Part shown: piece after piece, positions 1 to 53,819 of the stretch
Layout: every line of letters begins with the position of its first letter
Position numbering within the stretch: the stretch's first letter is position 1
Source of the DNA: Spirochaetales bacterium
GTDB taxonomy: Bacteria > Spirochaetota > Spirochaetia > UBA9216
NCBI GenBank assembly: GCA_016839055.1
Contig: JAEKNX010000023.1
Span: 1 to 53,819 of the forward strand
DNA: 53,819 nt
Reading direction: 5' to 3'
The notes under the pieces: generated by a model
What the model was told of the DNA's origin: nothing
Databases searched by the model: none
What the model saw: only the letters and a program-made list of their open reading frames with translations
Made by a program: the position numbers and the translations under genes

Positions 1-552
1 ATATAAATCCGCGGCCAAGAATTCTTAAGAGTATTTTGCCACGAATGGATATTGGGCATCGCACAGCAGAGATTTGCACGGATTAAAGAGAAGAATTTGT
101 TTGGTTGGGCTATACTTTAGGCTTTGCCCGGTCTTTAAGCTGAAGTTTTAAAATGCAACATTAAAGAAAAACCAGGCTAAATTAAAAGCAAGGCTCAACT
201 CTTTTTAAAATCCGTGTAATCGCTACTGTGCCTGGCCACATATAAATCCGCGGCCAAGAATTCTTAAGAGTATTTTGCCACGAATGGATATTGGGCATCG
301 CACAGCAGAGATTTGCGCGGATTAAAGAGAAGAATTTGGTTGGTAGAGCTGGGGCTGGTTTGGACTTTGCCAGGTCTTTTAGCTGAAATTTTAAAAATGC
401 AGCATTCAAGAAAAACCAGGCTAAATTAAAAGCAAGGCTCAACTCTATAAAGAAATCCGTGTAATCGCTACTGTGCCTGGCCACATATAAATCCGCGGCC
501 AAGAATTCTCAAGAGTTTTAAGCCACGAATGGATATTGGGTATAGCACGGCA
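1..552. repeat. Tandem repeat, period about 240 bp, 2.2 copies visible
   Basis: Copies start at 1, 240 and 485, each opening with the motif ATATAAATCCGCGGCC. The first two units are 239 and 245 bp and differ by scattered substitutions and small indels; the third breaks off near 552. Each unit carries an imperfect inverted pair: ACGGATT near 78-84 facing AATCCGT near 209-215 in copy 1. The array probably continues left of the window. Minus-strand open frames across it follow the repeat and have no recognisable product. No open frame, RNA gene or CRISPR-like spacing explains the array, so its function is unknown. Confidence 0.85.
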
Positions 553-650
553 GTGGTTCCAGATTTCATGATCGCTCCTGATTATATTATAAAAATACAA
601 AAGAAACGGACCTCAAAAAGCAAATTTATGCGGATTTTCTATTATGTCCC

Positions 651-708
651 TTGACATATAACATCTTGTGAGTTATCTTATTAGTGTAATAGTGAGATAG
701 TACACTAA
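651..708 (+). promoter_or_regulatory. Promoter and YtrA-type operator of the ABC/GntR operon
   Basis: TTGACA at 651-656 is followed after 17 bp by TATCTT at 674-679, giving a predicted start near 686. A perfect 8-bp inverted repeat, TTAGTGTA (681-688) and TACACTAA (701-708) with a 12-bp spacer, lies over and just after that start. This is the expected geometry for repression by the YtrA-type GntR protein encoded at 2348-2722, so the operon is probably autorepressed. The Shine-Dalgarno AGGAGGAG follows at 711-718. Confidence 0.75.
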
Positions 709-721
709 ATAGGAGGAGCTT

Positions 722-1561
722 ATGTTAGAAGTAAATAATCTTACGTTTTCATACGCCAAAAAAGAATTGTTCAGCGAGCTTGATTTGAAGCTCAAGCCGG
801 GTCTGTACGGACTGCTCGGTAAAAATGGAGCAGGAAAATCAACCCTGCTGAAGCTGGTAAGCGGAGAACTCTTTCCCGGAAGCGGAAGCTGCAGGGTAAT
901 GGGATTTGAAGCTTCAAAACGAATTCCTGAAATGCTGAGCGAAATATACTATCTGCCGGAAGAGTTTGATCTTCCGGCGATGACCGGAACACAGTACTTG
1001 AATTTTTATGCACCTTTTTACCCGAGGTTCAGCATGGAATTTTTCAAGAACTGCGCTTCAGAGTTTGAAATAGAGCCGGCCGAAAAACTCGGCTCCATGT
1101 CGTACGGCCAGAAAAAGAAGTTTATGATAGCCTTTGGTCTTGCAACCTGGTCAACCGTTCTTCTCCTGGATGAGCCTACAAACGGCCTTGATATCCCATC
1201 CAAGAGGCAATTCCGAAGGCTCGCCTCCGCTGGAGCTTCCGATGAGCGGATAATCCTGATTTCAACTCATCAGGTAAGGGATATGGAAAATCTGATAGAC
1301 CCCATCATTATCCTTGAAAACGGAAAGATAATATTCAATCACAGTATGGAGGAAATAACTGAAAACCTTTCCTTCGAACTCCGAGAATCGGTTCCTGAGG
1401 GCGATGAGATTCTTTATTACGAGAAGATCCTGGGCGGTTATCTTACGGCGGTGAAAAACAATGATAATGACGGAAGAGCTGTGGACCTTGAGTTTATATT
1501 CAATATGGTAGTCAGCAGGGGAATTGAAATTAATGATCTGATTGTGGGAGGGGCAAAATGA
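722..1561 (+). CDS. ABC transporter ATP-binding protein (YtrB-like)
   Basis: A 279-residue ATPase subunit expected to power the membrane protein encoded just downstream. Visible motifs are Walker A GKNGAGKST (about residues 34-42), a variant signature SYGQKKK (about 127), Walker B VLLLDEPTNGLD, and the switch histidine in ISTHQVRDM. The C-terminal ~70 residues are an accessory region. The start has a strong AGGAGGAG site 3 bp upstream. It overlaps the permease by 4 bp (ATGA), so translation is probably coupled. Gene order (ATPase, permease, GntR, envelope protein) resembles YtrA-type operons of Gram-positive bacteria that respond to envelope stress or antibiotics; the substrate here is unknown. 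Confidence 0.88.
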   Translation: MLEVNNLTFSYAKKELFSELDLKLKPGLYGLLGKNGAGKSTLLKLVSGELFPGSGSCRVMGFEASKRIPEMLSEIYYLPEEFDLPAMTGTQYLNFYAPFYPRFSMEFFKNCASEFEIEPAEKLGSMSYGQKKKFMIAFGLATWSTVLLLDEPTNGLDIPSKRQFRRLASAGASDERIILISTHQVRDMENLIDPIIILENGKIIFNHSMEEITENLSFELRESVPEGDEILYYEKILGGYLTAVKNNDNDGRAVDLEFIFNMVVSRGIEINDLIVGGAK

Positions 1562-2358
1562 ATATTACACGATATTTAAGTCCGCTGAGAATCTGGTATC
1601 TTTTGAAAAGGGAGAGCGCCAGACGTTGGAAGGATTATCTTATAACAATAAGCGCATTCTGCGGTTTTTACCTGCTTGGTGTGGTAATAGGGGCCAAGAC
1701 CGGCGGGCTGGACTCTTCGCTTCACTATAGTAATTTCGGCTCAATTTTGTTTCTTTTCGGTTTCATATTTACAAGCACGGCCTTCCGTGAAGCGCACAAG
1801 AAGCTTTTAAACCATGATTATCTGATGCTGCCGGCTTCAACACTCGAAAAGTTTGTTGCCAAGCTTATGTTCAGTTCAGTCGGCTTTGCTGTTGCATCAG
1901 TTCTGGTCTACTGGGTTTTCAGCTTGATAGGCAAACTTGTGGTTGAAGTATTTCTAGGAGCCTATTATCCTGATTTTTTCATCTTCGATAAAATTATATG
2001 GCAGATGATTGGGCATTATTTCATCCTTCAGTCAATATTCATGCTGGGTGCTGTCTGGTTTCGCAAAGGTAATTTTATCAGGACGATTATCTCGCTGATT
2101 CTGTTTTCAATCATACTCTCGGTTCTATCTTCTCTTGTCGCCTGGCTGGTTTTTAATGATTACTTCTGGACCTTTGTCAGGGGTGATTTTAACTTTAATA
2201 TTGACTTCAGCAGCGGTTTTGACATGCAGAGGCTGGAAGTATTAGGAGGTGGGGTGCTCACCCTCTTTAAGATCATATATTTCGGTCTTCTTGCTCCTGT
2301 CTGCTGGTTCGGATCCTGGCTTAAGCTGAGGGAACTGGAGGTTCAGGATGGAGTTTAA
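1558..2358 (+). CDS. ABC-type membrane protein, probable permease partner
   Basis: A 266-residue integral membrane protein with about six hydrophobic segments (roughly residues 30-48, 58-77, 100-125, 145-165, 175-200 and 235-255) and a basic N-terminus. It matches no permease family I can name with certainty. Its position, overlapping the ATPase gene by 4 bp and the GntR gene by 11 bp, makes it the likely membrane partner of the ATPase. It has no large extracytoplasmic domain. It could export a lipid, peptide or drug, or act as a sensor unit; the sequence does not decide. Confidence 0.75.
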   Translation: MNITRYLSPLRIWYLLKRESARRWKDYLITISAFCGFYLLGVVIGAKTGGLDSSLHYSNFGSILFLFGFIFTSTAFREAHKKLLNHDYLMLPASTLEKFVAKLMFSSVGFAVASVLVYWVFSLIGKLVVEVFLGAYYPDFFIFDKIIWQMIGHYFILQSIFMLGAVWFRKGNFIRTIISLILFSIILSVLSSLVAWLVFNDYFWTFVRGDFNFNIDFSSGFDMQRLEVLGGGVLTLFKIIYFGLLAPVCWFGSWLKLRELEVQDGV

Positions 2359-2722
2359 AGATAAGAAATCTATTTATATTCAGATAGCTGATTATATCTG
2401 TGAGGCCATTCTTAAGGGAGAGTGGCAGGAGAAAGATCGGATTTTATCGGTAAGAGAGTTTGCTGTAGAGATAGAAGTTAACCCGAATACGGTAATGAGG
2501 GCTTATTCCTATCTGCAGGATGAGGGAATAATATTCAACAAGAGAGGAATAGGATATTTTGTAGGAGAAAATTCGGTGGACAAGATTATGAAAATAAAGA
2601 AAGACGATTTTGTGAAAACAGAGCTGCCATATTTTTTCAAGATTATCGACATGCTCAAGATAGACTTTGACGCGCTCAAGGTTATGTATGATGAATATAA
2701 GAGCAGGGAGGTATCTGTATGA
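2348..2722 (+). CDS. GntR family transcriptional regulator, YtrA subfamily
   Basis: A 124-residue protein with an N-terminal winged helix (about residues 8-75) including the GntR-type stretch LSVREFAVEIEVNPNTVMRAYSYL. The C-terminal part is only about 45 residues, which defines the short YtrA subfamily that dimerises through a small helical tail instead of a FadR or UTRA effector domain. YtrA proteins usually repress their own ABC operon, and the perfect inverted repeat at 681-708 is the obvious binding site. The gene overlaps both neighbours by a few bases. Effector unknown. Confidence 0.9.
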   Translation: MEFKDKKSIYIQIADYICEAILKGEWQEKDRILSVREFAVEIEVNPNTVMRAYSYLQDEGIIFNKRGIGYFVGENSVDKIMKIKKDDFVKTELPYFFKIIDMLKIDFDALKVMYDEYKSREVSV

Positions 2723-3453
2723 AGAACTCAACCAAATTTATTCTGATTGTACTTGCTGCAATTGCATTGCTTATTGCATCTTTAACCGTTATAAGCAGAA
2801 ATATCGTAAATGATCATCTCGTTATTATGAAAGGAGATGAGAAAACTGAGATAAATTTTAACGGTAACGAGGACCTGAGGGTAGAGCGCGAATGGGATTT
2901 TAGCGGCTTTGATGAGATTAAAATCTCAGGTGGATGGGACATTCTCATTATTAGTGATGATGAATACCGCATTACTGTTAATTCCTATGATTCTGATGAA
3001 GCGAACTATGAAGTTTCAGAAGCCGGCGGAAAACTCCGTCTTAATATGAAGAACCTCATAGTTGCCGGCCGTATGCACGGCGCCTCGGCGACGATATACA
3101 TGCCGGAACTGAAAAAAGTGGATGTTGACGGGGCGGTGAATATTAACATCGAAGGATTTATTCAGGATAGCTTCAGCCTCAAACTCGATGGTGCCGGAAG
3201 CATCACCGGTGAGGACTGTGACTTTAAAAACTTCAAACTTGTTTCAAACGGTGCGATAAATATTGATTTCGACGAGAGTGAAATTGAGAATGCCGAAGTT
3301 TATCTCGGCGGGGCAGGGAATGTTCAGCTGAACATGACCGGCGGAGTCCTGGAAGGACAGCTTGACGGCATTGCGAATCTTGAGTATTCAGGAGAGGTCT
3401 CGAGGCTGGCAGTAGAAAAAGACGGGATAGGCAGCATCAGCCGAAAAGACTGA
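2719..3453 (+). CDS. Secreted or membrane-anchored DUF2807-like protein
   Basis: A 244-residue protein with an N-terminal hydrophobic segment (about residues 7-25: FILIVLAAIALLIASLTVI) acting as signal peptide or membrane anchor. The rest is Gly- and Asn-rich short strands with recurring patterns such as DVDGAVNINIEG, KLDGAGSITGED and LDGIANLEYSG, typical of the beta-helical DUF2807 fold (GIN domain). The family is extracytoplasmic and has no firm biochemical function. It is the last gene of the GntR/ABC operon (4-bp overlap), so it is probably part of the same envelope response. The operon ends at the palindrome 3480-3511. Confidence 0.72.
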   Translation: MKNSTKFILIVLAAIALLIASLTVISRNIVNDHLVIMKGDEKTEINFNGNEDLRVEREWDFSGFDEIKISGGWDILIISDDEYRITVNSYDSDEANYEVSEAGGKLRLNMKNLIVAGRMHGASATIYMPELKKVDVDGAVNINIEGFIQDSFSLKLDGAGSITGEDCDFKNFKLVSNGAINIDFDESEIENAEVYLGGAGNVQLNMTGGVLEGQLDGIANLEYSGEVSRLAVEKDGIGSISRKD

Positions 3454-3479
3454 CTACAGGATTAAAAAATCCGAAAGCT

Positions 3480-3511
3480 AAGGTGATGAAAGAAATTTCT
3501 TTCATCACCTT
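3480..3511. terminator. 32-bp perfect palindrome, bidirectional terminator
   Basis: AAGGTGATGAAAGAAA (3480-3495) is followed directly by its exact reverse complement (3496-3511). It lies between the convergent ends of the DUF2807-like gene (3453) and the kinase gene (3519), the expected place for a shared terminator. There is no long T-run on the plus side (CTTTGTACT). Confidence 0.7.
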
Positions 3512-3518
3512 TGTACTA

Positions 3519-5177
3519 CTAATATTTAAAATCAGAATCGCCGATGAATTCCCGAAGGATGGAGTTCATTGGTACATTTGTTGTCTGAATTGTAATCAGA
3601 TTATTAAGAAAAGACATTAGCCGCGATGCTTCCGCATATTCTTCATGCCAGGGTTTAACAGTCTTCAGTACCGGAACCGCGAGGTTCTTCAGAACCGCCA
3701 ATTCATAGTCCAGGGCTGAGTTGAACACCGCGTCGGCATTATTCTGAAACGGAAAGATGTTCTTCTTCTCACCCCGCTTCACCGAAGCCCACATTCCCAG
3801 GGTCTTGAGTGCGCTGTATCCTCTAAACTGATGGTCTCTGACCATTCGTCTTATAAGCCTGTTGTCAGTTGTTGCTATCCTGTTGTTGTCGTCGAGATTT
3901 AGTTGGGTCAGCGCCGAAATGTATATTTTGAATTTCTGCTGCGCGGGGATTTTTTCGGTCAGTCTGTCGTTGAGACCGTGAATTCCCTCGATGAGCAGAA
4001 TATTCCGGCTCTCCATCTTAATTTTGTGTCCTTTATATTCCCTGAAACCTGTCTTGAAATTGTAAGACGGAATCTCGACCTCCTGGCCGTCGAAGAGTTG
4101 CAGAAGATCGCTATTAAGCTGGACTATATCAATTGCCTCGAGGGCCTCGAAGTTATAGTCACCGTTTTCATCCTTCGGAGTCTGGTCTCTCTGAACGTAG
4201 TAATCGTCGAGGGAGATCAGCTGAGGATTGAAACCGAGAACCTTTAGATGAATTGCCAGTTTCTTTGTAAATGTTGTCTTTCCTGAAGATGAGGGGCCCG
4301 CAATCAGGACAACCCTGAGGTTCTCCCGCTTTTCGGCAATATGGTCGGCTATAATCGAGAGCTTTTTTTCATGAAGGCTCTCGGCTACCCTTATGAAGTC
4401 TTTAATTTCTTTATCGCCGGTAAGTCTGTTCAGTTTGCCGGCACAGTCGATATTAAGAATTTTCCCCCAGGCTTTATATTCGGTGTAGATGGATTTCAGA
4501 ATGGAATTATCTTCAAACTTCTCTAACCGATCCGGGGATGCCGCATGAGGGTAGCGCAGAATGAATCCTGGCTCATAATTGAGCAGATCGAAGTGATGGA
4601 GAATCCCGGTTGCCGGCAGAAGGGGTTCATAGGCTATGTCGACCCATTCTCCTATCCGGTAAACCGGAATGATTGGTTCATTCCGGTATTTTAGAATAAG
4701 ATTCTTTGACGTATTTGATTCAAAGAAGCTGCAGGCCTCCTCGTAGGAGAGATATTCATATGTAATCTTTAAATTATCTTTGATGACCTTCAGGATGCTG
4801 CTTCGGATAATCTTCAGATCTTCGGCCGAAACGCTCAGGCCGCCGTCAAAATAACAGAAATAACCGGTATCAAGCGAATGTCCTACCATGAGCCGTCTAT
4901 CGGGGAAAAGATCGCTGCAGACCTTTGAGAGTACCGCGGTAAGGGTTTTTCGGTAGACACGGGCCCCGCTGTTGCTGTCCAGAAACACAGGGACTACCTC
5001 AGCATTTATTTTCAGCCTGCTGTTCAGGCTGACTAGTTCGTTGTTAACCAGGGCGGCTGCGGCCGGGTAGGATGATTTTTCTAGTTGTCCGGTTTTTTCC
5101 AGAATTGTCTGTATATCAGTACCGTATTTTATCTCAATATTCGAGCCTTCGCTGAATTTTACTTTTAAATCCCTCAT
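3519..5177 (-). CDS. Uridine kinase-like nucleoside kinase with N-terminal TGS-type domain
   Basis: A 552-residue protein. The first ~65 residues resemble a TGS domain, followed by a region like the threonyl-tRNA synthetase second additional domain (about 70-250). The C-terminal half is a P-loop kinase with GPSSSGKTTFTKKL (near residue 290), DDYYVQRDQTP and IEGIHGLND, as in phosphoribulokinase/uridine kinase proteins. This long architecture is common in spirochaetes and Bacteroidetes and is predicted to phosphorylate uridine/cytidine or a related substrate. I chose the ATG at 5177: it has a GGAGG 5 bases upstream, and the family alignment starts there. A start at 5276 would overlap the upstream gene and add 33 unrelated residues. 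Confidence 0.85.
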   Translation of the reverse strand: MRDLKVKFSEGSNIEIKYGTDIQTILEKTGQLEKSSYPAAAALVNNELVSLNSRLKINAEVVPVFLDSNSGARVYRKTLTAVLSKVCSDLFPDRRLMVGHSLDTGYFCYFDGGLSVSAEDLKIIRSSILKVIKDNLKITYEYLSYEEACSFFESNTSKNLILKYRNEPIIPVYRIGEWVDIAYEPLLPATGILHHFDLLNYEPGFILRYPHAASPDRLEKFEDNSILKSIYTEYKAWGKILNIDCAGKLNRLTGDKEIKDFIRVAESLHEKKLSIIADHIAEKRENLRVVLIAGPSSSGKTTFTKKLAIHLKVLGFNPQLISLDDYYVQRDQTPKDENGDYNFEALEAIDIVQLNSDLLQLFDGQEVEIPSYNFKTGFREYKGHKIKMESRNILLIEGIHGLNDRLTEKIPAQQKFKIYISALTQLNLDDNNRIATTDNRLIRRMVRDHQFRGYSALKTLGMWASVKRGEKKNIFPFQNNADAVFNSALDYELAVLKNLAVPVLKTVKPWHEEYAEASRLMSFLNNLITIQTTNVPMNSILREFIGDSDFKY

Positions 5178-5236
5178 CAAATGCCTCCGACGGAGATTAC
5201 TCCGCTCTTTAATTATTGGATAAAACTCTCCGAAAC

Positions 5237-5434
5237 TCAAACATTCTTTGCATAGTCTCTGACTATTTTTGCCCATTTTCCAGGGCCGGTGTAACGGAAT
5301 CTTGATGAAATCACGTTTTCCAGTTCCTCAGCCCTTTCAAGCGGCCGTGGAGAGAGAATTTTTAAGTGGACGGGAGTCAGTTCGCCGGTTACGGTTCCGT
5401 TTTTATATGTTTTTATCAAATCATCATAATTCAT
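5237..5434 (-). CDS. Small hypothetical protein (65 aa)
   Basis: The predicted product is 65 residues, soluble and mildly basic, beginning MNYDDLIKTYKNG with a conserved-looking middle (SRFRYTGPGKWAKIVRDY). No domain is recognised. An AAGGA lies 10 bases before the ATG. It sits 11 bp after the upstream gene (ends 5446) and 59 bp before the kinase gene, all on the minus strand, so the three are probably cotranscribed. It is considered real because of the ribosome binding site, the clean operon spacing and the absence of a competing frame. Confidence 0.65.
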   Translation of the reverse strand: MNYDDLIKTYKNGTVTGELTPVHLKILSPRPLERAEELENVISSRFRYTGPGKWAKIVRDYAKNV

Positions 5435-5445
5435 CTTAATAGTCC

Positions 5446-6564
5446 TTAAAATAGTTCGAGCTGAACCGCTTCCCGTGATTTATTCTCTGGAGCCGCCGTT
5501 GATGCAGTCTTCTGCCTGGAGGTTTTCCCGATGGCAGTATTCCCGATGGCAGTATTCCCGATGGCAGTATTCCCGATGGCAGTATTCCCGATGGCAGTAT
5601 TCCCGATGGCGCCGGGCTTGAGCGGCTGCTTCATGAAGCCTATACTTCTCTTCATATTTTTTAATTTTTCATGAGGGCTGGAGCTTAATTCCATTCCGTT
5701 TCCTATGCTGAAATATAGGCTCAGCTCCGTTCCGAGCATGGAAAGCAGTTCGGACATATCGACGAGAATCGGATTAGACGGCGGACAGGCCGTCATCAGT
5801 GTATCGATTATATCCAGCCAGGCTCCGGCTTCATCTTTTTCGATGCTTTTATCGATGAGGCGCTTAATCAGGGCGCGAGTAAAACAGATTAAAGATGATT
5901 CCGGGTCTTCTTCCATCAGAGAGAGGGCTATCAGTCGGAGACCTTCAGCCTGACCGTAGAGCATTAGAACATTGTCCGCAAGCGGTTCCTCGTCAAAGCT
6001 ATATTCGAAGCAGACGCTGAAGCACCAGAGCGCAAGCCTCTCAGAGGCCTCAGGGTTATTTACCTTTATCTCTTTAATGAGCAGAGAAGCTGTTTCGATG
6101 AAGAGATCTCCGCTGTATTCGATGCTTTCGGTAAGCTGGGCAGCTGCGCTGACTAGAAACCTGCTGTCCTCAGTTACACGCTTAATCAGTTTTTCCTCAT
6201 TGAAGGTCGGCTTTCTGTTTAGTTGTTTTTGGCCCGACATATGATAGAGGACAGGCTTCAAACTGCCTGCGAGGCTGTCGGACGGAATTTTCTCCAGACA
6301 GTCTTCGAGGGTCTGAAAGTCCTGGCTGTAGAAGGCGTCTACCGCCCTAATTAGAAGCTTCCATTGATCAAAGGATTCAGCTTTTTCCAGCTTCTCGAGT
6401 CTAATCATTGCCTCGGGATTATGCATCCCGTTTGTTACGGCTTCAAAGGCGTCGCTCACGATGGTGACTGAGGGATCCTCATCGATTCCTCCAGTTCTGA
6501 AGGGGTTGAAATTGAGGGGATTATTATTTTTAGAGACTGCTTCAGCAGATCTTGCGGTGTACAA
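5446..6564 (-). CDS. Hypothetical protein with C-terminal AIGNT pentapeptide repeats
   Basis: A 372-residue, mostly helical, acidic protein with no signal peptide or membrane segment and no family I recognise. Residues 1-300 look like helical-repeat (TPR/HEAT-like) sequence with many Leu, Glu and Ser. Near residue 320 there are five AIGNT units and a sixth, AIGKT, from a 15-bp DNA repeat (5527-5610), before a basic tail and a final VQLELF. The start is TTG at 6564 with GGAGAGG 8 bases upstream; no better ATG is near. First gene of a probable three-gene minus-strand operon ending with the uridine kinase-like gene. Confidence 0.7.
   Translation of the reverse strand: MYTARSAEAVSKNNNPLNFNPFRTGGIDEDPSVTIVSDAFEAVTNGMHNPEAMIRLEKLEKAESFDQWKLLIRAVDAFYSQDFQTLEDCLEKIPSDSLAGSLKPVLYHMSGQKQLNRKPTFNEEKLIKRVTEDSRFLVSAAAQLTESIEYSGDLFIETASLLIKEIKVNNPEASERLALWCFSVCFEYSFDEEPLADNVLMLYGQAEGLRLIALSLMEEDPESSLICFTRALIKRLIDKSIEKDEAGAWLDIIDTLMTACPPSNPILVDMSELLSMLGTELSLYFSIGNGMELSSSPHEKLKNMKRSIGFMKQPLKPGAIGNTAIGNTAIGNTAIGNTAIGNTAIGKTSRQKTASTAAPENKSREAVQLELF
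5527..5610. repeat. 15-bp in-frame tandem repeat inside a coding region
   Basis: CCCGATGGCAGTATT is repeated five times without change from 5527 to 5601, followed by a 9-bp partial copy to 5610. On the minus strand it encodes AIGNT units. Being a multiple of 3, changes in copy number would lengthen or shorten the protein without breaking the frame. Confidence 0.95.
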
Positions 6565-6765
6565 TTGTGAAACCTCTCCGGTATTTAAGTATTGATTGAG
6601 TCACTTCCAAAAACCGGAGATTTTCAATCTCATGATTTTTGAAAATTCCTTAATTCTGGCAACCACAGGCTAATTAAAAGCCTCTACTGTGTCAAGTGAA
6701 GCTCTTTTAAAACGGAGATTTTCAATCCCAACATTTTCAAAAAAGCCTCACAGGTTATCCAGTTG
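6565..6765. repeat. Intergenic region with repeated CGGAGATTTTCAATC
   Basis: The 15-mer CGGAGATTTTCAATC occurs at 6615-6629 and again at 6713-6727, 98 bp apart. The first copy is part of an inverted repeat (ATTTTCAA 6620-6627, TTGAAAAT 6639-6646). The region separates two minus-strand genes, so the copies could be terminator elements of the HD-GYP gene or operators for the downstream operon. No open frame is present. Confidence 0.6.
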
Positions 6766-7923
6766 TTATCTAATTGGTATTGAAAGCTTGAGTTCTTCTA
6801 CTTCATCCCTGTTCAGTGCCCGGTCAATCTGAACATCATCGCCCTCATTAGTCTGAAGAAGCGGAGATTCTGCGTAGTAATTCATATTTGAGTCAAAGAT
6901 CATCTTTAATACAGGAAACTTAGGCTCTGCTGAATTTGTCTGACTAACTATCCCAATAGAACCATCTGTCAGTCTTACAAAGGTTCCTATCGGGTAAACA
7001 GTCAGTGTCAGCAGTAGGACTCGGAGAATCTTCTCATCATACTTTTTGCCCTTGTCCTTGATGAGCTCGAGCATGCCCGAGTGGCCGTCCATGTTGTCCC
7101 TGAATGGACGTTTCGATACTGCGGCGCAGTAGGCGCTTGCCACTGATATTAGTTTTCCGTAGAGGCTCGTTTTGTCTCCGGTCAGCCCTCGGGGGTAGCC
7201 GGTTCCGTCAATATTTTCTCTATGCTCAAGGACGGCCAAAGCTACTGAAACCGGGAACTCCAGTGATTTAAGTATTCTGAAACCCAGTACAGGGAAGAGG
7301 GTGACATTCTTTTTTTCTTCCGGAGTTAGGGCCCTGTTTGTATAAAAAAGTTCCTGAGGAATCTGAATGACTCCAATCCTGTGAAGCAGGGCGGCGGTTG
7401 CGAGGTCCATCTGCTTGTGGGCAGGGAATCTCAGGGTGTCGCTCATTGCAGCGGTAAGTATTGCGGTCTTTACTGACTGAGACACACTGTAGTCGACATC
7501 GACTGCCTCGTACTCGGCAAGGTTCAGGAGGTATATTTTATGCGTCTTGGTCATCTGGATTAGCAGTTTGACCTTTTCTGAAATGGCCCTGAGCCTGAGT
7601 TCATTTTTCTCTTTGTAATTCCGAAAAGTTTCTTCGACAAATTCACAGAGTTCTTTAAAAAACTCATTTGCCTCAATTTCTTCCTGTGATTCGCCGCTGC
7701 CTTTCCGGAGGAGCGCGCCCTCGGCTTCTTCAAAGCTGGCAAGTTCGGTGAAAACAGGAGCATTTATGGATTTCACTTCCTTGAAATTCCACTCAATAAG
7801 GCGGTGTTTCAGTGACGGCATCATAGGGGTTTCAGGACTTAAAAGGATGTAATCATTATCCAGGTATATGCATTCCGAGCTGAAAGCCTGATCCGGCATG
7901 TTAACTACTGATATATCTATCAT
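6766..7923 (-). CDS. Degenerate HD-GYP domain protein
   Basis: A 385-residue protein. The first ~140 residues are a family-typical N-terminal region; the HD-GYP domain spans about 145-320, with a C-terminal extension. HD-GYP enzymes hydrolyse cyclic di-GMP using a metal centre. Here most metal ligands are altered: the usual HD pair reads HR (181-182), the usual HHE reads HRE (234-236), the His of the HPxxG motif is Phe (near 210), and the early YxxxH His is replaced. The ENIDGTGYPRG loop is intact. It is therefore probably a non-catalytic c-di-GMP binder or scaffold. ATG has GAGGAAG upstream. The gene is divergent from 8027. Confidence 0.85.
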   Translation of the reverse strand: MIDISVVNMPDQAFSSECIYLDNDYILLSPETPMMPSLKHRLIEWNFKEVKSINAPVFTELASFEEAEGALLRKGSGESQEEIEANEFFKELCEFVEETFRNYKEKNELRLRAISEKVKLLIQMTKTHKIYLLNLAEYEAVDVDYSVSQSVKTAILTAAMSDTLRFPAHKQMDLATAALLHRIGVIQIPQELFYTNRALTPEEKKNVTLFPVLGFRILKSLEFPVSVALAVLEHRENIDGTGYPRGLTGDKTSLYGKLISVASAYCAAVSKRPFRDNMDGHSGMLELIKDKGKKYDEKILRVLLLTLTVYPIGTFVRLTDGSIGIVSQTNSAEPKFPVLKMIFDSNMNYYAESPLLQTNEGDDVQIDRALNRDEVEELKLSIPIR

Positions 7924-8026
7924 AAAACTTCCTCGTTGACCCCTTGGTAATATTAAAGTAATATCTTAAAGAACATAGCGATGCAATAAGTATACCCCTT
8001 CATTATATATTATAGGAGAGTTTCAG

Positions 8027-8839
8027 TTGAAATTTAAGATAATTTTCTTATCATTTAACATTCTGATTGTTTTTTCTTTTCTGATGATCTTTTTACTCCC
8101 TGTTTTCATGTTAGGGGAGGAGTATGCGCAGCTTTTCTGGCAGGAGAGTTGGTATATAGCCGTAATTTTCATATGTATTCTCGTGGTTATCAATTGTCTT
8201 TATTTCATGAACAGGAAGATGATAACCTATCTCGAGAATGAAAACTGGCCTGAGCTGAAACAGCTTCTCGAGTATAGAATATTCACCAAAAAGCGGCTTC
8301 GGAAGATGAACATCCGAATGTACATAAGCACCTGTATTGCTACGAGATCTATATCAGATATCAAAAAGCTTGAAAACACTATCCGGACTGAAAAAACAGG
8401 CGATTTAAACTACTGGGCGCTTCAGCTTGGCCTGCCCCATCTGCTTGGAAACAATCCGTCTGAGATGAAGGCCTATTTCGGTGAATTTATTGGTAAAGCC
8501 GCACGTGAGGAGGGCTGGATAAAATGGAATTACTGTTTCGCCCTCCTGCTTCTGAAGGAGAATGATGAAGCGGTGGAAATCCTGAAAGAACTTGCAGGAC
8601 AGACTCAGGATTTAATCCTAAGGCTGTCGTCTCTATATATGCTGTCGCCTTTTGGAGGGCAGGAAGAAATAGGAGCCCTGATTGAAAATGGGCGGAATGA
8701 ACTGAAACTGAAAATGCCGGAGCAGTCACTGAAAGATGAGCTTGATAAGCGGAAAGACAACGTGCAGATGCTTTTTCTTTCGCAGATAATCAGTCAGGTT
8801 TCAGACTGGCTCTATAAGGAAGCTGATGAGAAAGTTTAA
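8027..8839 (+). CDS. Hypothetical membrane-anchored protein (270 aa)
   Basis: Two hydrophobic segments (about residues 4-28 and 42-62) are followed by a ~200-residue soluble, helix-rich region with Leu-rich repeats of TPR-like character (LLLKENDEAVEILKELAGQ). No named domain is recognised. The start is TTG at 8027 with AGGAGAG at 8014-8020. It overlaps the aminotransferase by 14 bp, and both precede gltX, so the three likely form an operon. A role in protein interaction at the membrane is only an inference. Confidence 0.7.
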   Translation: MKFKIIFLSFNILIVFSFLMIFLLPVFMLGEEYAQLFWQESWYIAVIFICILVVINCLYFMNRKMITYLENENWPELKQLLEYRIFTKKRLRKMNIRMYISTCIATRSISDIKKLENTIRTEKTGDLNYWALQLGLPHLLGNNPSEMKAYFGEFIGKAAREEGWIKWNYCFALLLLKENDEAVEILKELAGQTQDLILRLSSLYMLSPFGGQEEIGALIENGRNELKLKMPEQSLKDELDKRKDNVQMLFLSQIISQVSDWLYKEADEKV

Positions 8840-10046
8840 TAAATCAAAGAAGCTTGATAATGTCTGTTATGACATTCGTGGTCCTGTCATGGCCGAAGCC
8901 GAGAGGCTTCAGGCTGAAGGGGCCAATATTCTCAAGCTTAACATCGGAAATACCGCGCCCTTCGGACTTTTTACCCCCGATGAGGTTGTTCATGACATGA
9001 TAATGAATCTGCGCGATGCCGAGGGCTACTGCGACTCGAAGGGGATCTTCGCGGCGCGGAAAGCCATAATGCATAACTGTCAGCAGAAGAGTATAAAGGG
9101 CGTCGATGTTGACGATATCTATATCGGTAACGGAGTATCAGAACTTATCTCAATGTCGATGAACGGACTCCTCGACGACGGTGATGAGGTCCTTATTCCA
9201 ATGCCCGATTATCCGCTCTGGACGGCCTCGGTTACCCTCTCGGGCGGAACGGCGGTACACTACCTCTGTGACGAGGCGGCGGGGTGGCTGCCTGATCTTG
9301 ACGATATGGAGTCTAAGATCACAGGCAGAACGAAGGCCATTGTTATAATAAGCCCGAATAATCCGACAGGAGCGGTCTATCCGCCTGAGGTTCTTAAGAG
9401 CATTATCGAACTTGCGATAAAGCATGAGCTGATAATCTTTTCGGATGAGATCTATGATAAAATTATCTATGATCAGGAGAGTTACATCTCGCCGGCATCG
9501 CTTTCGGATGATGTGTTTTTCATCACTTTTGGAGGACTGTCCAAGGTCTACCGCGCTCCGGGCTTCCGGGCCGGCTGGATGATCCTGAGCGGAAAGAAGC
9601 AGGCGGCAGCCGATTATATTGAAGGACTTAATATTCTGTCGAATATGCGGCTGTGCAGCAACGTCCCGTCCCAGTTTGCCATTCAGACAAGCCTCGGAGG
9701 ATATCAGAGTATAAATGAACTGATTGTGCCCGGCGGACGGCTCTATGAACAGCGTGAGACAGCCTGGAGGCTGCTGAACGACATTCCAGGGGTAAGCTGC
9801 GTAAAACCCGAAGGGGCTCTGTACTGTTTTCCGAAGCTGGATATCCAGAAATTCGGAATAACCGATGATGTCCGGTTTGCCCTTGATCTCCTGAGGGAGA
9901 AGCACATCCTGATTGTTCAGGGAACCGGTTTTAACTGGAAGCAGCCGGACCATTTCCGTCTGGTTTTTCTGCCGGTGACCGAACAGCTCGAATGGGCCGC
10001 GGGCGAACTTAAAGATTTTTTAAACGGATATCATCAGCATCCGTAA
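8826..10046 (+). CDS. PLP-dependent aminotransferase, AlaA-like (alanine:2-oxoglutarate)
   Basis: A 406-residue class I/II aminotransferase. Key features are the PNNPTGAVY segment near 177, the DEIYDKIIYD motif with the PLP-contacting Asp and Tyr, and GLSKVYRAPGFRAGW with the Schiff-base Lys (about residue 242) and the phosphate-binding Arg. The N-terminal KLDNVCYDIRGPV and KLNIGNTAPFGLFTP blocks are characteristic of the AlaA/YfbQ group, which interconverts alanine and pyruvate with glutamate. Length matches E. coli AlaA (405). It overlaps the previous gene by 14 bp and lies 20 bp before gltX. Other substrates are possible; the subfamily assignment is fairly secure. Confidence 0.88.
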   Translation: MRKFNKSKKLDNVCYDIRGPVMAEAERLQAEGANILKLNIGNTAPFGLFTPDEVVHDMIMNLRDAEGYCDSKGIFAARKAIMHNCQQKSIKGVDVDDIYIGNGVSELISMSMNGLLDDGDEVLIPMPDYPLWTASVTLSGGTAVHYLCDEAAGWLPDLDDMESKITGRTKAIVIISPNNPTGAVYPPEVLKSIIELAIKHELIIFSDEIYDKIIYDQESYISPASLSDDVFFITFGGLSKVYRAPGFRAGWMILSGKKQAAADYIEGLNILSNMRLCSNVPSQFAIQTSLGGYQSINELIVPGGRLYEQRETAWRLLNDIPGVSCVKPEGALYCFPKLDIQKFGITDDVRFALDLLREKHILIVQGTGFNWKQPDHFRLVFLPVTEQLEWAAGELKDFLNGYHQHP

Positions 10047-10066
10047 TAAAGCATAAGGAAATAGAG

Positions 10067-11530
10067 ATGAGTGTAAGAGTTAGATATGCCCCGTCACCGA
10101 CAGGGCTGCAGCATATCGGCGGAGTTCGAACTGCCCTTTTTAATTATTTTTTTGCAAAGAGCCAGGGGGGAGAGTTTATCCTTCGAATTGAGGATACCGA
10201 CCGGGAGCGCTACAGTGATGAGTCGCTGCAGGACCTCTATGATACCTTTAAATGGCTGGGGATAGAGTGGGATGAAGGTCCGGACAAGGGCGGTGAGTAC
10301 GGCCCCTATGTTCAGTCTGAGCGATTCGGCCTGTACACCAAGTATGCCGAGCAGCTGATTTCCGAGGGCAAGGCTTACAAATGTTACTGCTCTTCCGAAC
10401 GCCTGGATGCCCTTCGCGCCGAACAGCAGAAGGACAAGAAGTCCCAGCAGGGATATGACCGGCACTGTCGTGATTTGACGGACGAGCAGAGAGCGGAGTT
10501 TGAAGCTCAGGGTGTTAAGCCGGTAATCCGTTTTAAAATACCGCTTGACGGTAAGACCGTCTTCCATGATGTTCTTCTCGGCGACGTAAAGCGGAAGAAC
10601 ACCGACATCAGCCCTGATCCCATCCTTATCAAGTCTGACGGCTTCCCGACCTACCACCTTGCGAACATCATCGATGACCATTACATGAAGATTACCCATA
10701 TAATGCGTGCCCAGGAATGGCTGCCCTCAGGGCCTCTGCACATCCTGCTCTACCAGGCATTCGAGTGGGAGCCGCCAATTTACTGTCATCTGCCGATGGT
10801 CATGGGCAAGGACGGCCAGAAACTCTCTAAGCGTCACGGTTCTACAAGCCTCAAAGACTTCATTTCAGGCGGCTACCTGCCCGAGGCCATCATAAACTAC
10901 ATATCACTCATCGGCTGGGCATACGACGACAGCAGGGAGTTCTTTGAGAAGGCAGACCTTGAAAAGCTTTTTGAGCTTGAGAAGCTAAACAAGGCTCCCG
11001 GGGTTTTTGACTATAAAAAACTCGACTGGTTTAACGGCCAGTATATTCGGAAACTCACCGATGATGCCCTGAAAGAGAAGATAATCCCTTATCTCGCTGA
11101 CACAGGCAACCTTGAGACTCCTCCGACCTCCGCTCAGGATAAGATGCTTGACGGCATGATTCCTATTATAAAAGAGAGGCTCAAGCTTTTGTCTGATGTT
11201 GTTCCGATGACCGCCTTCCTCTTTTCCGACATCTCCGGATACGATGTCGCAGACCTCATCCCTAAAAAACAGGATGAAGCAGGAACGAAGAAGATCCTCG
11301 AGATAGGACGCCCGATAATTGCACAGCTCAACGAGCAGAGTGATGAAGAGCTGGAAGAGAAGTTCAAGGCTTTATCCGAAGAGTCCGGATTCAAGCTCGG
11401 AGATCTGCTCAGTCCCCTTAGGGTAGCGGTCACAGGAAGCCGGGTGTCACCTCCGCTTTTTGCCTCAATAAGGCTTCTGGGGCTCGAGGCAGCGCTTGAG
11501 AGGATAGACGCGGCGATAGCCAGGTTTTAA
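10067..11530 (+). CDS. gltX: Glutamate--tRNA ligase
   Basis: A 487-residue class Ib aminoacyl-tRNA synthetase charging tRNA-Glu. The N-terminus YAPSPTGLQHIGGVRTALF carries the HIGH-equivalent HIGG, and KLSKRHG near residue 255 is the KMSKS-equivalent loop. The anticodon-binding domain fills the C-terminal ~170 residues. The YKCYCSSERLDALR segment is typical. It could be a non-discriminating form that also charges tRNA-Gln; discriminator residues were not resolved by eye. ATG follows AAGGAAAT. A stem-loop at 11542-11578 follows the gene. Confidence 0.97.
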   Translation: MSVRVRYAPSPTGLQHIGGVRTALFNYFFAKSQGGEFILRIEDTDRERYSDESLQDLYDTFKWLGIEWDEGPDKGGEYGPYVQSERFGLYTKYAEQLISEGKAYKCYCSSERLDALRAEQQKDKKSQQGYDRHCRDLTDEQRAEFEAQGVKPVIRFKIPLDGKTVFHDVLLGDVKRKNTDISPDPILIKSDGFPTYHLANIIDDHYMKITHIMRAQEWLPSGPLHILLYQAFEWEPPIYCHLPMVMGKDGQKLSKRHGSTSLKDFISGGYLPEAIINYISLIGWAYDDSREFFEKADLEKLFELEKLNKAPGVFDYKKLDWFNGQYIRKLTDDALKEKIIPYLADTGNLETPPTSAQDKMLDGMIPIIKERLKLLSDVVPMTAFLFSDISGYDVADLIPKKQDEAGTKKILEIGRPIIAQLNEQSDEELEEKFKALSEESGFKLGDLLSPLRVAVTGSRVSPPLFASIRLLGLEAALERIDAAIARF

Positions 11531-11541
11531 TGAAAAATTAT

Positions 11542-11578
11542 CCATGCAGATTCAGCAGTTCAAGCTAAATCTGCATGG
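11542..11578 (+). terminator. Stem-loop after gltX
   Basis: CCATGCAGATT (11542-11552) pairs perfectly with AATCTGCATGG (11568-11578), with a 15-nt loop. It begins 12 bp after the gltX stop codon. There is no T-run after it, so it may be a weak terminator or an mRNA 3'-end stabiliser. Confidence 0.6.
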
Positions 11579-11595
11579 AATTATGTAGTACCAAT

Positions 11596-11661
11596 CTAGT
11601 TCTGAAGCTCAAGCTTCGGAACTTTTTTAAAATCCTTTTCATTATTTGTTATCAAACACAG
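11596..11661 (-). pseudogene. Remnant of a VapC-type PIN toxin (C-terminal 21 residues)
   Basis: The minus strand reads LITNNEKDFKKVPKLELQN followed by a stop codon. The ITNN-KDF--VP pattern is the typical C-terminus of VapC PIN-domain ribonucleases, including the conserved Asn and Asp near the active site. Upstream in the frame the sequence becomes unrelated Gly/Pro/Arg-rich residues, and no rest of the PIN domain and no VapB antitoxin is present. It is therefore the scar of a lost toxin-antitoxin locus. The match is from memory of the family pattern. Confidence 0.7.
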
Positions 11662-12053
11662 TAGTTCTGAATTTGGCTGCCTTTGTATGCCGCCGCTGGG
11701 GGCCCCGGTGCCGCCTGAGAAAAATTGAGGTCTTCCGAACCCTAGTCTGATGGTGTCGGGGTCAGCAAGGGCCGACATTCGGAGGAATTGCAGTCAAATT
11801 CAGAATTGCTGCTGCGGGATTTACATATACTGAGCGTGTATCATCGGTCAATGACAGAGAAAATTACTGTTTATTAAATGGTGCTGCATGAATTGTCAAT
11901 ACGGTAATTAGAAAAATAATGTTTATAAATAAAACTGTTTCATAAATACCTCTATACTTAATTATGACTGAGGATTTTAAATTTGTCAGGAATAAAAAAT
12001 AACGATATTCTGGACTATGATGGACATTAAACCCCAACAACGGGCAAGAAGTC
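11662..12053. other. Noncoding region with a GC-rich patch
   Basis: About 390 bp between the VapC remnant and the next promoter. The first ~120 bp (to about 11785) are much richer in G and C than the flanks, including GGGGGCCCCGG near 11698-11708. The remainder is AT-rich. An open minus-strand frame spans the GC-rich patch but has no start signal and no recognisable protein. It could be a dispersed repeat or an insertion scar. No RNA gene was recognised. Confidence 0.45.
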
Positions 12054-12082
12054 TTGACAGTGAATTGTTCTCTGTTTATGTT
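12054..12082 (+). promoter_or_regulatory. Sigma-70 promoter of the EIIA/antiporter operon
   Basis: TTGACA (12054-12059), 17-bp spacer, TATGTT (12077-12082). Predicted start is near 12089, at the first base of the hairpin 12089-12105, so the hairpin would form the extreme 5' end of the mRNA. Confidence 0.65.
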
Positions 12083-12088
12083 TAAGTC

Positions 12089-12113
12089 AGGAGGCCGAGC
12101 CTCCTATGGAGGC
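12089..12113 (+). promoter_or_regulatory. Hairpin with two alternative Shine-Dalgarno partners
   Basis: AGGAGGC (12089-12095), loop CGA, GCCTCCT (12099-12105) form a perfect 7-bp hairpin that buries one Shine-Dalgarno sequence. A second GGAGGC (12108-12113), which serves the ATG at 12118, could pair with the same GCCTCC (12099-12104), though with a very short loop. The two folds are mutually exclusive: when the 5' hairpin forms, the second site is free. It may set translation level; nothing shows a ligand. Confidence 0.5.
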
Positions 12114-12117
12114 TATA

Positions 12118-12573
12118 ATGGATCTTGTGAATATCATAGACAGAGAATGCTGCAGTGTCCTGCAGGAAAAAACAAAAACCGAAGTTATTATTGAACTTAC
12201 CGACAGGCTTGTCGGCAGGGATAATCTTGATATTGAAAGCCTAAAGAAAGAACTTTTTTACCGCGAACAGCTTATGAGTACCGGTATAGGACTCGGCCTG
12301 GCTGTACCCCATGTCAGATTCAAGGGTGTTAAATCTCCGGTAGTGATTGCCGGGGTTCAGCCTGAAGGAATTGCCGATTATGAGTCGCTAGACGGCGAGC
12401 CTGTTAAGATTGTGATAATGATTATAGTCGGAGAAGCCCAGCATAAAGAGCATATCCGCCTTCTTTCGATGATAGTCGGTCGCCTGAAAAATGCTGAGCT
12501 CAGAACAGCCCTGGTAAATGCCGAAAGCGGAGACGAGATATACAGTCTCCTGACCGGGGAGGCCGGGGAATGA
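12118..12573 (+). CDS. PTS EIIA (fructose/nitrogen type) domain protein
   Basis: A 151-residue single-domain EIIA of the fructose/PtsN family. The phosphorylatable His lies in GLGLAVPHVRF (His 65 from this start). The family normally begins a few residues before the helix seen here as MDLVNIIDRECC, and GGAGG (12108-12112) sits 5 bases before this ATG; the ATG at 12106 would add four residues but its Shine-Dalgarno is in a hairpin. No sugar EIIB/EIIC genes are nearby. It overlaps the antiporter gene by 4 bp, so it probably regulates that transporter by phosphorylation or direct contact, an inference from operon structure. Confidence 0.88.
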   Translation: MDLVNIIDRECCSVLQEKTKTEVIIELTDRLVGRDNLDIESLKKELFYREQLMSTGIGLGLAVPHVRFKGVKSPVVIAGVQPEGIADYESLDGEPVKIVIMIIVGEAQHKEHIRLLSMIVGRLKNAELRTALVNAESGDEIYSLLTGEAGE

Positions 12574-14273
12574 CCGAATTTTTCGGGCAGCTCGCTGAGC
12601 GGGCATCACTTATTGACATAAATATAATTCTCTTTCTCGGAATAATTCTCTTTGGAGGAGCAATCGGCGGAAGGCTGTTTCAGCGAATCAAGATTCCCCA
12701 GGTTGTCGGATACATCATTATCGGAGTAATCCTTGGTCAGTCCGGGTTTAAGTTCATAGGGATGGGCATGATTGAAAAGCTGGAACCGGTGAGTACAATT
12801 GCCCTGTCGCTTATCGGTTTCTCGATAGGCGGTGAATTGAAGATCTCGGTGCTAAAGAAGAGGGGCAAGCAGTTTGCCTATATTCTCATCTTCGAAGCGC
12901 TGACTGCCTTCATCGTGGTTTCGGCTCTGGTTTTCGGGGTTGTCTATCTGATAACTGGAAATCTTAATACAGCGATTGCCCTTGGTCTGGTTCTCGGCTC
13001 GATTTCATCAGCCACGGCTCCAGCGGCTACAACAGATGTGCTCTGGGAAAACCGGACAAAGGGGCCTCTTACCTCGACAGTTCTTGGAATTGTCGCTATG
13101 GACGACGCTGTCGCACTTCTGCTGTTTGCCTTCTCGGTTAGTATTGCAGGAACCCTGATAGGCGGGAGCGGCGCCGAGGTCCCTGCAATTTCGGAACGGC
13201 TGATAGCTCTCGGCTGGGAGATAGGCGGGGCGGTAGCAGCCGGAGCGCTAATCGCCTTCATCCTCTCGAAGCTCATTAAGGGTTTTATTAATGAGGAGCG
13301 AATTCTCGCCTTCTCAATCGGCGCGATAATGCTGATATCAGGCCTCTCGGTCGCGCTTGGCATAGACATGATTCTCGCGGCCATGTCCATGGGCTTTTTC
13401 ATGGCGAACTTCGCGCCCCGCAAGAGCCGTGAGACCTTCGCCCTGGTTCAGAAGTTCTCACCTCCTATCTACGTCCTTTTCTTCGTACTCGTGGGCGCGA
13501 AGCTCAATATATGGAACATAACCTCATTCGTGGCAATAATAGCGGCCGTATTCCTGGTCGGCCGTACGGTCGGAAAACTCATAGGAGCCCGTACGGGTGC
13601 CGCACTCTCGAAGGCCCCGAAGACAGTATTCAAGTATCTGCCGTTCTGCCTCTTGAGCCAGGCCGGTGTGGCAATAGGTCTTTCAATTGTCGCGGGCCAG
13701 GCTTTTCCCGGTGAATTTGGAACCCTCATAGTCACTGTAGTGACGGCAACAACCTTTGTCGTCCAGATCATCGGCCCGATCAGCGTTAAGTTCGCTGTGG
13801 ATAAGGCCGGTGAGACGGGACTCAATATTACAGAGGGTGATCTTGTTAAGCAGAGCACCGCGGCCGATATAATGTATAAGAACATTCCGCTTATTCCGGA
13901 AAATACCCCGGTAAGCCGGATTCTCACAATCTTCAGCGAAAATGAGGCGCTCTGCTTTCCCGTTGTGAATCTTGACGGAAGTCTTGCCGGGATTATCAGC
14001 ATTGATGACCTGAAGAACACCTTCATGGCCGCTGAGCTCTCCGACTTTCTGCTGGCTCACGATATAATGAAGCAGCCGCCCGCATTCTGCCGGGTAACAG
14101 AACCTGCCGAAGATGCAAGGCGTATGCTGCAGAAGAGCGGAGCCGAGTATCTGCCAGTTTACTCGAGCGGAGAGGGCGCTCAGTTTGCCGGCCTCATCGA
14201 TGAGCGGGGCATTCAGCTCTTTTTTTCAAGGAAGCTTGCCGAGCTTAGTCGCAAGGTCGATGACCTGGGATAG
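12570..14273 (+). CDS. Cation:proton antiporter (CPA2-like) with C-terminal CBS pair
   Basis: A 567-residue membrane protein. Residues ~15-410 contain about 12-13 hydrophobic segments in the Na+/H+ exchanger family pattern, with conserved stretches GGRLFQRIKIPQVVGYI and LGSISSATAPAAT. Residues ~425-555 form two CBS motifs (TAADIMYKNIPLIPENTPVSR; HDIMKQPPAFCRV), which usually bind adenine nucleotides and gate transport. It probably exchanges Na+ or K+ for protons in the inner membrane. It is cotranslated with EIIA through an ATGA overlap, hinting that phosphotransfer state or energy status controls ion flux. A stem-loop at 14293-14323 follows. Confidence 0.87.
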   Translation: MTEFFGQLAERASLIDINIILFLGIILFGGAIGGRLFQRIKIPQVVGYIIIGVILGQSGFKFIGMGMIEKLEPVSTIALSLIGFSIGGELKISVLKKRGKQFAYILIFEALTAFIVVSALVFGVVYLITGNLNTAIALGLVLGSISSATAPAATTDVLWENRTKGPLTSTVLGIVAMDDAVALLLFAFSVSIAGTLIGGSGAEVPAISERLIALGWEIGGAVAAGALIAFILSKLIKGFINEERILAFSIGAIMLISGLSVALGIDMILAAMSMGFFMANFAPRKSRETFALVQKFSPPIYVLFFVLVGAKLNIWNITSFVAIIAAVFLVGRTVGKLIGARTGAALSKAPKTVFKYLPFCLLSQAGVAIGLSIVAGQAFPGEFGTLIVTVVTATTFVVQIIGPISVKFAVDKAGETGLNITEGDLVKQSTAADIMYKNIPLIPENTPVSRILTIFSENEALCFPVVNLDGSLAGIISIDDLKNTFMAAELSDFLLAHDIMKQPPAFCRVTEPAEDARRMLQKSGAEYLPVYSSGEGAQFAGLIDERGIQLFFSRKLAELSRKVDDLG

Positions 14274-14292
14274 TATTCCGGATTCATGACCG

Positions 14293-14323
14293 GGTCCTCA
14301 TCTCTGCTTTGATGATGAGGACC
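14293..14323 (+). terminator. Stem-loop after antiporter gene
   Basis: GGTCCTCATC (14293-14302) pairs perfectly with GATGAGGACC (14314-14323) across an 11-nt loop, 20 bp after the stop codon. No T-run follows, so termination strength is uncertain. Confidence 0.6.
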
Positions 14324-14403
14324 TTGAGTGGATTGATGCGGCTCGGCAAAAGTTAGACTGAGGCAGTAGTAAAGGTCGACCATTTTCTGCTTGTATGTAA
14401 AAG

Positions 14404-14456
14404 TGCGTCTTTATGCGTCAATGCGTCTTGTTCTATAATATGGCTCATGATATAAT
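14404..14456 (+). promoter_or_regulatory. Promoter region with triple TGCGTC repeat
   Basis: TGCGTC occurs at 14404-14409, 14414-14419 and 14422-14427, immediately before two possible -10 boxes, TATAAT at 14434-14439 and TATAAT at 14451-14456. The second has TTGTTC (14428-14433) at 17-bp spacing. The direct repeats could be activator or repressor sites controlling the small Arg-rich protein at 14488. Confidence 0.55.
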
Positions 14457-14487
14457 GTTTCCCAAAGAATCTGAAAGGAGGAACCGG

Positions 14488-14598
14488 ATGAAATACAACG
14501 GTCCTGACAGGAGAGTTCGTGATAGACGAATTCAACAAAGGCGGAATGATGAGACTCGTAGTACACGAAGAACTGCTGAACGAAGGAAAGATAAATAA
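14488..14598 (+). CDS. Small arginine-rich protein (36 aa) with repeated RR/DRR motifs
   Basis: The 36-residue product starts MKYNGPDRRVRDRR and contains 12 arginines, mostly as RR pairs every 4-5 residues, so it is very basic. The ATG at 14488 has an excellent AAAGGAGG at 14474-14481, which favours this start over an upstream ATG at 14413. The G-DRR-x-DRR pattern recurs in small bacterial proteins of unknown role; nucleic acid or acidic-lipid binding is an inference from charge. It stands alone with its own promoter region. Confidence 0.65.
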   Translation: MKYNGPDRRVRDRRIQQRRNDETRSTRRTAERRKDK

Positions 14599-14770
14599 AG
14601 ATTTGCTTTATTTTAAGAAATTCATAGCCTGATATCTCTATGTTATTAAGTGTTTCTCTTCCCGGGAGAGGTTTTTCTTCTTCATCTTATCCCAATTGAT
14701 ACTTTTTATTTGAATTAATCCATTCTCACCCTTATTTCTTATTTACATAATAATTTCGTTCAAAATTAGC

Positions 14771-14832
14771 TTGACTATCCCTAAGTCTATTTATATATTA
14801 AGTAAAATTATTAGTTAAGCTTGCTTAAGCAA
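14771..14832 (+). promoter_or_regulatory. Promoter and palindromic operator of the MarR/ABC operon
   Basis: TTGACT (14771-14776), 17-bp spacer, TATATT (14794-14799). Downstream lies the perfect 12-bp palindrome TTGCTTAAGCAA (14821-14832), preceded by a half repeat TTAAGC (14815-14820). A MarR dimer bound there would block transcription or ribosome access to the adjacent regulator gene (ATG 14843), so autorepression is likely. Confidence 0.7.
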
Positions 14833-14842
14833 AGAGGATAAT

Positions 14843-15334
14843 ATGGATAAAGATGCCGAACTTACTAAGTGCAGCAAGGCAATGTCGGAATGGCTGTCGC
14901 TGTCAATGCAGATATCTTTTCGGACCCATTCGATGTTTTTTAAGGAGAGGGGCTTCTCTCATTCGCAAATCGCGACCCTTCACATGCTATCTCACCGAAA
15001 AGAATGTGCTGTAAACGACGTGAGTCATATGCAGTCCATCAGCAATCCGGCTGCAAGCCAGCTTCTGGATCAACTGGTAAAACGCGGCTTTGTTGAAAGG
15101 TATGAAAGCAATGAAGACAGAAGAATAAAGTATCATAAACTGACCGAATCCGGCATAAAAATGATGGAGGAAAGCCACTCCGCCAGCAAAGACTGGTATC
15201 AATCGCTAATAAACGATTTATCTCAAGAGGAAATGCTATTGGTGACAGATGCTCTGGACATTTTAAATAAAAAAATTCAAGTATTCAAATCCAAATCCAA
15301 ATGTAAAGATTGTCACAAAGGAGACAGAAGTTAG
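14843..15334 (+). CDS. MarR family transcriptional regulator
   Basis: A 163-residue winged-helix regulator. The DNA-binding segment runs about residues 45-105 (SHSQIATLHMLSH, NPAASQLLDQLVKRGFVERYES) and ends in the wing DRRIKYHKLTESG, typical of MarR. Flanking helices form the dimer interface. The C-terminal tail carries CKDCHKG, two cysteines and a His that could sense metal or oxidant, though this is speculative. The stop codon directly abuts the ATG of the first exporter gene, so it very likely controls the exporter operon through the palindrome at 14821-14832. Confidence 0.9.
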   Translation: MDKDAELTKCSKAMSEWLSLSMQISFRTHSMFFKERGFSHSQIATLHMLSHRKECAVNDVSHMQSISNPAASQLLDQLVKRGFVERYESNEDRRIKYHKLTESGIKMMEESHSASKDWYQSLINDLSQEEMLLVTDALDILNKKIQVFKSKSKCKDCHKGDRS

Positions 15335-17563
15335 ATGTTAAAGCTATTTAAATATTTAAAACCTTATACATTCAGCATCCTGGTTTGTACAGCCCTGCTT
15401 TTTCTACAGGCAAATATGGATCTTACCCTCCCGGATTATATGTCGAGGATAGTTAATACGGGAGTTCAGCAGAACGGTATTGACTCGGCTGTGCCCGTGG
15501 CAATAAGACAAACCGAAATGAAGAATCTCGAGCTGTTCTTCGGTGACAAGGAGAAACAGGAAATCCTGGATGCCTACACTCTTTTGGAACCCGGAACTGG
15601 TGATGCTGTGCCTCTGGAGCTGGTCTATCCTGCACTCAAGAACGAAGCCCTGTATATTTTAAGTGAAGGCGCTGAGACCGACGCGTTCGAGATTGTTTTT
15701 AGCCGGGCATTTTCCGCAGTGGCGGGAATAACCCAGATGGCGTCGGGAACCGGAAAATCCTCCGGCGGCCCGGGGATGCCTGATTTATCGATGATTCCCG
15801 AAGGATCGGACTTCTTCAGCATTCTATCTACTATGCCGGAAGAGCAGCGCAGCCAGATTCTTGCTATGATAAGCTCCAAGGTCGGGCAAATTGATGAAAT
15901 AATCCTTACCCAGGGCGCTCTACGCCTTGTTAATGCGGAATATCAGGCAATCGGAATGGATACAGGCAAAATGCAGAGCCGCTATATAATCAACATGGGC
16001 GCGATGATGCTTCTTTTTACGCTTATTTCGATACTGGCCAATATTATAGCCGGACTGCTTGCTTCACGGAGTGCAGCCGGAATGGCTCAGACTGTACGTA
16101 GTGATATTTTCAATAAGGTAGAGCATTTCAGCGGAGAGGAGTTTGACAAGTTCTCGACGGCTTCACTGATAACAAGAACCACGAATGACGTAACTCAGGT
16201 TCAGCTTGTGATTTTTATGATGCTCCGGATGGTAATCTACGCTCCGATTCTGGGAGTGGGAGGCGTCATAAGGGCTCTGGGCAAGGCCCCGTCGATGGCC
16301 TGGATTATCGGGCTGGCGGTTCTCGCCCTTCTTGGACTGATAACAATTGTCTTTATTATCGCCACTCCTAAATTTAAGAGTATTCAGAGGCTAATCGACA
16401 GGCTGAACCTTGTAACACGTGAGAACCTTTCCGGCCTCATGGTTGTGAGAGCCTTTAACAGGCAGAAGTTTGAAGAAAAGAGATTTGATAAGGCAAATAA
16501 AGATCTGACAGGCGTAAACCTCTATGTTACAAGGGTCATGGTTATTATGATGCCGGCGATGATGCTCATCATGAACCTCCTGTCGGTTGCAATCATCTGG
16601 GTTGGCGCCCATCAGGTTGCCGAGTCCAGCATGCAGGTCGGCGACATGATGGCCTTTCTTCAGTATGCAATGCAGATTGTAATGTCTTTTCTGATGCTCT
16701 CGATGATTTTTATTTTTCTCCCCCGTGCTGCTGTATCAGGGACCAGGATATCCGAAGTTCTTGAAACGGAGCCTACAATCTCTGACCCGGAAAATCCTGA
16801 GGATCTTCCCTCAAAAGTCCGCGGCAGGATCGAATTTAAAGACGTCAGTTTCACTTATCCGGGAGCCGAAGAAAATGCTCTCTCGGGCATTAACTTTATA
16901 GCCGAACCGGGAAAGACCACCGCCATCATCGGTTCTACCGGCTCAGGCAAGAGCACTATTTTAAACCTCATTCCGAGGTTTTACGATATTACCGGCGGTG
17001 TAATTTTATTGGACGGCCAGGATATCAGGAAAATCAGGCAGAAGGATCTGAGATCTCAGATAGGTTATGTACCTCAAAAGGTAACCCTGTTTTCAGGCAC
17101 TATAGAGAGTAATTTAAAATACGCCGATGAGAATGCCTCTGAGGAAACTTTAAGGCAGTCCGCGGAGATCGCCCAGGCTATGGAGTTTATAAGCTCTAAG
17201 CCTGAAGGACTCAACACTCCGATAGCCCAGGGGGGACAAAATATCTCCGGAGGCCAGAAACAGCGGCTGTCGATAGCCCGGGCCCTGGTGAAAAAAGCGC
17301 CGGTTTATATTTTTGATGACAGTTTTTCCGCCCTGGATTTTAAAACCGACGCGGCCCTACGAAAGGCGATGAAGGAAAAGACCGGAGACAGTACTTTAAT
17401 CATTGTTGCTCAGCGTGTTTCAACAATAATGAAGGCAGAGCAGATTATTGTTCTCGATGAAGGGGGAATTGTCGGCAAAGGCACTCACGGGGAACTTCTA
17501 AAGAGTTGTGAGGCTTATTCGGAAATTGCATATTCACAATTGAGCATGGAGGAGTTATCATGA
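15335..17563 (+). CDS. Heterodimeric ABC exporter subunit with degenerate ATP site
   Basis: A 742-residue type IV ABC exporter half. TM1 (about residues 12-30) is followed by an unusually long ~190-residue insertion before TM2 (near 220), then TM3-6 and the ATPase domain (about 490-735). Walker A is GSTGSGKST and the signature ISGGQKQRL is complete. After Walker B the catalytic Glu is Asp (YIFDDSFSALD) and the switch His is Gln (IIVAQRVSTI). These substitutions mark the degenerate-site partner of heterodimers such as TM287/288 and LmrCD. The partner gene overlaps by 4 bp. Likely exports drugs or lipids. Confidence 0.92.
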   Translation: MLKLFKYLKPYTFSILVCTALLFLQANMDLTLPDYMSRIVNTGVQQNGIDSAVPVAIRQTEMKNLELFFGDKEKQEILDAYTLLEPGTGDAVPLELVYPALKNEALYILSEGAETDAFEIVFSRAFSAVAGITQMASGTGKSSGGPGMPDLSMIPEGSDFFSILSTMPEEQRSQILAMISSKVGQIDEIILTQGALRLVNAEYQAIGMDTGKMQSRYIINMGAMMLLFTLISILANIIAGLLASRSAAGMAQTVRSDIFNKVEHFSGEEFDKFSTASLITRTTNDVTQVQLVIFMMLRMVIYAPILGVGGVIRALGKAPSMAWIIGLAVLALLGLITIVFIIATPKFKSIQRLIDRLNLVTRENLSGLMVVRAFNRQKFEEKRFDKANKDLTGVNLYVTRVMVIMMPAMMLIMNLLSVAIIWVGAHQVAESSMQVGDMMAFLQYAMQIVMSFLMLSMIFIFLPRAAVSGTRISEVLETEPTISDPENPEDLPSKVRGRIEFKDVSFTYPGAEENALSGINFIAEPGKTTAIIGSTGSGKSTILNLIPRFYDITGGVILLDGQDIRKIRQKDLRSQIGYVPQKVTLFSGTIESNLKYADENASEETLRQSAEIAQAMEFISSKPEGLNTPIAQGGQNISGGQKQRLSIARALVKKAPVYIFDDSFSALDFKTDAALRKAMKEKTGDSTLIIVAQRVSTIMKAEQIIVLDEGGIVGKGTHGELLKSCEAYSEIAYSQLSMEELS

Positions 17564-19440
17564 GCGACAAACAGAATTTCTCTGAAAAAGATAAACCGGC
17601 CGCAAGTCCGCAGCGGGGAAGGGGCCCCATGGGCGGCGGCCACATGGGAATGATGAAGGCTGAGAAGGCAAAGAATTTCAAGGGGACGATGAGACGCCTT
17701 CTGTCATATCTTGCCGAGTATAAACTTACGCTTTTCTTTGTTTTAATCTTCGCGATTGCCTCGACAATTTTCATGATAATCGGCCCGAAGACCCTCGGGA
17801 AGGCTACTACTGCCTTGTTCGAAGGGGTTATGGCTAAGATTGCCGGGACGGGGACGGTTGATTTTCTTTATATTGGAAAGATTATTCTTTTTGTACTTAT
17901 AATTTACGCGGGATCTTCTTTATTTTCATTCATCATGGGATGGATAATGGCAAGGGTCTCGGCGGACATAACATACCGCTTCAGGCGTGATGTTTCGCTG
18001 AAAATAAACGAGATACCCTTTAATTATTACGACAATACAACCCATGGCGAGACGCTCTCGCGAATCACAAACGATATAGATACAATAAATCAGACCCTCA
18101 GCCAGAGCCTCACTCAGATTATTACATCCATTGTCTCCATAGTCGGGGTTCTTATAATGATGTTTTCAATTGATTGGCGGATGACCCTGATTGCTCTGGC
18201 TATTCTGCCGCTTTCAATGGTACTTGTAACCTTCATCGTCAAAAAGTCTCAGAAGTACTTCAAGCAGCAGCAGGAGTTCCTGGGGCATATAAACGGACAT
18301 GTTGAGGAGATGTTTTCTGGCCACATGGTAATGAAGGCATTTAATGGGGAGCAGAAGAGTATTGATACCTTTGAGGAGAGTAACAAGACCTTATTCTCAT
18401 CAGCCTGGAAGTCACAATTTCTATCCGGAATGATGATGCCCCTGATGAGATTCGTCGGAAACCTCGGCTATGTTGCCGTAGTTATTATGGGCGGATGGCT
18501 TGTTATAAAGAGGATTATTACCATAGGAGAGGTTCAGGCCTTTATCCAATATGTTAATAATTTCACCCAGCCAATCACTCAAATTGCCAACATCAGCAAT
18601 GTCCTTCAGCGGACAGCGGCGGCGGCAGAGCGTGTCTTTGAGTTCCTGGATGTGGAAGGGGAGATAGCCGAAACAAAGACCCCTGTAAAGCTCGACTCTG
18701 TAGAGGGGTTTGTAGAGTTTAAGAATGTTCATTTCGGATACAATCCGAATGAACCGATTATAAATAATTTCTCGGCAAAGGCTAAACCCGGGCAGAAAAT
18801 AGCAATTGTCGGACCCACCGGGGCAGGAAAGACAACCATGGTGAAGCTTCTCATGAGGTTCTATGATGTGAACTCCGGAGCCATTATGGTAGATGGGCAC
18901 AACATCCAGGAATTCACCAGAGCGGATCTTCGCAGGAATTTCGGAATGGTTCTTCAGGACACCTGGCTGTACAACGGAACAATCCGCGACAATATCAGTT
19001 ATGGAAACCCTGACGCCTCAGAAGAGGAAATAATAAAGGCTGCCGAGGCGGCACACGCGGACCACTTTATAAGGACCCTCCCTGAGGGCTATGATATGGT
19101 TCTTAACGAAGAGACTTCCAATATCTCCCAGGGGCAGAGGCAGCTGCTGACAATTGCCAGGGCCATCCTGGCTGATCCGAAACTTCTTATTCTCGATGAG
19201 GCTACAAGCTCAGTAGACACGAGAACAGAGATTCTGATTCAGAAGGCAATGGATAACCTGATGTCCAGCAGGACCAGTTTTGTTATTGCCCACCGGCTTT
19301 CTACTATCAAGAATGCCGACTTGATTCTTGTAATGAACGAAGGTGACATTGTCGAACAGGGAACGCATGTGGAGCTTCTTAAAAAGGACGGCTTCTATGC
19401 CGACCTCTACAACTCTCAGTTTGAGACTGTAGCGAGCTGA
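17560..19440 (+). CDS. Heterodimeric ABC exporter subunit with canonical catalytic residues
   Basis: A 626-residue ABC exporter half with a Gly/Met-rich N-terminal extension (about residues 14-36), six membrane segments to about 350, and an ATPase domain (about 385-620). Walker A is GPTGAGKTT, Walker B ILDEATSSVD keeps the catalytic Glu, and the switch His is present (IAHRLSTI). The signature is ISQGQRQLL instead of LSGGQ. Since each ATP site pairs the Walker motifs of one subunit with the signature of the other, this variant signature completes the degenerate site of the partner. The operon ends at the terminator 19454-19497. Confidence 0.93.
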   Translation: MSDKQNFSEKDKPAASPQRGRGPMGGGHMGMMKAEKAKNFKGTMRRLLSYLAEYKLTLFFVLIFAIASTIFMIIGPKTLGKATTALFEGVMAKIAGTGTVDFLYIGKIILFVLIIYAGSSLFSFIMGWIMARVSADITYRFRRDVSLKINEIPFNYYDNTTHGETLSRITNDIDTINQTLSQSLTQIITSIVSIVGVLIMMFSIDWRMTLIALAILPLSMVLVTFIVKKSQKYFKQQQEFLGHINGHVEEMFSGHMVMKAFNGEQKSIDTFEESNKTLFSSAWKSQFLSGMMMPLMRFVGNLGYVAVVIMGGWLVIKRIITIGEVQAFIQYVNNFTQPITQIANISNVLQRTAAAAERVFEFLDVEGEIAETKTPVKLDSVEGFVEFKNVHFGYNPNEPIINNFSAKAKPGQKIAIVGPTGAGKTTMVKLLMRFYDVNSGAIMVDGHNIQEFTRADLRRNFGMVLQDTWLYNGTIRDNISYGNPDASEEEIIKAAEAAHADHFIRTLPEGYDMVLNEETSNISQGQRQLLTIARAILADPKLLILDEATSSVDTRTEILIQKAMDNLMSSRTSFVIAHRLSTIKNADLILVMNEGDIVEQGTHVELLKKDGFYADLYNSQFETVAS

Positions 19441-19453
19441 AAGTAGCTAACTC

Positions 19454-19497
19454 GCCGGCTGTACTTTGTTGTCGAAAATAGAACAGCCGGCTATTTT
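19454..19497 (+). terminator. Rho-independent terminator after the ABC exporter
   Basis: GCCGGCTGT (19454-19462) pairs with ACAGCCGGC (19483-19491) and is followed by TATTTT, 13 bp after the stop codon. Confidence 0.8.
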
Positions 19498-19583
19498 ACT
19501 ATCTCGATTTTAAAAATGCATTGCAATCAATATTCATTATCCAATATAATTGTATCAACAGAGTTTTTATAAAGGGAACAGGA

Positions 19584-20048
19584 ATGGATGTAAATTTTGA
19601 TGAGATAGATTCGAAAATTATCTGCATGCTTCAGGAAGACGGGCGCATGCCGTTTACAAAGATTGCGAAACAGCTCGATATTGCAGAATCAACGGCACGT
19701 TCACGGACTCAGCGTCTGATACGTGACGGTATTATAAAGATTGTTGCTGTAAGCGACCCCAAAATGCTTGGGTTTCAGGTATACGGCAATATAAAACTTA
19801 TTATCGATTCCAATAAAATGAACTCCATCATCGAAGATCTTAGAGAGATTAACGAGATAACTTATATTGCACTACTTACAGGTGATGCTGATATCGATGT
19901 GGATTTTATTGTCCCTGATTTGAATGATTTGGCAAAATTGATTTACGAAGATATTAATAGTATACAGGGGATTATCCAGAGCAGAACTTCCCTTATTATG
20001 CGTTATGAAAAAGATACTTATAAATGGAAAACAGTTTTGGAAGGTTGA
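19584..20048 (+). CDS. Lrp/AsnC family transcriptional regulator
   Basis: A 154-residue regulator: an N-terminal helix-turn-helix (about residues 1-55; DEIDSKIICMLQEDGRMPFTKIAKQLDIAESTARSRTQRL) and a C-terminal RAM/ligand-binding domain (about 65-145). Proteins of this family bind DNA as multimers and respond to amino acids. I chose the ATG at 19584, preceded by AGGGAACAGG; the upstream ATG at 19521 would add 21 residues not typical of the family. It lies 117 bp before an aminotransferase/symporter/dehydrogenase operon in the same direction and is its likely regulator, with direct repeats at 20095-20122 as candidate sites. Confidence 0.92.
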   Translation: MDVNFDEIDSKIICMLQEDGRMPFTKIAKQLDIAESTARSRTQRLIRDGIIKIVAVSDPKMLGFQVYGNIKLIIDSNKMNSIIEDLREINEITYIALLTGDADIDVDFIVPDLNDLAKLIYEDINSIQGIIQSRTSLIMRYEKDTYKWKTVLEG

Positions 20049-20094
20049 CTGCTTTACTGCTGATATCGTTAAAAATCAATATGAATATAAAGGA

Positions 20095-20139
20095 TACCGC
20101 GAAAAAATAATTGACATACCGCTAAACAGCCCGTAAAAT
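20095..20139 (+). promoter_or_regulatory. Promoter with 21-bp-spaced direct repeats
   Basis: TTGACA (20111-20116), 17-bp spacer, TAAAAT (20134-20139): a near-consensus promoter for the operon starting at 20165. ATACCGC occurs at 20095-20101 and 20116-20122, 21 bp apart (two helical turns) and touching the -35 box. This phasing fits a multimeric Lrp-type regulator, most simply the one encoded at 19584. Confidence 0.65.
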
Positions 20140-20164
20140 TAATAATATTTTGCAGGAGGTGAGT

Positions 20165-21559
20165 ATGTCTTTATCTATTCCGGGGCCGGAAAGCCTTAAG
20201 GTTCTGAAAAAAGGTCCTTTACTCTTCAAAGACGGCGGCCATTATGAAAAACTGGCTTCAGACGCGGCGAAAAAGGGGCAGCAGCCTCCGCCCCAGATGA
20301 TAAATGCAAAGGGTGAAGGCTCTTTTATAATAGATGCCGATGGAAACCGCATAATTGATTTCCATGCCGGGTGGGCTTCCAACCCGCTGGGGAATGCCAA
20401 CCCTGAGATTCTTGAGTCGGTCTATGCTGCCTTAAAGCAGTACGGTTTTATTTATGAACATAGTCTCCGCTACGATCTGGCAGAAGTTCTTGCCGATATT
20501 TCTCCCGGCGGCAAATTAACCAGAACAAATTTTGAAATCTCAGGAACTGAGGCTGCCGAAGCTGCGGTTACCTATGCTATCAGGCATACCGGCCGCCCCC
20601 TGATTATTACTTTTGAGGATCAGTTCCACGGTGATAGTATTGCAACCCGTATGATGGGTTCAAACCGCGGAGCGCATAGAAGAAAGGGCTTTGAGGCCTG
20701 GAGAGGCGGCGTTATAACTGTGCCCTGGCCGCATAGTTTCAGAATGCCTGCGGGCATGGGTTTCGAACAATATACCGATTATATACTTTGGTACATCGAT
20801 ACCTTTGTGTGTCAGAAGGTTGCAGATCCGGAATCAATCGCAGGTATAATTGCTGAACCGCTGCTCTCCGAGGGCGGTAACTGGATGCCACATCCTAAAT
20901 TCATGCCGGGACTGCGAAAGTTATGTGATAAATACGGATGGGTTTTTATATCGGATGAAGTTCTTTCCGGCATGGGCCGCAGCGGCAAATGGTGGGCAAT
21001 TGAGCATGATGATGTACAGCCTGATCTTGTAGTAATAGGAAAGCATTTGACCGGTGGTCTTGAACCCATTGCAGCCGTAATAGGAACCGATGAAATCCTT
21101 GCAGAAAACGACGGCCATTCCGGCAGCACTTTTGCAGGAACTCCTGCCGGCTGTGCTGCCGGGCTTAAAACTATCGAGATAATGAAACGGGACAACCTTG
21201 TGAGCCGGACGGATCAACTGGGTAAACGCTGCTTAGAGAGGATGAAAGCTTGGGAAAGGGAATTTGAGATAATCGGACAGGTTCGCGGACGCGGTTTTCT
21301 GCTCGGCGCTACTGTTATTAACAAAGATACCGGGGAGCCTGATGCAGGTGTTGCGCTTGCTGTTGTAAATGAGGCTCTGAAGCGCGGTGCCTGGCTCATA
21401 TGGGATAATGAAACGCAAATTCGGTTGTATCCGGCATTAAATATTGATGAGGATCTGCTTGAAAAGGGCCTGACAATCACTGAAGAGGCTATCAGGGCCG
21501 TTGAGAAGAATTATAGGTCAAGTGATTATCCATTCTGGACTACCGGGATTTTGTGGTAA
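20165..21559 (+). CDS. Class III aminotransferase
   Basis: A 464-residue PLP enzyme. Signature blocks are DADGNRIIDFHAGWASNPLGNANPEI near the N-terminus, NFEISGTEAAEAA (PLP phosphate site), IAGIIAEPLLSEGG, ISDEVLSGMGRSG (Asp contacting the PLP ring) and VVIGKHLTGGLEP with the Schiff-base Lys. The family includes ornithine, GABA, lysine and beta-alanine transaminases and glutamate-semialdehyde mutases; the eye cannot pick the substrate. ATG 20165 has AGGAGGT at 20154-20160. It heads an operon with a sodium symporter and a saccharopine dehydrogenase-like protein, suggesting transamination of an imported amino acid. Confidence 0.9.
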   Translation: MSLSIPGPESLKVLKKGPLLFKDGGHYEKLASDAAKKGQQPPPQMINAKGEGSFIIDADGNRIIDFHAGWASNPLGNANPEILESVYAALKQYGFIYEHSLRYDLAEVLADISPGGKLTRTNFEISGTEAAEAAVTYAIRHTGRPLIITFEDQFHGDSIATRMMGSNRGAHRRKGFEAWRGGVITVPWPHSFRMPAGMGFEQYTDYILWYIDTFVCQKVADPESIAGIIAEPLLSEGGNWMPHPKFMPGLRKLCDKYGWVFISDEVLSGMGRSGKWWAIEHDDVQPDLVVIGKHLTGGLEPIAAVIGTDEILAENDGHSGSTFAGTPAGCAAGLKTIEIMKRDNLVSRTDQLGKRCLERMKAWEREFEIIGQVRGRGFLLGATVINKDTGEPDAGVALAVVNEALKRGAWLIWDNETQIRLYPALNIDEDLLEKGLTITEEAIRAVEKNYRSSDYPFWTTGILW

Positions 21560-21630
21560 AAAGCAATTAACTATTACAGGCTGACTTGTGAATGCATCTT
21601 CTGAATTAAATTTTAAAGAAGGAGAAAATT

Positions 21631-23283
21631 ATGATGAAGGCTGAAAATGGAGGATTGATTGTTGCTTTCCTTGCACTTTACATGGTGGCAATGTTGATGG
21701 TCGGTTTCTGGGCATCCCGCAAGGTAAAAAAAACATCGGACTATATAGTTGCGGGACGAAATCTGAATCTTTTTCTTGCAACCGGGACAATGTTTGCAAC
21801 ATGGTTTGGGGCAGGAACATGTATGGGCGGTGCCGGAAATGCATACCTCTTTGGTAATCAGGGAGTAATTTTTGATCCCTGGGGCGGAGCTGTCTGTCTG
21901 CTTATCATCGGCTTAGTGTTTGCACGACTGATGAGACGAGGCAAATTTCTTACGATAGCAGATTTATTTGAGATAAGATACGGCAAAACGGTTGGAATGC
22001 TGTCTGTTATCACCTGCGCGATAAGCGAGCTAGGGTGGCTCGGAGCTCAGCTGGTAGCCTTTGGAACAATTCTGCATCTGTTCATTGGTATTCCCCTGTG
22101 GATAGGAATTGTTGTCTCTACTATAGTCGTAATAGTGTATACCTTCCTTGGCGGTATGTGGGCGGTTACCCTTACCGATGTTGTCCAGATGATAATAATA
22201 GTTGTCGGGCTGATAATCATGATTATCGTTATATCCCCGCTTGTCGGAGGACTGAAAGAAGTATTAAATAATGATCCTGCCGGAAACTGGATGGGCTTAA
22301 ATCAATGGTCATTCGGTTATACCTCGACAGCGAATGCAAGCGCCGAACTGGAGAACCAGGGCTTCATGTACTATACCGGTTATTTAGGCTGGTTCTATAT
22401 GATTGCCGCCTGGATGTCTCTGGGGTTCGGATCAATTGTAGCCCAGGATACGCAGCAGCGGCTGTTATCATCCCGAACTGAATCAGTTGCAGCCTGGTCA
22501 TCAACAATTGCCGGAATCGGCTATGCAACAATCGGAGTTCTTCCTATTCTTGCCGGAATGATTTACTTCAAGCTTAATCCGGATCTCTCGATTGATCAGG
22601 CTCTGAACAATATTCTGGTAATTATTTCCATAGATTATATGCCGGGAATCTTCACTGCAATCTTTGTAAGTGCCCTGGTTGCAGCCCTGATGTCTTCTGC
22701 GGACAGCGCCGTTCTTGCAGCTGCGTCACTTATAGGCTACAACGGCGTGAAAATGGTAAAACCGAAAGTGACAGAAGTTCAGACTCTGAGATATACAAGG
22801 ATTCTTGTTCCGATTTTAACCTGTGTGTCATTGGTTCTCGCCCTGTGGTTTCAGGTTATCTATAATCTGATGGTTGTTGCCTGGTCCATCCTGCTGGTGT
22901 CTCTTCTGGCGCCTTATGTTGCCGCCTATTTCTGGAAGAAAGCCAATACCGCAGGCGCCCTGGCTTCATTTTTCGGAGGTTTCGGAACATGGATAATTGC
23001 GTATATCGCTCATCTTCCAATAACAAAATTGGCAAATACCGATGCTGTTCCGGGTGTTCCGGGAGTGTATTGGGACTGGGCCATGTGGGATTCGCTGTAC
23101 ATTGCATCGGTATGGGGATTTCTTGGATCGGTAATTTTACTTATCGTAGTGAGCCTGGCAACCCAGAAGGTCTCAAAACCGCTGCCTATAAGAGATATTG
23201 AGGGAAATCTGCTGCCCATTAAAAACTGGTTCCTTATTCAAAGTAAGAAAAAAGGTCCTAGGCAGGAAGCAGCTGCAGAGTAA
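21631..23283 (+). CDS. Sodium:solute symporter family protein
   Basis: A 550-residue transporter with about 13 membrane segments in the SSS fold. Conserved stretches include SDYIVAGRNLNLFLATGTMFATWFG near the N-terminus, GGMWAVTLTDVVQ, and the ALMSSADSAVLAAASL block near residue 355 that helps form the Na2 site. It should import a small organic solute with Na+; SSS members carry proline, pantothenate, sugars and others. GAAGGAG precedes the ATG. Placement between the aminotransferase and the dehydrogenase makes an amino acid the best guess. Confidence 0.92.
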   Translation: MMKAENGGLIVAFLALYMVAMLMVGFWASRKVKKTSDYIVAGRNLNLFLATGTMFATWFGAGTCMGGAGNAYLFGNQGVIFDPWGGAVCLLIIGLVFARLMRRGKFLTIADLFEIRYGKTVGMLSVITCAISELGWLGAQLVAFGTILHLFIGIPLWIGIVVSTIVVIVYTFLGGMWAVTLTDVVQMIIIVVGLIIMIIVISPLVGGLKEVLNNDPAGNWMGLNQWSFGYTSTANASAELENQGFMYYTGYLGWFYMIAAWMSLGFGSIVAQDTQQRLLSSRTESVAAWSSTIAGIGYATIGVLPILAGMIYFKLNPDLSIDQALNNILVIISIDYMPGIFTAIFVSALVAALMSSADSAVLAAASLIGYNGVKMVKPKVTEVQTLRYTRILVPILTCVSLVLALWFQVIYNLMVVAWSILLVSLLAPYVAAYFWKKANTAGALASFFGGFGTWIIAYIAHLPITKLANTDAVPGVPGVYWDWAMWDSLYIASVWGFLGSVILLIVVSLATQKVSKPLPIRDIEGNLLPIKNWFLIQSKKKGPRQEAAAE

Positions 23284-23294
23284 AAGGGAATTTT

Positions 23295-24521
23295 ATGAAA
23301 AAAGTATTAGTATTAGGCGTTGGCGCGCAGGGCAGCACAATTGCAAAGCGGCTTGATGAAGAGTCAGTTGTATCACAGCTGCGCTGCGGCGATAGAGATC
23401 CGAAAGCTACCGGAGAACTTGAAAACACTTTAAAAAAGGCAAAAGGGTATCAGGTAGATGCCCGAAGCCTTCACAAGATTGTGGAGGCTGCACATGGTGT
23501 CGATCTGATAGTTAACGGACTTGCTCCGGATTTTAATATGACTGTGATGGATGCCGCCCTTGAAGTGGATTGTGATTATCAGGATATGGCCTCCGGACCG
23601 GTTAGCGATATTGGTTTTGTTGAAGCGGTTCAGCGATGTCTTGACAGATCTCCGGAGTTCGAAAAAAAGGGACTGACGGCATTAATTAATACCGGATCAG
23701 CTCCCGGCTGTGCAAATGTAGTCACCCGTGAATCCGTTGACATGATGGATGAATGTGAATCAATTGAAATACTTGTCTATGACGGGATATGGTCAAAGCA
23801 GTTTATTCCCTTCTGGTGGTCACCCAAGACAGCATTCGCAGACATGGCCGCCAAACCAATACGTTTTGAAAACGGAAAGTTTGTAAGGACTAAACCATTT
23901 GACAATCCATCCATGGAATATTTTGAAGGACTGGGCAAGAGACGAATGGTTGACCATGAACATGAAGAACCGGTGACAATGGGGCTGCTCTCAGGCAAAG
24001 TTCTCAAAAATGTAAAGAATGTAAACTTCAGATACGGCGGGCCGGCTGTAGATCTTGCTGAAAGTCTGTATAAAATGGGATTATTGTCTGAGGATTCCCT
24101 GAAAATTAATGGACAGGAAATTGTTCCAATGGATATCATCTCATTTTTGACCCCGCCGGCACCGAAATATCCGGAAGAAATCCAAACAGTACTCGATGGA
24201 GGAATGGAACTGGAAGAAGGAGCATTTGTCGTACGTGTGAGTGGTAAACGAATGGGACGTAATATTCTTATAGAAAGTTATGTTAATGCTCCAGGGCTGC
24301 TGGATTCCTTTGTCAAAGCAGGAATAACTCACGAATCATATTTCACGGGACAATCCGCATTTCTTTTTACAAAAATGCTTATCAATGACAAGATTGATAG
24401 AACAGGAGTTTTCCCGCCTGAGATGCTGGATAAGGCCGAGCGGGATTACTATTTTAAAGAAGCTTCAAAACTCGATATCACCGTTGATCAGATTATCAGA
24501 ACGCGGCTTTTTGAGAGTTGA
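23295..24521 (+). CDS. Saccharopine dehydrogenase-like oxidoreductase
   Basis: A 408-residue protein with an N-terminal Rossmann fold: VLVLGVGAQGSTIAKRL (GxGxxG) binds NAD(P), and the acidic residue of GDRDP follows strand two. DLIVNGLAPDFNMTVMDAAL and LINTGSAPGCANVVTRE are characteristic of the saccharopine/lysine dehydrogenase family. The family makes or splits a secondary amine or oxidises an amino group. It lies 11 bp after the symporter gene. Together with the aminotransferase it could degrade an omega-amino acid (such as lysine) or an opine-like compound. The exact reaction is unknown. Confidence 0.85.
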   Translation: MKKVLVLGVGAQGSTIAKRLDEESVVSQLRCGDRDPKATGELENTLKKAKGYQVDARSLHKIVEAAHGVDLIVNGLAPDFNMTVMDAALEVDCDYQDMASGPVSDIGFVEAVQRCLDRSPEFEKKGLTALINTGSAPGCANVVTRESVDMMDECESIEILVYDGIWSKQFIPFWWSPKTAFADMAAKPIRFENGKFVRTKPFDNPSMEYFEGLGKRRMVDHEHEEPVTMGLLSGKVLKNVKNVNFRYGGPAVDLAESLYKMGLLSEDSLKINGQEIVPMDIISFLTPPAPKYPEEIQTVLDGGMELEEGAFVVRVSGKRMGRNILIESYVNAPGLLDSFVKAGITHESYFTGQSAFLFTKMLINDKIDRTGVFPPEMLDKAERDYYFKEASKLDITVDQIIRTRLFES

Positions 24522-24539
24522 TATTCCGACCGGCTGAGT

Positions 24540-25358
24540 TTATTCAGTTTCGCCAGAGTAAAGCTCGGGTATCCACCGCTGTGAATCAATTGGGGGCCGG
24601 GAATAATTCTCGGCCGCCTGGCGCGGCGGAAGATTAACCTGTGCCGGGGTGAGGTCTTCATACTCGACCCGGGACAGAAGGTGCCTGATGCAGTTGAGCC
24701 TCGCGTGGCGCTTGATGTCGGCATTTACAACCCACCATGGGGCTGCTTCAATATCGGTATGAAGGAACATGGCGTCCTTGGCCCTCGAGTAATCGACCCA
24801 TTTGGAACGTGACTCGATGTCCATGGGGCTCAGCTTCCAGCGCTTGGTGGGATCATCTATTCTGGCCTGAAAGCGCTTCTCCTGCTCCTCGTCGCTCACC
24901 GAAAACCAGTATTTAATCAGCTTGATGCCGGAGCGGACCAGCATACGCTCGAACTCAGGGCAGCTCCGGAGAAACTCGCGATATTCGGCGTCGCTGCAGA
25001 AGCCCATGACATGCTCAACCCCTGCGCGGTTATACCAGGAGCGGTCGAAGAGAACCATTTCACCCGCGGCAGGAAGATGAATTACGTAGCGCTGGAAATA
25101 CCACTGGCTTTTTTCCTTGTCGGTGGGCGTTCCGAGGGCGGCAACCCGGCAGTAGCGCGGATTCAGGCTTTCTGTGATGCGCTTAATAACACCGCCCTTG
25201 CCGGCGGCGTCGCGGCCCTCAAATATGGCAACAACCTTGTAACCTTTGAGCTTCACCCATTCCTGAAGTTTGACGAGTTCAATCTGGAGATTCAGCAGCT
25301 CAGCCTCATACTCTTTTTTACCTATCTTTTTTGTTTTGTCCATATTATTTTCACTCAT
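24540..25358 (-). CDS. ppk2: Polyphosphate kinase 2
   Basis: A 272-residue single-domain PPK2, which transfers phosphate between polyphosphate and nucleotides. Walker A GRDAAGKGG and the DRSWYNRAGVE Walker B region are intact, and the lid (KRWKLSPMDIESRSKW) follows. Length fits class I or III enzymes that phosphorylate ADP/GDP. The start is ATG 25358 because the longer open frame from TTG at 25394 begins inside a perfect consensus promoter (25366-25394). The mRNA would begin within one or two bases of this ATG, so translation is probably leaderless; no Shine-Dalgarno is present. An internal ATG at 25343 is an alternative. Confidence 0.9.
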   Translation of the reverse strand: MSENNMDKTKKIGKKEYEAELLNLQIELVKLQEWVKLKGYKVVAIFEGRDAAGKGGVIKRITESLNPRYCRVAALGTPTDKEKSQWYFQRYVIHLPAAGEMVLFDRSWYNRAGVEHVMGFCSDAEYREFLRSCPEFERMLVRSGIKLIKYWFSVSDEEQEKRFQARIDDPTKRWKLSPMDIESRSKWVDYSRAKDAMFLHTDIEAAPWWVVNADIKRHARLNCIRHLLSRVEYEDLTPAQVNLPPRQAAENYSRPPIDSQRWIPELYSGETE

Positions 25359-25365
25359 GTCATTG

Positions 25366-25394
25366 ATTATAGGCGGGCGAATTTCGGCTGTCAA
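25366..25394 (-). promoter_or_regulatory. Perfect consensus promoter of ppk2
   Basis: On the minus strand TTGACA (25394-25389), a 17-bp spacer and TATAAT (25371-25366) match the sigma-70 consensus exactly. The predicted start is at 25359 +/- 1, beside the ATG at 25358. Confidence 0.85.
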
Positions 25395-25399
25395 TAATT

Positions 25400-26149
25400 T
25401 TACTTCCGGCCCACTATATAACCATAGCCGATGTAATCACTCCAGGTTTTAAAGATTTTTCTGTATTCGATCAAGGCCCGGAACAATAGCGGATTTGAAA
25501 TAAGCCTGCCTGTAAGCCTGAGGAGGCCCGGTAGGCCGAGCTCCTTCATCATTACTTTTTCCATATCATCCAGTTTGTCCGAGAAATCAGAGCTTTGAAT
25601 TTCAGTCAAACCATTGGTTCTAAAGAAAGTTTCCCATTCCGGAAGGGTCATTGTTGAAAAACCGTCCCAGAGTTCCCATACCTGTTTTGTCAGAGCTGTT
25701 GGGGCGGGCTTCTGCCAGGTCATTTCGAGATCTGCAATAAAAGCCCCGGGCTTTGCTGTCCGGATCATCTCATTAAATACGCGGTTTTTATCAAGGAGGA
25801 CGGTCGAGCATTCGGCAAGTACAATGTCAAAGCTGTCATCTGCGAAGGGCAGGTCATATGCATCAGCCTGAATGAAATCGGCTTTTCCGGAAAGGCCGAG
25901 CCCCCAGGCTTTGTCCCTGGAATACTCACTCATTTCGGGGTTTTCGTCTATGCCGGTTATTCTGCAGCCGTAATTATGGGCAAGGACGCAGGCGGTAGCG
26001 CCCTTGCCCGAGCCTATGTCGAGAACATTTGAATTTTCGGAAATTCCGCATTTCTCAGCCATCTCCACTGACTTTGCAATTCCTCCGGGATGAAGGATCT
26101 CCATTCCGCATGAATACATTACCTCATCAATATCCGCCATTATTCCCAT
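25400..26149 (-). CDS. Class I SAM-dependent methyltransferase
   Basis: A 249-residue Rossmann methyltransferase. Motif I is VLDIGSGKGATACVLA (SAM binding), followed by the acidic ITGIDENPEMSEY and the DLPFADDSFDIVLAECSTVLL block. The C-terminal half is helical and specific to the subfamily; the substrate is unknown, though arsenite/ubiquinone-like methyltransferases share this core. Starts at 26149 and 26140 (M4) are both possible. Neither has a Shine-Dalgarno; TATAAT at 26160-26155 is placed so the mRNA would begin close to the first ATG. It ends 6 bp before the ppk2 -35 box. Confidence 0.85.
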   Translation of the reverse strand: MGIMADIDEVMYSCGMEILHPGGIAKSVEMAEKCGISENSNVLDIGSGKGATACVLAHNYGCRITGIDENPEMSEYSRDKAWGLGLSGKADFIQADAYDLPFADDSFDIVLAECSTVLLDKNRVFNEMIRTAKPGAFIADLEMTWQKPAPTALTKQVWELWDGFSTMTLPEWETFFRTNGLTEIQSSDFSDKLDDMEKVMMKELGLPGLLRLTGRLISNPLLFRALIEYRKIFKTWSDYIGYGYIVGRK

Positions 26150-26176
26150 AGTTAATTATAGTATCGTACTTGAAGT

Positions 26177-26205
26177 TTGACTTCTGTTATTTTAGTTAAT
26201 ACAAT
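26177..26205 (+). promoter_or_regulatory. Sigma-70 promoter of the SBP/PocR kinase operon
   Basis: TTGACT (26177-26182), 17-bp spacer, TACAAT (26200-26205), predicted start near 26212, 19 bp before the ATG at 26231. It is divergent from the methyltransferase -10 box at 26155-26160, so the two promoters lie back to back. Confidence 0.7.
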
Positions 26206-26230
26206 CATATCAGGGGATTACAGGAAAATA

Positions 26231-29200
26231 ATGCTGCAGATTAGATTAGTCAGGACCATAGTAATTGTAATAATCAATTTCATACTCCTTGGATCTTCGG
26301 CCGGAGCAGATAATAACAATGTTCTGAGAGTAATGGCTGATATGGATTACCCTCCTTTTGAATATCTCAATGAGCAGGGGGAGGCTGAAGGCTTCAATGT
26401 CGATGTTTTTAAAGCCGTAGCCGAGGTAATGGGCCTCGAGTATGAGATTACCCTCGGCCTCTGGGCGCAGGTCCGGCGGGAGTTAGAGGAGGCAGAGGCT
26501 GATGTTCTTCTTGGGATGTACAGATCTAAAGAGCGCGATAAACTTGTTGATTTCTCAACTCCTCATTTCATTTCAACCTACGCCGTATTTGTCAGAAGCA
26601 GATCAGATATTACATCATTTGAGGATGTATCCGGAAGACATATTGGGGCTCAGAAGGATGACATCGGCTATGATTATCTTGTAGAGAATGGCGTTTCAGC
26701 TAATATTGAAGCCCGGATGACAATTCAGGAAGTTCTTGAGGATTTATCGGCAGGGACAACTGATTGCGCCCTTGTCTCCCGGCTGCAGGGGCTGATGATT
26801 ATAAAAAATGAAAAAATAAGGAGAATTAAACCTGTAGGCAGTCCGATAATCCAGCGAAAATACTGTTTCGCCGTAACAGAGGGAAACGGCAGTCTCCTGT
26901 CGACTCTGAATGAAGGGCTCACAATTATTAAGACATCAGGAGCCTATGATGAAATATATGATAAATGGTTCGGAGTTTATGAAGAGCCTGATTTCCAGAA
27001 GATATTAAAGTATATTATCTTTTCTGTTCTGCCGCTACTTATTATCATCCTCATCGTTGTTCTATGGAACTGGTCCTTAAAGAAGCAGGTTTCAGTAAGA
27101 ACGGCGGAATTAAGGAAAAGCCGGGAAGACTACCGAACAACCCTTAACTCCATAGGTGATGCTGTAATTACGACTGACACTATCAGCCGGGTTACCGGGC
27201 TGAATCCGGCTGCGGAGGAGCTGACCGGGTGGACGCTGCAGGAAGCAGACGGACGACTGCTTAAGGAAATTTTTAATATTGTTGATGCCAAATCGCGTGA
27301 AGTGCTCGAAAATCCAGTCAGAAAGGTTCTTGCAACAGGAGATGCCGCGGGGCTTAATAAGAATACATTACTTATAAACCGCAGCGGACGTGAATATCAT
27401 ATTTCTGATTCGGCTGCCCCCATCCGGGATGATGACGGCAATATTAATGGTGTCGTTTTTGTATTCAGAGACAATAGCGAAAAATTCCGTATTCAGGCGG
27501 CACTCGAGACTCGTCTGATAGCACTGACTGAGCCTCTGAATAATGTGGAAAATATTGATTTTAATATCATGTTTGACATTAAAGAAATTCAGAGACTCCA
27601 GGAGGACATTTCGAAAGCTACCGGCCTTTCTTCTGCTATCCTCTCCCCGGATGGAGACTTTCTGACTAAGCCCAGTAATCTTGCCTCGGTTTGTTTTAAA
27701 CATATCAGGATGACGGAGAAAGGGTACATAAACTGTTTCCGATCAGAACAGGATATCATCTCCGGCAGTTCTTCCGGCCCCTACTTTAAAAGATGCAGTG
27801 GGGCAGGCTTCTGGGATGCTGGAGTTCGAATTACAGTCGCCGGCAGACATATAGCAACCTGGCTTTTAGGGCAGGCCAGGGATCCTTCACAAACAGAAGC
27901 AGATATAAGATCTTATGCCAATCAGATTGGTTGTGATGAGGATGCTCTGGTAGAAGACTTTTTAAAACTTCCGGTAATGACATCTCAGCAAATTGAGAAT
28001 ATTATAATAGCCATCGATACTGTTGCCAAGCAGCTATCAGATAAGGCGTATCAGAACATACAGCTTGCACATTTTATCAGGGAGAAATCAGCATCTGAAG
28101 AAGAAATGAGAAATCTTCAGAACTATCTGTCAAATATAATAGACTCAATGCCGTCAATTCTTATAGGCATCAATTCAGAATATCATATTACACAATGGAA
28201 CCATATGGCTGTTAAAGAGTCGGGGGTATCTGCCCCTGATGCCAGGGGCAGGTTGTTGACAGAGGTTCTGCCTTGGCTGAAAGAGGATGCCGGCAGTATT
28301 GAAGAAAGCATAAGAACCTCCAGGATAAAGAGACTGCCGCGGAAAATGCGATACGAAAACAGTAAACGAATTTTCGAGAACATAATTATTTTTCCGGTTG
28401 ATAAGGGTGACGGAGATGGGGCCGTAATACTGATTGAGGATATTTCTTCGAGTGTTAAGATGGAAGATGTTATGATTCAGAGTGAAAAAATGCTTTCTGT
28501 AGGCGGTCTTGCGGCCGGAATGGCTCATGAGATAAACAATCCGCTCGCCGGAATGATTCAGACTGCAAGCGTGATGACAAACCGGCTTTTATCCGGCGAC
28601 GAAATACCGGCAAACAGGAAGGCGGCTGAGGATGCGGGGACTACAACGGAATCTGTGAGCCGCTATATGGAACTCAGAGGAATTAATAGAATGCTTGATT
28701 CTATTAATGAGGCCGGAGGCCGGGTTTCAGCAATTGTTGAGAATATGCTCCTCTTTGCCAGGAAGAGTGAAACCAGCAAATCGACTAACTCAATTACCGG
28801 CATAATGGATAAGTCGATAGAATTAGCCAGGACTGATTATAATCTTTTAAAGGATTTTGATTTTCGGAAAATAAAGATTAATCTGTATTATGCTGATAAT
28901 TTACCAGAAATAATATGTGAAAGAGGACAGATTCAGCAGGTTATTTTGAATATTCTTAGAAATGGTGCTCAGGCAATGCATCAACAGAAAATGGTTGAAC
29001 CTGAGTTTAATATTAAAATTGAAAAACGGAAAGAAGCACAGGGAGTGTCTATTCAGATTGAGGATAACGGTCCCGGAATGGATGAAGAGACCAGGCGGCG
29101 GATATTTGAGCCCTTTTTTACAACCAAGGCTGTAGGAACCGGAACAGGTTTAGGACTGAGCGTCTCATATTTTATAATAGCTGATAGTCATAAGGGTGAG

Positions 29201-29278
29201 CTAACGGTAGAATCAGCACCCGGAGCCGGGGCCAGGTTCATTATCAAACTGCCTTCCGGGATGTCTGCCGATGGATAA
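26231..29278 (+). CDS. Sensor histidine kinase with SBP, PAS, PocR and PAS input domains
   Basis: A 1015-residue membrane kinase. Order: signal peptide (1-26); periplasmic family 3 solute-binding domain (about 30-250; VMADMDYPPFEYLNEQG); one membrane segment (about 262-285); PAS (about 310-425); PocR ligand-binding domain (about 450-605, with CFKHIRMTEKGYINCF and further Cys); second PAS (about 625-735); HisKA with His in MAHEINNPLAGMI; HATPase (NILRNGAQAM, EDNGPGMD, GTGTGLGLS). ATG 26231 is chosen because it starts the signal peptide. It overlaps the next receiver gene by 8 bp. It probably senses an extracellular amino acid-like ligand plus an internal one. Confidence 0.9.
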   Translation: MLQIRLVRTIVIVIINFILLGSSAGADNNNVLRVMADMDYPPFEYLNEQGEAEGFNVDVFKAVAEVMGLEYEITLGLWAQVRRELEEAEADVLLGMYRSKERDKLVDFSTPHFISTYAVFVRSRSDITSFEDVSGRHIGAQKDDIGYDYLVENGVSANIEARMTIQEVLEDLSAGTTDCALVSRLQGLMIIKNEKIRRIKPVGSPIIQRKYCFAVTEGNGSLLSTLNEGLTIIKTSGAYDEIYDKWFGVYEEPDFQKILKYIIFSVLPLLIIILIVVLWNWSLKKQVSVRTAELRKSREDYRTTLNSIGDAVITTDTISRVTGLNPAAEELTGWTLQEADGRLLKEIFNIVDAKSREVLENPVRKVLATGDAAGLNKNTLLINRSGREYHISDSAAPIRDDDGNINGVVFVFRDNSEKFRIQAALETRLIALTEPLNNVENIDFNIMFDIKEIQRLQEDISKATGLSSAILSPDGDFLTKPSNLASVCFKHIRMTEKGYINCFRSEQDIISGSSSGPYFKRCSGAGFWDAGVRITVAGRHIATWLLGQARDPSQTEADIRSYANQIGCDEDALVEDFLKLPVMTSQQIENIIIAIDTVAKQLSDKAYQNIQLAHFIREKSASEEEMRNLQNYLSNIIDSMPSILIGINSEYHITQWNHMAVKESGVSAPDARGRLLTEVLPWLKEDAGSIEESIRTSRIKRLPRKMRYENSKRIFENIIIFPVDKGDGDGAVILIEDISSSVKMEDVMIQSEKMLSVGGLAAGMAHEINNPLAGMIQTASVMTNRLLSGDEIPANRKAAEDAGTTTESVSRYMELRGINRMLDSINEAGGRVSAIVENMLLFARKSETSKSTNSITGIMDKSIELARTDYNLLKDFDFRKIKINLYYADNLPEIICERGQIQQVILNILRNGAQAMHQQKMVEPEFNIKIEKRKEAQGVSIQIEDNGPGMDEETRRRIFEPFFTTKAVGTGTGLGLSVSYFIIADSHKGELTVESAPGAGARFIIKLPSGMSADG

Positions 29279-29648
29279 ATCGATACTTATCATTGATGAT
29301 GAATCTTTTGTCAGACAGAGTTTCGCGGATTTTCTTGATGACTGTTTATGGGAAACCTTTCAGACTGAAAGTGGTGAAGCTGCTCTGGAGATCCTCAAAA
29401 AAACGAAAATATCAGCGGTAATAGTTGATATCAGGCTTGGAGGAATGGTAGGAGATGAGTTTATAAGAAAAGCTCTCTCCCTATATCCGGAACTGGTTTT
29501 TCTTATATGCACTGGTTCTCCGGAATATCATATTCCTTCCGACTTGCTTGAATCAGGAAGGGTATCGAGGAAGCTTTTTAAAAAACCCGTGAGCCGGATG
29601 ACTGAGCTTGACGTGGAGCTTAACAAACTGCTGGGATATGAAAAATAA
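29271..29648 (+). CDS. Single-domain response regulator (receiver only)
   Basis: A 125-residue CheY-like receiver: acidic pair in LIIDDES, phosphoacceptor Asp in VIVDIRLGGM (near residue 53), Thr in ICTGS and Lys in FKKPVS. There is no output domain. Translationally coupled to the kinase (8-bp overlap), it probably relays phosphate to, or competes with, the receiver-kinase encoded 11 bp downstream. Confidence 0.9.
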   Translation: MDKSILIIDDESFVRQSFADFLDDCLWETFQTESGEAALEILKKTKISAVIVDIRLGGMVGDEFIRKALSLYPELVFLICTGSPEYHIPSDLLESGRVSRKLFKKPVSRMTELDVELNKLLGYEK

Positions 29649-29659
29649 TGTAAGCGAAT

Positions 29660-30784
29660 ATGAAGGAAGACAATGAAGTGAAAGAAACAATCCTTGTAAT
29701 TGATGATGAAACGGCAATTCGAAACTCCTATAGAGATTACCTTGAAGATCTTGAGTATAATGTATTCAGTGCTGAGAACGGACTGATTGGTCTCCGTATT
29801 TTTGAAAAGGAAGATATAGATTTAATTGTTGTTGATCTTCAGATGCCGGAACTCGACGGTCTCGAGGTTCTGAAAGCGGTTACCGAAACATCGCCTGAGC
29901 TCCCCATTATTGTTGTTTCAGGAACTGGTGTTATAGGTGACGTTGTTGAAGCATTGCGTCTTGGAGCCTGGGATTATCTTTTGAAACCTGTCGAGGATTT
30001 ATTAGTCTTCAAACATGCCGTCGAAAAATCTCTTGAGAGAGCGCGACTGAAAGAAGAGCATCAGAACTATCAGGACGATCTCGAACGACAAGTTCTGTCT
30101 CGTACTGCGGAACTAGAAGCGGAAGTCGGTATGCGAAGAAGCGCCGAGATTGAGATGAGAAAAACACTCCAGGAGAAAGAAGTACTTCTTCAGGAAGTTC
30201 ACCATAGGGTTAAAAACAATCTGGCAATAATATCGGCCTTTGTCAGTCTGAAAGAGCAGGGCGAGAGTGATTCCGATATTAGAAATACATTCCAGGATTT
30301 GCAGCAGAGGATAAAAACTATGGCCCTCGTTCATGAGAAGCTGTATCAGAGCGACAATTTCAAGGAAATAAGCGTTCGGGATTATGTCAATGACCTCTGC
30401 TCTGAAATAGTTGGCAACTACAATACCGGAACTCTTTCGGTTGAAAGTCGGACGAATGTTGAGGATTTATTTTTTACTCTGGATGTTCTTATTCCAATTG
30501 GTCTTATTATAAATGAGATAGTGATAAACTCAATAAGACATGCTTTTACCGGAATTGCCATGCCGCTTGTAATGGTGAATCTCAGCCTTGAGAATGAGTC
30601 AGAAGTCATCCTTTGTATTGCTGATAACGGCAATGGATTTATTGAGACAGAGGATGATAAAAAAAACAATCATTTTGGTATTGAAATAATAAAAGCTCTT
30701 GTTATCCAGCTTCACGGAAGTATGAAGTACAAGACTGTTGGGGGGACCGAATATATTATAAAATTTGAGTTAAAACAAAAATAG
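29660..30784 (+). CDS. Receiver domain fused to HisKA_2-type histidine kinase
   Basis: A 374-residue protein: receiver (about 8-125; VIDDETAIRNSY, phospho-Asp in IVVDLQMPELDG, SGTG, KPVED), coiled-coil linker (about 130-175), then a HisKA_2 dimerisation segment with the phospho-His in VHHRVKNNLAIISAF and a HATPase (NEIVINSIRHAF, DNGNGF). The architecture makes it a regulated kinase: phosphorylation of its receiver by the upstream kinase should change its autokinase activity. No DNA-binding domain occurs in the three-gene operon, so the target must be elsewhere. Start ATG 29660; GTG 29678 is an alternative with AAGGAAG upstream. Confidence 0.88.
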   Translation: MKEDNEVKETILVIDDETAIRNSYRDYLEDLEYNVFSAENGLIGLRIFEKEDIDLIVVDLQMPELDGLEVLKAVTETSPELPIIVVSGTGVIGDVVEALRLGAWDYLLKPVEDLLVFKHAVEKSLERARLKEEHQNYQDDLERQVLSRTAELEAEVGMRRSAEIEMRKTLQEKEVLLQEVHHRVKNNLAIISAFVSLKEQGESDSDIRNTFQDLQQRIKTMALVHEKLYQSDNFKEISVRDYVNDLCSEIVGNYNTGTLSVESRTNVEDLFFTLDVLIPIGLIINEIVINSIRHAFTGIAMPLVMVNLSLENESEVILCIADNGNGFIETEDDKKNNHFGIEIIKALVIQLHGSMKYKTVGGTEYIIKFELKQK

Positions 30785-30903
30785 AGAAAAATTCTTAACA
30801 GATGTGACAGCGGAACTGCCTGCTCTCAATCCTTCTATTTATTCCCCGCTTGAAATAAAAACTTATATGATATATTTTTAACGCAATCAAATTTTTTATA
30901 CTG

Positions 30904-31010
30904 GATCAAATATCAAAATCGGTTATTTTGATATTTGATCTGGAGTTTTCGCCATCGGCTGTAAAACTCCATCTATATTAATGTCGATTTTCAAAAAATA
31001 CTATTTTTTG
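30904..31010 (+). promoter_or_regulatory. Three hairpins in the glyS 5' region
   Basis: Hairpin 1: GATCAAATATCAAAA (30904-30918) with TTTTGATATTTGATC (30926-30940), a perfect 15-bp stem. Hairpin 2: GGAGTTTT (30942-30949) with AAAACTCC (30963-30970). Hairpin 3: CAAAAAATA (30992-31000) with TATTTTTTG (31002-31010). Hairpins 1 and 2 resemble the pair at 32368-32442 before tyrS. They could be a terminator/attenuator, a repeat element or mRNA stabilisers; no T-box features were seen. Confidence 0.6.
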
Positions 31011-31038
31011 AAGAATTCTCTATGAAAAGGTGAACCAA

Positions 31039-32391
31039 ATGGCAAATGATGTAACAATGGATAAATTAGTATCTCTGTGTAAACGCAGAGGTTTTGTATA
31101 TCAGTCGAGTGAAATATACGGGGGGCTTTCTTCCGCATGGGATTACGGCCCGCTCGGGGTAGAACTGAAAAATAATATTCAGAAGATCTGGTGGAAGGAA
31201 ATGACCCAGATGCATGATAATATTGTAGGGCTTGACGCGGCTATTCTGATGCACCCCAGGGTATGGGAAGCCTCAGGACACGTTGAGAACTTCACGGACC
31301 CCCTTGTTGACTGTAAGGGGTGTAAAACCCGTTTCAGGGCTGATCACCTTAGCGACGAGGTCATTAAGTCAAAGATCTGCCCCGACTGCGGAGGAGAGCT
31401 CACCGAACCCAGGCAGTTTAACCTGATGTTCCAGACCCATATGGGAGCTGTAGCTGACGATAATACCGCAGTCTACCTGCGGCCCGAGACGGCACAGGGT
31501 ATCTTTGTGAACTTCAAAAATGTTCTGCAGTCAAGCAGGGTGAAGATTCCCTTCGGTATTGCCCAGGTTGGAAAGGCTTTTCGCAACGAGATTACTACCA
31601 AAAACTTCATCTTCCGAACCTGTGAGTTCGAGCAGATGGAGATGCAGTTTTTCGTAAAGCCCGGCGAGGATGAGAAGTGGTTTGACTACTGGAGAGAACA
31701 GCGCTGGGCCTACTACACCGAGAAACTTGGCGTAGACCCGAAAAAGATCCGCTGGCACCAGCACGGCGAGGGTGAGCTTGCCCACTATGCGAAGGACGCC
31801 TACGACATTGAGTTTGAGTTCCCGTTTGGGTTTTCCGAGCTTGAGGGTGTTCATAACAGGACCGACTTTGACCTCGGACGTCACTCCGAGTTCACTGGAA
31901 AAGAAATTAACTATCTCGAAGAAGAGACTAAAGAAAGATATATTCCATATGTTGTCGAGACCTCGGCCGGCCTTACAAGGTCCGTGCTGATGGTGCTGTC
32001 GGACGCGTATGAAGAGGAAAATCTCGGCGTGGACGGAAAGGGCAATCCTGATATTAGGACTGTTATGCACTTTCATCCGAACCTTGCTCCTACCACCGTT
32101 GCGGTATTTCCGCTCGTTAAAAAGGATGGGCTCAGTGAACTCGCTCGAAGTATTGAAGAAGAACTTCGTGATGATTTCACAACCTTTTATGACCAGAGCG
32201 GCGCCATCGGTCGTCGGTATCGCCGTCAGGACGAAATTGGTACTCCATTCTGTGTCACAATCGATTATGACACGAAGGAAGACAGGACTGTCACCCTCAG
32301 GATGAGAGACTCAATGGAACAAATCAGAGTCAGTGTCGAGGATCTCGTGCCGACGATTAAGAAAGCGATCAAAGATTATAAACGGGTTTAA
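31039..32391 (+). CDS. glyS: Glycine--tRNA ligase, dimeric type
   Basis: A 450-residue class II synthetase of the alpha-2 (archaeal/eukaryal and Gram-positive) type, not the alpha-2-beta-2 type of proteobacteria. Visible are the N-terminal GFVYQSSEIYGGLSSAWDYGPLG, the zinc-like Cys cluster CKGCKTRF and CPDCGGE, motif 2 (FRNEITTKNFIFRTCEFEQMEM), and the C-terminal anticodon-binding domain. ATG 31039 with AAGGTG 6 bp upstream is chosen over GTG 31030. The last codons form one arm of the hairpin at 32368-32415. tyrS follows 82 bp later. Confidence 0.97.
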   Translation: MANDVTMDKLVSLCKRRGFVYQSSEIYGGLSSAWDYGPLGVELKNNIQKIWWKEMTQMHDNIVGLDAAILMHPRVWEASGHVENFTDPLVDCKGCKTRFRADHLSDEVIKSKICPDCGGELTEPRQFNLMFQTHMGAVADDNTAVYLRPETAQGIFVNFKNVLQSSRVKIPFGIAQVGKAFRNEITTKNFIFRTCEFEQMEMQFFVKPGEDEKWFDYWREQRWAYYTEKLGVDPKKIRWHQHGEGELAHYAKDAYDIEFEFPFGFSELEGVHNRTDFDLGRHSEFTGKEINYLEEETKERYIPYVVETSAGLTRSVLMVLSDAYEEENLGVDGKGNPDIRTVMHFHPNLAPTTVAVFPLVKKDGLSELARSIEEELRDDFTTFYDQSGAIGRRYRRQDEIGTPFCVTIDYDTKEDRTVTLRMRDSMEQIRVSVEDLVPTIKKAIKDYKRV

Positions 32392-32442
32392 GAAAACCCG
32401 TTTATAATCTTTGATTTGGAGTTTCAGATGGCTCTGAAACTC
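32368..32442 (+). promoter_or_regulatory. Paired hairpins between glyS and tyrS
   Basis: A perfect 22-bp stem with a 4-nt loop: arm 32368-32389 (the end of the glyS coding sequence) and arm 32394-32415. Then GAGTTTCAGA (32419-32428) pairs with TCTGAAACTC (32433-32442) around loop TGGC. The stretch starting at 32411, TTTGATTTGGAGTTT, differs at one position from TTTGATCTGGAGTTT before glyS (starting 30934). May control readthrough into tyrS. Confidence 0.65.
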
Positions 32443-32473
32443 TGCGCGACGGAAGATATTTAGGAGAAAGAAT

Positions 32474-33727
32474 ATGGCTAAGTCAGGCCTTGAAGTATTA
32501 AAAGAGAGGGGATTCGTTCAGCAGTGTACCGACATGGATGCCCTCGAAAAATTAATGGACAGTGAGCGGGTTACCTTCTATGTCGGAGTAGATCCGACAG
32601 GTGCAAGCCTTCACATCGGTCACATGGTGCCGTTTTTCGCGATGCACCACCTGCAGAAGGCTGGTCACCGGCCTATAGCCGTTGTCGGCGGCGGAACTTC
32701 CATGATTGGCGACCCTTCGGGGAAGAGCGACATGCGGAAGATGCTCACAATCGAGCAGATCAATGAGAATGCCTCATCAATAAAAGATCAGCTTGGAAAG
32801 ATTATCGACTTCGGTGAAGACCAGGCCATTATGGTGAATAACTATGACTGGCTCGGTGGTCTTAACTACCTGAGCTTCCTGCGTGACATTGGAATCCATT
32901 TTTCGGTTAACCGCATGCTCAGCTTTGAGGCATATAAACAGCGGCTTGAGAAGGGGCTCAACTTTATTGAGTTCAACTACCAGCTGCTTCAGTCATACGA
33001 CTTTTTAAAGCTCAACCAGGACTACGGCTGCAAACTCCAGATGGGCGGAGACGATCAATGGGGAAATATAGTAGCTGGAATGGAGCTGATAAGGCGAGTC
33101 GAGGGACCGGAGGCTGAGGCAATCGGGCTGACCTTCCCCCTTGTAACCCGCGCCGACGGCAAGAAGATGGGCAAGACCGAGAAGGGCGCAGTTTTCCTTG
33201 ACCCCTCGATGTTCAGCCCCTATGAGTTTTTCCAGTACTGGAGAAATGTAGCCGACGCCGATGTTGGAAAGTTCCTGAAATTTTTCACCTTCCTCGAGAT
33301 TGAGGAGATTGCAGAGCTTGAGAAGCTGGAAGGCTCGGACATTAACGTGGCCAAGGAAAGACTCGCCTTCGAGCAGACCAGGATAATCCACGGCGAAGAG
33401 GAAGCTGCCAAGGCACTTGAAGCCGCCAAGGCCGCCTTTACAAGCGGCGGGGGTGAGGGCGCTATGGATAAGGATTCTATTCCGTCTGTTGATGTACCGT
33501 CATCCGAGATTGAAGCCGGCATAGGCATCATGGATCTCTTTGCCAGGACAGGTCTCTGCTCATCCCGAGGGGAAGCAAGACGTCTTGTTCAACAGGGCGG
33601 GGCCAGAGTGAATGAGGTGCAGATTTCCGACATCGACGCTGTTGTAGGCAGCGATGCCGTTGTTGATGGCGAGATTCTCTTGAAGGCTGGGAAGAAGCGA
33701 TATTTTAGAGTTGTTGTTATTGATTAA
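32474..33727 (+). CDS. tyrS: Tyrosine--tRNA ligase
   Basis: A 417-residue class I synthetase. HIGH is intact in GASLHIGHMVPFF, the KMSKS-equivalent is KKMGKTEKG, and the tyrosine/tRNA-binding core includes GGDDQWGNIVAG. The C-terminal ~70 residues form an S4 RNA-binding domain (GLCSSRGEARRLVQQGGARVNE). AGGAGAAAG precedes the ATG. It follows glyS by 82 bp with paired hairpins between. A terminator at 33776-33808 follows. Confidence 0.98.
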   Translation: MAKSGLEVLKERGFVQQCTDMDALEKLMDSERVTFYVGVDPTGASLHIGHMVPFFAMHHLQKAGHRPIAVVGGGTSMIGDPSGKSDMRKMLTIEQINENASSIKDQLGKIIDFGEDQAIMVNNYDWLGGLNYLSFLRDIGIHFSVNRMLSFEAYKQRLEKGLNFIEFNYQLLQSYDFLKLNQDYGCKLQMGGDDQWGNIVAGMELIRRVEGPEAEAIGLTFPLVTRADGKKMGKTEKGAVFLDPSMFSPYEFFQYWRNVADADVGKFLKFFTFLEIEEIAELEKLEGSDINVAKERLAFEQTRIIHGEEEAAKALEAAKAAFTSGGGEGAMDKDSIPSVDVPSSEIEAGIGIMDLFARTGLCSSRGEARRLVQQGGARVNEVQISDIDAVVGSDAVVDGEILLKAGKKRYFRVVVID

Positions 33728-33775
33728 TAATAACAGTTCCTGTTCTTGATCAACACATTATTTTTTAATAATTCG

Positions 33776-33808
33776 GCCTGAAGCGGAACTCTGCTTTAGG
33801 CTTTTTTT
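33776..33808 (+). terminator. Rho-independent terminator after tyrS
   Basis: GCCTGAAGC (33776-33784) pairs with GCTTTAGGC (33793-33801, one G-T pair) and is followed by seven T residues. Confidence 0.85.
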
Positions 33809-33830
33809 TAGCTTTAAATTTTTTAAAAAG

Positions 33831-33859
33831 AAAGGCTGCCCGGATACCAGGCAGCCTTT
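33831..33859 (-). terminator. Rho-independent terminator of the CstA-family gene
   Basis: AAAGGCTGCC (33831-33840) and GGCAGCCTTT (33850-33859) form a perfect 10-bp stem. On the minus strand it follows the cstA-like stop codon by 19 bp and is followed by CTTTTT. Confidence 0.85.
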
Positions 33860-33878
33860 AAGCTATTTAAGAAAAACC

Positions 33879-35306
33879 TTATGCAGAGGTTTTAACTACG
33901 GTCTTTTTAGAAAACTTGAATAGAAAGAGTCCCAGAATAACTGCGGCAGTGATAAGACCGATAGGATAGGATATCGATGTCGATAGCCTGAATCCTTCGG
34001 GTGCCTGAAGAATGTAGGTTGTAACAACGGCAGTCATGAAGGTCGCCGGGATTGTCGAAAGCCAGTGAAAGCGTTTGTTTACCGCAAGATAGGCCGCTGC
34101 AGTCCAGAGGACTATTGTTGCGAGGGTCTGATTCGACCAGGCAAAGTATCTCCATATAATTGAGAAATCGATGAAAGTCAGGCTGAAACCGACAGCAAGC
34201 AGCGGGATGGCTACAAGAAGTCGGTTTTTAACAGGGCTCTGATTCACCTTCATCGAATCAGCTATCGCAAGCCTTGCTGCCCGGAATGCAGTGTCGCCTG
34301 AAGTTATCGGGCAGACTATAACGCCGAGGATGGCTAGCATGCCGCCGACTGTACCAAGAAGTCCTATCGAAACACGGTTTACAACTAGTCCGGCACCGCC
34401 TTCGGCGATTGCAGCCTGCAAGCCGATAATACCGCCGTCAAAAAAGGTCATGGCGGCAGCTGCCCAGATAAGAGCGATTATGCCTTCGCCTATCATCGCG
34501 CCGTAGAAGACTTTTCTCCCGTGTTTTTCATTGGGCAGACAGCGGGCCATAATCGGTGACTGGGTTGCATGAAATCCGGATATTGCTCCGCAGGCTATTG
34601 TGATAAAAAGCATCGGCCAGATTGACAACCCCTTAGGATGCAGGTTTTTGAGGGCTATTTCCGGAATAGGCATACGGCCGAAGATTAGAGCTCCGCCGAC
34701 ACCCAACGCCATTATAAGTAGAACTGCACCGAAAATAGGGTATAAACGTCCGATTACCTTATCTACAGGAACGACAGTTGCAATGAAGTAATAGGCGAGA
34801 ATGATTAAAAGCCAGAACTGTTTATGTGCGAAAATTCCGGTTAAGCCGAGATTAGCCAGCAGGCCTGCAGGTCCATACATGAAAACGGTTCCTACTAGGA
34901 GAAGCAGGACGACGGAGAACACCCGCATTACCATCCGGATCTTATCACCCAGATAAATGCCGACTATCTCGGATATACTGCTTCCGCCATGTCTGACCGA
35001 CAGCATTCCTGAGAAATAATCGTGAACTCCGCCGGCGAAGATTGTTCCTAAGACAATCCATAGAAACGCTGCAGGACCGAAAAGAGCACCCATGATCGCA
35101 CCGAAGATTGGCCCCAGACCTGCAATATTCAGCAGCTGGATTAGAAAAATTTTGTACCATGGTAGACTAACATAATCAATCCCGTCCGCCTTAGTCTCAG
35201 CGGGTGTTTTTCTGGTAGGATCTACTCCGAAAACCTTGTCGACAACGGCACCGTATATACAGTATCCGGCAACAAGAACTCCTAATGAAATAATAAAGCT
35301 TATCAT
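33879..35306 (-). CDS. CstA-family transporter (short form), probable pyruvate or peptide uptake
   Basis: A 475-residue polytopic protein with about 12-13 membrane segments. Conserved CstA blocks are ADGIDYVSLPWYKIFLIQLLNIAGLGPI, the GTIFAGGVHDYFSGMLSVRHGG loop, SGFHATQSPIMARC and TSGDTAFRAARL. It is shorter than E. coli CstA/BtsT (about 700), as in many other phyla. GGAGGAAT precedes the ATG. The adjacent LytS/LytTR pair (35423-37881) on the same strand matches the E. coli BtsSR/BtsT theme, where the kinase senses pyruvate and the regulator activates the transporter, so pyruvate is the best substrate guess. Confidence 0.88.
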   Translation of the reverse strand: MISFIISLGVLVAGYCIYGAVVDKVFGVDPTRKTPAETKADGIDYVSLPWYKIFLIQLLNIAGLGPIFGAIMGALFGPAAFLWIVLGTIFAGGVHDYFSGMLSVRHGGSSISEIVGIYLGDKIRMVMRVFSVVLLLLVGTVFMYGPAGLLANLGLTGIFAHKQFWLLIILAYYFIATVVPVDKVIGRLYPIFGAVLLIMALGVGGALIFGRMPIPEIALKNLHPKGLSIWPMLFITIACGAISGFHATQSPIMARCLPNEKHGRKVFYGAMIGEGIIALIWAAAAMTFFDGGIIGLQAAIAEGGAGLVVNRVSIGLLGTVGGMLAILGVIVCPITSGDTAFRAARLAIADSMKVNQSPVKNRLLVAIPLLAVGFSLTFIDFSIIWRYFAWSNQTLATIVLWTAAAYLAVNKRFHWLSTIPATFMTAVVTTYILQAPEGFRLSTSISYPIGLITAAVILGLFLFKFSKKTVVKTSA

Positions 35307-35422
35307 CTAATATTCCTCCGATAACGAAATATAATCGGATATTACATGTTTTTCTTCGCAAAAGTATAAAAATGGAATGAATTGAGGTTATCAGGGTATG
35401 AACTGCATTGACGACCGTTGAA

Positions 35423-36169
35423 TTATAGATTCAGCCGGGTTTTGAACTCATCCATACGGCCGCGGGATACTGGAATCCGTTCATCACTGCCCGAAAGAGC
35501 AAGCATGTAGGTGTTGTTGACCCAGAGATCTATTCTCTCGACACAGGATATATTAACAAGATAACTGCGGTGGCATTGGAAAAACTCGGGGCTCGTTATC
35601 TTTTTTTCAATCTCCCAGAATGCTCCGTTATAGCTGAACTCGCCCTTCAGGCTTACTATCCGCACTGTTTTTCCCTGAGCCTCAATGAATATTATCTCTT
35701 CCTGTTTCAGCGGGATGATGGCGTCTCCTGTATAGACGGCTATCGGTTTATGTTTTTCTTCCCGCGCACCGCCGAGCTGCGCCAGCAGCAGTTTTATCTG
35801 GTTTGCCGGAAGCTGACGTTCTTCGAGTCTTGAAAGGCAGTTTTTAAGGCGCTTGAGTGAAACCGGTTTGAGCAGATAATCTGCAGCCTGAAGCTCAAAT
35901 GCTTTTAATGCGAACTCGTCATATGCCGTCTGAAAGATGATTGCCGGCGGATTATCCATCCTGATAATCTCTTCGGCAGCTTTAGTTCCGTTTTTGCCCG
36001 GCATCTGAATATCCAGGAAGACCACGTCGGGGCTCAGATCCTGGCAGAGTTTAACGGCTTCATAACCGTTTCCGCCTTCACCTATAACCTCGGCATCCCT
36101 TATCTGAGACAGCATGAAGCGCATCTCTTCACGGGCTAGTTTTTCGTCATCGATTATTAAAATCCTCAT
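35423..36169 (-). CDS. LytTR-type response regulator (BtsR/YpdB-like)
   Basis: A 248-residue regulator: receiver (1-120; LIIDDEKLAREE, phospho-Asp in VVFLDIQMPGKNG, Thr/Ala region IIFQTAYDEFALKAF, Lys in LLKPVSLKRL) and a LytTR DNA-binding domain (about 145-245; FFQCHRSYLVNISCVERI and IPVSRGRMDEFK). LytTR proteins bind direct repeats upstream of targets. The 116-bp gap to the CstA-like gene is the likely target. It overlaps the kinase gene by 4 bp. Confidence 0.92.
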   Translation of the reverse strand: MRILIIDDEKLAREEMRFMLSQIRDAEVIGEGGNGYEAVKLCQDLSPDVVFLDIQMPGKNGTKAAEEIIRMDNPPAIIFQTAYDEFALKAFELQAADYLLKPVSLKRLKNCLSRLEERQLPANQIKLLLAQLGGAREEKHKPIAVYTGDAIIPLKQEEIIFIEAQGKTVRIVSLKGEFSYNGAFWEIEKKITSPEFFQCHRSYLVNISCVERIDLWVNNTYMLALSGSDERIPVSRGRMDEFKTRLNL

Positions 36170-37881
36170 TCCGGGCTTCCTTCAGTCTTGTCCGCTATCG
36201 GAACAAAAAAACTAACTTTGGATCCTTTCCCGGGACTGCTCTCTATATCAAGCCTGCTGCCGTATAAAAAATCAAGCCGTTCATTAACGTTTCTAAGGCC
36301 TATATGATCTCCTGAATCAGTCCTATTTAGCACATTCCTGATTGTGGCACTATCCATTCCTGGACCATTGTCTTCAACACTGAAGATAACTCCGCCGTCT
36401 TTTTTTTCTCCGGAAATGATAATTATACCATTTCCAACTTTAGACCCGATTCCATGGATGACGGCATTCTCAATAATCGGCTGAAGAGTTAAGGGTGGCA
36501 GCATACAGCCTGGCGGCACGTCAATCCTGTATTCCACTTTTAGCTTGTCTTCAAATCTGACTTTCTCGATTTCGAGATAGGATTTGATGAAATAGAGTTC
36601 CTCCTCAAGCGGTATTTGGGGCGGGGCTTTTCCGAGAGAACGCCGGAGCAATTCACCCAGAGAAATTAATAGTTCGCGGGCTTGCTGCGGTTTTGTCCTG
36701 ATTAATGAAGTTACGGCATTTAAGGTGTTGAACAGAAAATGCGGCCTGATCTGGCTCTGCAGTGCCTGAAGCTCGGCTGTCGCTAGCAGTTCTGACTGCC
36801 TTTGCAGCTCACTGACTTCAATCTGTGTGGAAAAAAGTGTTGCCAGGCCCAAACCGACCTCGACATCAACGGGGTTTATTTCCCGTCGACCGCTGCGGTA
36901 CAGCTTGAGAGTGCCGACGGTAATACCCTTTACTTTCAGGGGAACAATGAGGGCTGATGATAGCGGGCAGTCGGGAGCCACGCATCCGATATCCTCTTTC
37001 TGTCTGGCAACTCTGTAGATGCCGTCTGCGATTACTTCACGAGTCAATTTAGTTTTAAGGGGTTCAAAAGCAAGGTGATGATCTTCTCCGACACCCTTGA
37101 ACGCAAGACATTTTTCAGTATCGGAGATCGAAACAGCAGAAACCATGATGTTTTTCAGGATGATTTCCACAACAGCCAAAGCTGTTTCTGATGTAAGGCC
37201 TGTCCTGAGATACTGAATGGTTTCGCGGGCGGTAGAGAGTACCAGGTGAGACTGCCTGACGGCAATTCGTTCAGCCTCCCTGAAGGTATCTTCGGTTACT
37301 GCAATAAACATACCTATGCCGACAGCGTTTCCCAAAATCATTGGCAGGGCGATAATTCTTACAAGCTCAAGTGCTTCAGGAAAGGGTTTGGCTATAAGCA
37401 GAATGATTCCCATCTGAATCAGTTCAGCTGCAGCCCCCCAGATTGCCGCGAAAATCCATTTATTATTGAATTTTCTAATCTGCGAACTCAGGAGTCCTGC
37501 CAGAAGGCCTTCTGTGATAGTCGAGAGCATACAGGCAAATGCAGTGAAGCCGCCGATATCGATAGCCCAGCGGTGAAAACCCGCGATAATGCCGGTGCTT
37601 ATTCCTACAACCGGACCGCCTATCAGCCCTCCGACAAATACTCCGACAACCCTTGCATTAGCAAGCGCACCCATAATGGGGATGCCAGTGTAGGTTCCGA
37701 TTATTCCTATTATTGAAAAATAAATTATAAACACGATTCTTCCGTGAATCGATGCGCGCTGCAGCATCATAGTTTGTCTGAAAAAGCCGATCCTTGTGAA
37801 TAGAAAGGCGAAAAAGAGGATGAGTCCGCCCTGGCTAACAAGGCTTCGCAGAAGGTTTATTGTTTGAGTGTCAATATTCAT
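36166..37881 (-). CDS. LytS-type sensor histidine kinase (5TM-Lyt, GAF)
   Basis: A 571-residue kinase: 5TM-5TMR_LYT sensor (about 1-195), GAF domain (about 215-355; Cys-containing CVAPDCPLSSALIVPLKVKG), His kinase segment with the phospho-His in QSQIRPHFLFNTLNAV (about 378), and HATPase (IENAVIHGI, EDNGPGMD). This is the BtsS/YpdA/LytS family. It overlaps the LytTR regulator by 4 bp and is followed by the CstA-like gene, so all three probably form one nutrient-response module. Confidence 0.92.
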   Translation of the reverse strand: MNIDTQTINLLRSLVSQGGLILFFAFLFTRIGFFRQTMMLQRASIHGRIVFIIYFSIIGIIGTYTGIPIMGALANARVVGVFVGGLIGGPVVGISTGIIAGFHRWAIDIGGFTAFACMLSTITEGLLAGLLSSQIRKFNNKWIFAAIWGAAAELIQMGIILLIAKPFPEALELVRIIALPMILGNAVGIGMFIAVTEDTFREAERIAVRQSHLVLSTARETIQYLRTGLTSETALAVVEIILKNIMVSAVSISDTEKCLAFKGVGEDHHLAFEPLKTKLTREVIADGIYRVARQKEDIGCVAPDCPLSSALIVPLKVKGITVGTLKLYRSGRREINPVDVEVGLGLATLFSTQIEVSELQRQSELLATAELQALQSQIRPHFLFNTLNAVTSLIRTKPQQARELLISLGELLRRSLGKAPPQIPLEEELYFIKSYLEIEKVRFEDKLKVEYRIDVPPGCMLPPLTLQPIIENAVIHGIGSKVGNGIIIISGEKKDGGVIFSVEDNGPGMDSATIRNVLNRTDSGDHIGLRNVNERLDFLYGSRLDIESSPGKGSKVSFFVPIADKTEGSPE

Positions 37882-37926
37882 AATTAATCCGTCTATTACT
37901 ATTATAGAATTGATAAAAGAGACAAG

Positions 37927-38420
37927 TCAAATATATAAGTGTAATAAGGTCGCTATATTGAAAAATGTCTTATACCTTTTATTAATATTTATATCCATTC
38001 TGGAAATAGTTATATAAGCGGATTCGGAAGATTCGGCGAGACTGCTGCTCAGCCTGTTGTTATTCTGTGAAAGGCTATCGATATCGGTGATCAGACTGCC
38101 TAGCGATTCAAAGTTTTTGTTGAAATTAGAAATCAGCTTCCCGAATTCACCATTTCCGATTTTGTTAATCAGTTTGTTCAGCCTTCCTTCATCAAGGTCA
38201 TCAAGGGGGACTGTGAGACGTTCAATGAAAGGCTCTTCGTTCTCCTACATCTTAATAAGTTCTCCAATGGTTTTTACTACCTCATCATAATACTCATCGG
38301 CCAGGTGAACTCCGTCTTTAAAACCCGCCGTGGCTCTATTCGCAGCAATATCTGTATACCATTGCTGAATCTGAATAATATTTTTTCCGCCTTGAGAAGA
38401 GCCAGGGTTTGCGGCAGGAG
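37927..38420 (-). pseudogene. Broken methyl-accepting chemotaxis protein fragment
   Basis: Reading the minus strand from about 38385, IIQIQQWYTDIAANRATAG and following residues match the helical-bundle sensor of bacterial MCPs. An in-frame TAG (38247-38245) interrupts it; the frame then continues with a linker/HAMP-like part (GNGEFGKLISNFNKNFESL) and the start of a signalling helix (NNNRLSSSLAESSESAY) that aligns with the intact MCP at 43284-45068 ([17 protein letters not shown]). After ISRMDININ homology ends and a stop follows at 37927. Both membrane segments and nearly all of the signalling domain are missing. The left boundary abuts the gene ending at 38423. Confidence 0.8.
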
Positions 38421-38422
38421 GT

Positions 38423-39061
38423 TTATATAATCCCCAGCGGGATAAGAACCGCCAGCAGAATAATGTCGACTGCTGCAATTGAAAGGATGAAGCGTTTCTG
38501 TTTGTTCCCGGGCAGATCGTAGACTATGAAAGCTGCCAGGAAAAACGGTATATAGGTCGTGATGAAGACGGGCAGGGCTCCCCACCAGGGGTAAACCCAG
38601 AGAAATGCCGGGGTTGAGGCCAGGAAGATCTCTATAACAGAAAATAAGGCCGCGTTAGCGATAGCAAAGAAGATTCTGTTGTTAATTCCTGCTATTTTCA
38701 GGCTCCGATCTTCAGGCAGCAGTTTGCTCAGCGCCAGTCCTGCAATGATGAACATCATTGAGAGTTCCCAGCTTACTCCAACTAGCAGGATGTAGGACGT
38801 ACTCTCCGGTGATACCGTCCATAGGGCATAACCGCTGGCAGAGCAGATTACGGCATTGATTATCTCGAAAAACCAGTGAACTGTATATAAGGCAAGCCCC
38901 GCAGCAATTCCCTTGAAGTTCCTGTTTTTAAATTCTGTGGCATAGATGTAGATAACTATCGCCAGCAGTACAATAAATGTCCAGTTAAAATTTGAGGTGT
39001 CCCTGACGGCGAGTTTTGCAATCTCAGCCGCAGCCTTATTAGCAGATGTTCCAAATAACAT
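38423..39061 (-). CDS. Hypothetical integral membrane protein (212 aa)
   Basis: About six membrane segments (roughly residues 25-43, 50-70, 85-110, 130-150, 160-180 and 190-210) joined by short loops, many Trp and Tyr near the interfaces, and an N-terminal amphipathic stretch (TSANKAAAEIAKLAVRD). The family was not recognised. It stands alone, immediately upstream of the MCP fragment on the same strand; its stop codon is within a few bases of the fragment boundary, so the rearrangement that broke the receptor may have placed it here. Confidence 0.65.
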   Translation of the reverse strand: MLFGTSANKAAAEIAKLAVRDTSNFNWTFIVLLAIVIYIYATEFKNRNFKGIAAGLALYTVHWFFEIINAVICSASGYALWTVSPESTSYILLVGVSWELSMMFIIAGLALSKLLPEDRSLKIAGINNRIFFAIANAALFSVIEIFLASTPAFLWVYPWWGALPVFITTYIPFFLAAFIVYDLPGNKQKRFILSIAAVDIILLAVLIPLGII

Positions 39062-39235
39062 ATTCGCTCCTTTATAGAAGTACTATAGATGATGATAATC
39101 TAAGTGACAACAATTTAATTTTCGATACCGCCTGAATCCAGGGGACTGGTCGAAAAACAGGATGATATCCAAGGTCTGCCGTGAAACAAAGCAGCGCGCC
39201 GCTGTCTTCTATTTTTTTTAATTATATTTAAACCA

Positions 39236-39244
39236 TGCTATAAT
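39236..39244 (+). promoter_or_regulatory. Extended -10 promoter of the lipoprotein gene
   Basis: TGC followed by TATAAT (39239-39244) forms an extended -10 element, 25 bp before the ATG at 39270, with GGAG between. No good -35 box is seen, as expected for extended -10 promoters. Confidence 0.55.
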
Positions 39245-39269
39245 TAAGAAAATTAAGTGGAGAATTGAT

Positions 39270-40274
39270 ATGAAACTAAATCTGCCATTAGTTTTTGTAG
39301 TTTGTCTTACGGTTTTAATCCTGGTCACCGGCTGCATTAATCCGCCGGATGGAAGCCTTGCGGTTGCTGCCGATAGGGTTCATATAGTCGGTGAGTACGG
39401 CAGCTATAATAAGGCCTTTTACTGGAATGACGGAATTCTTACTCTACTCGATGCACCTGACGGGGATATTCATGTCTCCGCCTCATCTGTATCCGTATCA
39501 GGCGGAGTGGTCTATGTTGGCGGGCAGTGTGATGGGCGTCCCTGTTACTGGATAAATGGAGTCAGACACGATATTGTCTGTGAGAGCGGAAGCATAGCAG
39601 GAATAGCTGTCGACAGCACAGGACGCCTGATTATGGCAGGCACCTGCGACGGTGAAGGCTCAGTGTGGATAGATGACCTCCGCTCAGCCCTCCAGGTCCC
39701 CTCCGGATCTGCTGCCACGGTGAACTCTTTAACTGTTATCGGAGACGTTATTTACGCGGCAGGAAGCTGCACTTCCATTGACGACTGGAGTGATCTAGGC
39801 TCCCATTACTGGACCGACGGCGTGTCTAATTCGCTTCCGGTACCCTCTTCTGTCATGCCTGGAGGTTCGGCCCGCACGTCGGGGATTGCAGTACTTGGAA
39901 GTTCTGTAATAGTGTCCGGAACCTATGACTCGGACGCGGAAGATGCCGGAGCTGGCTACTGGAGAGATGGAGTGTGGAATGCTCTCGACGGCAGTACAGC
40001 CCGGGGCGTAACAGTCGGTGGTAACATGTTTTGTATTGTCGGCCGTGATAGCGATGGCGCATGTTACTGGCTTGATGGTCAAAAGACCAGCTTGTTAGCA
40101 GTTCATTCAACCATTGCTACTGCTGTGGCCTTCTCTGGTAACACCTTCGTAGCCGCAGGCGAGCGTGGTGCAATAAGTCAGGACGATACTGTGGGATATT
40201 GGTCCGGCGGTGATTTTATAGATATCCATGAAGACAGTATTGCCGACATAAACGGTATATTTATTACTGATTGA
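39270..40274 (+). CDS. Lipoprotein with repeated CYWxNG-type motifs
   Basis: A 334-residue predicted lipoprotein: hydrophobic signal (about 4-20) and lipobox LVTGC with lipidated Cys 22. The mature part contains about six repeats of ~40-50 residues built as VYVGGQCDGRPCYWINGV, IYAAGSCTS...HYWTDGV, VIVSGTYDS...GYWRDGV, FCIVGRDSDGACYWLDG, with alternating strands, suggesting a beta-propeller on the outer face of a membrane. Function unknown. GGAG precedes the ATG. It has an extended -10 promoter. Confidence 0.75.
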   Translation: MKLNLPLVFVVCLTVLILVTGCINPPDGSLAVAADRVHIVGEYGSYNKAFYWNDGILTLLDAPDGDIHVSASSVSVSGGVVYVGGQCDGRPCYWINGVRHDIVCESGSIAGIAVDSTGRLIMAGTCDGEGSVWIDDLRSALQVPSGSAATVNSLTVIGDVIYAAGSCTSIDDWSDLGSHYWTDGVSNSLPVPSSVMPGGSARTSGIAVLGSSVIVSGTYDSDAEDAGAGYWRDGVWNALDGSTARGVTVGGNMFCIVGRDSDGACYWLDGQKTSLLAVHSTIATAVAFSGNTFVAAGERGAISQDDTVGYWSGGDFIDIHEDSIADINGIFITD

Positions 40275-40287
40275 TGCCCGAGCGGGT

Positions 40288-40878
40288 TTATCCCCTTACT
40301 CTTGTTACCAGTTGAACTCTGTTTTTAGCCCCTGTTTTCTTATATATATTATAAATGTGGTTTTTAACTGTTTTATCAGAGATGAAAAGTTTTTTCCCTA
40401 TTTGCTTGTTATTATACCCCTGCAGCAGTAGTGCGATAATTTCTTCTTCTCTGCCTGTAATACCGCATTCACGGAGAAATGTTCCCTGAATTTCTATTAC
40501 CTTCTCATTTACCGGAAGGAATAGATATCTGAAAGTATTTACGATACATAGGATATTAAAAAGAATGCAATAGGCTAAATATGGAAAAGGAATTTCCGTA
40601 TGAATGGTTGATATGAAACCAAAACTAATCCCTGTCTGATAAATTAGACCTAAAGGCACAATTACCATGCCCAGAATAAGATAGCCTCTTAATCCATTTC
40701 TCAGCGCCTTGCCGGGTACTTTTTTATAGCCTAAAAAAATGATGATATATGCGAAAATGTGAAATACATAATGACCCGATAGTTCTCTGATCATATTTAC
40801 CTGCGAACTGCCGGTTATGACTTCAAAGGGGAAGGTCGCGACAATCAGAATTATATATAACTTGACTGCCGTCTTCAA
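40288..40878 (-). CDS. LuxR-type HTH regulator, membrane segments plus DNA-binding domain (3' part of split gene)
   Basis: A 196-residue frame with four membrane segments (about residues 7-24, 36-52, 65-85 and 97-118) followed by a LuxR-type helix-turn-helix (about 133-195; CGITGREEEIIALLLQGYNNKQIGKKLFISDKTVKNHIYNIYKKTG). Its apparent TTG start overlaps the stop of the upstream frame (TTGA). A -1 shift at an A6 run (complement 40891-40896) joins the two frames into one ~280-residue protein with about six or seven membrane segments, an architecture known for membrane-bound LuxR regulators. Either a mutation, a sequencing error, programmed frameshifting or translational coupling of two subunits explains this. 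Confidence 0.75.
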   Translation of the reverse strand: MKTAVKLYIILIVATFPFEVITGSSQVNMIRELSGHYVFHIFAYIIIFLGYKKVPGKALRNGLRGYLILGMVIVPLGLIYQTGISFGFISTIHTEIPFPYLAYCILFNILCIVNTFRYLFLPVNEKVIEIQGTFLRECGITGREEEIIALLLQGYNNKQIGKKLFISDKTVKNHIYNIYKKTGAKNRVQLVTRVRG

Positions 40879-41120
40879 TTTCTTCGGAAATTTTTTCCGA
40901 CTGCCGCAAGGGCTACTGTGGGGAGCATCAGGAAAGTAAGAAGCTCACCCGCCGGCTCGAGAGTGAGATAAACAATTTGTTGGATTGCCGTTAGATCAGC
41001 TGCGGATATCCTGTTATAAGTCCGAAATGCTTCAACAAGCATCGACAGCATGGTGCCGGTCACTAAAATAGCAAGGTACTTAAAGGCCTTATGTCTGTAT
41101 TTTCGGTAAAGAACACCCAT
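40875..41120 (-). CDS. N-terminal membrane part of the split LuxR-type regulator
   Basis: An 81-residue frame with two hydrophobic segments (about residues 14-32 and 57-75) and no other domain. It ends four bases into the following frame. The heptamer A AAA AAT fits the X XXY YYZ pattern for -1 slippage, and the -1 frame reads FPKKLKTAVKLYI into the downstream protein. TACAAT on the minus strand (41131-41126) is 5 bp before the ATG, with no Shine-Dalgarno, so a leaderless mRNA is possible. The adjacent kinase gene upstream (41205-43208) may be functionally linked. Confidence 0.65.
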   Translation of the reverse strand: MGVLYRKYRHKAFKYLAILVTGTMLSMLVEAFRTYNRISAADLTAIQQIVYLTLEPAGELLTFLMLPTVALAAVGKNFRRN

Positions 41121-41204
41121 ATGATATTGTATTTATCTCTCAGGAGGTTCATGGAAAGAATCAAACCAGAGGTATTATCCTACCCATCTTTCTTCTTAGA
41201 TTTT

Positions 41205-43208
41205 TTATGTTGTCATAGGAATGAGAATCTTGTGTTTGGTTCCATTCCCTGATGTAATATCCCAGCTTCCCTTAAGCTGCTTTTTTATGAAGTTATCTAC
41301 AAGGCTGTGGCCAATGCCGGAAGATTTTGTTATTTCCGGATTGTATCCAATCCCATCATCCATAATAACGCAGAGAAGGTAACCGTCGGCGGTAATATTT
41401 AATGAAATGTTGATTATCCCTGAATCTCTCTCTGGAAAAGCGTATTTAACCGAATTTGAGACCAGTTCATTTACAATCAGGCAGATTGTAAGGGCTTTTT
41501 CTGTCTCTACTTCAATATCTGGAATATTTATTTTGAATAATATTTCTTTACCAGATGAAGTCTCGGGATAAAATCCGGCTATAACAGCATCTAAATAATC
41601 TTTTAGATTTACAGTCGACATTACGTCCCTGATATACAGCATTTCATGAATCTTGGCGATTGTCCGGATACGCTGTTGTGCTGTTTCGAGTGCCGCTTTT
41701 GTGTCATTATTGTTAGTCGAAAAACCCTGCAGCGATAGAAGTCCTGCAATCATCTGAAGATTATTTTTAACCCTGTGATTAATGTCTATTATAAGATTTT
41801 CTTTATTAAAGACTTCCTGCTGCAGCTGTTCATGGGCGAAAGATCTGGTGACAGCCTCTGTTGTGTACCGATTGAGTTTCAGGATATAGGCCTGATCTTC
41901 CTTATCCAGAAAGAATTCCTCTTTCCCGCTCATTTTCATGCTGATAATAACAATGACCTCGCTGGCTATTTTTATTGGAAGAATAATGTCAGGAAGTAAT
42001 TCAGAATAAATATCATTCAGGTGAGCAGCTATTCCGTTATAGGACTGATCTAATTCAAGTTCGTCGATTATGACGATTTCATTACTCTTAAGTAATGAGA
42101 TCAGCTGACTTCCAATTTGAATGGCCCGGCTGCCGTTAGTTTTTTTGTCTTTCGAAAAGACAAGTAATAATTCTCCACTGCTTCGATCAAGATGGTGGAT
42201 TTCAAGCCAGCTTAACGGCAGATCATTAGACAGAGTATCGTGAAATGATGAGAATATTGAGTCAAAATTATGAAGTTCCAGAACCTTATATTTATAATTA
42301 TGAAGACTAAGCTGGTAGATGGAACTTCCCGGAAAAAAAATATTGCTGGATTTCGAAGAGATGTCAGCATTATTGTATTTAGTCATAAATATGAAAAAAA
42401 CAAACAACGTCATAAGAGCCGGAAGAATTGTGTAATAAGGCACCGCGCTGTCTGATATTAACGACCTTAGATATATTAAAAGGGTAAACATCCCGGTTGA
42501 GGTAACCAGCAATACTGCGTACAGGCCGACTTTTTTGAAAACCTTTCTAATATTCAGCACGCGTTTTTGAAAAACCGCATAATGTATTATAAAACCGCTT
42601 GATAATGCAAGAAGGAGATCTACCGGATAGTTTTTCAGCGGTGTTAGATTTGTTAACAGGCTACCTAATACCAGAACACTCGCGGCTGTAAAGTAGTAGA
42701 GTCGGTGACGAATTAAGGCTGAACTTTGTGCTTTCAAAGAAACCTGAGTTTTGAGTGCTCCTATGAGAAACATGATCAAGGCAGGCATACTGACATAGGT
42801 CATTGTCTTTGCCGATATCGGAATGTAGAAGCCGCCTTTCCCAAGATAGAGTTCAAATGAAAAATATCTGCTTGAGACGACTAAGATGCTTAATAAAAAC
42901 AAAACAACGGCTACTCCGGTTACTATCATCGTTTTTTTATGATCTATTATTGTTAAGGAGAGAGGCAGAAAAGCATAAAGAAAACCTATTGTAGAAAGAG
43001 TGAAGATCCTGTATAGCCAATACGCTGTTTGTTCGTTTTTTGTAAGGACAATTGCCAGTCCTGCTACCTGCCATATAATGATCGTAAGGAGGTAGGATGA
43101 CAGATTTAACTTGAGCATTTTTTTTATGTCTGATTTTAAGGTTAGGAGTAACTGAACTGAGAAAGTAGAAATACAGATTATACTGAACAATGATGTGTAA
43201 ATTATCAT
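41205..43208 (-). CDS. Sensor histidine kinase with 7TM-type N-terminus and HisKA_2
   Basis: A 667-residue kinase. About seven to eight membrane segments fill residues 1-270 (histidine-kinase 7TM type), then a GAF-like region (about 300-440), a HisKA_2 segment with phospho-His in IIDINHRVKNNLQMIAGLLSL (near 465) and a HATPase (VNELVSNSVKYAF, MDDGIGYN). The response regulator is not adjacent; the LuxR-type protein at 40288-41120 lacks a receiver. No Shine-Dalgarno is visible; the promoter at 43220-43248 predicts a leader of only about 5 nt. Confidence 0.87.
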   Translation of the reverse strand: MIIYTSLFSIICISTFSVQLLLTLKSDIKKMLKLNLSSYLLTIIIWQVAGLAIVLTKNEQTAYWLYRIFTLSTIGFLYAFLPLSLTIIDHKKTMIVTGVAVVLFLLSILVVSSRYFSFELYLGKGGFYIPISAKTMTYVSMPALIMFLIGALKTQVSLKAQSSALIRHRLYYFTAASVLVLGSLLTNLTPLKNYPVDLLLALSSGFIIHYAVFQKRVLNIRKVFKKVGLYAVLLVTSTGMFTLLIYLRSLISDSAVPYYTILPALMTLFVFFIFMTKYNNADISSKSSNIFFPGSSIYQLSLHNYKYKVLELHNFDSIFSSFHDTLSNDLPLSWLEIHHLDRSSGELLLVFSKDKKTNGSRAIQIGSQLISLLKSNEIVIIDELELDQSYNGIAAHLNDIYSELLPDIILPIKIASEVIVIISMKMSGKEEFFLDKEDQAYILKLNRYTTEAVTRSFAHEQLQQEVFNKENLIIDINHRVKNNLQMIAGLLSLQGFSTNNNDTKAALETAQQRIRTIAKIHEMLYIRDVMSTVNLKDYLDAVIAGFYPETSSGKEILFKINIPDIEVETEKALTICLIVNELVSNSVKYAFPERDSGIINISLNITADGYLLCVIMDDGIGYNPEITKSSGIGHSLVDNFIKKQLKGSWDITSGNGTKHKILIPMTT

Positions 43209-43219
43209 ATAATTTTTAT

Positions 43220-43248
43220 ATAGTATTGCATATTTACTAATAAATCAA
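43220..43248 (-). promoter_or_regulatory. Promoter of the 7TM-type kinase gene
   Basis: On the minus strand TTGATT (43248-43243), 17-bp spacer, TACTAT (43225-43220). Predicted start near 43213, 5 nt before the ATG at 43208. Confidence 0.55.
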
Positions 43249-43283
43249 TGTTTATATAGGGTGCTTAATCATTCCCCGAAAGG

Positions 43284-45068
43284 CTATATCGAGAAATGAC
43301 TGATGCCTTCAATGATTTTTTCACTGGATTCCTTTGACTCATTCGAAATGTCTCGGACTTCTTTCATAGCCTTGTTTATTGCGTCAATTCCTGATGTGAC
43401 CTTCCTTATGCCGTCAAGAACGGAGAGAGACAGATGTTTCAGGTTAGTCATCGATTCATTCACATTCTTCGAACCAGTATTAATTTCTTTGGAATCAGAG
43501 CTTATCCTGCCTGTAATTTCCGAAAGAGACGAGACTGTGCCGACTATTTCGGAATTCCCCGCCGCAAGTTCAATCATATTGGAATTTATTTCCTGAAATG
43601 TATCTGTAAAGCCGGATACCGCGGTTTCGACCTTCGCAAAAAATACTTTGCTTTCTTTCGAGGTCAGGCGGGCGGTGCCGGAGATAGAAGTTATCTGTTT
43701 GAGGCGGCTGTTTATCTGGTGGGCATTGGCGGCTGTATCTTCGGCGAGTTTTCTAATTTCATCGGCTACGACGGCGAAGCCCCGGCCGGCCTCCCCGGCA
43801 TGGGCGGCTTCAATAGCAGCGTTCATTGCCAGTAGGTTTGTCTGTGAGGCAATAGAATCTATTACTTCTGTTATACTGAGTATGTTCGTAGAAAGTTCTG
43901 AAACTTCCCTTATAATTGCATCAGTGCTGTCAATATTCTCGTTTGTAGTACAGAGAAGCTCTCTGAGCTCTCCTGTCTGTTTATTACGTTCAGCGCTTAG
44001 CCTCGCGACATTGCTTATGGATGCGGCCATCTCTTCAACGGATGCCGAAGACTGAATGACGACTGAAGCCTGCTGCTGAATCTGGGCAGCGAGTGAAGAA
44101 ATACTATTTCCAATATGATTAGTGGTTGAGACCGTCTGTGCTACTACTGTGTCCTGTGTTTCGATTTCTCGCTTTATCTTATTGATATTATCATTCATCT
44201 GGGAGATTGAAACATAGACTGACCCAGCGGCCTCGGCAAGAATGCTATTGAGTCCGTTGTTGTTTCGGGTCAGGGTTCCTACATCATTAATGAGTGAGCT
44301 TAAAGAATGAAAGCTGCTGTTGAAATCTGATACGAGCCTGCCGAACTCATCTTTTCCTGGATTCTTGATGCGATTATTCAGCACCCCCTTGGCAAGATTT
44401 GACGAATATCTGTCAACAAGGTTTATCCCCCTTGTTATCATACGGATTAGAATGTATGCAATTATAATTCCACCTAGGGGAGTAATTACGATGGTTATAA
44501 TAGCTATGGATCTAATAATAGCGTGAATTCTGTCAAGGATTGAAAATTCGGATTTAAGATTCACCATTCGTTCATCAATGAGCGAGGTTACGCGGCCGTA
44601 AAGGCTTCTGCTAAGAGAATCAAAATCAGTTCTCAGCATGATCCCCTGCTTTGAGCCATCTTCAATGTAGGTCAAGGCCATCTTTCTTCCAAAAACATAG
44701 TAGGTATCTATATCTGGAATCAAGCTGAGCAATAAAGCGGAAGCTGCCTCATCATTCCGGTTTGAGTCAAGCAGAGATCTGATTGTATTCACTGTCTCAT
44801 CATAAAGAGCTTTTGCCTCGGATAATCCTGTGTCAATGCTATCTTCGGTTCCGCTATCGGAAATATTTGTGAACTCCTTCTGTATCAGGATGATTTTCTT
44901 CTCTACTTTAAGGAGCGTCTGGATGTCCGGCAGCAATTGCATCTGAATGTCGCCTGTGAGTTTCGCTGACTGAAGACTCTGTCTGAGTGTAACAGCGGAC
45001 ATTAGAACAATCAGGACTATTATCATCAGGAATGAGGCGATCATGCTGGTTTTTAGAGAGATTGTCAT
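43284..45068 (-). CDS. Methyl-accepting chemotaxis protein
   Basis: A 594-residue receptor: TM1 (about 8-27), a periplasmic helical-bundle sensor (about 35-185), TM2 (about 188-210), HAMP (about 210-265) and a long signalling domain (about 300-594). The hairpin tip reads [44 protein letters not shown] across residues near 415-460, the highly conserved CheA/CheW contact. There is no C-terminal CheR-binding pentapeptide. GGAGGTTGGAG precedes the ATG. The ligand is unknown. The MCP pseudogene at 37927-38420 resembles its HAMP/linker region. Confidence 0.95.
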
Positions 45069-45080
45069 ATTTCTCCAACC

Positions 45081-45114
45081 TCCATTTTCATTAATTATAA
45101 TAAACGAAAATGGA
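45081..45114 (-). promoter_or_regulatory. MCP promoter with inverted repeat around the -10 box
   Basis: TCCATTTTC (45081-45089) and GAAAATGGA (45106-45114) form a perfect 9-bp inverted repeat that flanks a minus-strand TATAAT (45099-45094). It looks like an operator overlapping the promoter; the -35 region is weak. Confidence 0.5.
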
Positions 45115-45301
45115 GATTTCCAGCTTATATCAGCTGATTCTTTGCCTATCGCTTAGGTTTTCTCAATATTATCCCTCCAGCGGGATGATAACGGCAAGCA
45201 GAAGCCGCTGTGGAAATAATAAAACGCCTCATTTCAAAAAAATAGTAAGCAGCATATAAGGCCAGATTAGTGCCGCAATTCTTTTTTATATCAAACCGGG
45301 G

Positions 45302-45346
45302 AGCGTGATATCTATCACGCTAACTCCTTGTTGTCTATGTTAATCT
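45302..45346 (+). promoter_or_regulatory. CRP/FNR-family site in class II position
   Basis: AGCGTGATA (45302-45310), TC, TATCACGCT (45313-45321) is a perfect inverted repeat of the form CGTGA-N6-TCACG. Its centre (45311.5) is exactly 41.5 bp before a start at 45353, the start predicted by TAATCT at 45341-45346. This is the class II activator geometry. The regulator is not in the window; CRP/FNR relatives sensing NO, CO or redox are candidates given the downstream genes. Confidence 0.65.
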
Positions 45347-45362
45347 GCGATAGAGGTGAATT

Positions 45363-45998
45363 ATGAATAAAACAAGAGTTATTTCTATACTGCGCGCGGC
45401 GGCAGAGATTGCGGCGCTGCTGGTTTTTGCTTTTCTATTTTTAAACCATAAGCTACAGATGTGGATTATTTTCTTCGGGGCAGCGGCAGTTCTTTCAATC
45501 TTTTTAGGAAGGTACTACTGCAGCTGGATATGTCCTATGAATACTGCCTTCAGATTTATAGGATGGTTGTATAAAAAAATTGGAATCAAACGGATTAAGA
45601 CTCCACGATTCCTTAGAAGCAATGTCTCTAGGATTATTCTGGTGTTGCTTTTTGCAGGCTCTATGATAGTAACAAAAAAAATGGGCCTGAAAATTGACAT
45701 GATCCTGTATATTACTGCTTTCGCAGTGTTTCTGACCTTGATTTTTGAAGAGAATATGTGGCACAGGCATCTTTGTCCTTTTGGAACAATACTGAGCATT
45801 ACTTCGAGGAAATCAAAGTATCGGCTGAACATTAATGAGGATGGCTGCATTTCGTGCGGGAAATGTCAGATTGTCTGCCCATCGAATTCGATCATCACCC
45901 TCGATAATAAGAAAAGATGGAACCTGAAACACGAATGTCTATTGTGCGGTCAATGCATTGACGCATGTCCCAAGTCAGTCTGTAAATTTATTTTCTGA
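45363..45998 (+). CDS. Membrane 4Fe-4S ferredoxin-type protein (NapH/NosR-like)
   Basis: A 211-residue protein with about four membrane segments (roughly 10-28, 33-50, 85-100 and 108-126), Cys motifs YYCSWICPMNTAF and HLCPFGT at the membrane border, and a C-terminal double 4Fe-4S ferredoxin domain (CISCGKCQIVCP, CLLCGQCIDACP). This layout matches electron-transfer proteins of the NapH/NosR/CcoG group that pass electrons across or along the cytoplasmic membrane. GAGGTGA precedes the ATG. It lies under a CRP/FNR-type site and 36 bp before a hemerythrin-like/PAS protein. Confidence 0.88.
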   Translation: MNKTRVISILRAAAEIAALLVFAFLFLNHKLQMWIIFFGAAAVLSIFLGRYYCSWICPMNTAFRFIGWLYKKIGIKRIKTPRFLRSNVSRIILVLLFAGSMIVTKKMGLKIDMILYITAFAVFLTLIFEENMWHRHLCPFGTILSITSRKSKYRLNINEDGCISCGKCQIVCPSNSIITLDNKKRWNLKHECLLCGQCIDACPKSVCKFIF

Positions 45999-46034
45999 TA
46001 TTGAAATATCAATTCAAAGATCATAGGCTTAGAT

Positions 46035-47228
46035 ATGTCGGAATTTACTGAAAATTATAAAGAACGTGTAAATACGCTTGTAAACTATATGCTGGGGTTG
46101 ATTGACGGCGGAAAGCGAAGCGACCTTCTCTCTGTGCATAAGATTCGTGAAACCAAATTTATGCCTCATGATATTCTCTACCTTTTTGATGAAATATACA
46201 GCAGAGATATTGAAGTTGATAAGATTAAAATCGCTTCGAACAGACTTTTTAATATCCTCTATGAGGACCTGTCAGCCTATGAGAAGTATAACTATCCGGA
46301 CGACTCGATTATCGCTTATCTGATTAAAGATAACTCGGGAGTAAAAAAACATCTTGCAGATGCCAGAGAATATATAAAGAAGATTAACAAAGAGCAGAGC
46401 GAGGATCTAATACAGGCTCTGATTCGGGTATTCGAGAAGCTTCAGGATTTTTCCGTCCACTATACTATAAAAGAAAATATTGTCTTCCCCGAGATAGAGA
46501 AGAAGTGGGATCATTATCAATGTCTGAAACTGATGTGGACCTTTCATGATGATATAAGACAGAACATAAAGAAAACTCTGGAAATACTCAAATCAACGGA
46601 TTTTGATTTGAAACTATTTAATCAGTTCTGCGGCAAGGTCTATTTTAATATTAATACCATCGTGTTTCGGGAGGAGAACGTGCTTTATCCTGTAATGTAT
46701 GAAACCATGGAAGTTGAGGTTTTCGACAGGATGGTATCTCAATTAGTTGATTTTAACTTTGTTTTTGCCGAACTTGGCACCCGCTCTGAACAGATCGAAG
46801 AGGAAATAAAAATGGACAAGGATAATGTCGTCAAATTCAGTACTGGTGAGCTTAATCTTGAGCAGCTGGAACTCATATTCAGCCACCTGCCGGTAGATAT
46901 TACCTTTGTAGATCAAAATGATAAGGTTCGATATTTCTCCTCTCCCAAGGAGAGGATTTTCCCGCGAACAACCGGAATAATCGGCCGGACGGTTATGGAC
47001 TGCCACCCGCATGAGAGCGCAGAGATTGTCGGTCGTATTATCGCCACGTTCAAGTCCGGGGAGAAGGACGATGCTTCCTTCTGGCTTAGGATGGGACCGA
47101 AGTATGTACTAATCAGATATTTCGCCGTCAGAGATAAGGGCAATACTTACAAGGGTGTTCTCGAGGTCTCGCAGGAGATATCAGAGATAAAGGCCATAGA
47201 GGGTGAGCATAGATTGCTTGACTGGTAG
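46035..47228 (+). CDS. DUF438/hemerythrin-like domain protein with C-terminal PAS
   Basis: A 397-residue cytoplasmic protein: helical DUF438 (about 1-85), a hemerythrin-like four-helix region (about 90-245; HYTIKENIVFPEIEKKW, MWTFHDDIRQN, FREENVLYPVM, with His and Glu at iron-ligand-like spacing) and a PAS domain (about 275-390; VDITFVDQNDKVRYFS, GRTVMDCHPHES). Such proteins are proposed to sense or detoxify oxygen, NO or peroxide. No strong Shine-Dalgarno is visible before the ATG. The position after the Fe-S protein under a CRP/FNR-type site supports a redox/nitrosative role. Confidence 0.9.
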   Translation: MSEFTENYKERVNTLVNYMLGLIDGGKRSDLLSVHKIRETKFMPHDILYLFDEIYSRDIEVDKIKIASNRLFNILYEDLSAYEKYNYPDDSIIAYLIKDNSGVKKHLADAREYIKKINKEQSEDLIQALIRVFEKLQDFSVHYTIKENIVFPEIEKKWDHYQCLKLMWTFHDDIRQNIKKTLEILKSTDFDLKLFNQFCGKVYFNINTIVFREENVLYPVMYETMEVEVFDRMVSQLVDFNFVFAELGTRSEQIEEEIKMDKDNVVKFSTGELNLEQLELIFSHLPVDITFVDQNDKVRYFSSPKERIFPRTTGIIGRTVMDCHPHESAEIVGRIIATFKSGEKDDASFWLRMGPKYVLIRYFAVRDKGNTYKGVLEVSQEISEIKAIEGEHRLLDW

Positions 47229-47342
47229 CAGCGGGATTAATAATATTTCAGCAGTTTTTCTAATATCGATTAGCATTACTGCATGAAATATCCGAGAATT
47301 AAATACACGGGATGAGTATATTGAAAATTGGAGTAAATAACA

Positions 47343-47987
47343 ATGTTTTTACGAAAGACAAAGGCTCTTGAAAAAGATACGGATAAGCTATTAAAGAATA
47401 TTCTGCAGATGGGAATGGTCCTTAATGAGGCCGCGATAAATTATTTTAAATCTGACTGTGATGGTTTTCAGCATTATGTGGACGAGAGCAGCGCTCTTGA
47501 ATCCGAGGTAGATAAAATCAGGAAGGACATTGAGCTGAGTCTGTTCAGCAATATGCTTATTCCTGAATCGCGCGGTGATGTAATGCGGCTCCTCGAGGCT
47601 CTTGATGATGTTGCTGACTGTATTGAGAAGGTAATTCTTGAGTTTGATATAGAAAGACCTTATTTCCCCCCGCCCCTTGATGCTGACATGCTTAAGGCCG
47701 CCGATATAAGCTTTAAGTGTATAGAAAAACTTATTCATGCGGTAACCGCATTTTTCACGAACATTGAGGAGACAGGAACTTATATTCAGGAGGTCAAGTT
47801 TTATGAGAGTGAGATTGACCGTCTTGAAGAGAACTTCAAAAGGACGGTGTTTAACGGCGGATTGATAGATAATCTTGCTGCAAAGCTGCAGCTTCGGTAT
47901 TTCATAGAAGAGGTTGCGAATATTTCAGATTATGCAGAAGAGGTCTGTGAAAGATTGGCCATATCAACTGTGAAAAGAGCGATATAG
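47343..47987 (+). CDS. PhoU-like DUF47 protein, Pit accessory protein
   Basis: A 214-residue helical protein of the DUF47/TIGR00153 family. Visible are repeating helices with acidic metal-binding-like motifs (ESEVDKIRKDIELSLF, EALDDVADCIEKV, ESEIDRLEENFKRTVF), typical of PhoU-like bundles. These proteins are almost always encoded next to Pit transporters and are thought to modulate them. GGAGTAA precedes the ATG. It ends 9 bp before pit. Confidence 0.92.
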   Translation: MFLRKTKALEKDTDKLLKNILQMGMVLNEAAINYFKSDCDGFQHYVDESSALESEVDKIRKDIELSLFSNMLIPESRGDVMRLLEALDDVADCIEKVILEFDIERPYFPPPLDADMLKAADISFKCIEKLIHAVTAFFTNIEETGTYIQEVKFYESEIDRLEENFKRTVFNGGLIDNLAAKLQLRYFIEEVANISDYAEEVCERLAISTVKRAI

Positions 47988-47996
47988 GGGAAAGCT

Positions 47997-49046
47997 GTGG
48001 CGGCAATTCTGTTTTTTTTATCCAGCGGTCTGTTTCTAGGCTGGTCTCTGGGAGCTAATGACGCTGCCAATGTGTTTGGTACGGCTGTTGGAGCAAAGAT
48101 GATCCGCTTCAAGACGGCGGCTATCATCTGCAGTGTCTTTTTAATTATCGGAGCTGTCTCAAGCGGCGCCGGAGCAAGCCATACCCTCGGAAAGCTAGGT
48201 GCCATAAACAGCATGGCCGGAGCCTTTACCGTCGCCCTCTCAGCCGCTCTGGCGGTTTTTTTCATGACCAAGGCCGGACTTCCGGTTTCCACTTCTCAGG
48301 CCATTGTCGGTGGAATAATAGGCTGGAATATCTTCTCCGGAATGGCCACAGATCCGGCTGTTATCAGGAAAATTGCCCTTACCTGGATTCTCTGTCCGGT
48401 TCTGTCCTGCGGTTTTGCTTTTCTGCTGTACTTTCTTGTCCGGAAATTTCTTAAGATATTTCCAACTCACATCTATAGGCGTGATGTCTATACCCGTCTG
48501 GCTCTGATCCTCGTCGGAGCATTTGGATCTTACAGCCTCGGTGCTAACAATATTGCCAATGTAATGGGCGTCTTTGTCGAATCTGTCCCGTTTCAGGATA
48601 TCACGATTACTTCTTTTCTGACATTTACCCGGGTCCAGCAGCTGTTTTTTCTCGGAGCGGTAGCAATATCTGTCGGAGTTTTTACTTATTCGAGGAAGGT
48701 AATGGGTACTGTCGGTACGGGAATTTTTAAATTGTCGCCGGTCACGGCCTTTGTCGTCGTTCTTGCCAGTTCTCTTGTCCTTTATATTTTTGCTTCAACG
48801 AGTCTGCAGCAGCTGCTTATTTCCATGCATATTCCGCCAATACCCCTCGTTCCGGTATCAAGCTCACAGGCTGTTGTAGGGGCTGTTATCGGGATAGGCC
48901 TGGCCAAGGGCGGTAGAAATATCAGGTTCAATGCCCTCGGCAGGATAGTAGTAGGCTGGATAACAACTCCGGTAATCGCCGCCGTGCTCTGTTTTGTTCT
49001 TCTCTACTTCATGAAGAATGTATTTATGGCAGAAATCAATCTTTAA
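47997..49046 (+). CDS. pit: Inorganic phosphate transporter, Pit family
   Basis: A 349-residue Pit-family transporter with about 10 membrane segments. The two inverted-repeat signatures are LGANDAANVFGTAVGAKM (near residue 20) and LGANNIANVMGVFV (near 180); PVSTSQAIVGGIIGWN and PVSSSQAVVGAVIG are the paired re-entrant motifs. It imports metal-phosphate with protons or Na+. The start is GTG 47997 with AGGGGAAAG upstream. It forms an operon with the DUF47 gene. Confidence 0.94.
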   Translation: MAAILFFLSSGLFLGWSLGANDAANVFGTAVGAKMIRFKTAAIICSVFLIIGAVSSGAGASHTLGKLGAINSMAGAFTVALSAALAVFFMTKAGLPVSTSQAIVGGIIGWNIFSGMATDPAVIRKIALTWILCPVLSCGFAFLLYFLVRKFLKIFPTHIYRRDVYTRLALILVGAFGSYSLGANNIANVMGVFVESVPFQDITITSFLTFTRVQQLFFLGAVAISVGVFTYSRKVMGTVGTGIFKLSPVTAFVVVLASSLVLYIFASTSLQQLLISMHIPPIPLVPVSSSQAVVGAVIGIGLAKGGRNIRFNALGRIVVGWITTPVIAAVLCFVLLYFMKNVFMAEINL

Positions 49047-49052
49047 AAGTTA

Positions 49053-49943
49053 TCAGACAACAAGCATTTTTTTAGCAAGTTTTCCCTGAGCCCAGCCTAT
49101 TTGTTTCGATAGGTGGAGGGTCGCCTTCATAATGAGGACTCCGAGTACAGGAAAGAAGACAATCGTCCATCTGGGCAATACCCATACAATGGTTCCCAAA
49201 TCAACAACAGGAAGCTTGAATATAATTCCGACTATGGGCGCCCCTATAAACGAGATACTCACCGACATAAGAGTAACCATGAGTGTGAAATAGATTATGC
49301 CGAGTGGAAGCATGATAATCTGATAGACAATAGCCAGCCAGCTGTCCTTTCCGAGCAGTAGGCGCTTTATCTTCCCGCCCCAGCCCATATCAGGGTTGAA
49401 AAATCTCTGCCTTCGCGGCATCCGCTCTCCGAGTAGCGCCTCAATAAGCCGTCCCTCGAGAAACGCGAGTCCATGAAATGAGAAGAAGAATGCCATTGCA
49501 ATAGGAATTCCGACTATCAGAACCATCATTGAGGCCGACACTGCCACACCAGTCACGGTCCATGAGAAGTAGAGGATCCCGGTAACAAGAGACAGCAGGC
49601 AGTAAAGCATGGATCCCCAAGCCCTGGTGTCACTGAATACTGCGAAAAACCGGCCTACAGCGGATGAGCGCCCGACGGGCCTTCTTTTCCGGTTCATCTC
49701 AGACGGGTAACGGGTCTCGAGATCGCGGTAAGCGTCGGCAGTCTCCTGTGGAAGCCCATATTCCTCGATTATTCCAGGGATTAGATCTATTTCATCCTTC
49801 GCCGGATTCTGCTCGAGAGCCTCAGCAAGAGCAGAGCGTAGATGATCTTCGGCGTCAGTCATTGCATCCCTCCTCGTCGCTGAATCAGAATCCATCATCG
49901 CGGCCTGAAGCTCCTGCAAATATTTCTCTATTGTGTTAATCAT
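49053..49943 (-). CDS. HAAS-type membrane protein, PadR partner
   Basis: A 296-residue protein: N-terminal cytosolic helical domain (about 1-80; MINTIEKYLQELQAAM, EDHLRSALAEALEQN) of the HAAS/DUF1700 type, then four or more membrane segments (about 105-160, 195-260) and a C-terminal segment. Such proteins are typically cotranscribed with PadR regulators and respond to envelope stress or signalling. ATG 49943 is chosen: AAGGAGG lies 5 bp upstream, and the protein family starts there; a start at 49973 would overlap further into the PadR gene. It overlaps PadR by 8 bp. Confidence 0.78.
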   Translation of the reverse strand: MINTIEKYLQELQAAMMDSDSATRRDAMTDAEDHLRSALAEALEQNPAKDEIDLIPGIIEEYGLPQETADAYRDLETRYPSEMNRKRRPVGRSSAVGRFFAVFSDTRAWGSMLYCLLSLVTGILYFSWTVTGVAVSASMMVLIVGIPIAMAFFFSFHGLAFLEGRLIEALLGERMPRRQRFFNPDMGWGGKIKRLLLGKDSWLAIVYQIIMLPLGIIYFTLMVTLMSVSISFIGAPIVGIIFKLPVVDLGTIVWVLPRWTIVFFPVLGVLIMKATLHLSKQIGWAQGKLAKKMLVV

Positions 49944-50304
49944 TGTTTCCTCCTTCAAGAATGGCATCCACATTTTCTTTCACGTGGTGCCAGATATCCT
50001 TCCACTCTTCTAATGCCTCTTTGCCGCCGCGTGTGATCTCGTAGTATCGGCGCGGAGGTCCTGTGATCGACGGTTCAACCCGGCTCTCCAGCAGTTCATT
50101 TTTTTCCAGCGAACGCAGAACAGGGTAGAGAGCGCTCTGCTTCATGGATAGTCCCTGCTCGCTGCCGAAATCGATCTGTTTGGCTATCTGATAGCCGTAC
50201 ATAGGTTCTTCAGACCGGCTGACAACACAGAGCAGTACCAGGGATGTAATTCCGGCATTTATTTCTTTCAGAAATTTCTTTGTCGGTGATGAAATCTCGA
50301 TCAT
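49936..50304 (-). CDS. PadR family transcriptional regulator
   Basis: A 122-residue winged-helix regulator: SLVLLCVVSRSEEPMYGYQIAKQI and KQSALYPVLRSLEKNELLESRVEP, then RRYYEITRGGKEALEEW, the PadR core. A C-terminal helix (residues ~95-115) mediates dimerisation. ATG 50304 has AAGGAG upstream; the frame open to 50433 would add 43 residues without family match. It is translated with the HAAS-type gene. The imperfect palindrome at 50333-50350 just upstream is the likely autoregulatory site. Confidence 0.92.
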   Translation of the reverse strand: MIEISSPTKKFLKEINAGITSLVLLCVVSRSEEPMYGYQIAKQIDFGSEQGLSMKQSALYPVLRSLEKNELLESRVEPSITGPPRRYYEITRGGKEALEEWKDIWHHVKENVDAILEGGNND

Positions 50305-50332
50305 GACTGGCTCCTTAATGCTGATATAACGT

Positions 50333-50381
50333 GTTAATGACGTTAATAACTTAATACTATCACTAAGTAGATAATAGTCAA
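50333..50381 (-). promoter_or_regulatory. Promoter and PadR operator candidate
   Basis: On the minus strand TTGACT (50381-50376) is followed after 16 bp by TAGTAT (50359-50354). An imperfect 18-bp palindrome, GTTAATGAC/GTTAATAAC (50333-50350; 7 of 9 positions pair), lies immediately downstream, where a repressor would block transcription. Confidence 0.5.
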
Positions 50382-50414
50382 GTGATAAATATGGGCAAAA
50401 AGGCGTAATTCTGT

Positions 50415-50420
50415 TATATT
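50415..50420 (+). promoter_or_regulatory. Extended -10 box of the DUF6790 gene
   Basis: TGT followed by TATATT (50415-50420), six bases before the ATG at 50427. The expected transcription start coincides with the A of the ATG, so the message would be leaderless. Confidence 0.5.
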
Positions 50421-50426
50421 TAAGCA

Positions 50427-51086
50427 ATGACATTATTTATCTGGACCAGAATTTACATATTTTCCTTTCTTCCGCTGCTTTTAGGCGGGTTTTACTATCT
50501 TCTGAATCGTAGAACCTTATCAGGTTCCGATGTCCTGGAGGAGTATCTTGTTTTTTACTTCGCGATAGCAGTAGCAGGAAGCGGCATATGGAACTTTTTC
50601 AGCCATTTTTTCATTTCCGATATAGTCGCCAAGTCGATAGGCTGGAGTGCGGGCAGTCCGTTTCAACTTGAGGTAGCATTTGCGAATCTTGCAATCGGAA
50701 TTCTCGGGCTGATTGCGGTTGGTCGACGGGATGGATACCGCGAGGCCGCAGTTACTGCCCTGGCAGTCTTTTCAATCGGCGCAACGGTCGTCCACTTCAT
50801 GGATATCGCGGTTAGCGGCAATCTCGCACCGGGAAACTCTATCCAGAATATTGCAAATATTTTTAAACCGGCCGTATTGATCTTCCTGCTTAAAAAACTT
50901 CGGAAGAATGAGGCGGCCGGCATCGTAATGAAGCAGGATAAGAGACTCCAGATAAGCGCTGGAATAATAACCGGTCTCTGCTCCGCAACGACTGCCATAG
51001 GTTTTACCTTTCACATACCGCTTTTCATGAGTTTTATATCCACCGTTATTTCACTATTTATTATTTTTCTTATCAGAAGGAGATGA
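50427..51086 (+). CDS. DUF6790-like integral membrane protein
   Basis: A 219-residue protein with about six membrane segments (roughly 7-27, 40-60, 85-100, 110-128, 145-160 and 170-215). The central block SDIVAKSIGWSAGSPFQLEVAFANLAIGILG is the conserved signature I recognise for DUF6790 family proteins. Function unknown. There is no Shine-Dalgarno; an extended -10 box 6 bp upstream predicts leaderless mRNA. Its TGA abuts the TCA (stop complement) of the convergent integrase gene, giving TGATCA at the junction. Confidence 0.78.
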   Translation: MTLFIWTRIYIFSFLPLLLGGFYYLLNRRTLSGSDVLEEYLVFYFAIAVAGSGIWNFFSHFFISDIVAKSIGWSAGSPFQLEVAFANLAIGILGLIAVGRRDGYREAAVTALAVFSIGATVVHFMDIAVSGNLAPGNSIQNIANIFKPAVLIFLLKKLRKNEAAGIVMKQDKRLQISAGIITGLCSATTAIGFTFHIPLFMSFISTVISLFIIFLIRRR

Positions 51087-52355
51087 TCAACTAAGGCTGT
51101 CGAAGGGGCTCTTCACACCGAGTTTATTCTTTCTGGCGATGTGAGTGTATATCATCGTAGTACTAACATCAGAATGACCGAGAAGCTCCTGAATTGTCCT
51201 GATGTCGTAGCCGTTTTCGATCAGGCTTGTAGCGAAGCTATGTCTCAGTGTATGAACACTCGCATTTTTAGTAATATCCGAGCATATTACCGCAGATTTG
51301 AACATCTTTTGCAGGGAACTTGGATAGATGTGAAATCTTCTAACGATGTTCGAATATGGGTCTACAGATAACTTCGGGGATGGAAATATCCAGAACCAGG
51401 ACCATTCTTTAGACGCATTCTTAAATTTCTGACTTAGAGCCTCCGGCAACATAACCCCTTCGATCTTCTCATTTCGATCATGATTATAGATTATTCTGGC
51501 GGCGGCCAGCTGGTCTTGAAGTTTGGTGACAATTCTTTCAGGCAGGAGGGTCAGTCTGTCTTTGTTTCCTTTTCCCGAGCGAACCAGTATTGAATTCCGC
51601 TGAAAATCGATATCCTTTACTCTGAGGTTAAGGCATTCATTAAGTCTCATTCCGCTGCCGTAAATAAGCTCCGCCATCAGGCGGTACACTCCTGTCATCT
51701 CATTGAGAACACTGAGCACTTCTTCCGGAGTAAGAACAAGTGGAAGTCTTGAGCGCTGTTTAGCCATTATTGTTCCATCAAGATTTTCTATGCGCTTATG
51801 CAGAATATGTCTGAAGAAAAAGAGGAGGGCATTGAATGCCTGTTTCTGCGTAGCCTGGGCTACTCTCCGGTCAACGGCAAGATGAGTCAGATATCGCTTC
51901 AGATCATCAGTTGAAATCTGGGTCGGCGGCTTTGAGGAATAATCAATAAAATTCTGAAGCCACCTCATATAAGTTTTTTCAGTCTGGAGAGATTTATGCA
52001 TCAGGCGCAGCTGCCTTCTGTTCAGCTCAAATAGATCCTGCCAGGAATTAGTCTTTGAGATTTTGTCAGAAGGCTCACCCTGATGTTCCAACTTCTTTTT
52101 GTATTGAAGATATATGAGAATTGTTCTTTTTGCCTGCTCAATCTGCCAATCTTCATATTCATTTGAGAGAGCAAGATCATTACAGAAGGCCGTTGGGTTC
52201 AGCGGTTGTGACTGACTCTTCTTTTGCGTGGATAAATAAATTGAAACCCATTTGAAATAGTATGAAATACACCAGGGTTTGAAATAGTTATGGGCAAGAA
52301 GGAAGTCCTTGAAGCCGTCGGGAATTGTATTCTTAGTATAGTTATCGATCATCAT
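51087..52355 (-). CDS. Integron-integrase-type tyrosine recombinase with N-terminal extension
   Basis: A 422-residue tyrosine recombinase. An extension (1-120) precedes a SAM-like core-binding domain (about 120-205). The catalytic domain has Arg in YGSGMRLNECLNLRVKDI, Lys in GKGNKDRLTL, HTLRHSFAT, GHSDVSTTMIYTH with Tyr as nucleophile. The insertion FKNASKEWSWFWIFPS followed by LSVDPYSNIVRR is the additional motif that separates integron integrases (IntI) from XerC/D. Many IntI proteins are 320-340 residues; extended ones of over 400 occur and are often not beside cassette arrays. In standard orientation attI would lie at 52356 onward. The ATG at 52355 is followed at once by a second ATG (52352). 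Confidence 0.88.
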   Translation of the reverse strand: MMIDNYTKNTIPDGFKDFLLAHNYFKPWCISYYFKWVSIYLSTQKKSQSQPLNPTAFCNDLALSNEYEDWQIEQAKRTILIYLQYKKKLEHQGEPSDKISKTNSWQDLFELNRRQLRLMHKSLQTEKTYMRWLQNFIDYSSKPPTQISTDDLKRYLTHLAVDRRVAQATQKQAFNALLFFFRHILHKRIENLDGTIMAKQRSRLPLVLTPEEVLSVLNEMTGVYRLMAELIYGSGMRLNECLNLRVKDIDFQRNSILVRSGKGNKDRLTLLPERIVTKLQDQLAAARIIYNHDRNEKIEGVMLPEALSQKFKNASKEWSWFWIFPSPKLSVDPYSNIVRRFHIYPSSLQKMFKSAVICSDITKNASVHTLRHSFATSLIENGYDIRTIQELLGHSDVSTTMIYTHIARKNKLGVKSPFDSLS

Positions 52356-52633
52356 AATACTTCTACGCCGAAAAAAATATTCTGATTCAACTGTGGTTGA
52401 TAATATTTATAAAATACTAATTTGATATTCCAATAGATTGGGAGTACAATATAGACAAAATTTATGAATATCTGGAGTTATATGTAATATATAGATCAAT
52501 CGACTACACCGGCTTATCCAGTCACCGCAGGTCATAGTTTATTGTGATAATATAGGGTCACTTCATTATTAAGCTGAAACTGGACTTTTATATAAAAAGA
52601 GTAAACAGAATATGTTATCTTCACGAATTTCGT
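52356..52633. other. Noncoding region upstream of the integrase, possible attI side
   Basis: About 280 bp, AT-rich, with a short GC-richer patch (about 52503-52535). In a classical integron, the integrase promoter and attI lie here. I could not find a convincing core site of the GTTRRRY type or a folded attC, so the assignment is only positional. No RNA gene or open frame is supported. Confidence 0.35.
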
Positions 52634-52735
52634 CATGTGCACTGCGTGCACATGAAAACTGTTTTATGTGCAAATAATTGTAAAACATGTACGTAAAAGC
52701 CGTGATATGTGCTATAATTAGTAAAACGTGTACAT
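52634..52735 (+). promoter_or_regulatory. Promoter and repeated operators of the Fic gene
   Basis: CATGTGCAC, TGC, GTGCACATG (52634-52654) is a perfect 9-bp inverted repeat. TAAAACATGTACGT (52681-52694) and TAAAACGTGTACAT (52722-52735) are near-identical direct repeats with one inverted-like change, on both sides of an extended -10 (TGC then TATAAT, 52713-52718). The arrangement suggests a repressor binding around the promoter, possibly the winged-helix tail of the Fic protein itself. Confidence 0.6.
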
Positions 52736-52747
52736 GTTGAGAGGAAT

Positions 52748-53819
52748 ATGGATAAAAAAGCAAATAATGATTTACCATTTTTACCACCAATAGATGATAT
52801 AGAAAGTGTAAGAATCCTTCGGAAAGCTATAAAAGCAAATAAAGCATTAGCCAGGTTGAATGGATATTGTACAACAATACCAAATGAAAACATCCTCTTG
52901 GATACAATCATCCTGAAAGAGGCGAGAGCAAGTTCAGAGATTGAAAACATCATCACAACTCAAGATAAAATTTATCAAGCAATGTTAAAAAATGATGATA
53001 AATATGATGCTGCAACAAAGGAAGTATTAAATTATCGAGAAGCGACTTGGAAAGGATATAATCTGATATTAAAGGATCATATTCTTACTACGAAGAGTAT
53101 TGTTGGAATTCAAGAAAGTCTTGAGAAGAATAGGGCTGGAATAAGGAAATTACCTGGTACAAGATTTATGAATGATACAACTGGTGAGGTAGTATATATA
53201 CCACCAGATGAAGAAAGAATAATCAGAGATTTATTAAAAAATTTAGAAGAATATATAAACATTGATAATGAAATAGATCCATTGGTGAAATTAGCAATAA
53301 TTCATTATCAATTTGAATCAATACATCCTTTTTATGATGGAAATGGAAGGACTGGAAGAATTATAAATGTATTATATCTGGTTTTAAAAGGATTATTGAA
53401 ATCACCTATCTTATATTTGAGTAGTTATATAATTAGAAATAAGGATAGCTACTATAGATATTTACAAAATGTGAGAGATGAAAATGGATGGGAAAATTGG
53501 ATAATGTTTATGCTTACGGCTATAGAAATGACATCATTGGAAACATTAGAAACTGTAAGTTCAATAAAGAATTTAATGGATGAAACAATTGATTATTGTA
53601 AAGAAAAACTTCCGAAAACAACTTATACAAAAGAATTGATAGAATTACTTTTTCGGCAACCATATACGAAGATAGATTTTTTAGTAAAAAATGAAATAGC
53701 TGAAAGGAGAACTGCAAGTAAATATTTAAATCAATTAGAAGAAATAGGAGTATTGGAGTCTAAGACTTTTGGAAAGGAAAAATTATTTATAAATAAGAAG
53801 TTGTATGAAATATTGAAGA
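52748..53819 (+). CDS. Fic family protein with C-terminal winged helix (3' truncated by window)
   Basis: At least 357 residues; the gene continues beyond the window. The N-terminal region contains the inhibitory-helix motif SSEIEN ([ST]xxxE[GN], near residue 60) that holds AMPylation in check. The Fic core is HPFYDGNGRTGRI (HxFxDGNGRxxR) near residue 200, with the catalytic His and metal-binding Asp intact. The visible C-terminal part (about 290-357; TYTKELIELLFRQPYTKIDFLVKNEIAERRTASKYLNQLEEIG) is a winged helix as in SoFic-type proteins. It should AMPylate targets. GAGG precedes the ATG. Its codons are markedly AT-rich compared with neighbouring genes, indicating acquisition. Confidence 0.9.
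   Translation, partial: MDKKANNDLPFLPPIDDIESVRILRKAIKANKALARLNGYCTTIPNENILLDTIILKEARASSEIENIITTQDKIYQAMLKNDDKYDAATKEVLNYREATWKGYNLILKDHILTTKSIVGIQESLEKNRAGIRKLPGTRFMNDTTGEVVYIPPDEERIIRDLLKNLEEYINIDNEIDPLVKLAIIHYQFESIHPFYDGNGRTGRIINVLYLVLKGLLKSPILYLSSYIIRNKDSYYRYLQNVRDENGWENWIMFMLTAIEMTSLETLETVSSIKNLMDETIDYCKEKLPKTTYTKELIELLFRQPYTKIDFLVKNEIAERRTASKYLNQLEEIGVLESKTFGKEKLFINKKLYEILK

Follow-up and report, generated by a model that had tools for sequence, protein, structure and literature searches.

A candidate Lrp-linked operon for small-amine catabolism, with a carboxyspermidine-dehydrogenase-like oxidoreductase, in a Spirochaetales genome

Four genes in a 53,819-nucleotide stretch of DNA from a Spirochaetales bacterium (the window, which here means the whole stretch analysed) may constitute a catabolic operon for a small amine, linked to a regulator of the Lrp family. 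In this reading, which we advance tentatively, a sodium:solute symporter would import the compound, an NAD-linked oxidoreductase resembling carboxyspermidine dehydrogenase (CASDH) would cleave it as a secondary amine, and a class III aminotransferase (AT) would carry out a deamination. A broader proposal, which we regard as doubtful, is that the oxidoreductase (hereafter SDH) belongs to a CASDH-related family of NAD+-dependent and O2-independent polyamine (secondary-amine) dehydrogenases working in the direction of cleavage, which together with class III ATs and aldehyde:ferredoxin oxidoreductase (AFOR) would form a complete polyamine-eating route in anaerobes of several phyla, the window holding a version with a symporter as importer.

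Gene content and upstream region

All four open reading frames lie on the forward strand, in the order and of the families claimed by the first-pass annotation, and Pfam gathering scores are exceeded in the four cases. The regulator (19584..20048, 154 aa) is an Lrp/AsnC-family protein, with 47.8 bits against a gathering score of 27 for its HTH_AsnC-type domain (PF13404) and 43.3 against 25 for AsnC_trans_reg (PF01037). It is followed by the class III AT (20165..21559; Aminotran_3, PF00202, 271.5 against 30.5), whose ATG at 20165 is preceded by AGGAGG, and, after a gap of 71 bp, by the sodium:solute symporter family (SSS/SSF) protein (21631..23283, 550 aa; SSF, PF00474, 144.5 against 22.8). Only 11 bp separate the latter from SDH (23295..24521, 408 aa), which carries the domains Sacchrp_dh_NADP (40.0 against 25.1) and Sacchrp_dh_C (47.3 against 31).

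The AT scores below the cut-off of every one of the best 25 of 69 NCBIfam models, PRK05769 being the top one (319.3 against 552), and this result supports the earlier opinion that the gene set matches no named pathway. Its closest PDB relative is 7vno, and with the putrescine AT model PRK11522 it gives 186.2 bits for a cut-off of 612; judged by these scores, it is not a putrescine AT and belongs to another subfamily. The exact set of genes is rare: an AT of the window type (E ≤ 1e-95) occurs in 1 of the 392 Spirochaetota genomes drawn, namely its own, and Lrp, AT and SDH genes were seen together in two further Spirochaetota genomes. The clustering elsewhere on which the first-pass annotation had staked its case is thus uncommon for the precise combination, whereas the pairing of AT and SDH in general recurs. 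The window regulator shares 61% identity with the Lrp protein that adjoins the orthologous AT of locus L080 and 54% with that of L087, and the window symporter is 61% identical to that of L080. In L087, which keeps orthologues of the Lrp, AT and SDH genes, the symporter is replaced by an ABC transporter of the Pot type, whose binding protein is only distantly related to spermidine/putrescine binders (best 1.3e-18) and reaches no NCBIfam model at 1e-20.

As previously claimed, a near-consensus promoter candidate precedes the AT, SSS and SDH genes: the sigma-70-like site TTGACA-17-TAAAAT (20111..20139, forward strand), with 11 of 12 matches to the consensus, on which alone it was called, is the top of 17 promoter-like sites between 19400 and 24700 (mean of shuffled sequences, 9.9). 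Another site called by consensus only, TTGCAA-18-TATAAT (19521..19550, forward strand; 10 of 12), precedes the Lrp gene. Of the ATACCGC repeats reported at the -35 region, both copies were confirmed on the forward strand (20094..20100 and 20116..20122), the second one overlapping the end of the -35 hexamer, but they are spaced by 22 bp instead of 21. This 22-bp pattern has one match in the window with up to 2 mismatches, a tolerance at which 17 of 100 shuffled sequences give at least one match, and its exact form occurs a single time in the 5.0-Mb genome, at this locus. The 21-bp version (14 N) does not match at this site, and its exact form appears once in the genome, on contig C8. With up to 3 mismatches, the 21-bp pattern is matched at 10 other places in the window (expected 2.61).

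Binding of the Lrp protein to ATACCGC finds little comparative support, since the motif is absent from the Lrp-AT intergenic regions of both orthologous loci, L080 and L087. A shared Lrp operator was discarded: TAGCGG is present, on either strand, in only 4 of 14 regulatory regions (expected 0.78). TTGACA occurs in 14 of the 14, on either strand (expected 1.64), and a CG..AAA element, a pattern picked post hoc, follows it in 5 of 18 sites; among control sites this element is present in 42 of 854 (p 0.0014).

Relatives and key residues of SDH

We compared SDH with its relatives through 78 loci (L067-L144) drawn with two motif patterns, one of them containing HxH[ED]E, from which 45 sequences were aligned with the window SDH (alignment A2, 46 sequences; L131 was left out because of an internal stop in its frame). 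As judged by sequence and by predicted fold, the nearest solved relative is CASDH. The A2 profile retrieves 8deb (2.3e-38) and 4ina (2.5e-36) well ahead of the L-lysine dehydrogenase 3abi (3.5e-15), with the saccharopine reductase 1e5l at 0.63. Likewise, the AlphaFold2 model of SDH (mean pLDDT 95.3) gives Z scores of 42.5-44.8 with CASDH-type entries, 37.5 with lysine dehydrogenase, 28.8-31.5 with saccharopine dehydrogenase/reductase and 28.6-30.1 with homospermidine synthase. A saccharopine dehydrogenase, which ranks behind both CASDH and lysine dehydrogenase in sequence and has lower fold scores, was therefore dropped, and the former description of the enzyme as saccharopine-dehydrogenase-like, which might close the pathway by a saccharopine-like or reductive step, gives way to that of a CASDH-like and probably oxidative enzyme.

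The CASDH triad His228-Glu229-Glu230, which PMC10413350 describes as missing from saccharopine dehydrogenase 1E5Q and lysine-6-dehydrogenase 3ABI, aligns with H223-E224-E225 of SDH. In A2, H223 and E225 are present in 46 of 46 sequences, and position 224 is E in 31 and D in 15, a conservation of the motif that for L067-L144 is partly by construction, as one of the patterns used to draw them includes HxH[ED]E. CASDH Glu188 corresponds to D183 (D in 46 of 46). Alignment A1, whose 14 sequences were collected without motif patterns, likewise shows no variation at H223, E225 or D183.

Other positions depart from CASDH. In the latter, Ser34 and Thr36 make contacts with the adenosine ribose and with a bridging water and the 2'-phosphate; Ser34 is replaced by D33 (46 of 46 sequences in A2) and Thr36 by D35 (D in 42 of 46, N in 4). 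Asp at these positions is a pattern of the NAD type, which suggests that SDH is probably NAD-linked. This reading, resting on the Ser34/Thr36 positions among the phosphate-site contacts of CASDH, which also include Lys39 and Arg45, is weaker for the window copy, which has Arg34 where 42 of 46 sequences have Tyr. Moreover, the proton-relay Ser144 corresponds to A140, with Ser in 0 of 46 sequences. These substitutions, a score of 45.8 bits with the NCBIfam carboxynorspermidine synthase model NF043000 (cut-off 800) and the lack of matches to the carboxyspermidine decarboxylase nspC (TIGR01047; 0 in its own genome, 96.95% complete) led us to drop a true CASDH as well.

Genomic neighbourhoods and proposed route

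The SDH family extends over Spirochaetota, Deltaproteobacteria, SAR324 and Firmicutes, with four close paralogues in the genome of the window. Neighbours were counted in 79 of 82 loci (the 78 drawn plus four from its own genome; L086, L093 and L099, with no SDH frame called, were excluded), seven of the 78 coming from one Desulfobacterales MAG. Gene classes are similarity clusters named by us, with representatives checked by Pfam or NCBIfam for AT, SSS, AFOR, ferredoxin-like, Lrp, MalT-like and Pot-type transporter genes, while the Dpp, amidohydrolase, MttB and aldehyde dehydrogenase classes were named by reading sequences. Within 6 kb of SDH, class III ATs are found in 21 loci, Lrp genes in 12, AFOR in 11 and importers of any kind in 32, among them Pot-type (polyamine-type) ABC transporters in 14, Dpp-type in 12 and SSS in 8; 22 of the 25 AT genes at this distance are on the same strand as SDH. 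This association with ATs and importers in several phyla favours the original suggestion of an uptake and degradation route for an amine. Dpp-type transporters, amidohydrolase-like and MttB-like genes also accompany some family members.

In a near-versus-far control (16 tests, raw p values), PotD genes were 12 against 0 (p=0.008), followed by MalT-like regulators (p=0.012), SSS (p=0.041) and ATs (23 of 444 against 5 of 216 genes, p=0.061), with Lrp at p=0.19, AFOR and DppA at p=0.15 each, and no enrichment of general ABC ATPases (p=0.71). On a quick tree of SDH sequences with long branches meeting, which lacks one row (the first SDH of L069), contexts show an overall clustering (34 changes against a mean of 46.5 after shuffling, none of 200 shuffles being as low), and those with PatA (8 changes in 8 rows) or the window-type AT (3 in 3) form no clades. 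L067 and L068, whose SDHs are the closest on this tree, lack ATs within 6 kb.

Some neighbours can be named by curated cut-offs. That of PRK11522 (612) is reached by ATs of L089 (633.9), L111 (620.0) and L127 (648.9), the last locus also having a GABA transaminase above cut-off. In L084, an N-carbamoylputrescine amidase (431.6 against 410.25) and an agmatine-deiminase-like gene form one run with SDH, and the NCBIfam matches of its aldehyde dehydrogenase are all below cut-offs; the amidohydrolase of L117 has no NCBIfam match at 1e-100. The genome of the window has no PotD above cut-off (one match, 34.7 bits), and its AguB-like matches are all below theirs (best 329.2 against 410.25, contig C35). 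This best gene adjoins frames judged on visual inspection to encode an amidohydrolase and an NhaC-like antiporter, with no agmatine deiminase seen among the 13 listed frames of at least 180 aa near it.

In the route that we propose, for which both transport and regulation in the window are inferred, the SSS protein would import the compound coupled to Na+, as its family suggests. SDH with NAD+ would then oxidise the C-N bond of a secondary amine to an imine, to be hydrolysed to an amine and an aldehyde, that is, CASDH chemistry in reverse, with direction and cofactor both presumed. The AT would pass a primary amino group, taken from either the substrate or the product, on to a 2-oxo acid, and the aldehyde would be oxidised by an AFOR or an aldehyde dehydrogenase encoded elsewhere. 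The observation that no aldehyde dehydrogenase is present holds for the locus as read. A paralogous operon on contig C20 has an AFOR gene some 4 kb away from its SDH, which could provide the absent step. For the family as a whole, polyamines or their derivatives would be the likeliest substrates (e.g., spermidine giving putrescine and 3-aminopropanal), and the window operon is likely to act on a secondary amine resembling either a polyamine or an opine.

Alternative readings and known systems

Since opines are secondary amines, the same chemistry applies to them, and SDH with NAD+ could split an N-(carboxyalkyl) amino acid into an amino acid, processed by the AT, and an oxo acid. Such catabolism of opines or N-substituted amino acids, which we consider unlikely, would agree with the Dpp-type transporter genes near SDH in 12 of 79 loci and the amidohydrolase-like ones in 7 of 79, with the presence of the agropine permease 6hly among relatives of Pot-type binding proteins (E 8.4e-06 to the L127 protein) and with the remoteness of the L087 binding protein from polyamine binders. 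However, the partners nameable by curated cut-offs are putrescine aminotransferase, GABA transaminase and N-carbamoylputrescine amidase, and the nearest fold of SDH is that of CASDH.

A direct deamination of a terminal amine with NAD+, in the manner of L-lysine 6-dehydrogenase, is quite improbable: the adjoining AT would do the same job, and SDH has the His-Glu-Glu motif that 3ABI lacks according to PMC10413350, even though 3abi is the next solved relative (3.5e-15, Z 37.5) and Asp33 is compatible with NAD+. That the closest solved enzyme is CASDH could also speak for biosynthesis, with SDH reductively condensing a diamine and an aldehyde into a polyamine. We give this very little credence in view of the Asp residues at the Ser34/Thr36 positions, the carboxynorspermidine synthase score far below cut-off (45.8 against 800), the failure to find nspC in its own genome, and the symporter and Lrp-type regulator that adjoin SDH.

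None of the titles and abstract openings listed by our literature searches describes this module. The known cleavage of polyamine secondary amines relies on flavoenzymes, several of which use O2; if the cleavage reading is true, a reversed, NAD-linked enzyme of the CASDH type would offer anaerobes an oxygen-free polyamine cleavage, and the "saccharopine dehydrogenase" labels of the SDH group would be corrected. The putrescine transamination route (putrescine aminotransferase, aldehyde dehydrogenase and GABA transaminase) has such genes beside SDH in L127 and part of them in L089, L111 and L084, but the window AT is of another subfamily, and we know of no counterpart in that route for the SDH step. 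With saccharopine dehydrogenase and lysine degradation, SDH shares the domains Sacchrp_dh_NADP and Sacchrp_dh_C and a fold superfamily (Z 28.8-31.5), although its profile reaches 1e5l only at E 0.63 and its fold score is below that with CASDH. Finally, SDH differs from CASDH (EC 1.5.1.43; PDB 8deb, 8h4z) in an identity of about 20%, in Asp at Ser34/Thr36 and the loss of Ser144, in a genome with no detected carboxyspermidine decarboxylase and in neighbours of catabolic type, whereas both are related over their whole length in sequence and fold, with His-Glu-Glu present and the Glu188 position kept as Asp.

The four-gene operon and its flanks

Four co-directional genes occupy positions 19584-24521 of contig C30 (1-53819, the whole window) in a 5.0 Mb genome (43 contigs, 96.95% complete), in the order proposed in the first-pass annotation: an Lrp/AsnC regulator (Lrp, 19584-20048), a class III aminotransferase (AT, 20165-21559), an SSS symporter (21631-23283) and a saccharopine-dehydrogenase-like protein (SDH, 23295-24521). 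The top promoter-like site, TTGACA-17-TAAAAT at 20111-20139, lies between the Lrp and AT genes. The ATACCGC copies, described earlier as phased by 21 bp, start at 20094 and 20116 and are spaced by 22 bp, an exact pair that occurs once in the whole genome. The motif ATACCGC-N14-ATACCGC, with up to three mismatches, shows 10 matches in the window versus 2.61 expected (a count reached in 0 of 100 shuffles), and the AT promoter is not among these sites. Counting both strands, all 14 of 14 Lrp-linked regulatory regions contain TTGACA, versus 1.64 expected.

A convergent PPK2-family gene follows the operon on its 3′ side. On the 5′ side (14843-19440), a MarR-family gene immediately precedes a pair of genes for ABC half-transporters of 742 and 626 aa, a set that likely constitutes a regulated exporter separate from the four-gene operon.

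Rarity of the exact set and paralogues in the same genome

The exact Lrp-AT-SSS-SDH set is rare, since among 392 Spirochaetota genomes drawn the AT found a match at E<=1e-95 only in its own genome, and the Lrp-AT-SDH grouping was seen in two further genomes among the loci retrieved with the SDH. In one of them (locus L080; AT 67%, Lrp 61% and SSS 61% identical) the symporter gene is divergently oriented, and in the other (L087; AT 58%, Lrp 54%) a Pot-type ABC transporter replaces it. SDH relatives at E<=0.001, many of them distant, occur in 41 of the 98 genomes searched, the own genome counted.

The same genome encodes three more close SDH paralogues (67%, 50% and 48% identity) and two distant ones (29% and 27%). 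The 67% paralogue, on contig C20, belongs to its own operon with another class III AT and an SSS symporter, next to a divergent MalT/BTAD-like regulator. About 4 kb beyond this operon, on the opposite strand, lie an aldehyde:ferredoxin oxidoreductase (AFOR) and a ferredoxin-like gene, and this AFOR is one candidate to stand in for the aldehyde dehydrogenase previously reported as missing. Twelve AFOR-like matches in the genome, seven covering more than 470 query residues, indicate that the organism carries several AFOR genes.

On contig C43 (L049, 4129-9663), a third SDH subfamily is represented by a gene that follows an amidohydrolase, encoded on the opposite strand, and a pair of genes for a TPP/POR-domain oxidoreductase. 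This context is unlike that of the AT operons, and members of the same similarity clusters recur at locus L143. Loci L082 and L083 carry three SDH paralogues in tandem, one from each of the three tree subfamilies, which suggests a heteromeric complex, or else a related substrate for each of the three.

Neighbourhoods and partner enzymes of the SDH family

When genome contigs were scanned with an alignment of 14 sequences, 199 relatives emerged. The best 80 of the 199 were kept (78 loci), and come from Spirochaetota, Desulfobacterales and other Deltaproteobacteria, Myxococcales, SAR324, Syntrophomonadaceae, Clostridiales and Anaerovorax. With four own loci added, 79 of 82 had a called SDH ORF. 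In counts that are not independent trials, as the loci are mutually related, and that include many short contigs, an AT was found within 6 kb of the SDH at 21/79 loci; the AT-SDH pair recurs elsewhere, and the exact set is rare. The same distance captured Lrp (12/79), a MalT-like regulator (12/79), importers (Pot-type ABC 14/79, Dpp-type 12/79, SSS 8/79; any of these 32/79), AT and importer together (14/79), AFOR (11/79), aldehyde-dehydrogenase-like (2/79), amidohydrolase-like (7/79) and MttB-like genes (3/79). Most of these AT genes (22/25) share the strand of the SDH, and at ten loci both lie on one strand within 350 bp.

As an internal control, genes within 4 kb (n=444) were compared with those beyond 6 kb (n=216) at the same related loci in 16 tests with uncorrected p values, among them PotD (12 vs 0, p=0.008), the MalT-like regulator (11 vs 0, p=0.012), SSS (8 vs 0, p=0.041), AT (23/444 vs 5/216, p=0.061), AFOR (8 vs 1, p=0.15), Lrp (10 vs 2, p=0.19) and ABC ATPases (18 vs 10, p=0.71). 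At three deltaproteobacterial loci (L089, L094, L100) the SDH adjoins MttB-like methyltransferase genes, named by reading the sequence, a possible link to methylated amines.

Judged by curated cut-offs, the nameable SDH partners include predicted diamine enzymes. The adjacent ATs of L089, L111 and L127 (633.9, 620.0 and 648.9 bits) score above the 612-bit cut-off for putrescine aminotransferase, but none of the three reaches that of a second model of the same name, TIGR03372; the ATs of L094 and L089 share 93% identity. In order, locus L127 carries genes for AFOR, a ferredoxin-like protein, putrescine AT, a Pot-type ABC transporter and SDH, with a GABA transaminase nearby (547.4 vs a cut-off of 506.65). 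A single run at L084 comprises Pot-type ABC, N-carbamoylputrescine amidase (431.6, above 410.25), an agmatine-deiminase-like gene (319.4, below 381.8), AT, SDH, an aldehyde-dehydrogenase-like gene and a second AT. The C20-type AT resembles GntE (518.1 vs a cut-off of 525), which its relatives at L101 (546.4) and L112 (564.3) pass. Against a diamine reading count the AT of the window, below the cut-off of each of the best 25 of 69 NCBIfam models, the lack of a clear PotD or AguB in its genome, and the L087 binding protein, only a distant relative of polyamine binders.

The dehydrogenase and its known relatives

Searched against solved structures, a 46-member SDH profile ranked carboxyspermidine dehydrogenase (CASDH) first (8deb, 2.3e-38), followed by L-lysine dehydrogenase (3.5e-15), and barely matched saccharopine reductase (0.63); a structure model (mean pLDDT 95.3) likewise placed CASDH first and lysine dehydrogenase second by fold. 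In the CASDH report, catalysis is assigned to His228-Glu229-Glu230, with Glu188 and the relay Ser144, and NADP selectivity to Thr36, Arg45, Lys39 and a water molecule that Ser34 and Thr36 bind (PMC10413350). As we read the alignments for the catalytic residues and for Ser34 and Thr36, the former pair with H223-E224-E225, D183 and A140 of the window protein, and the latter two with D33 and D35. Among the 46 sequences, where motif conservation is partly tied to a scan pattern that itself contained the His motif, H223 and E225 are invariant (46/46 each) and position 224 is Glu in 31/46 and Asp in 15/46; D183 is present in 46/46 and Ser at position 140 in 0/46. H223, E225 and D183 are also invariant in the 14/14 sequences of the initial alignment, which came from protein searches. 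At the cofactor site, D33 is found in 46/46 and D35 in 42/46 (Asn in 4/46).

A search of the genome (96.95% complete) for a carboxyspermidine decarboxylase gene gave no match. Taken together, these observations point to a CASDH-type chemistry, probably with NAD as the cofactor, so that the reaction would probably be the oxidative cleavage of a secondary amine, in a direction that we infer. Position 34, Tyr in 42/46 sequences, is Arg in the window copy, which weakens the NAD reading for this protein.

The module probably represents a form of amine catabolism, with polyamine-like or opine-like compounds as candidate substrates. The earlier description of the locus holds except for the repeat spacing. 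The proposal of an uptake and degradation route is kept in outline, and its saccharopine-type dehydrogenase gives way to a CASDH-like one by profile, fold and His-Glu-Glu motif, a sequence that, according to the CASDH report, is lacking in saccharopine dehydrogenase 1E5Q and lysine-6-dehydrogenase 3ABI (PMC10413350).
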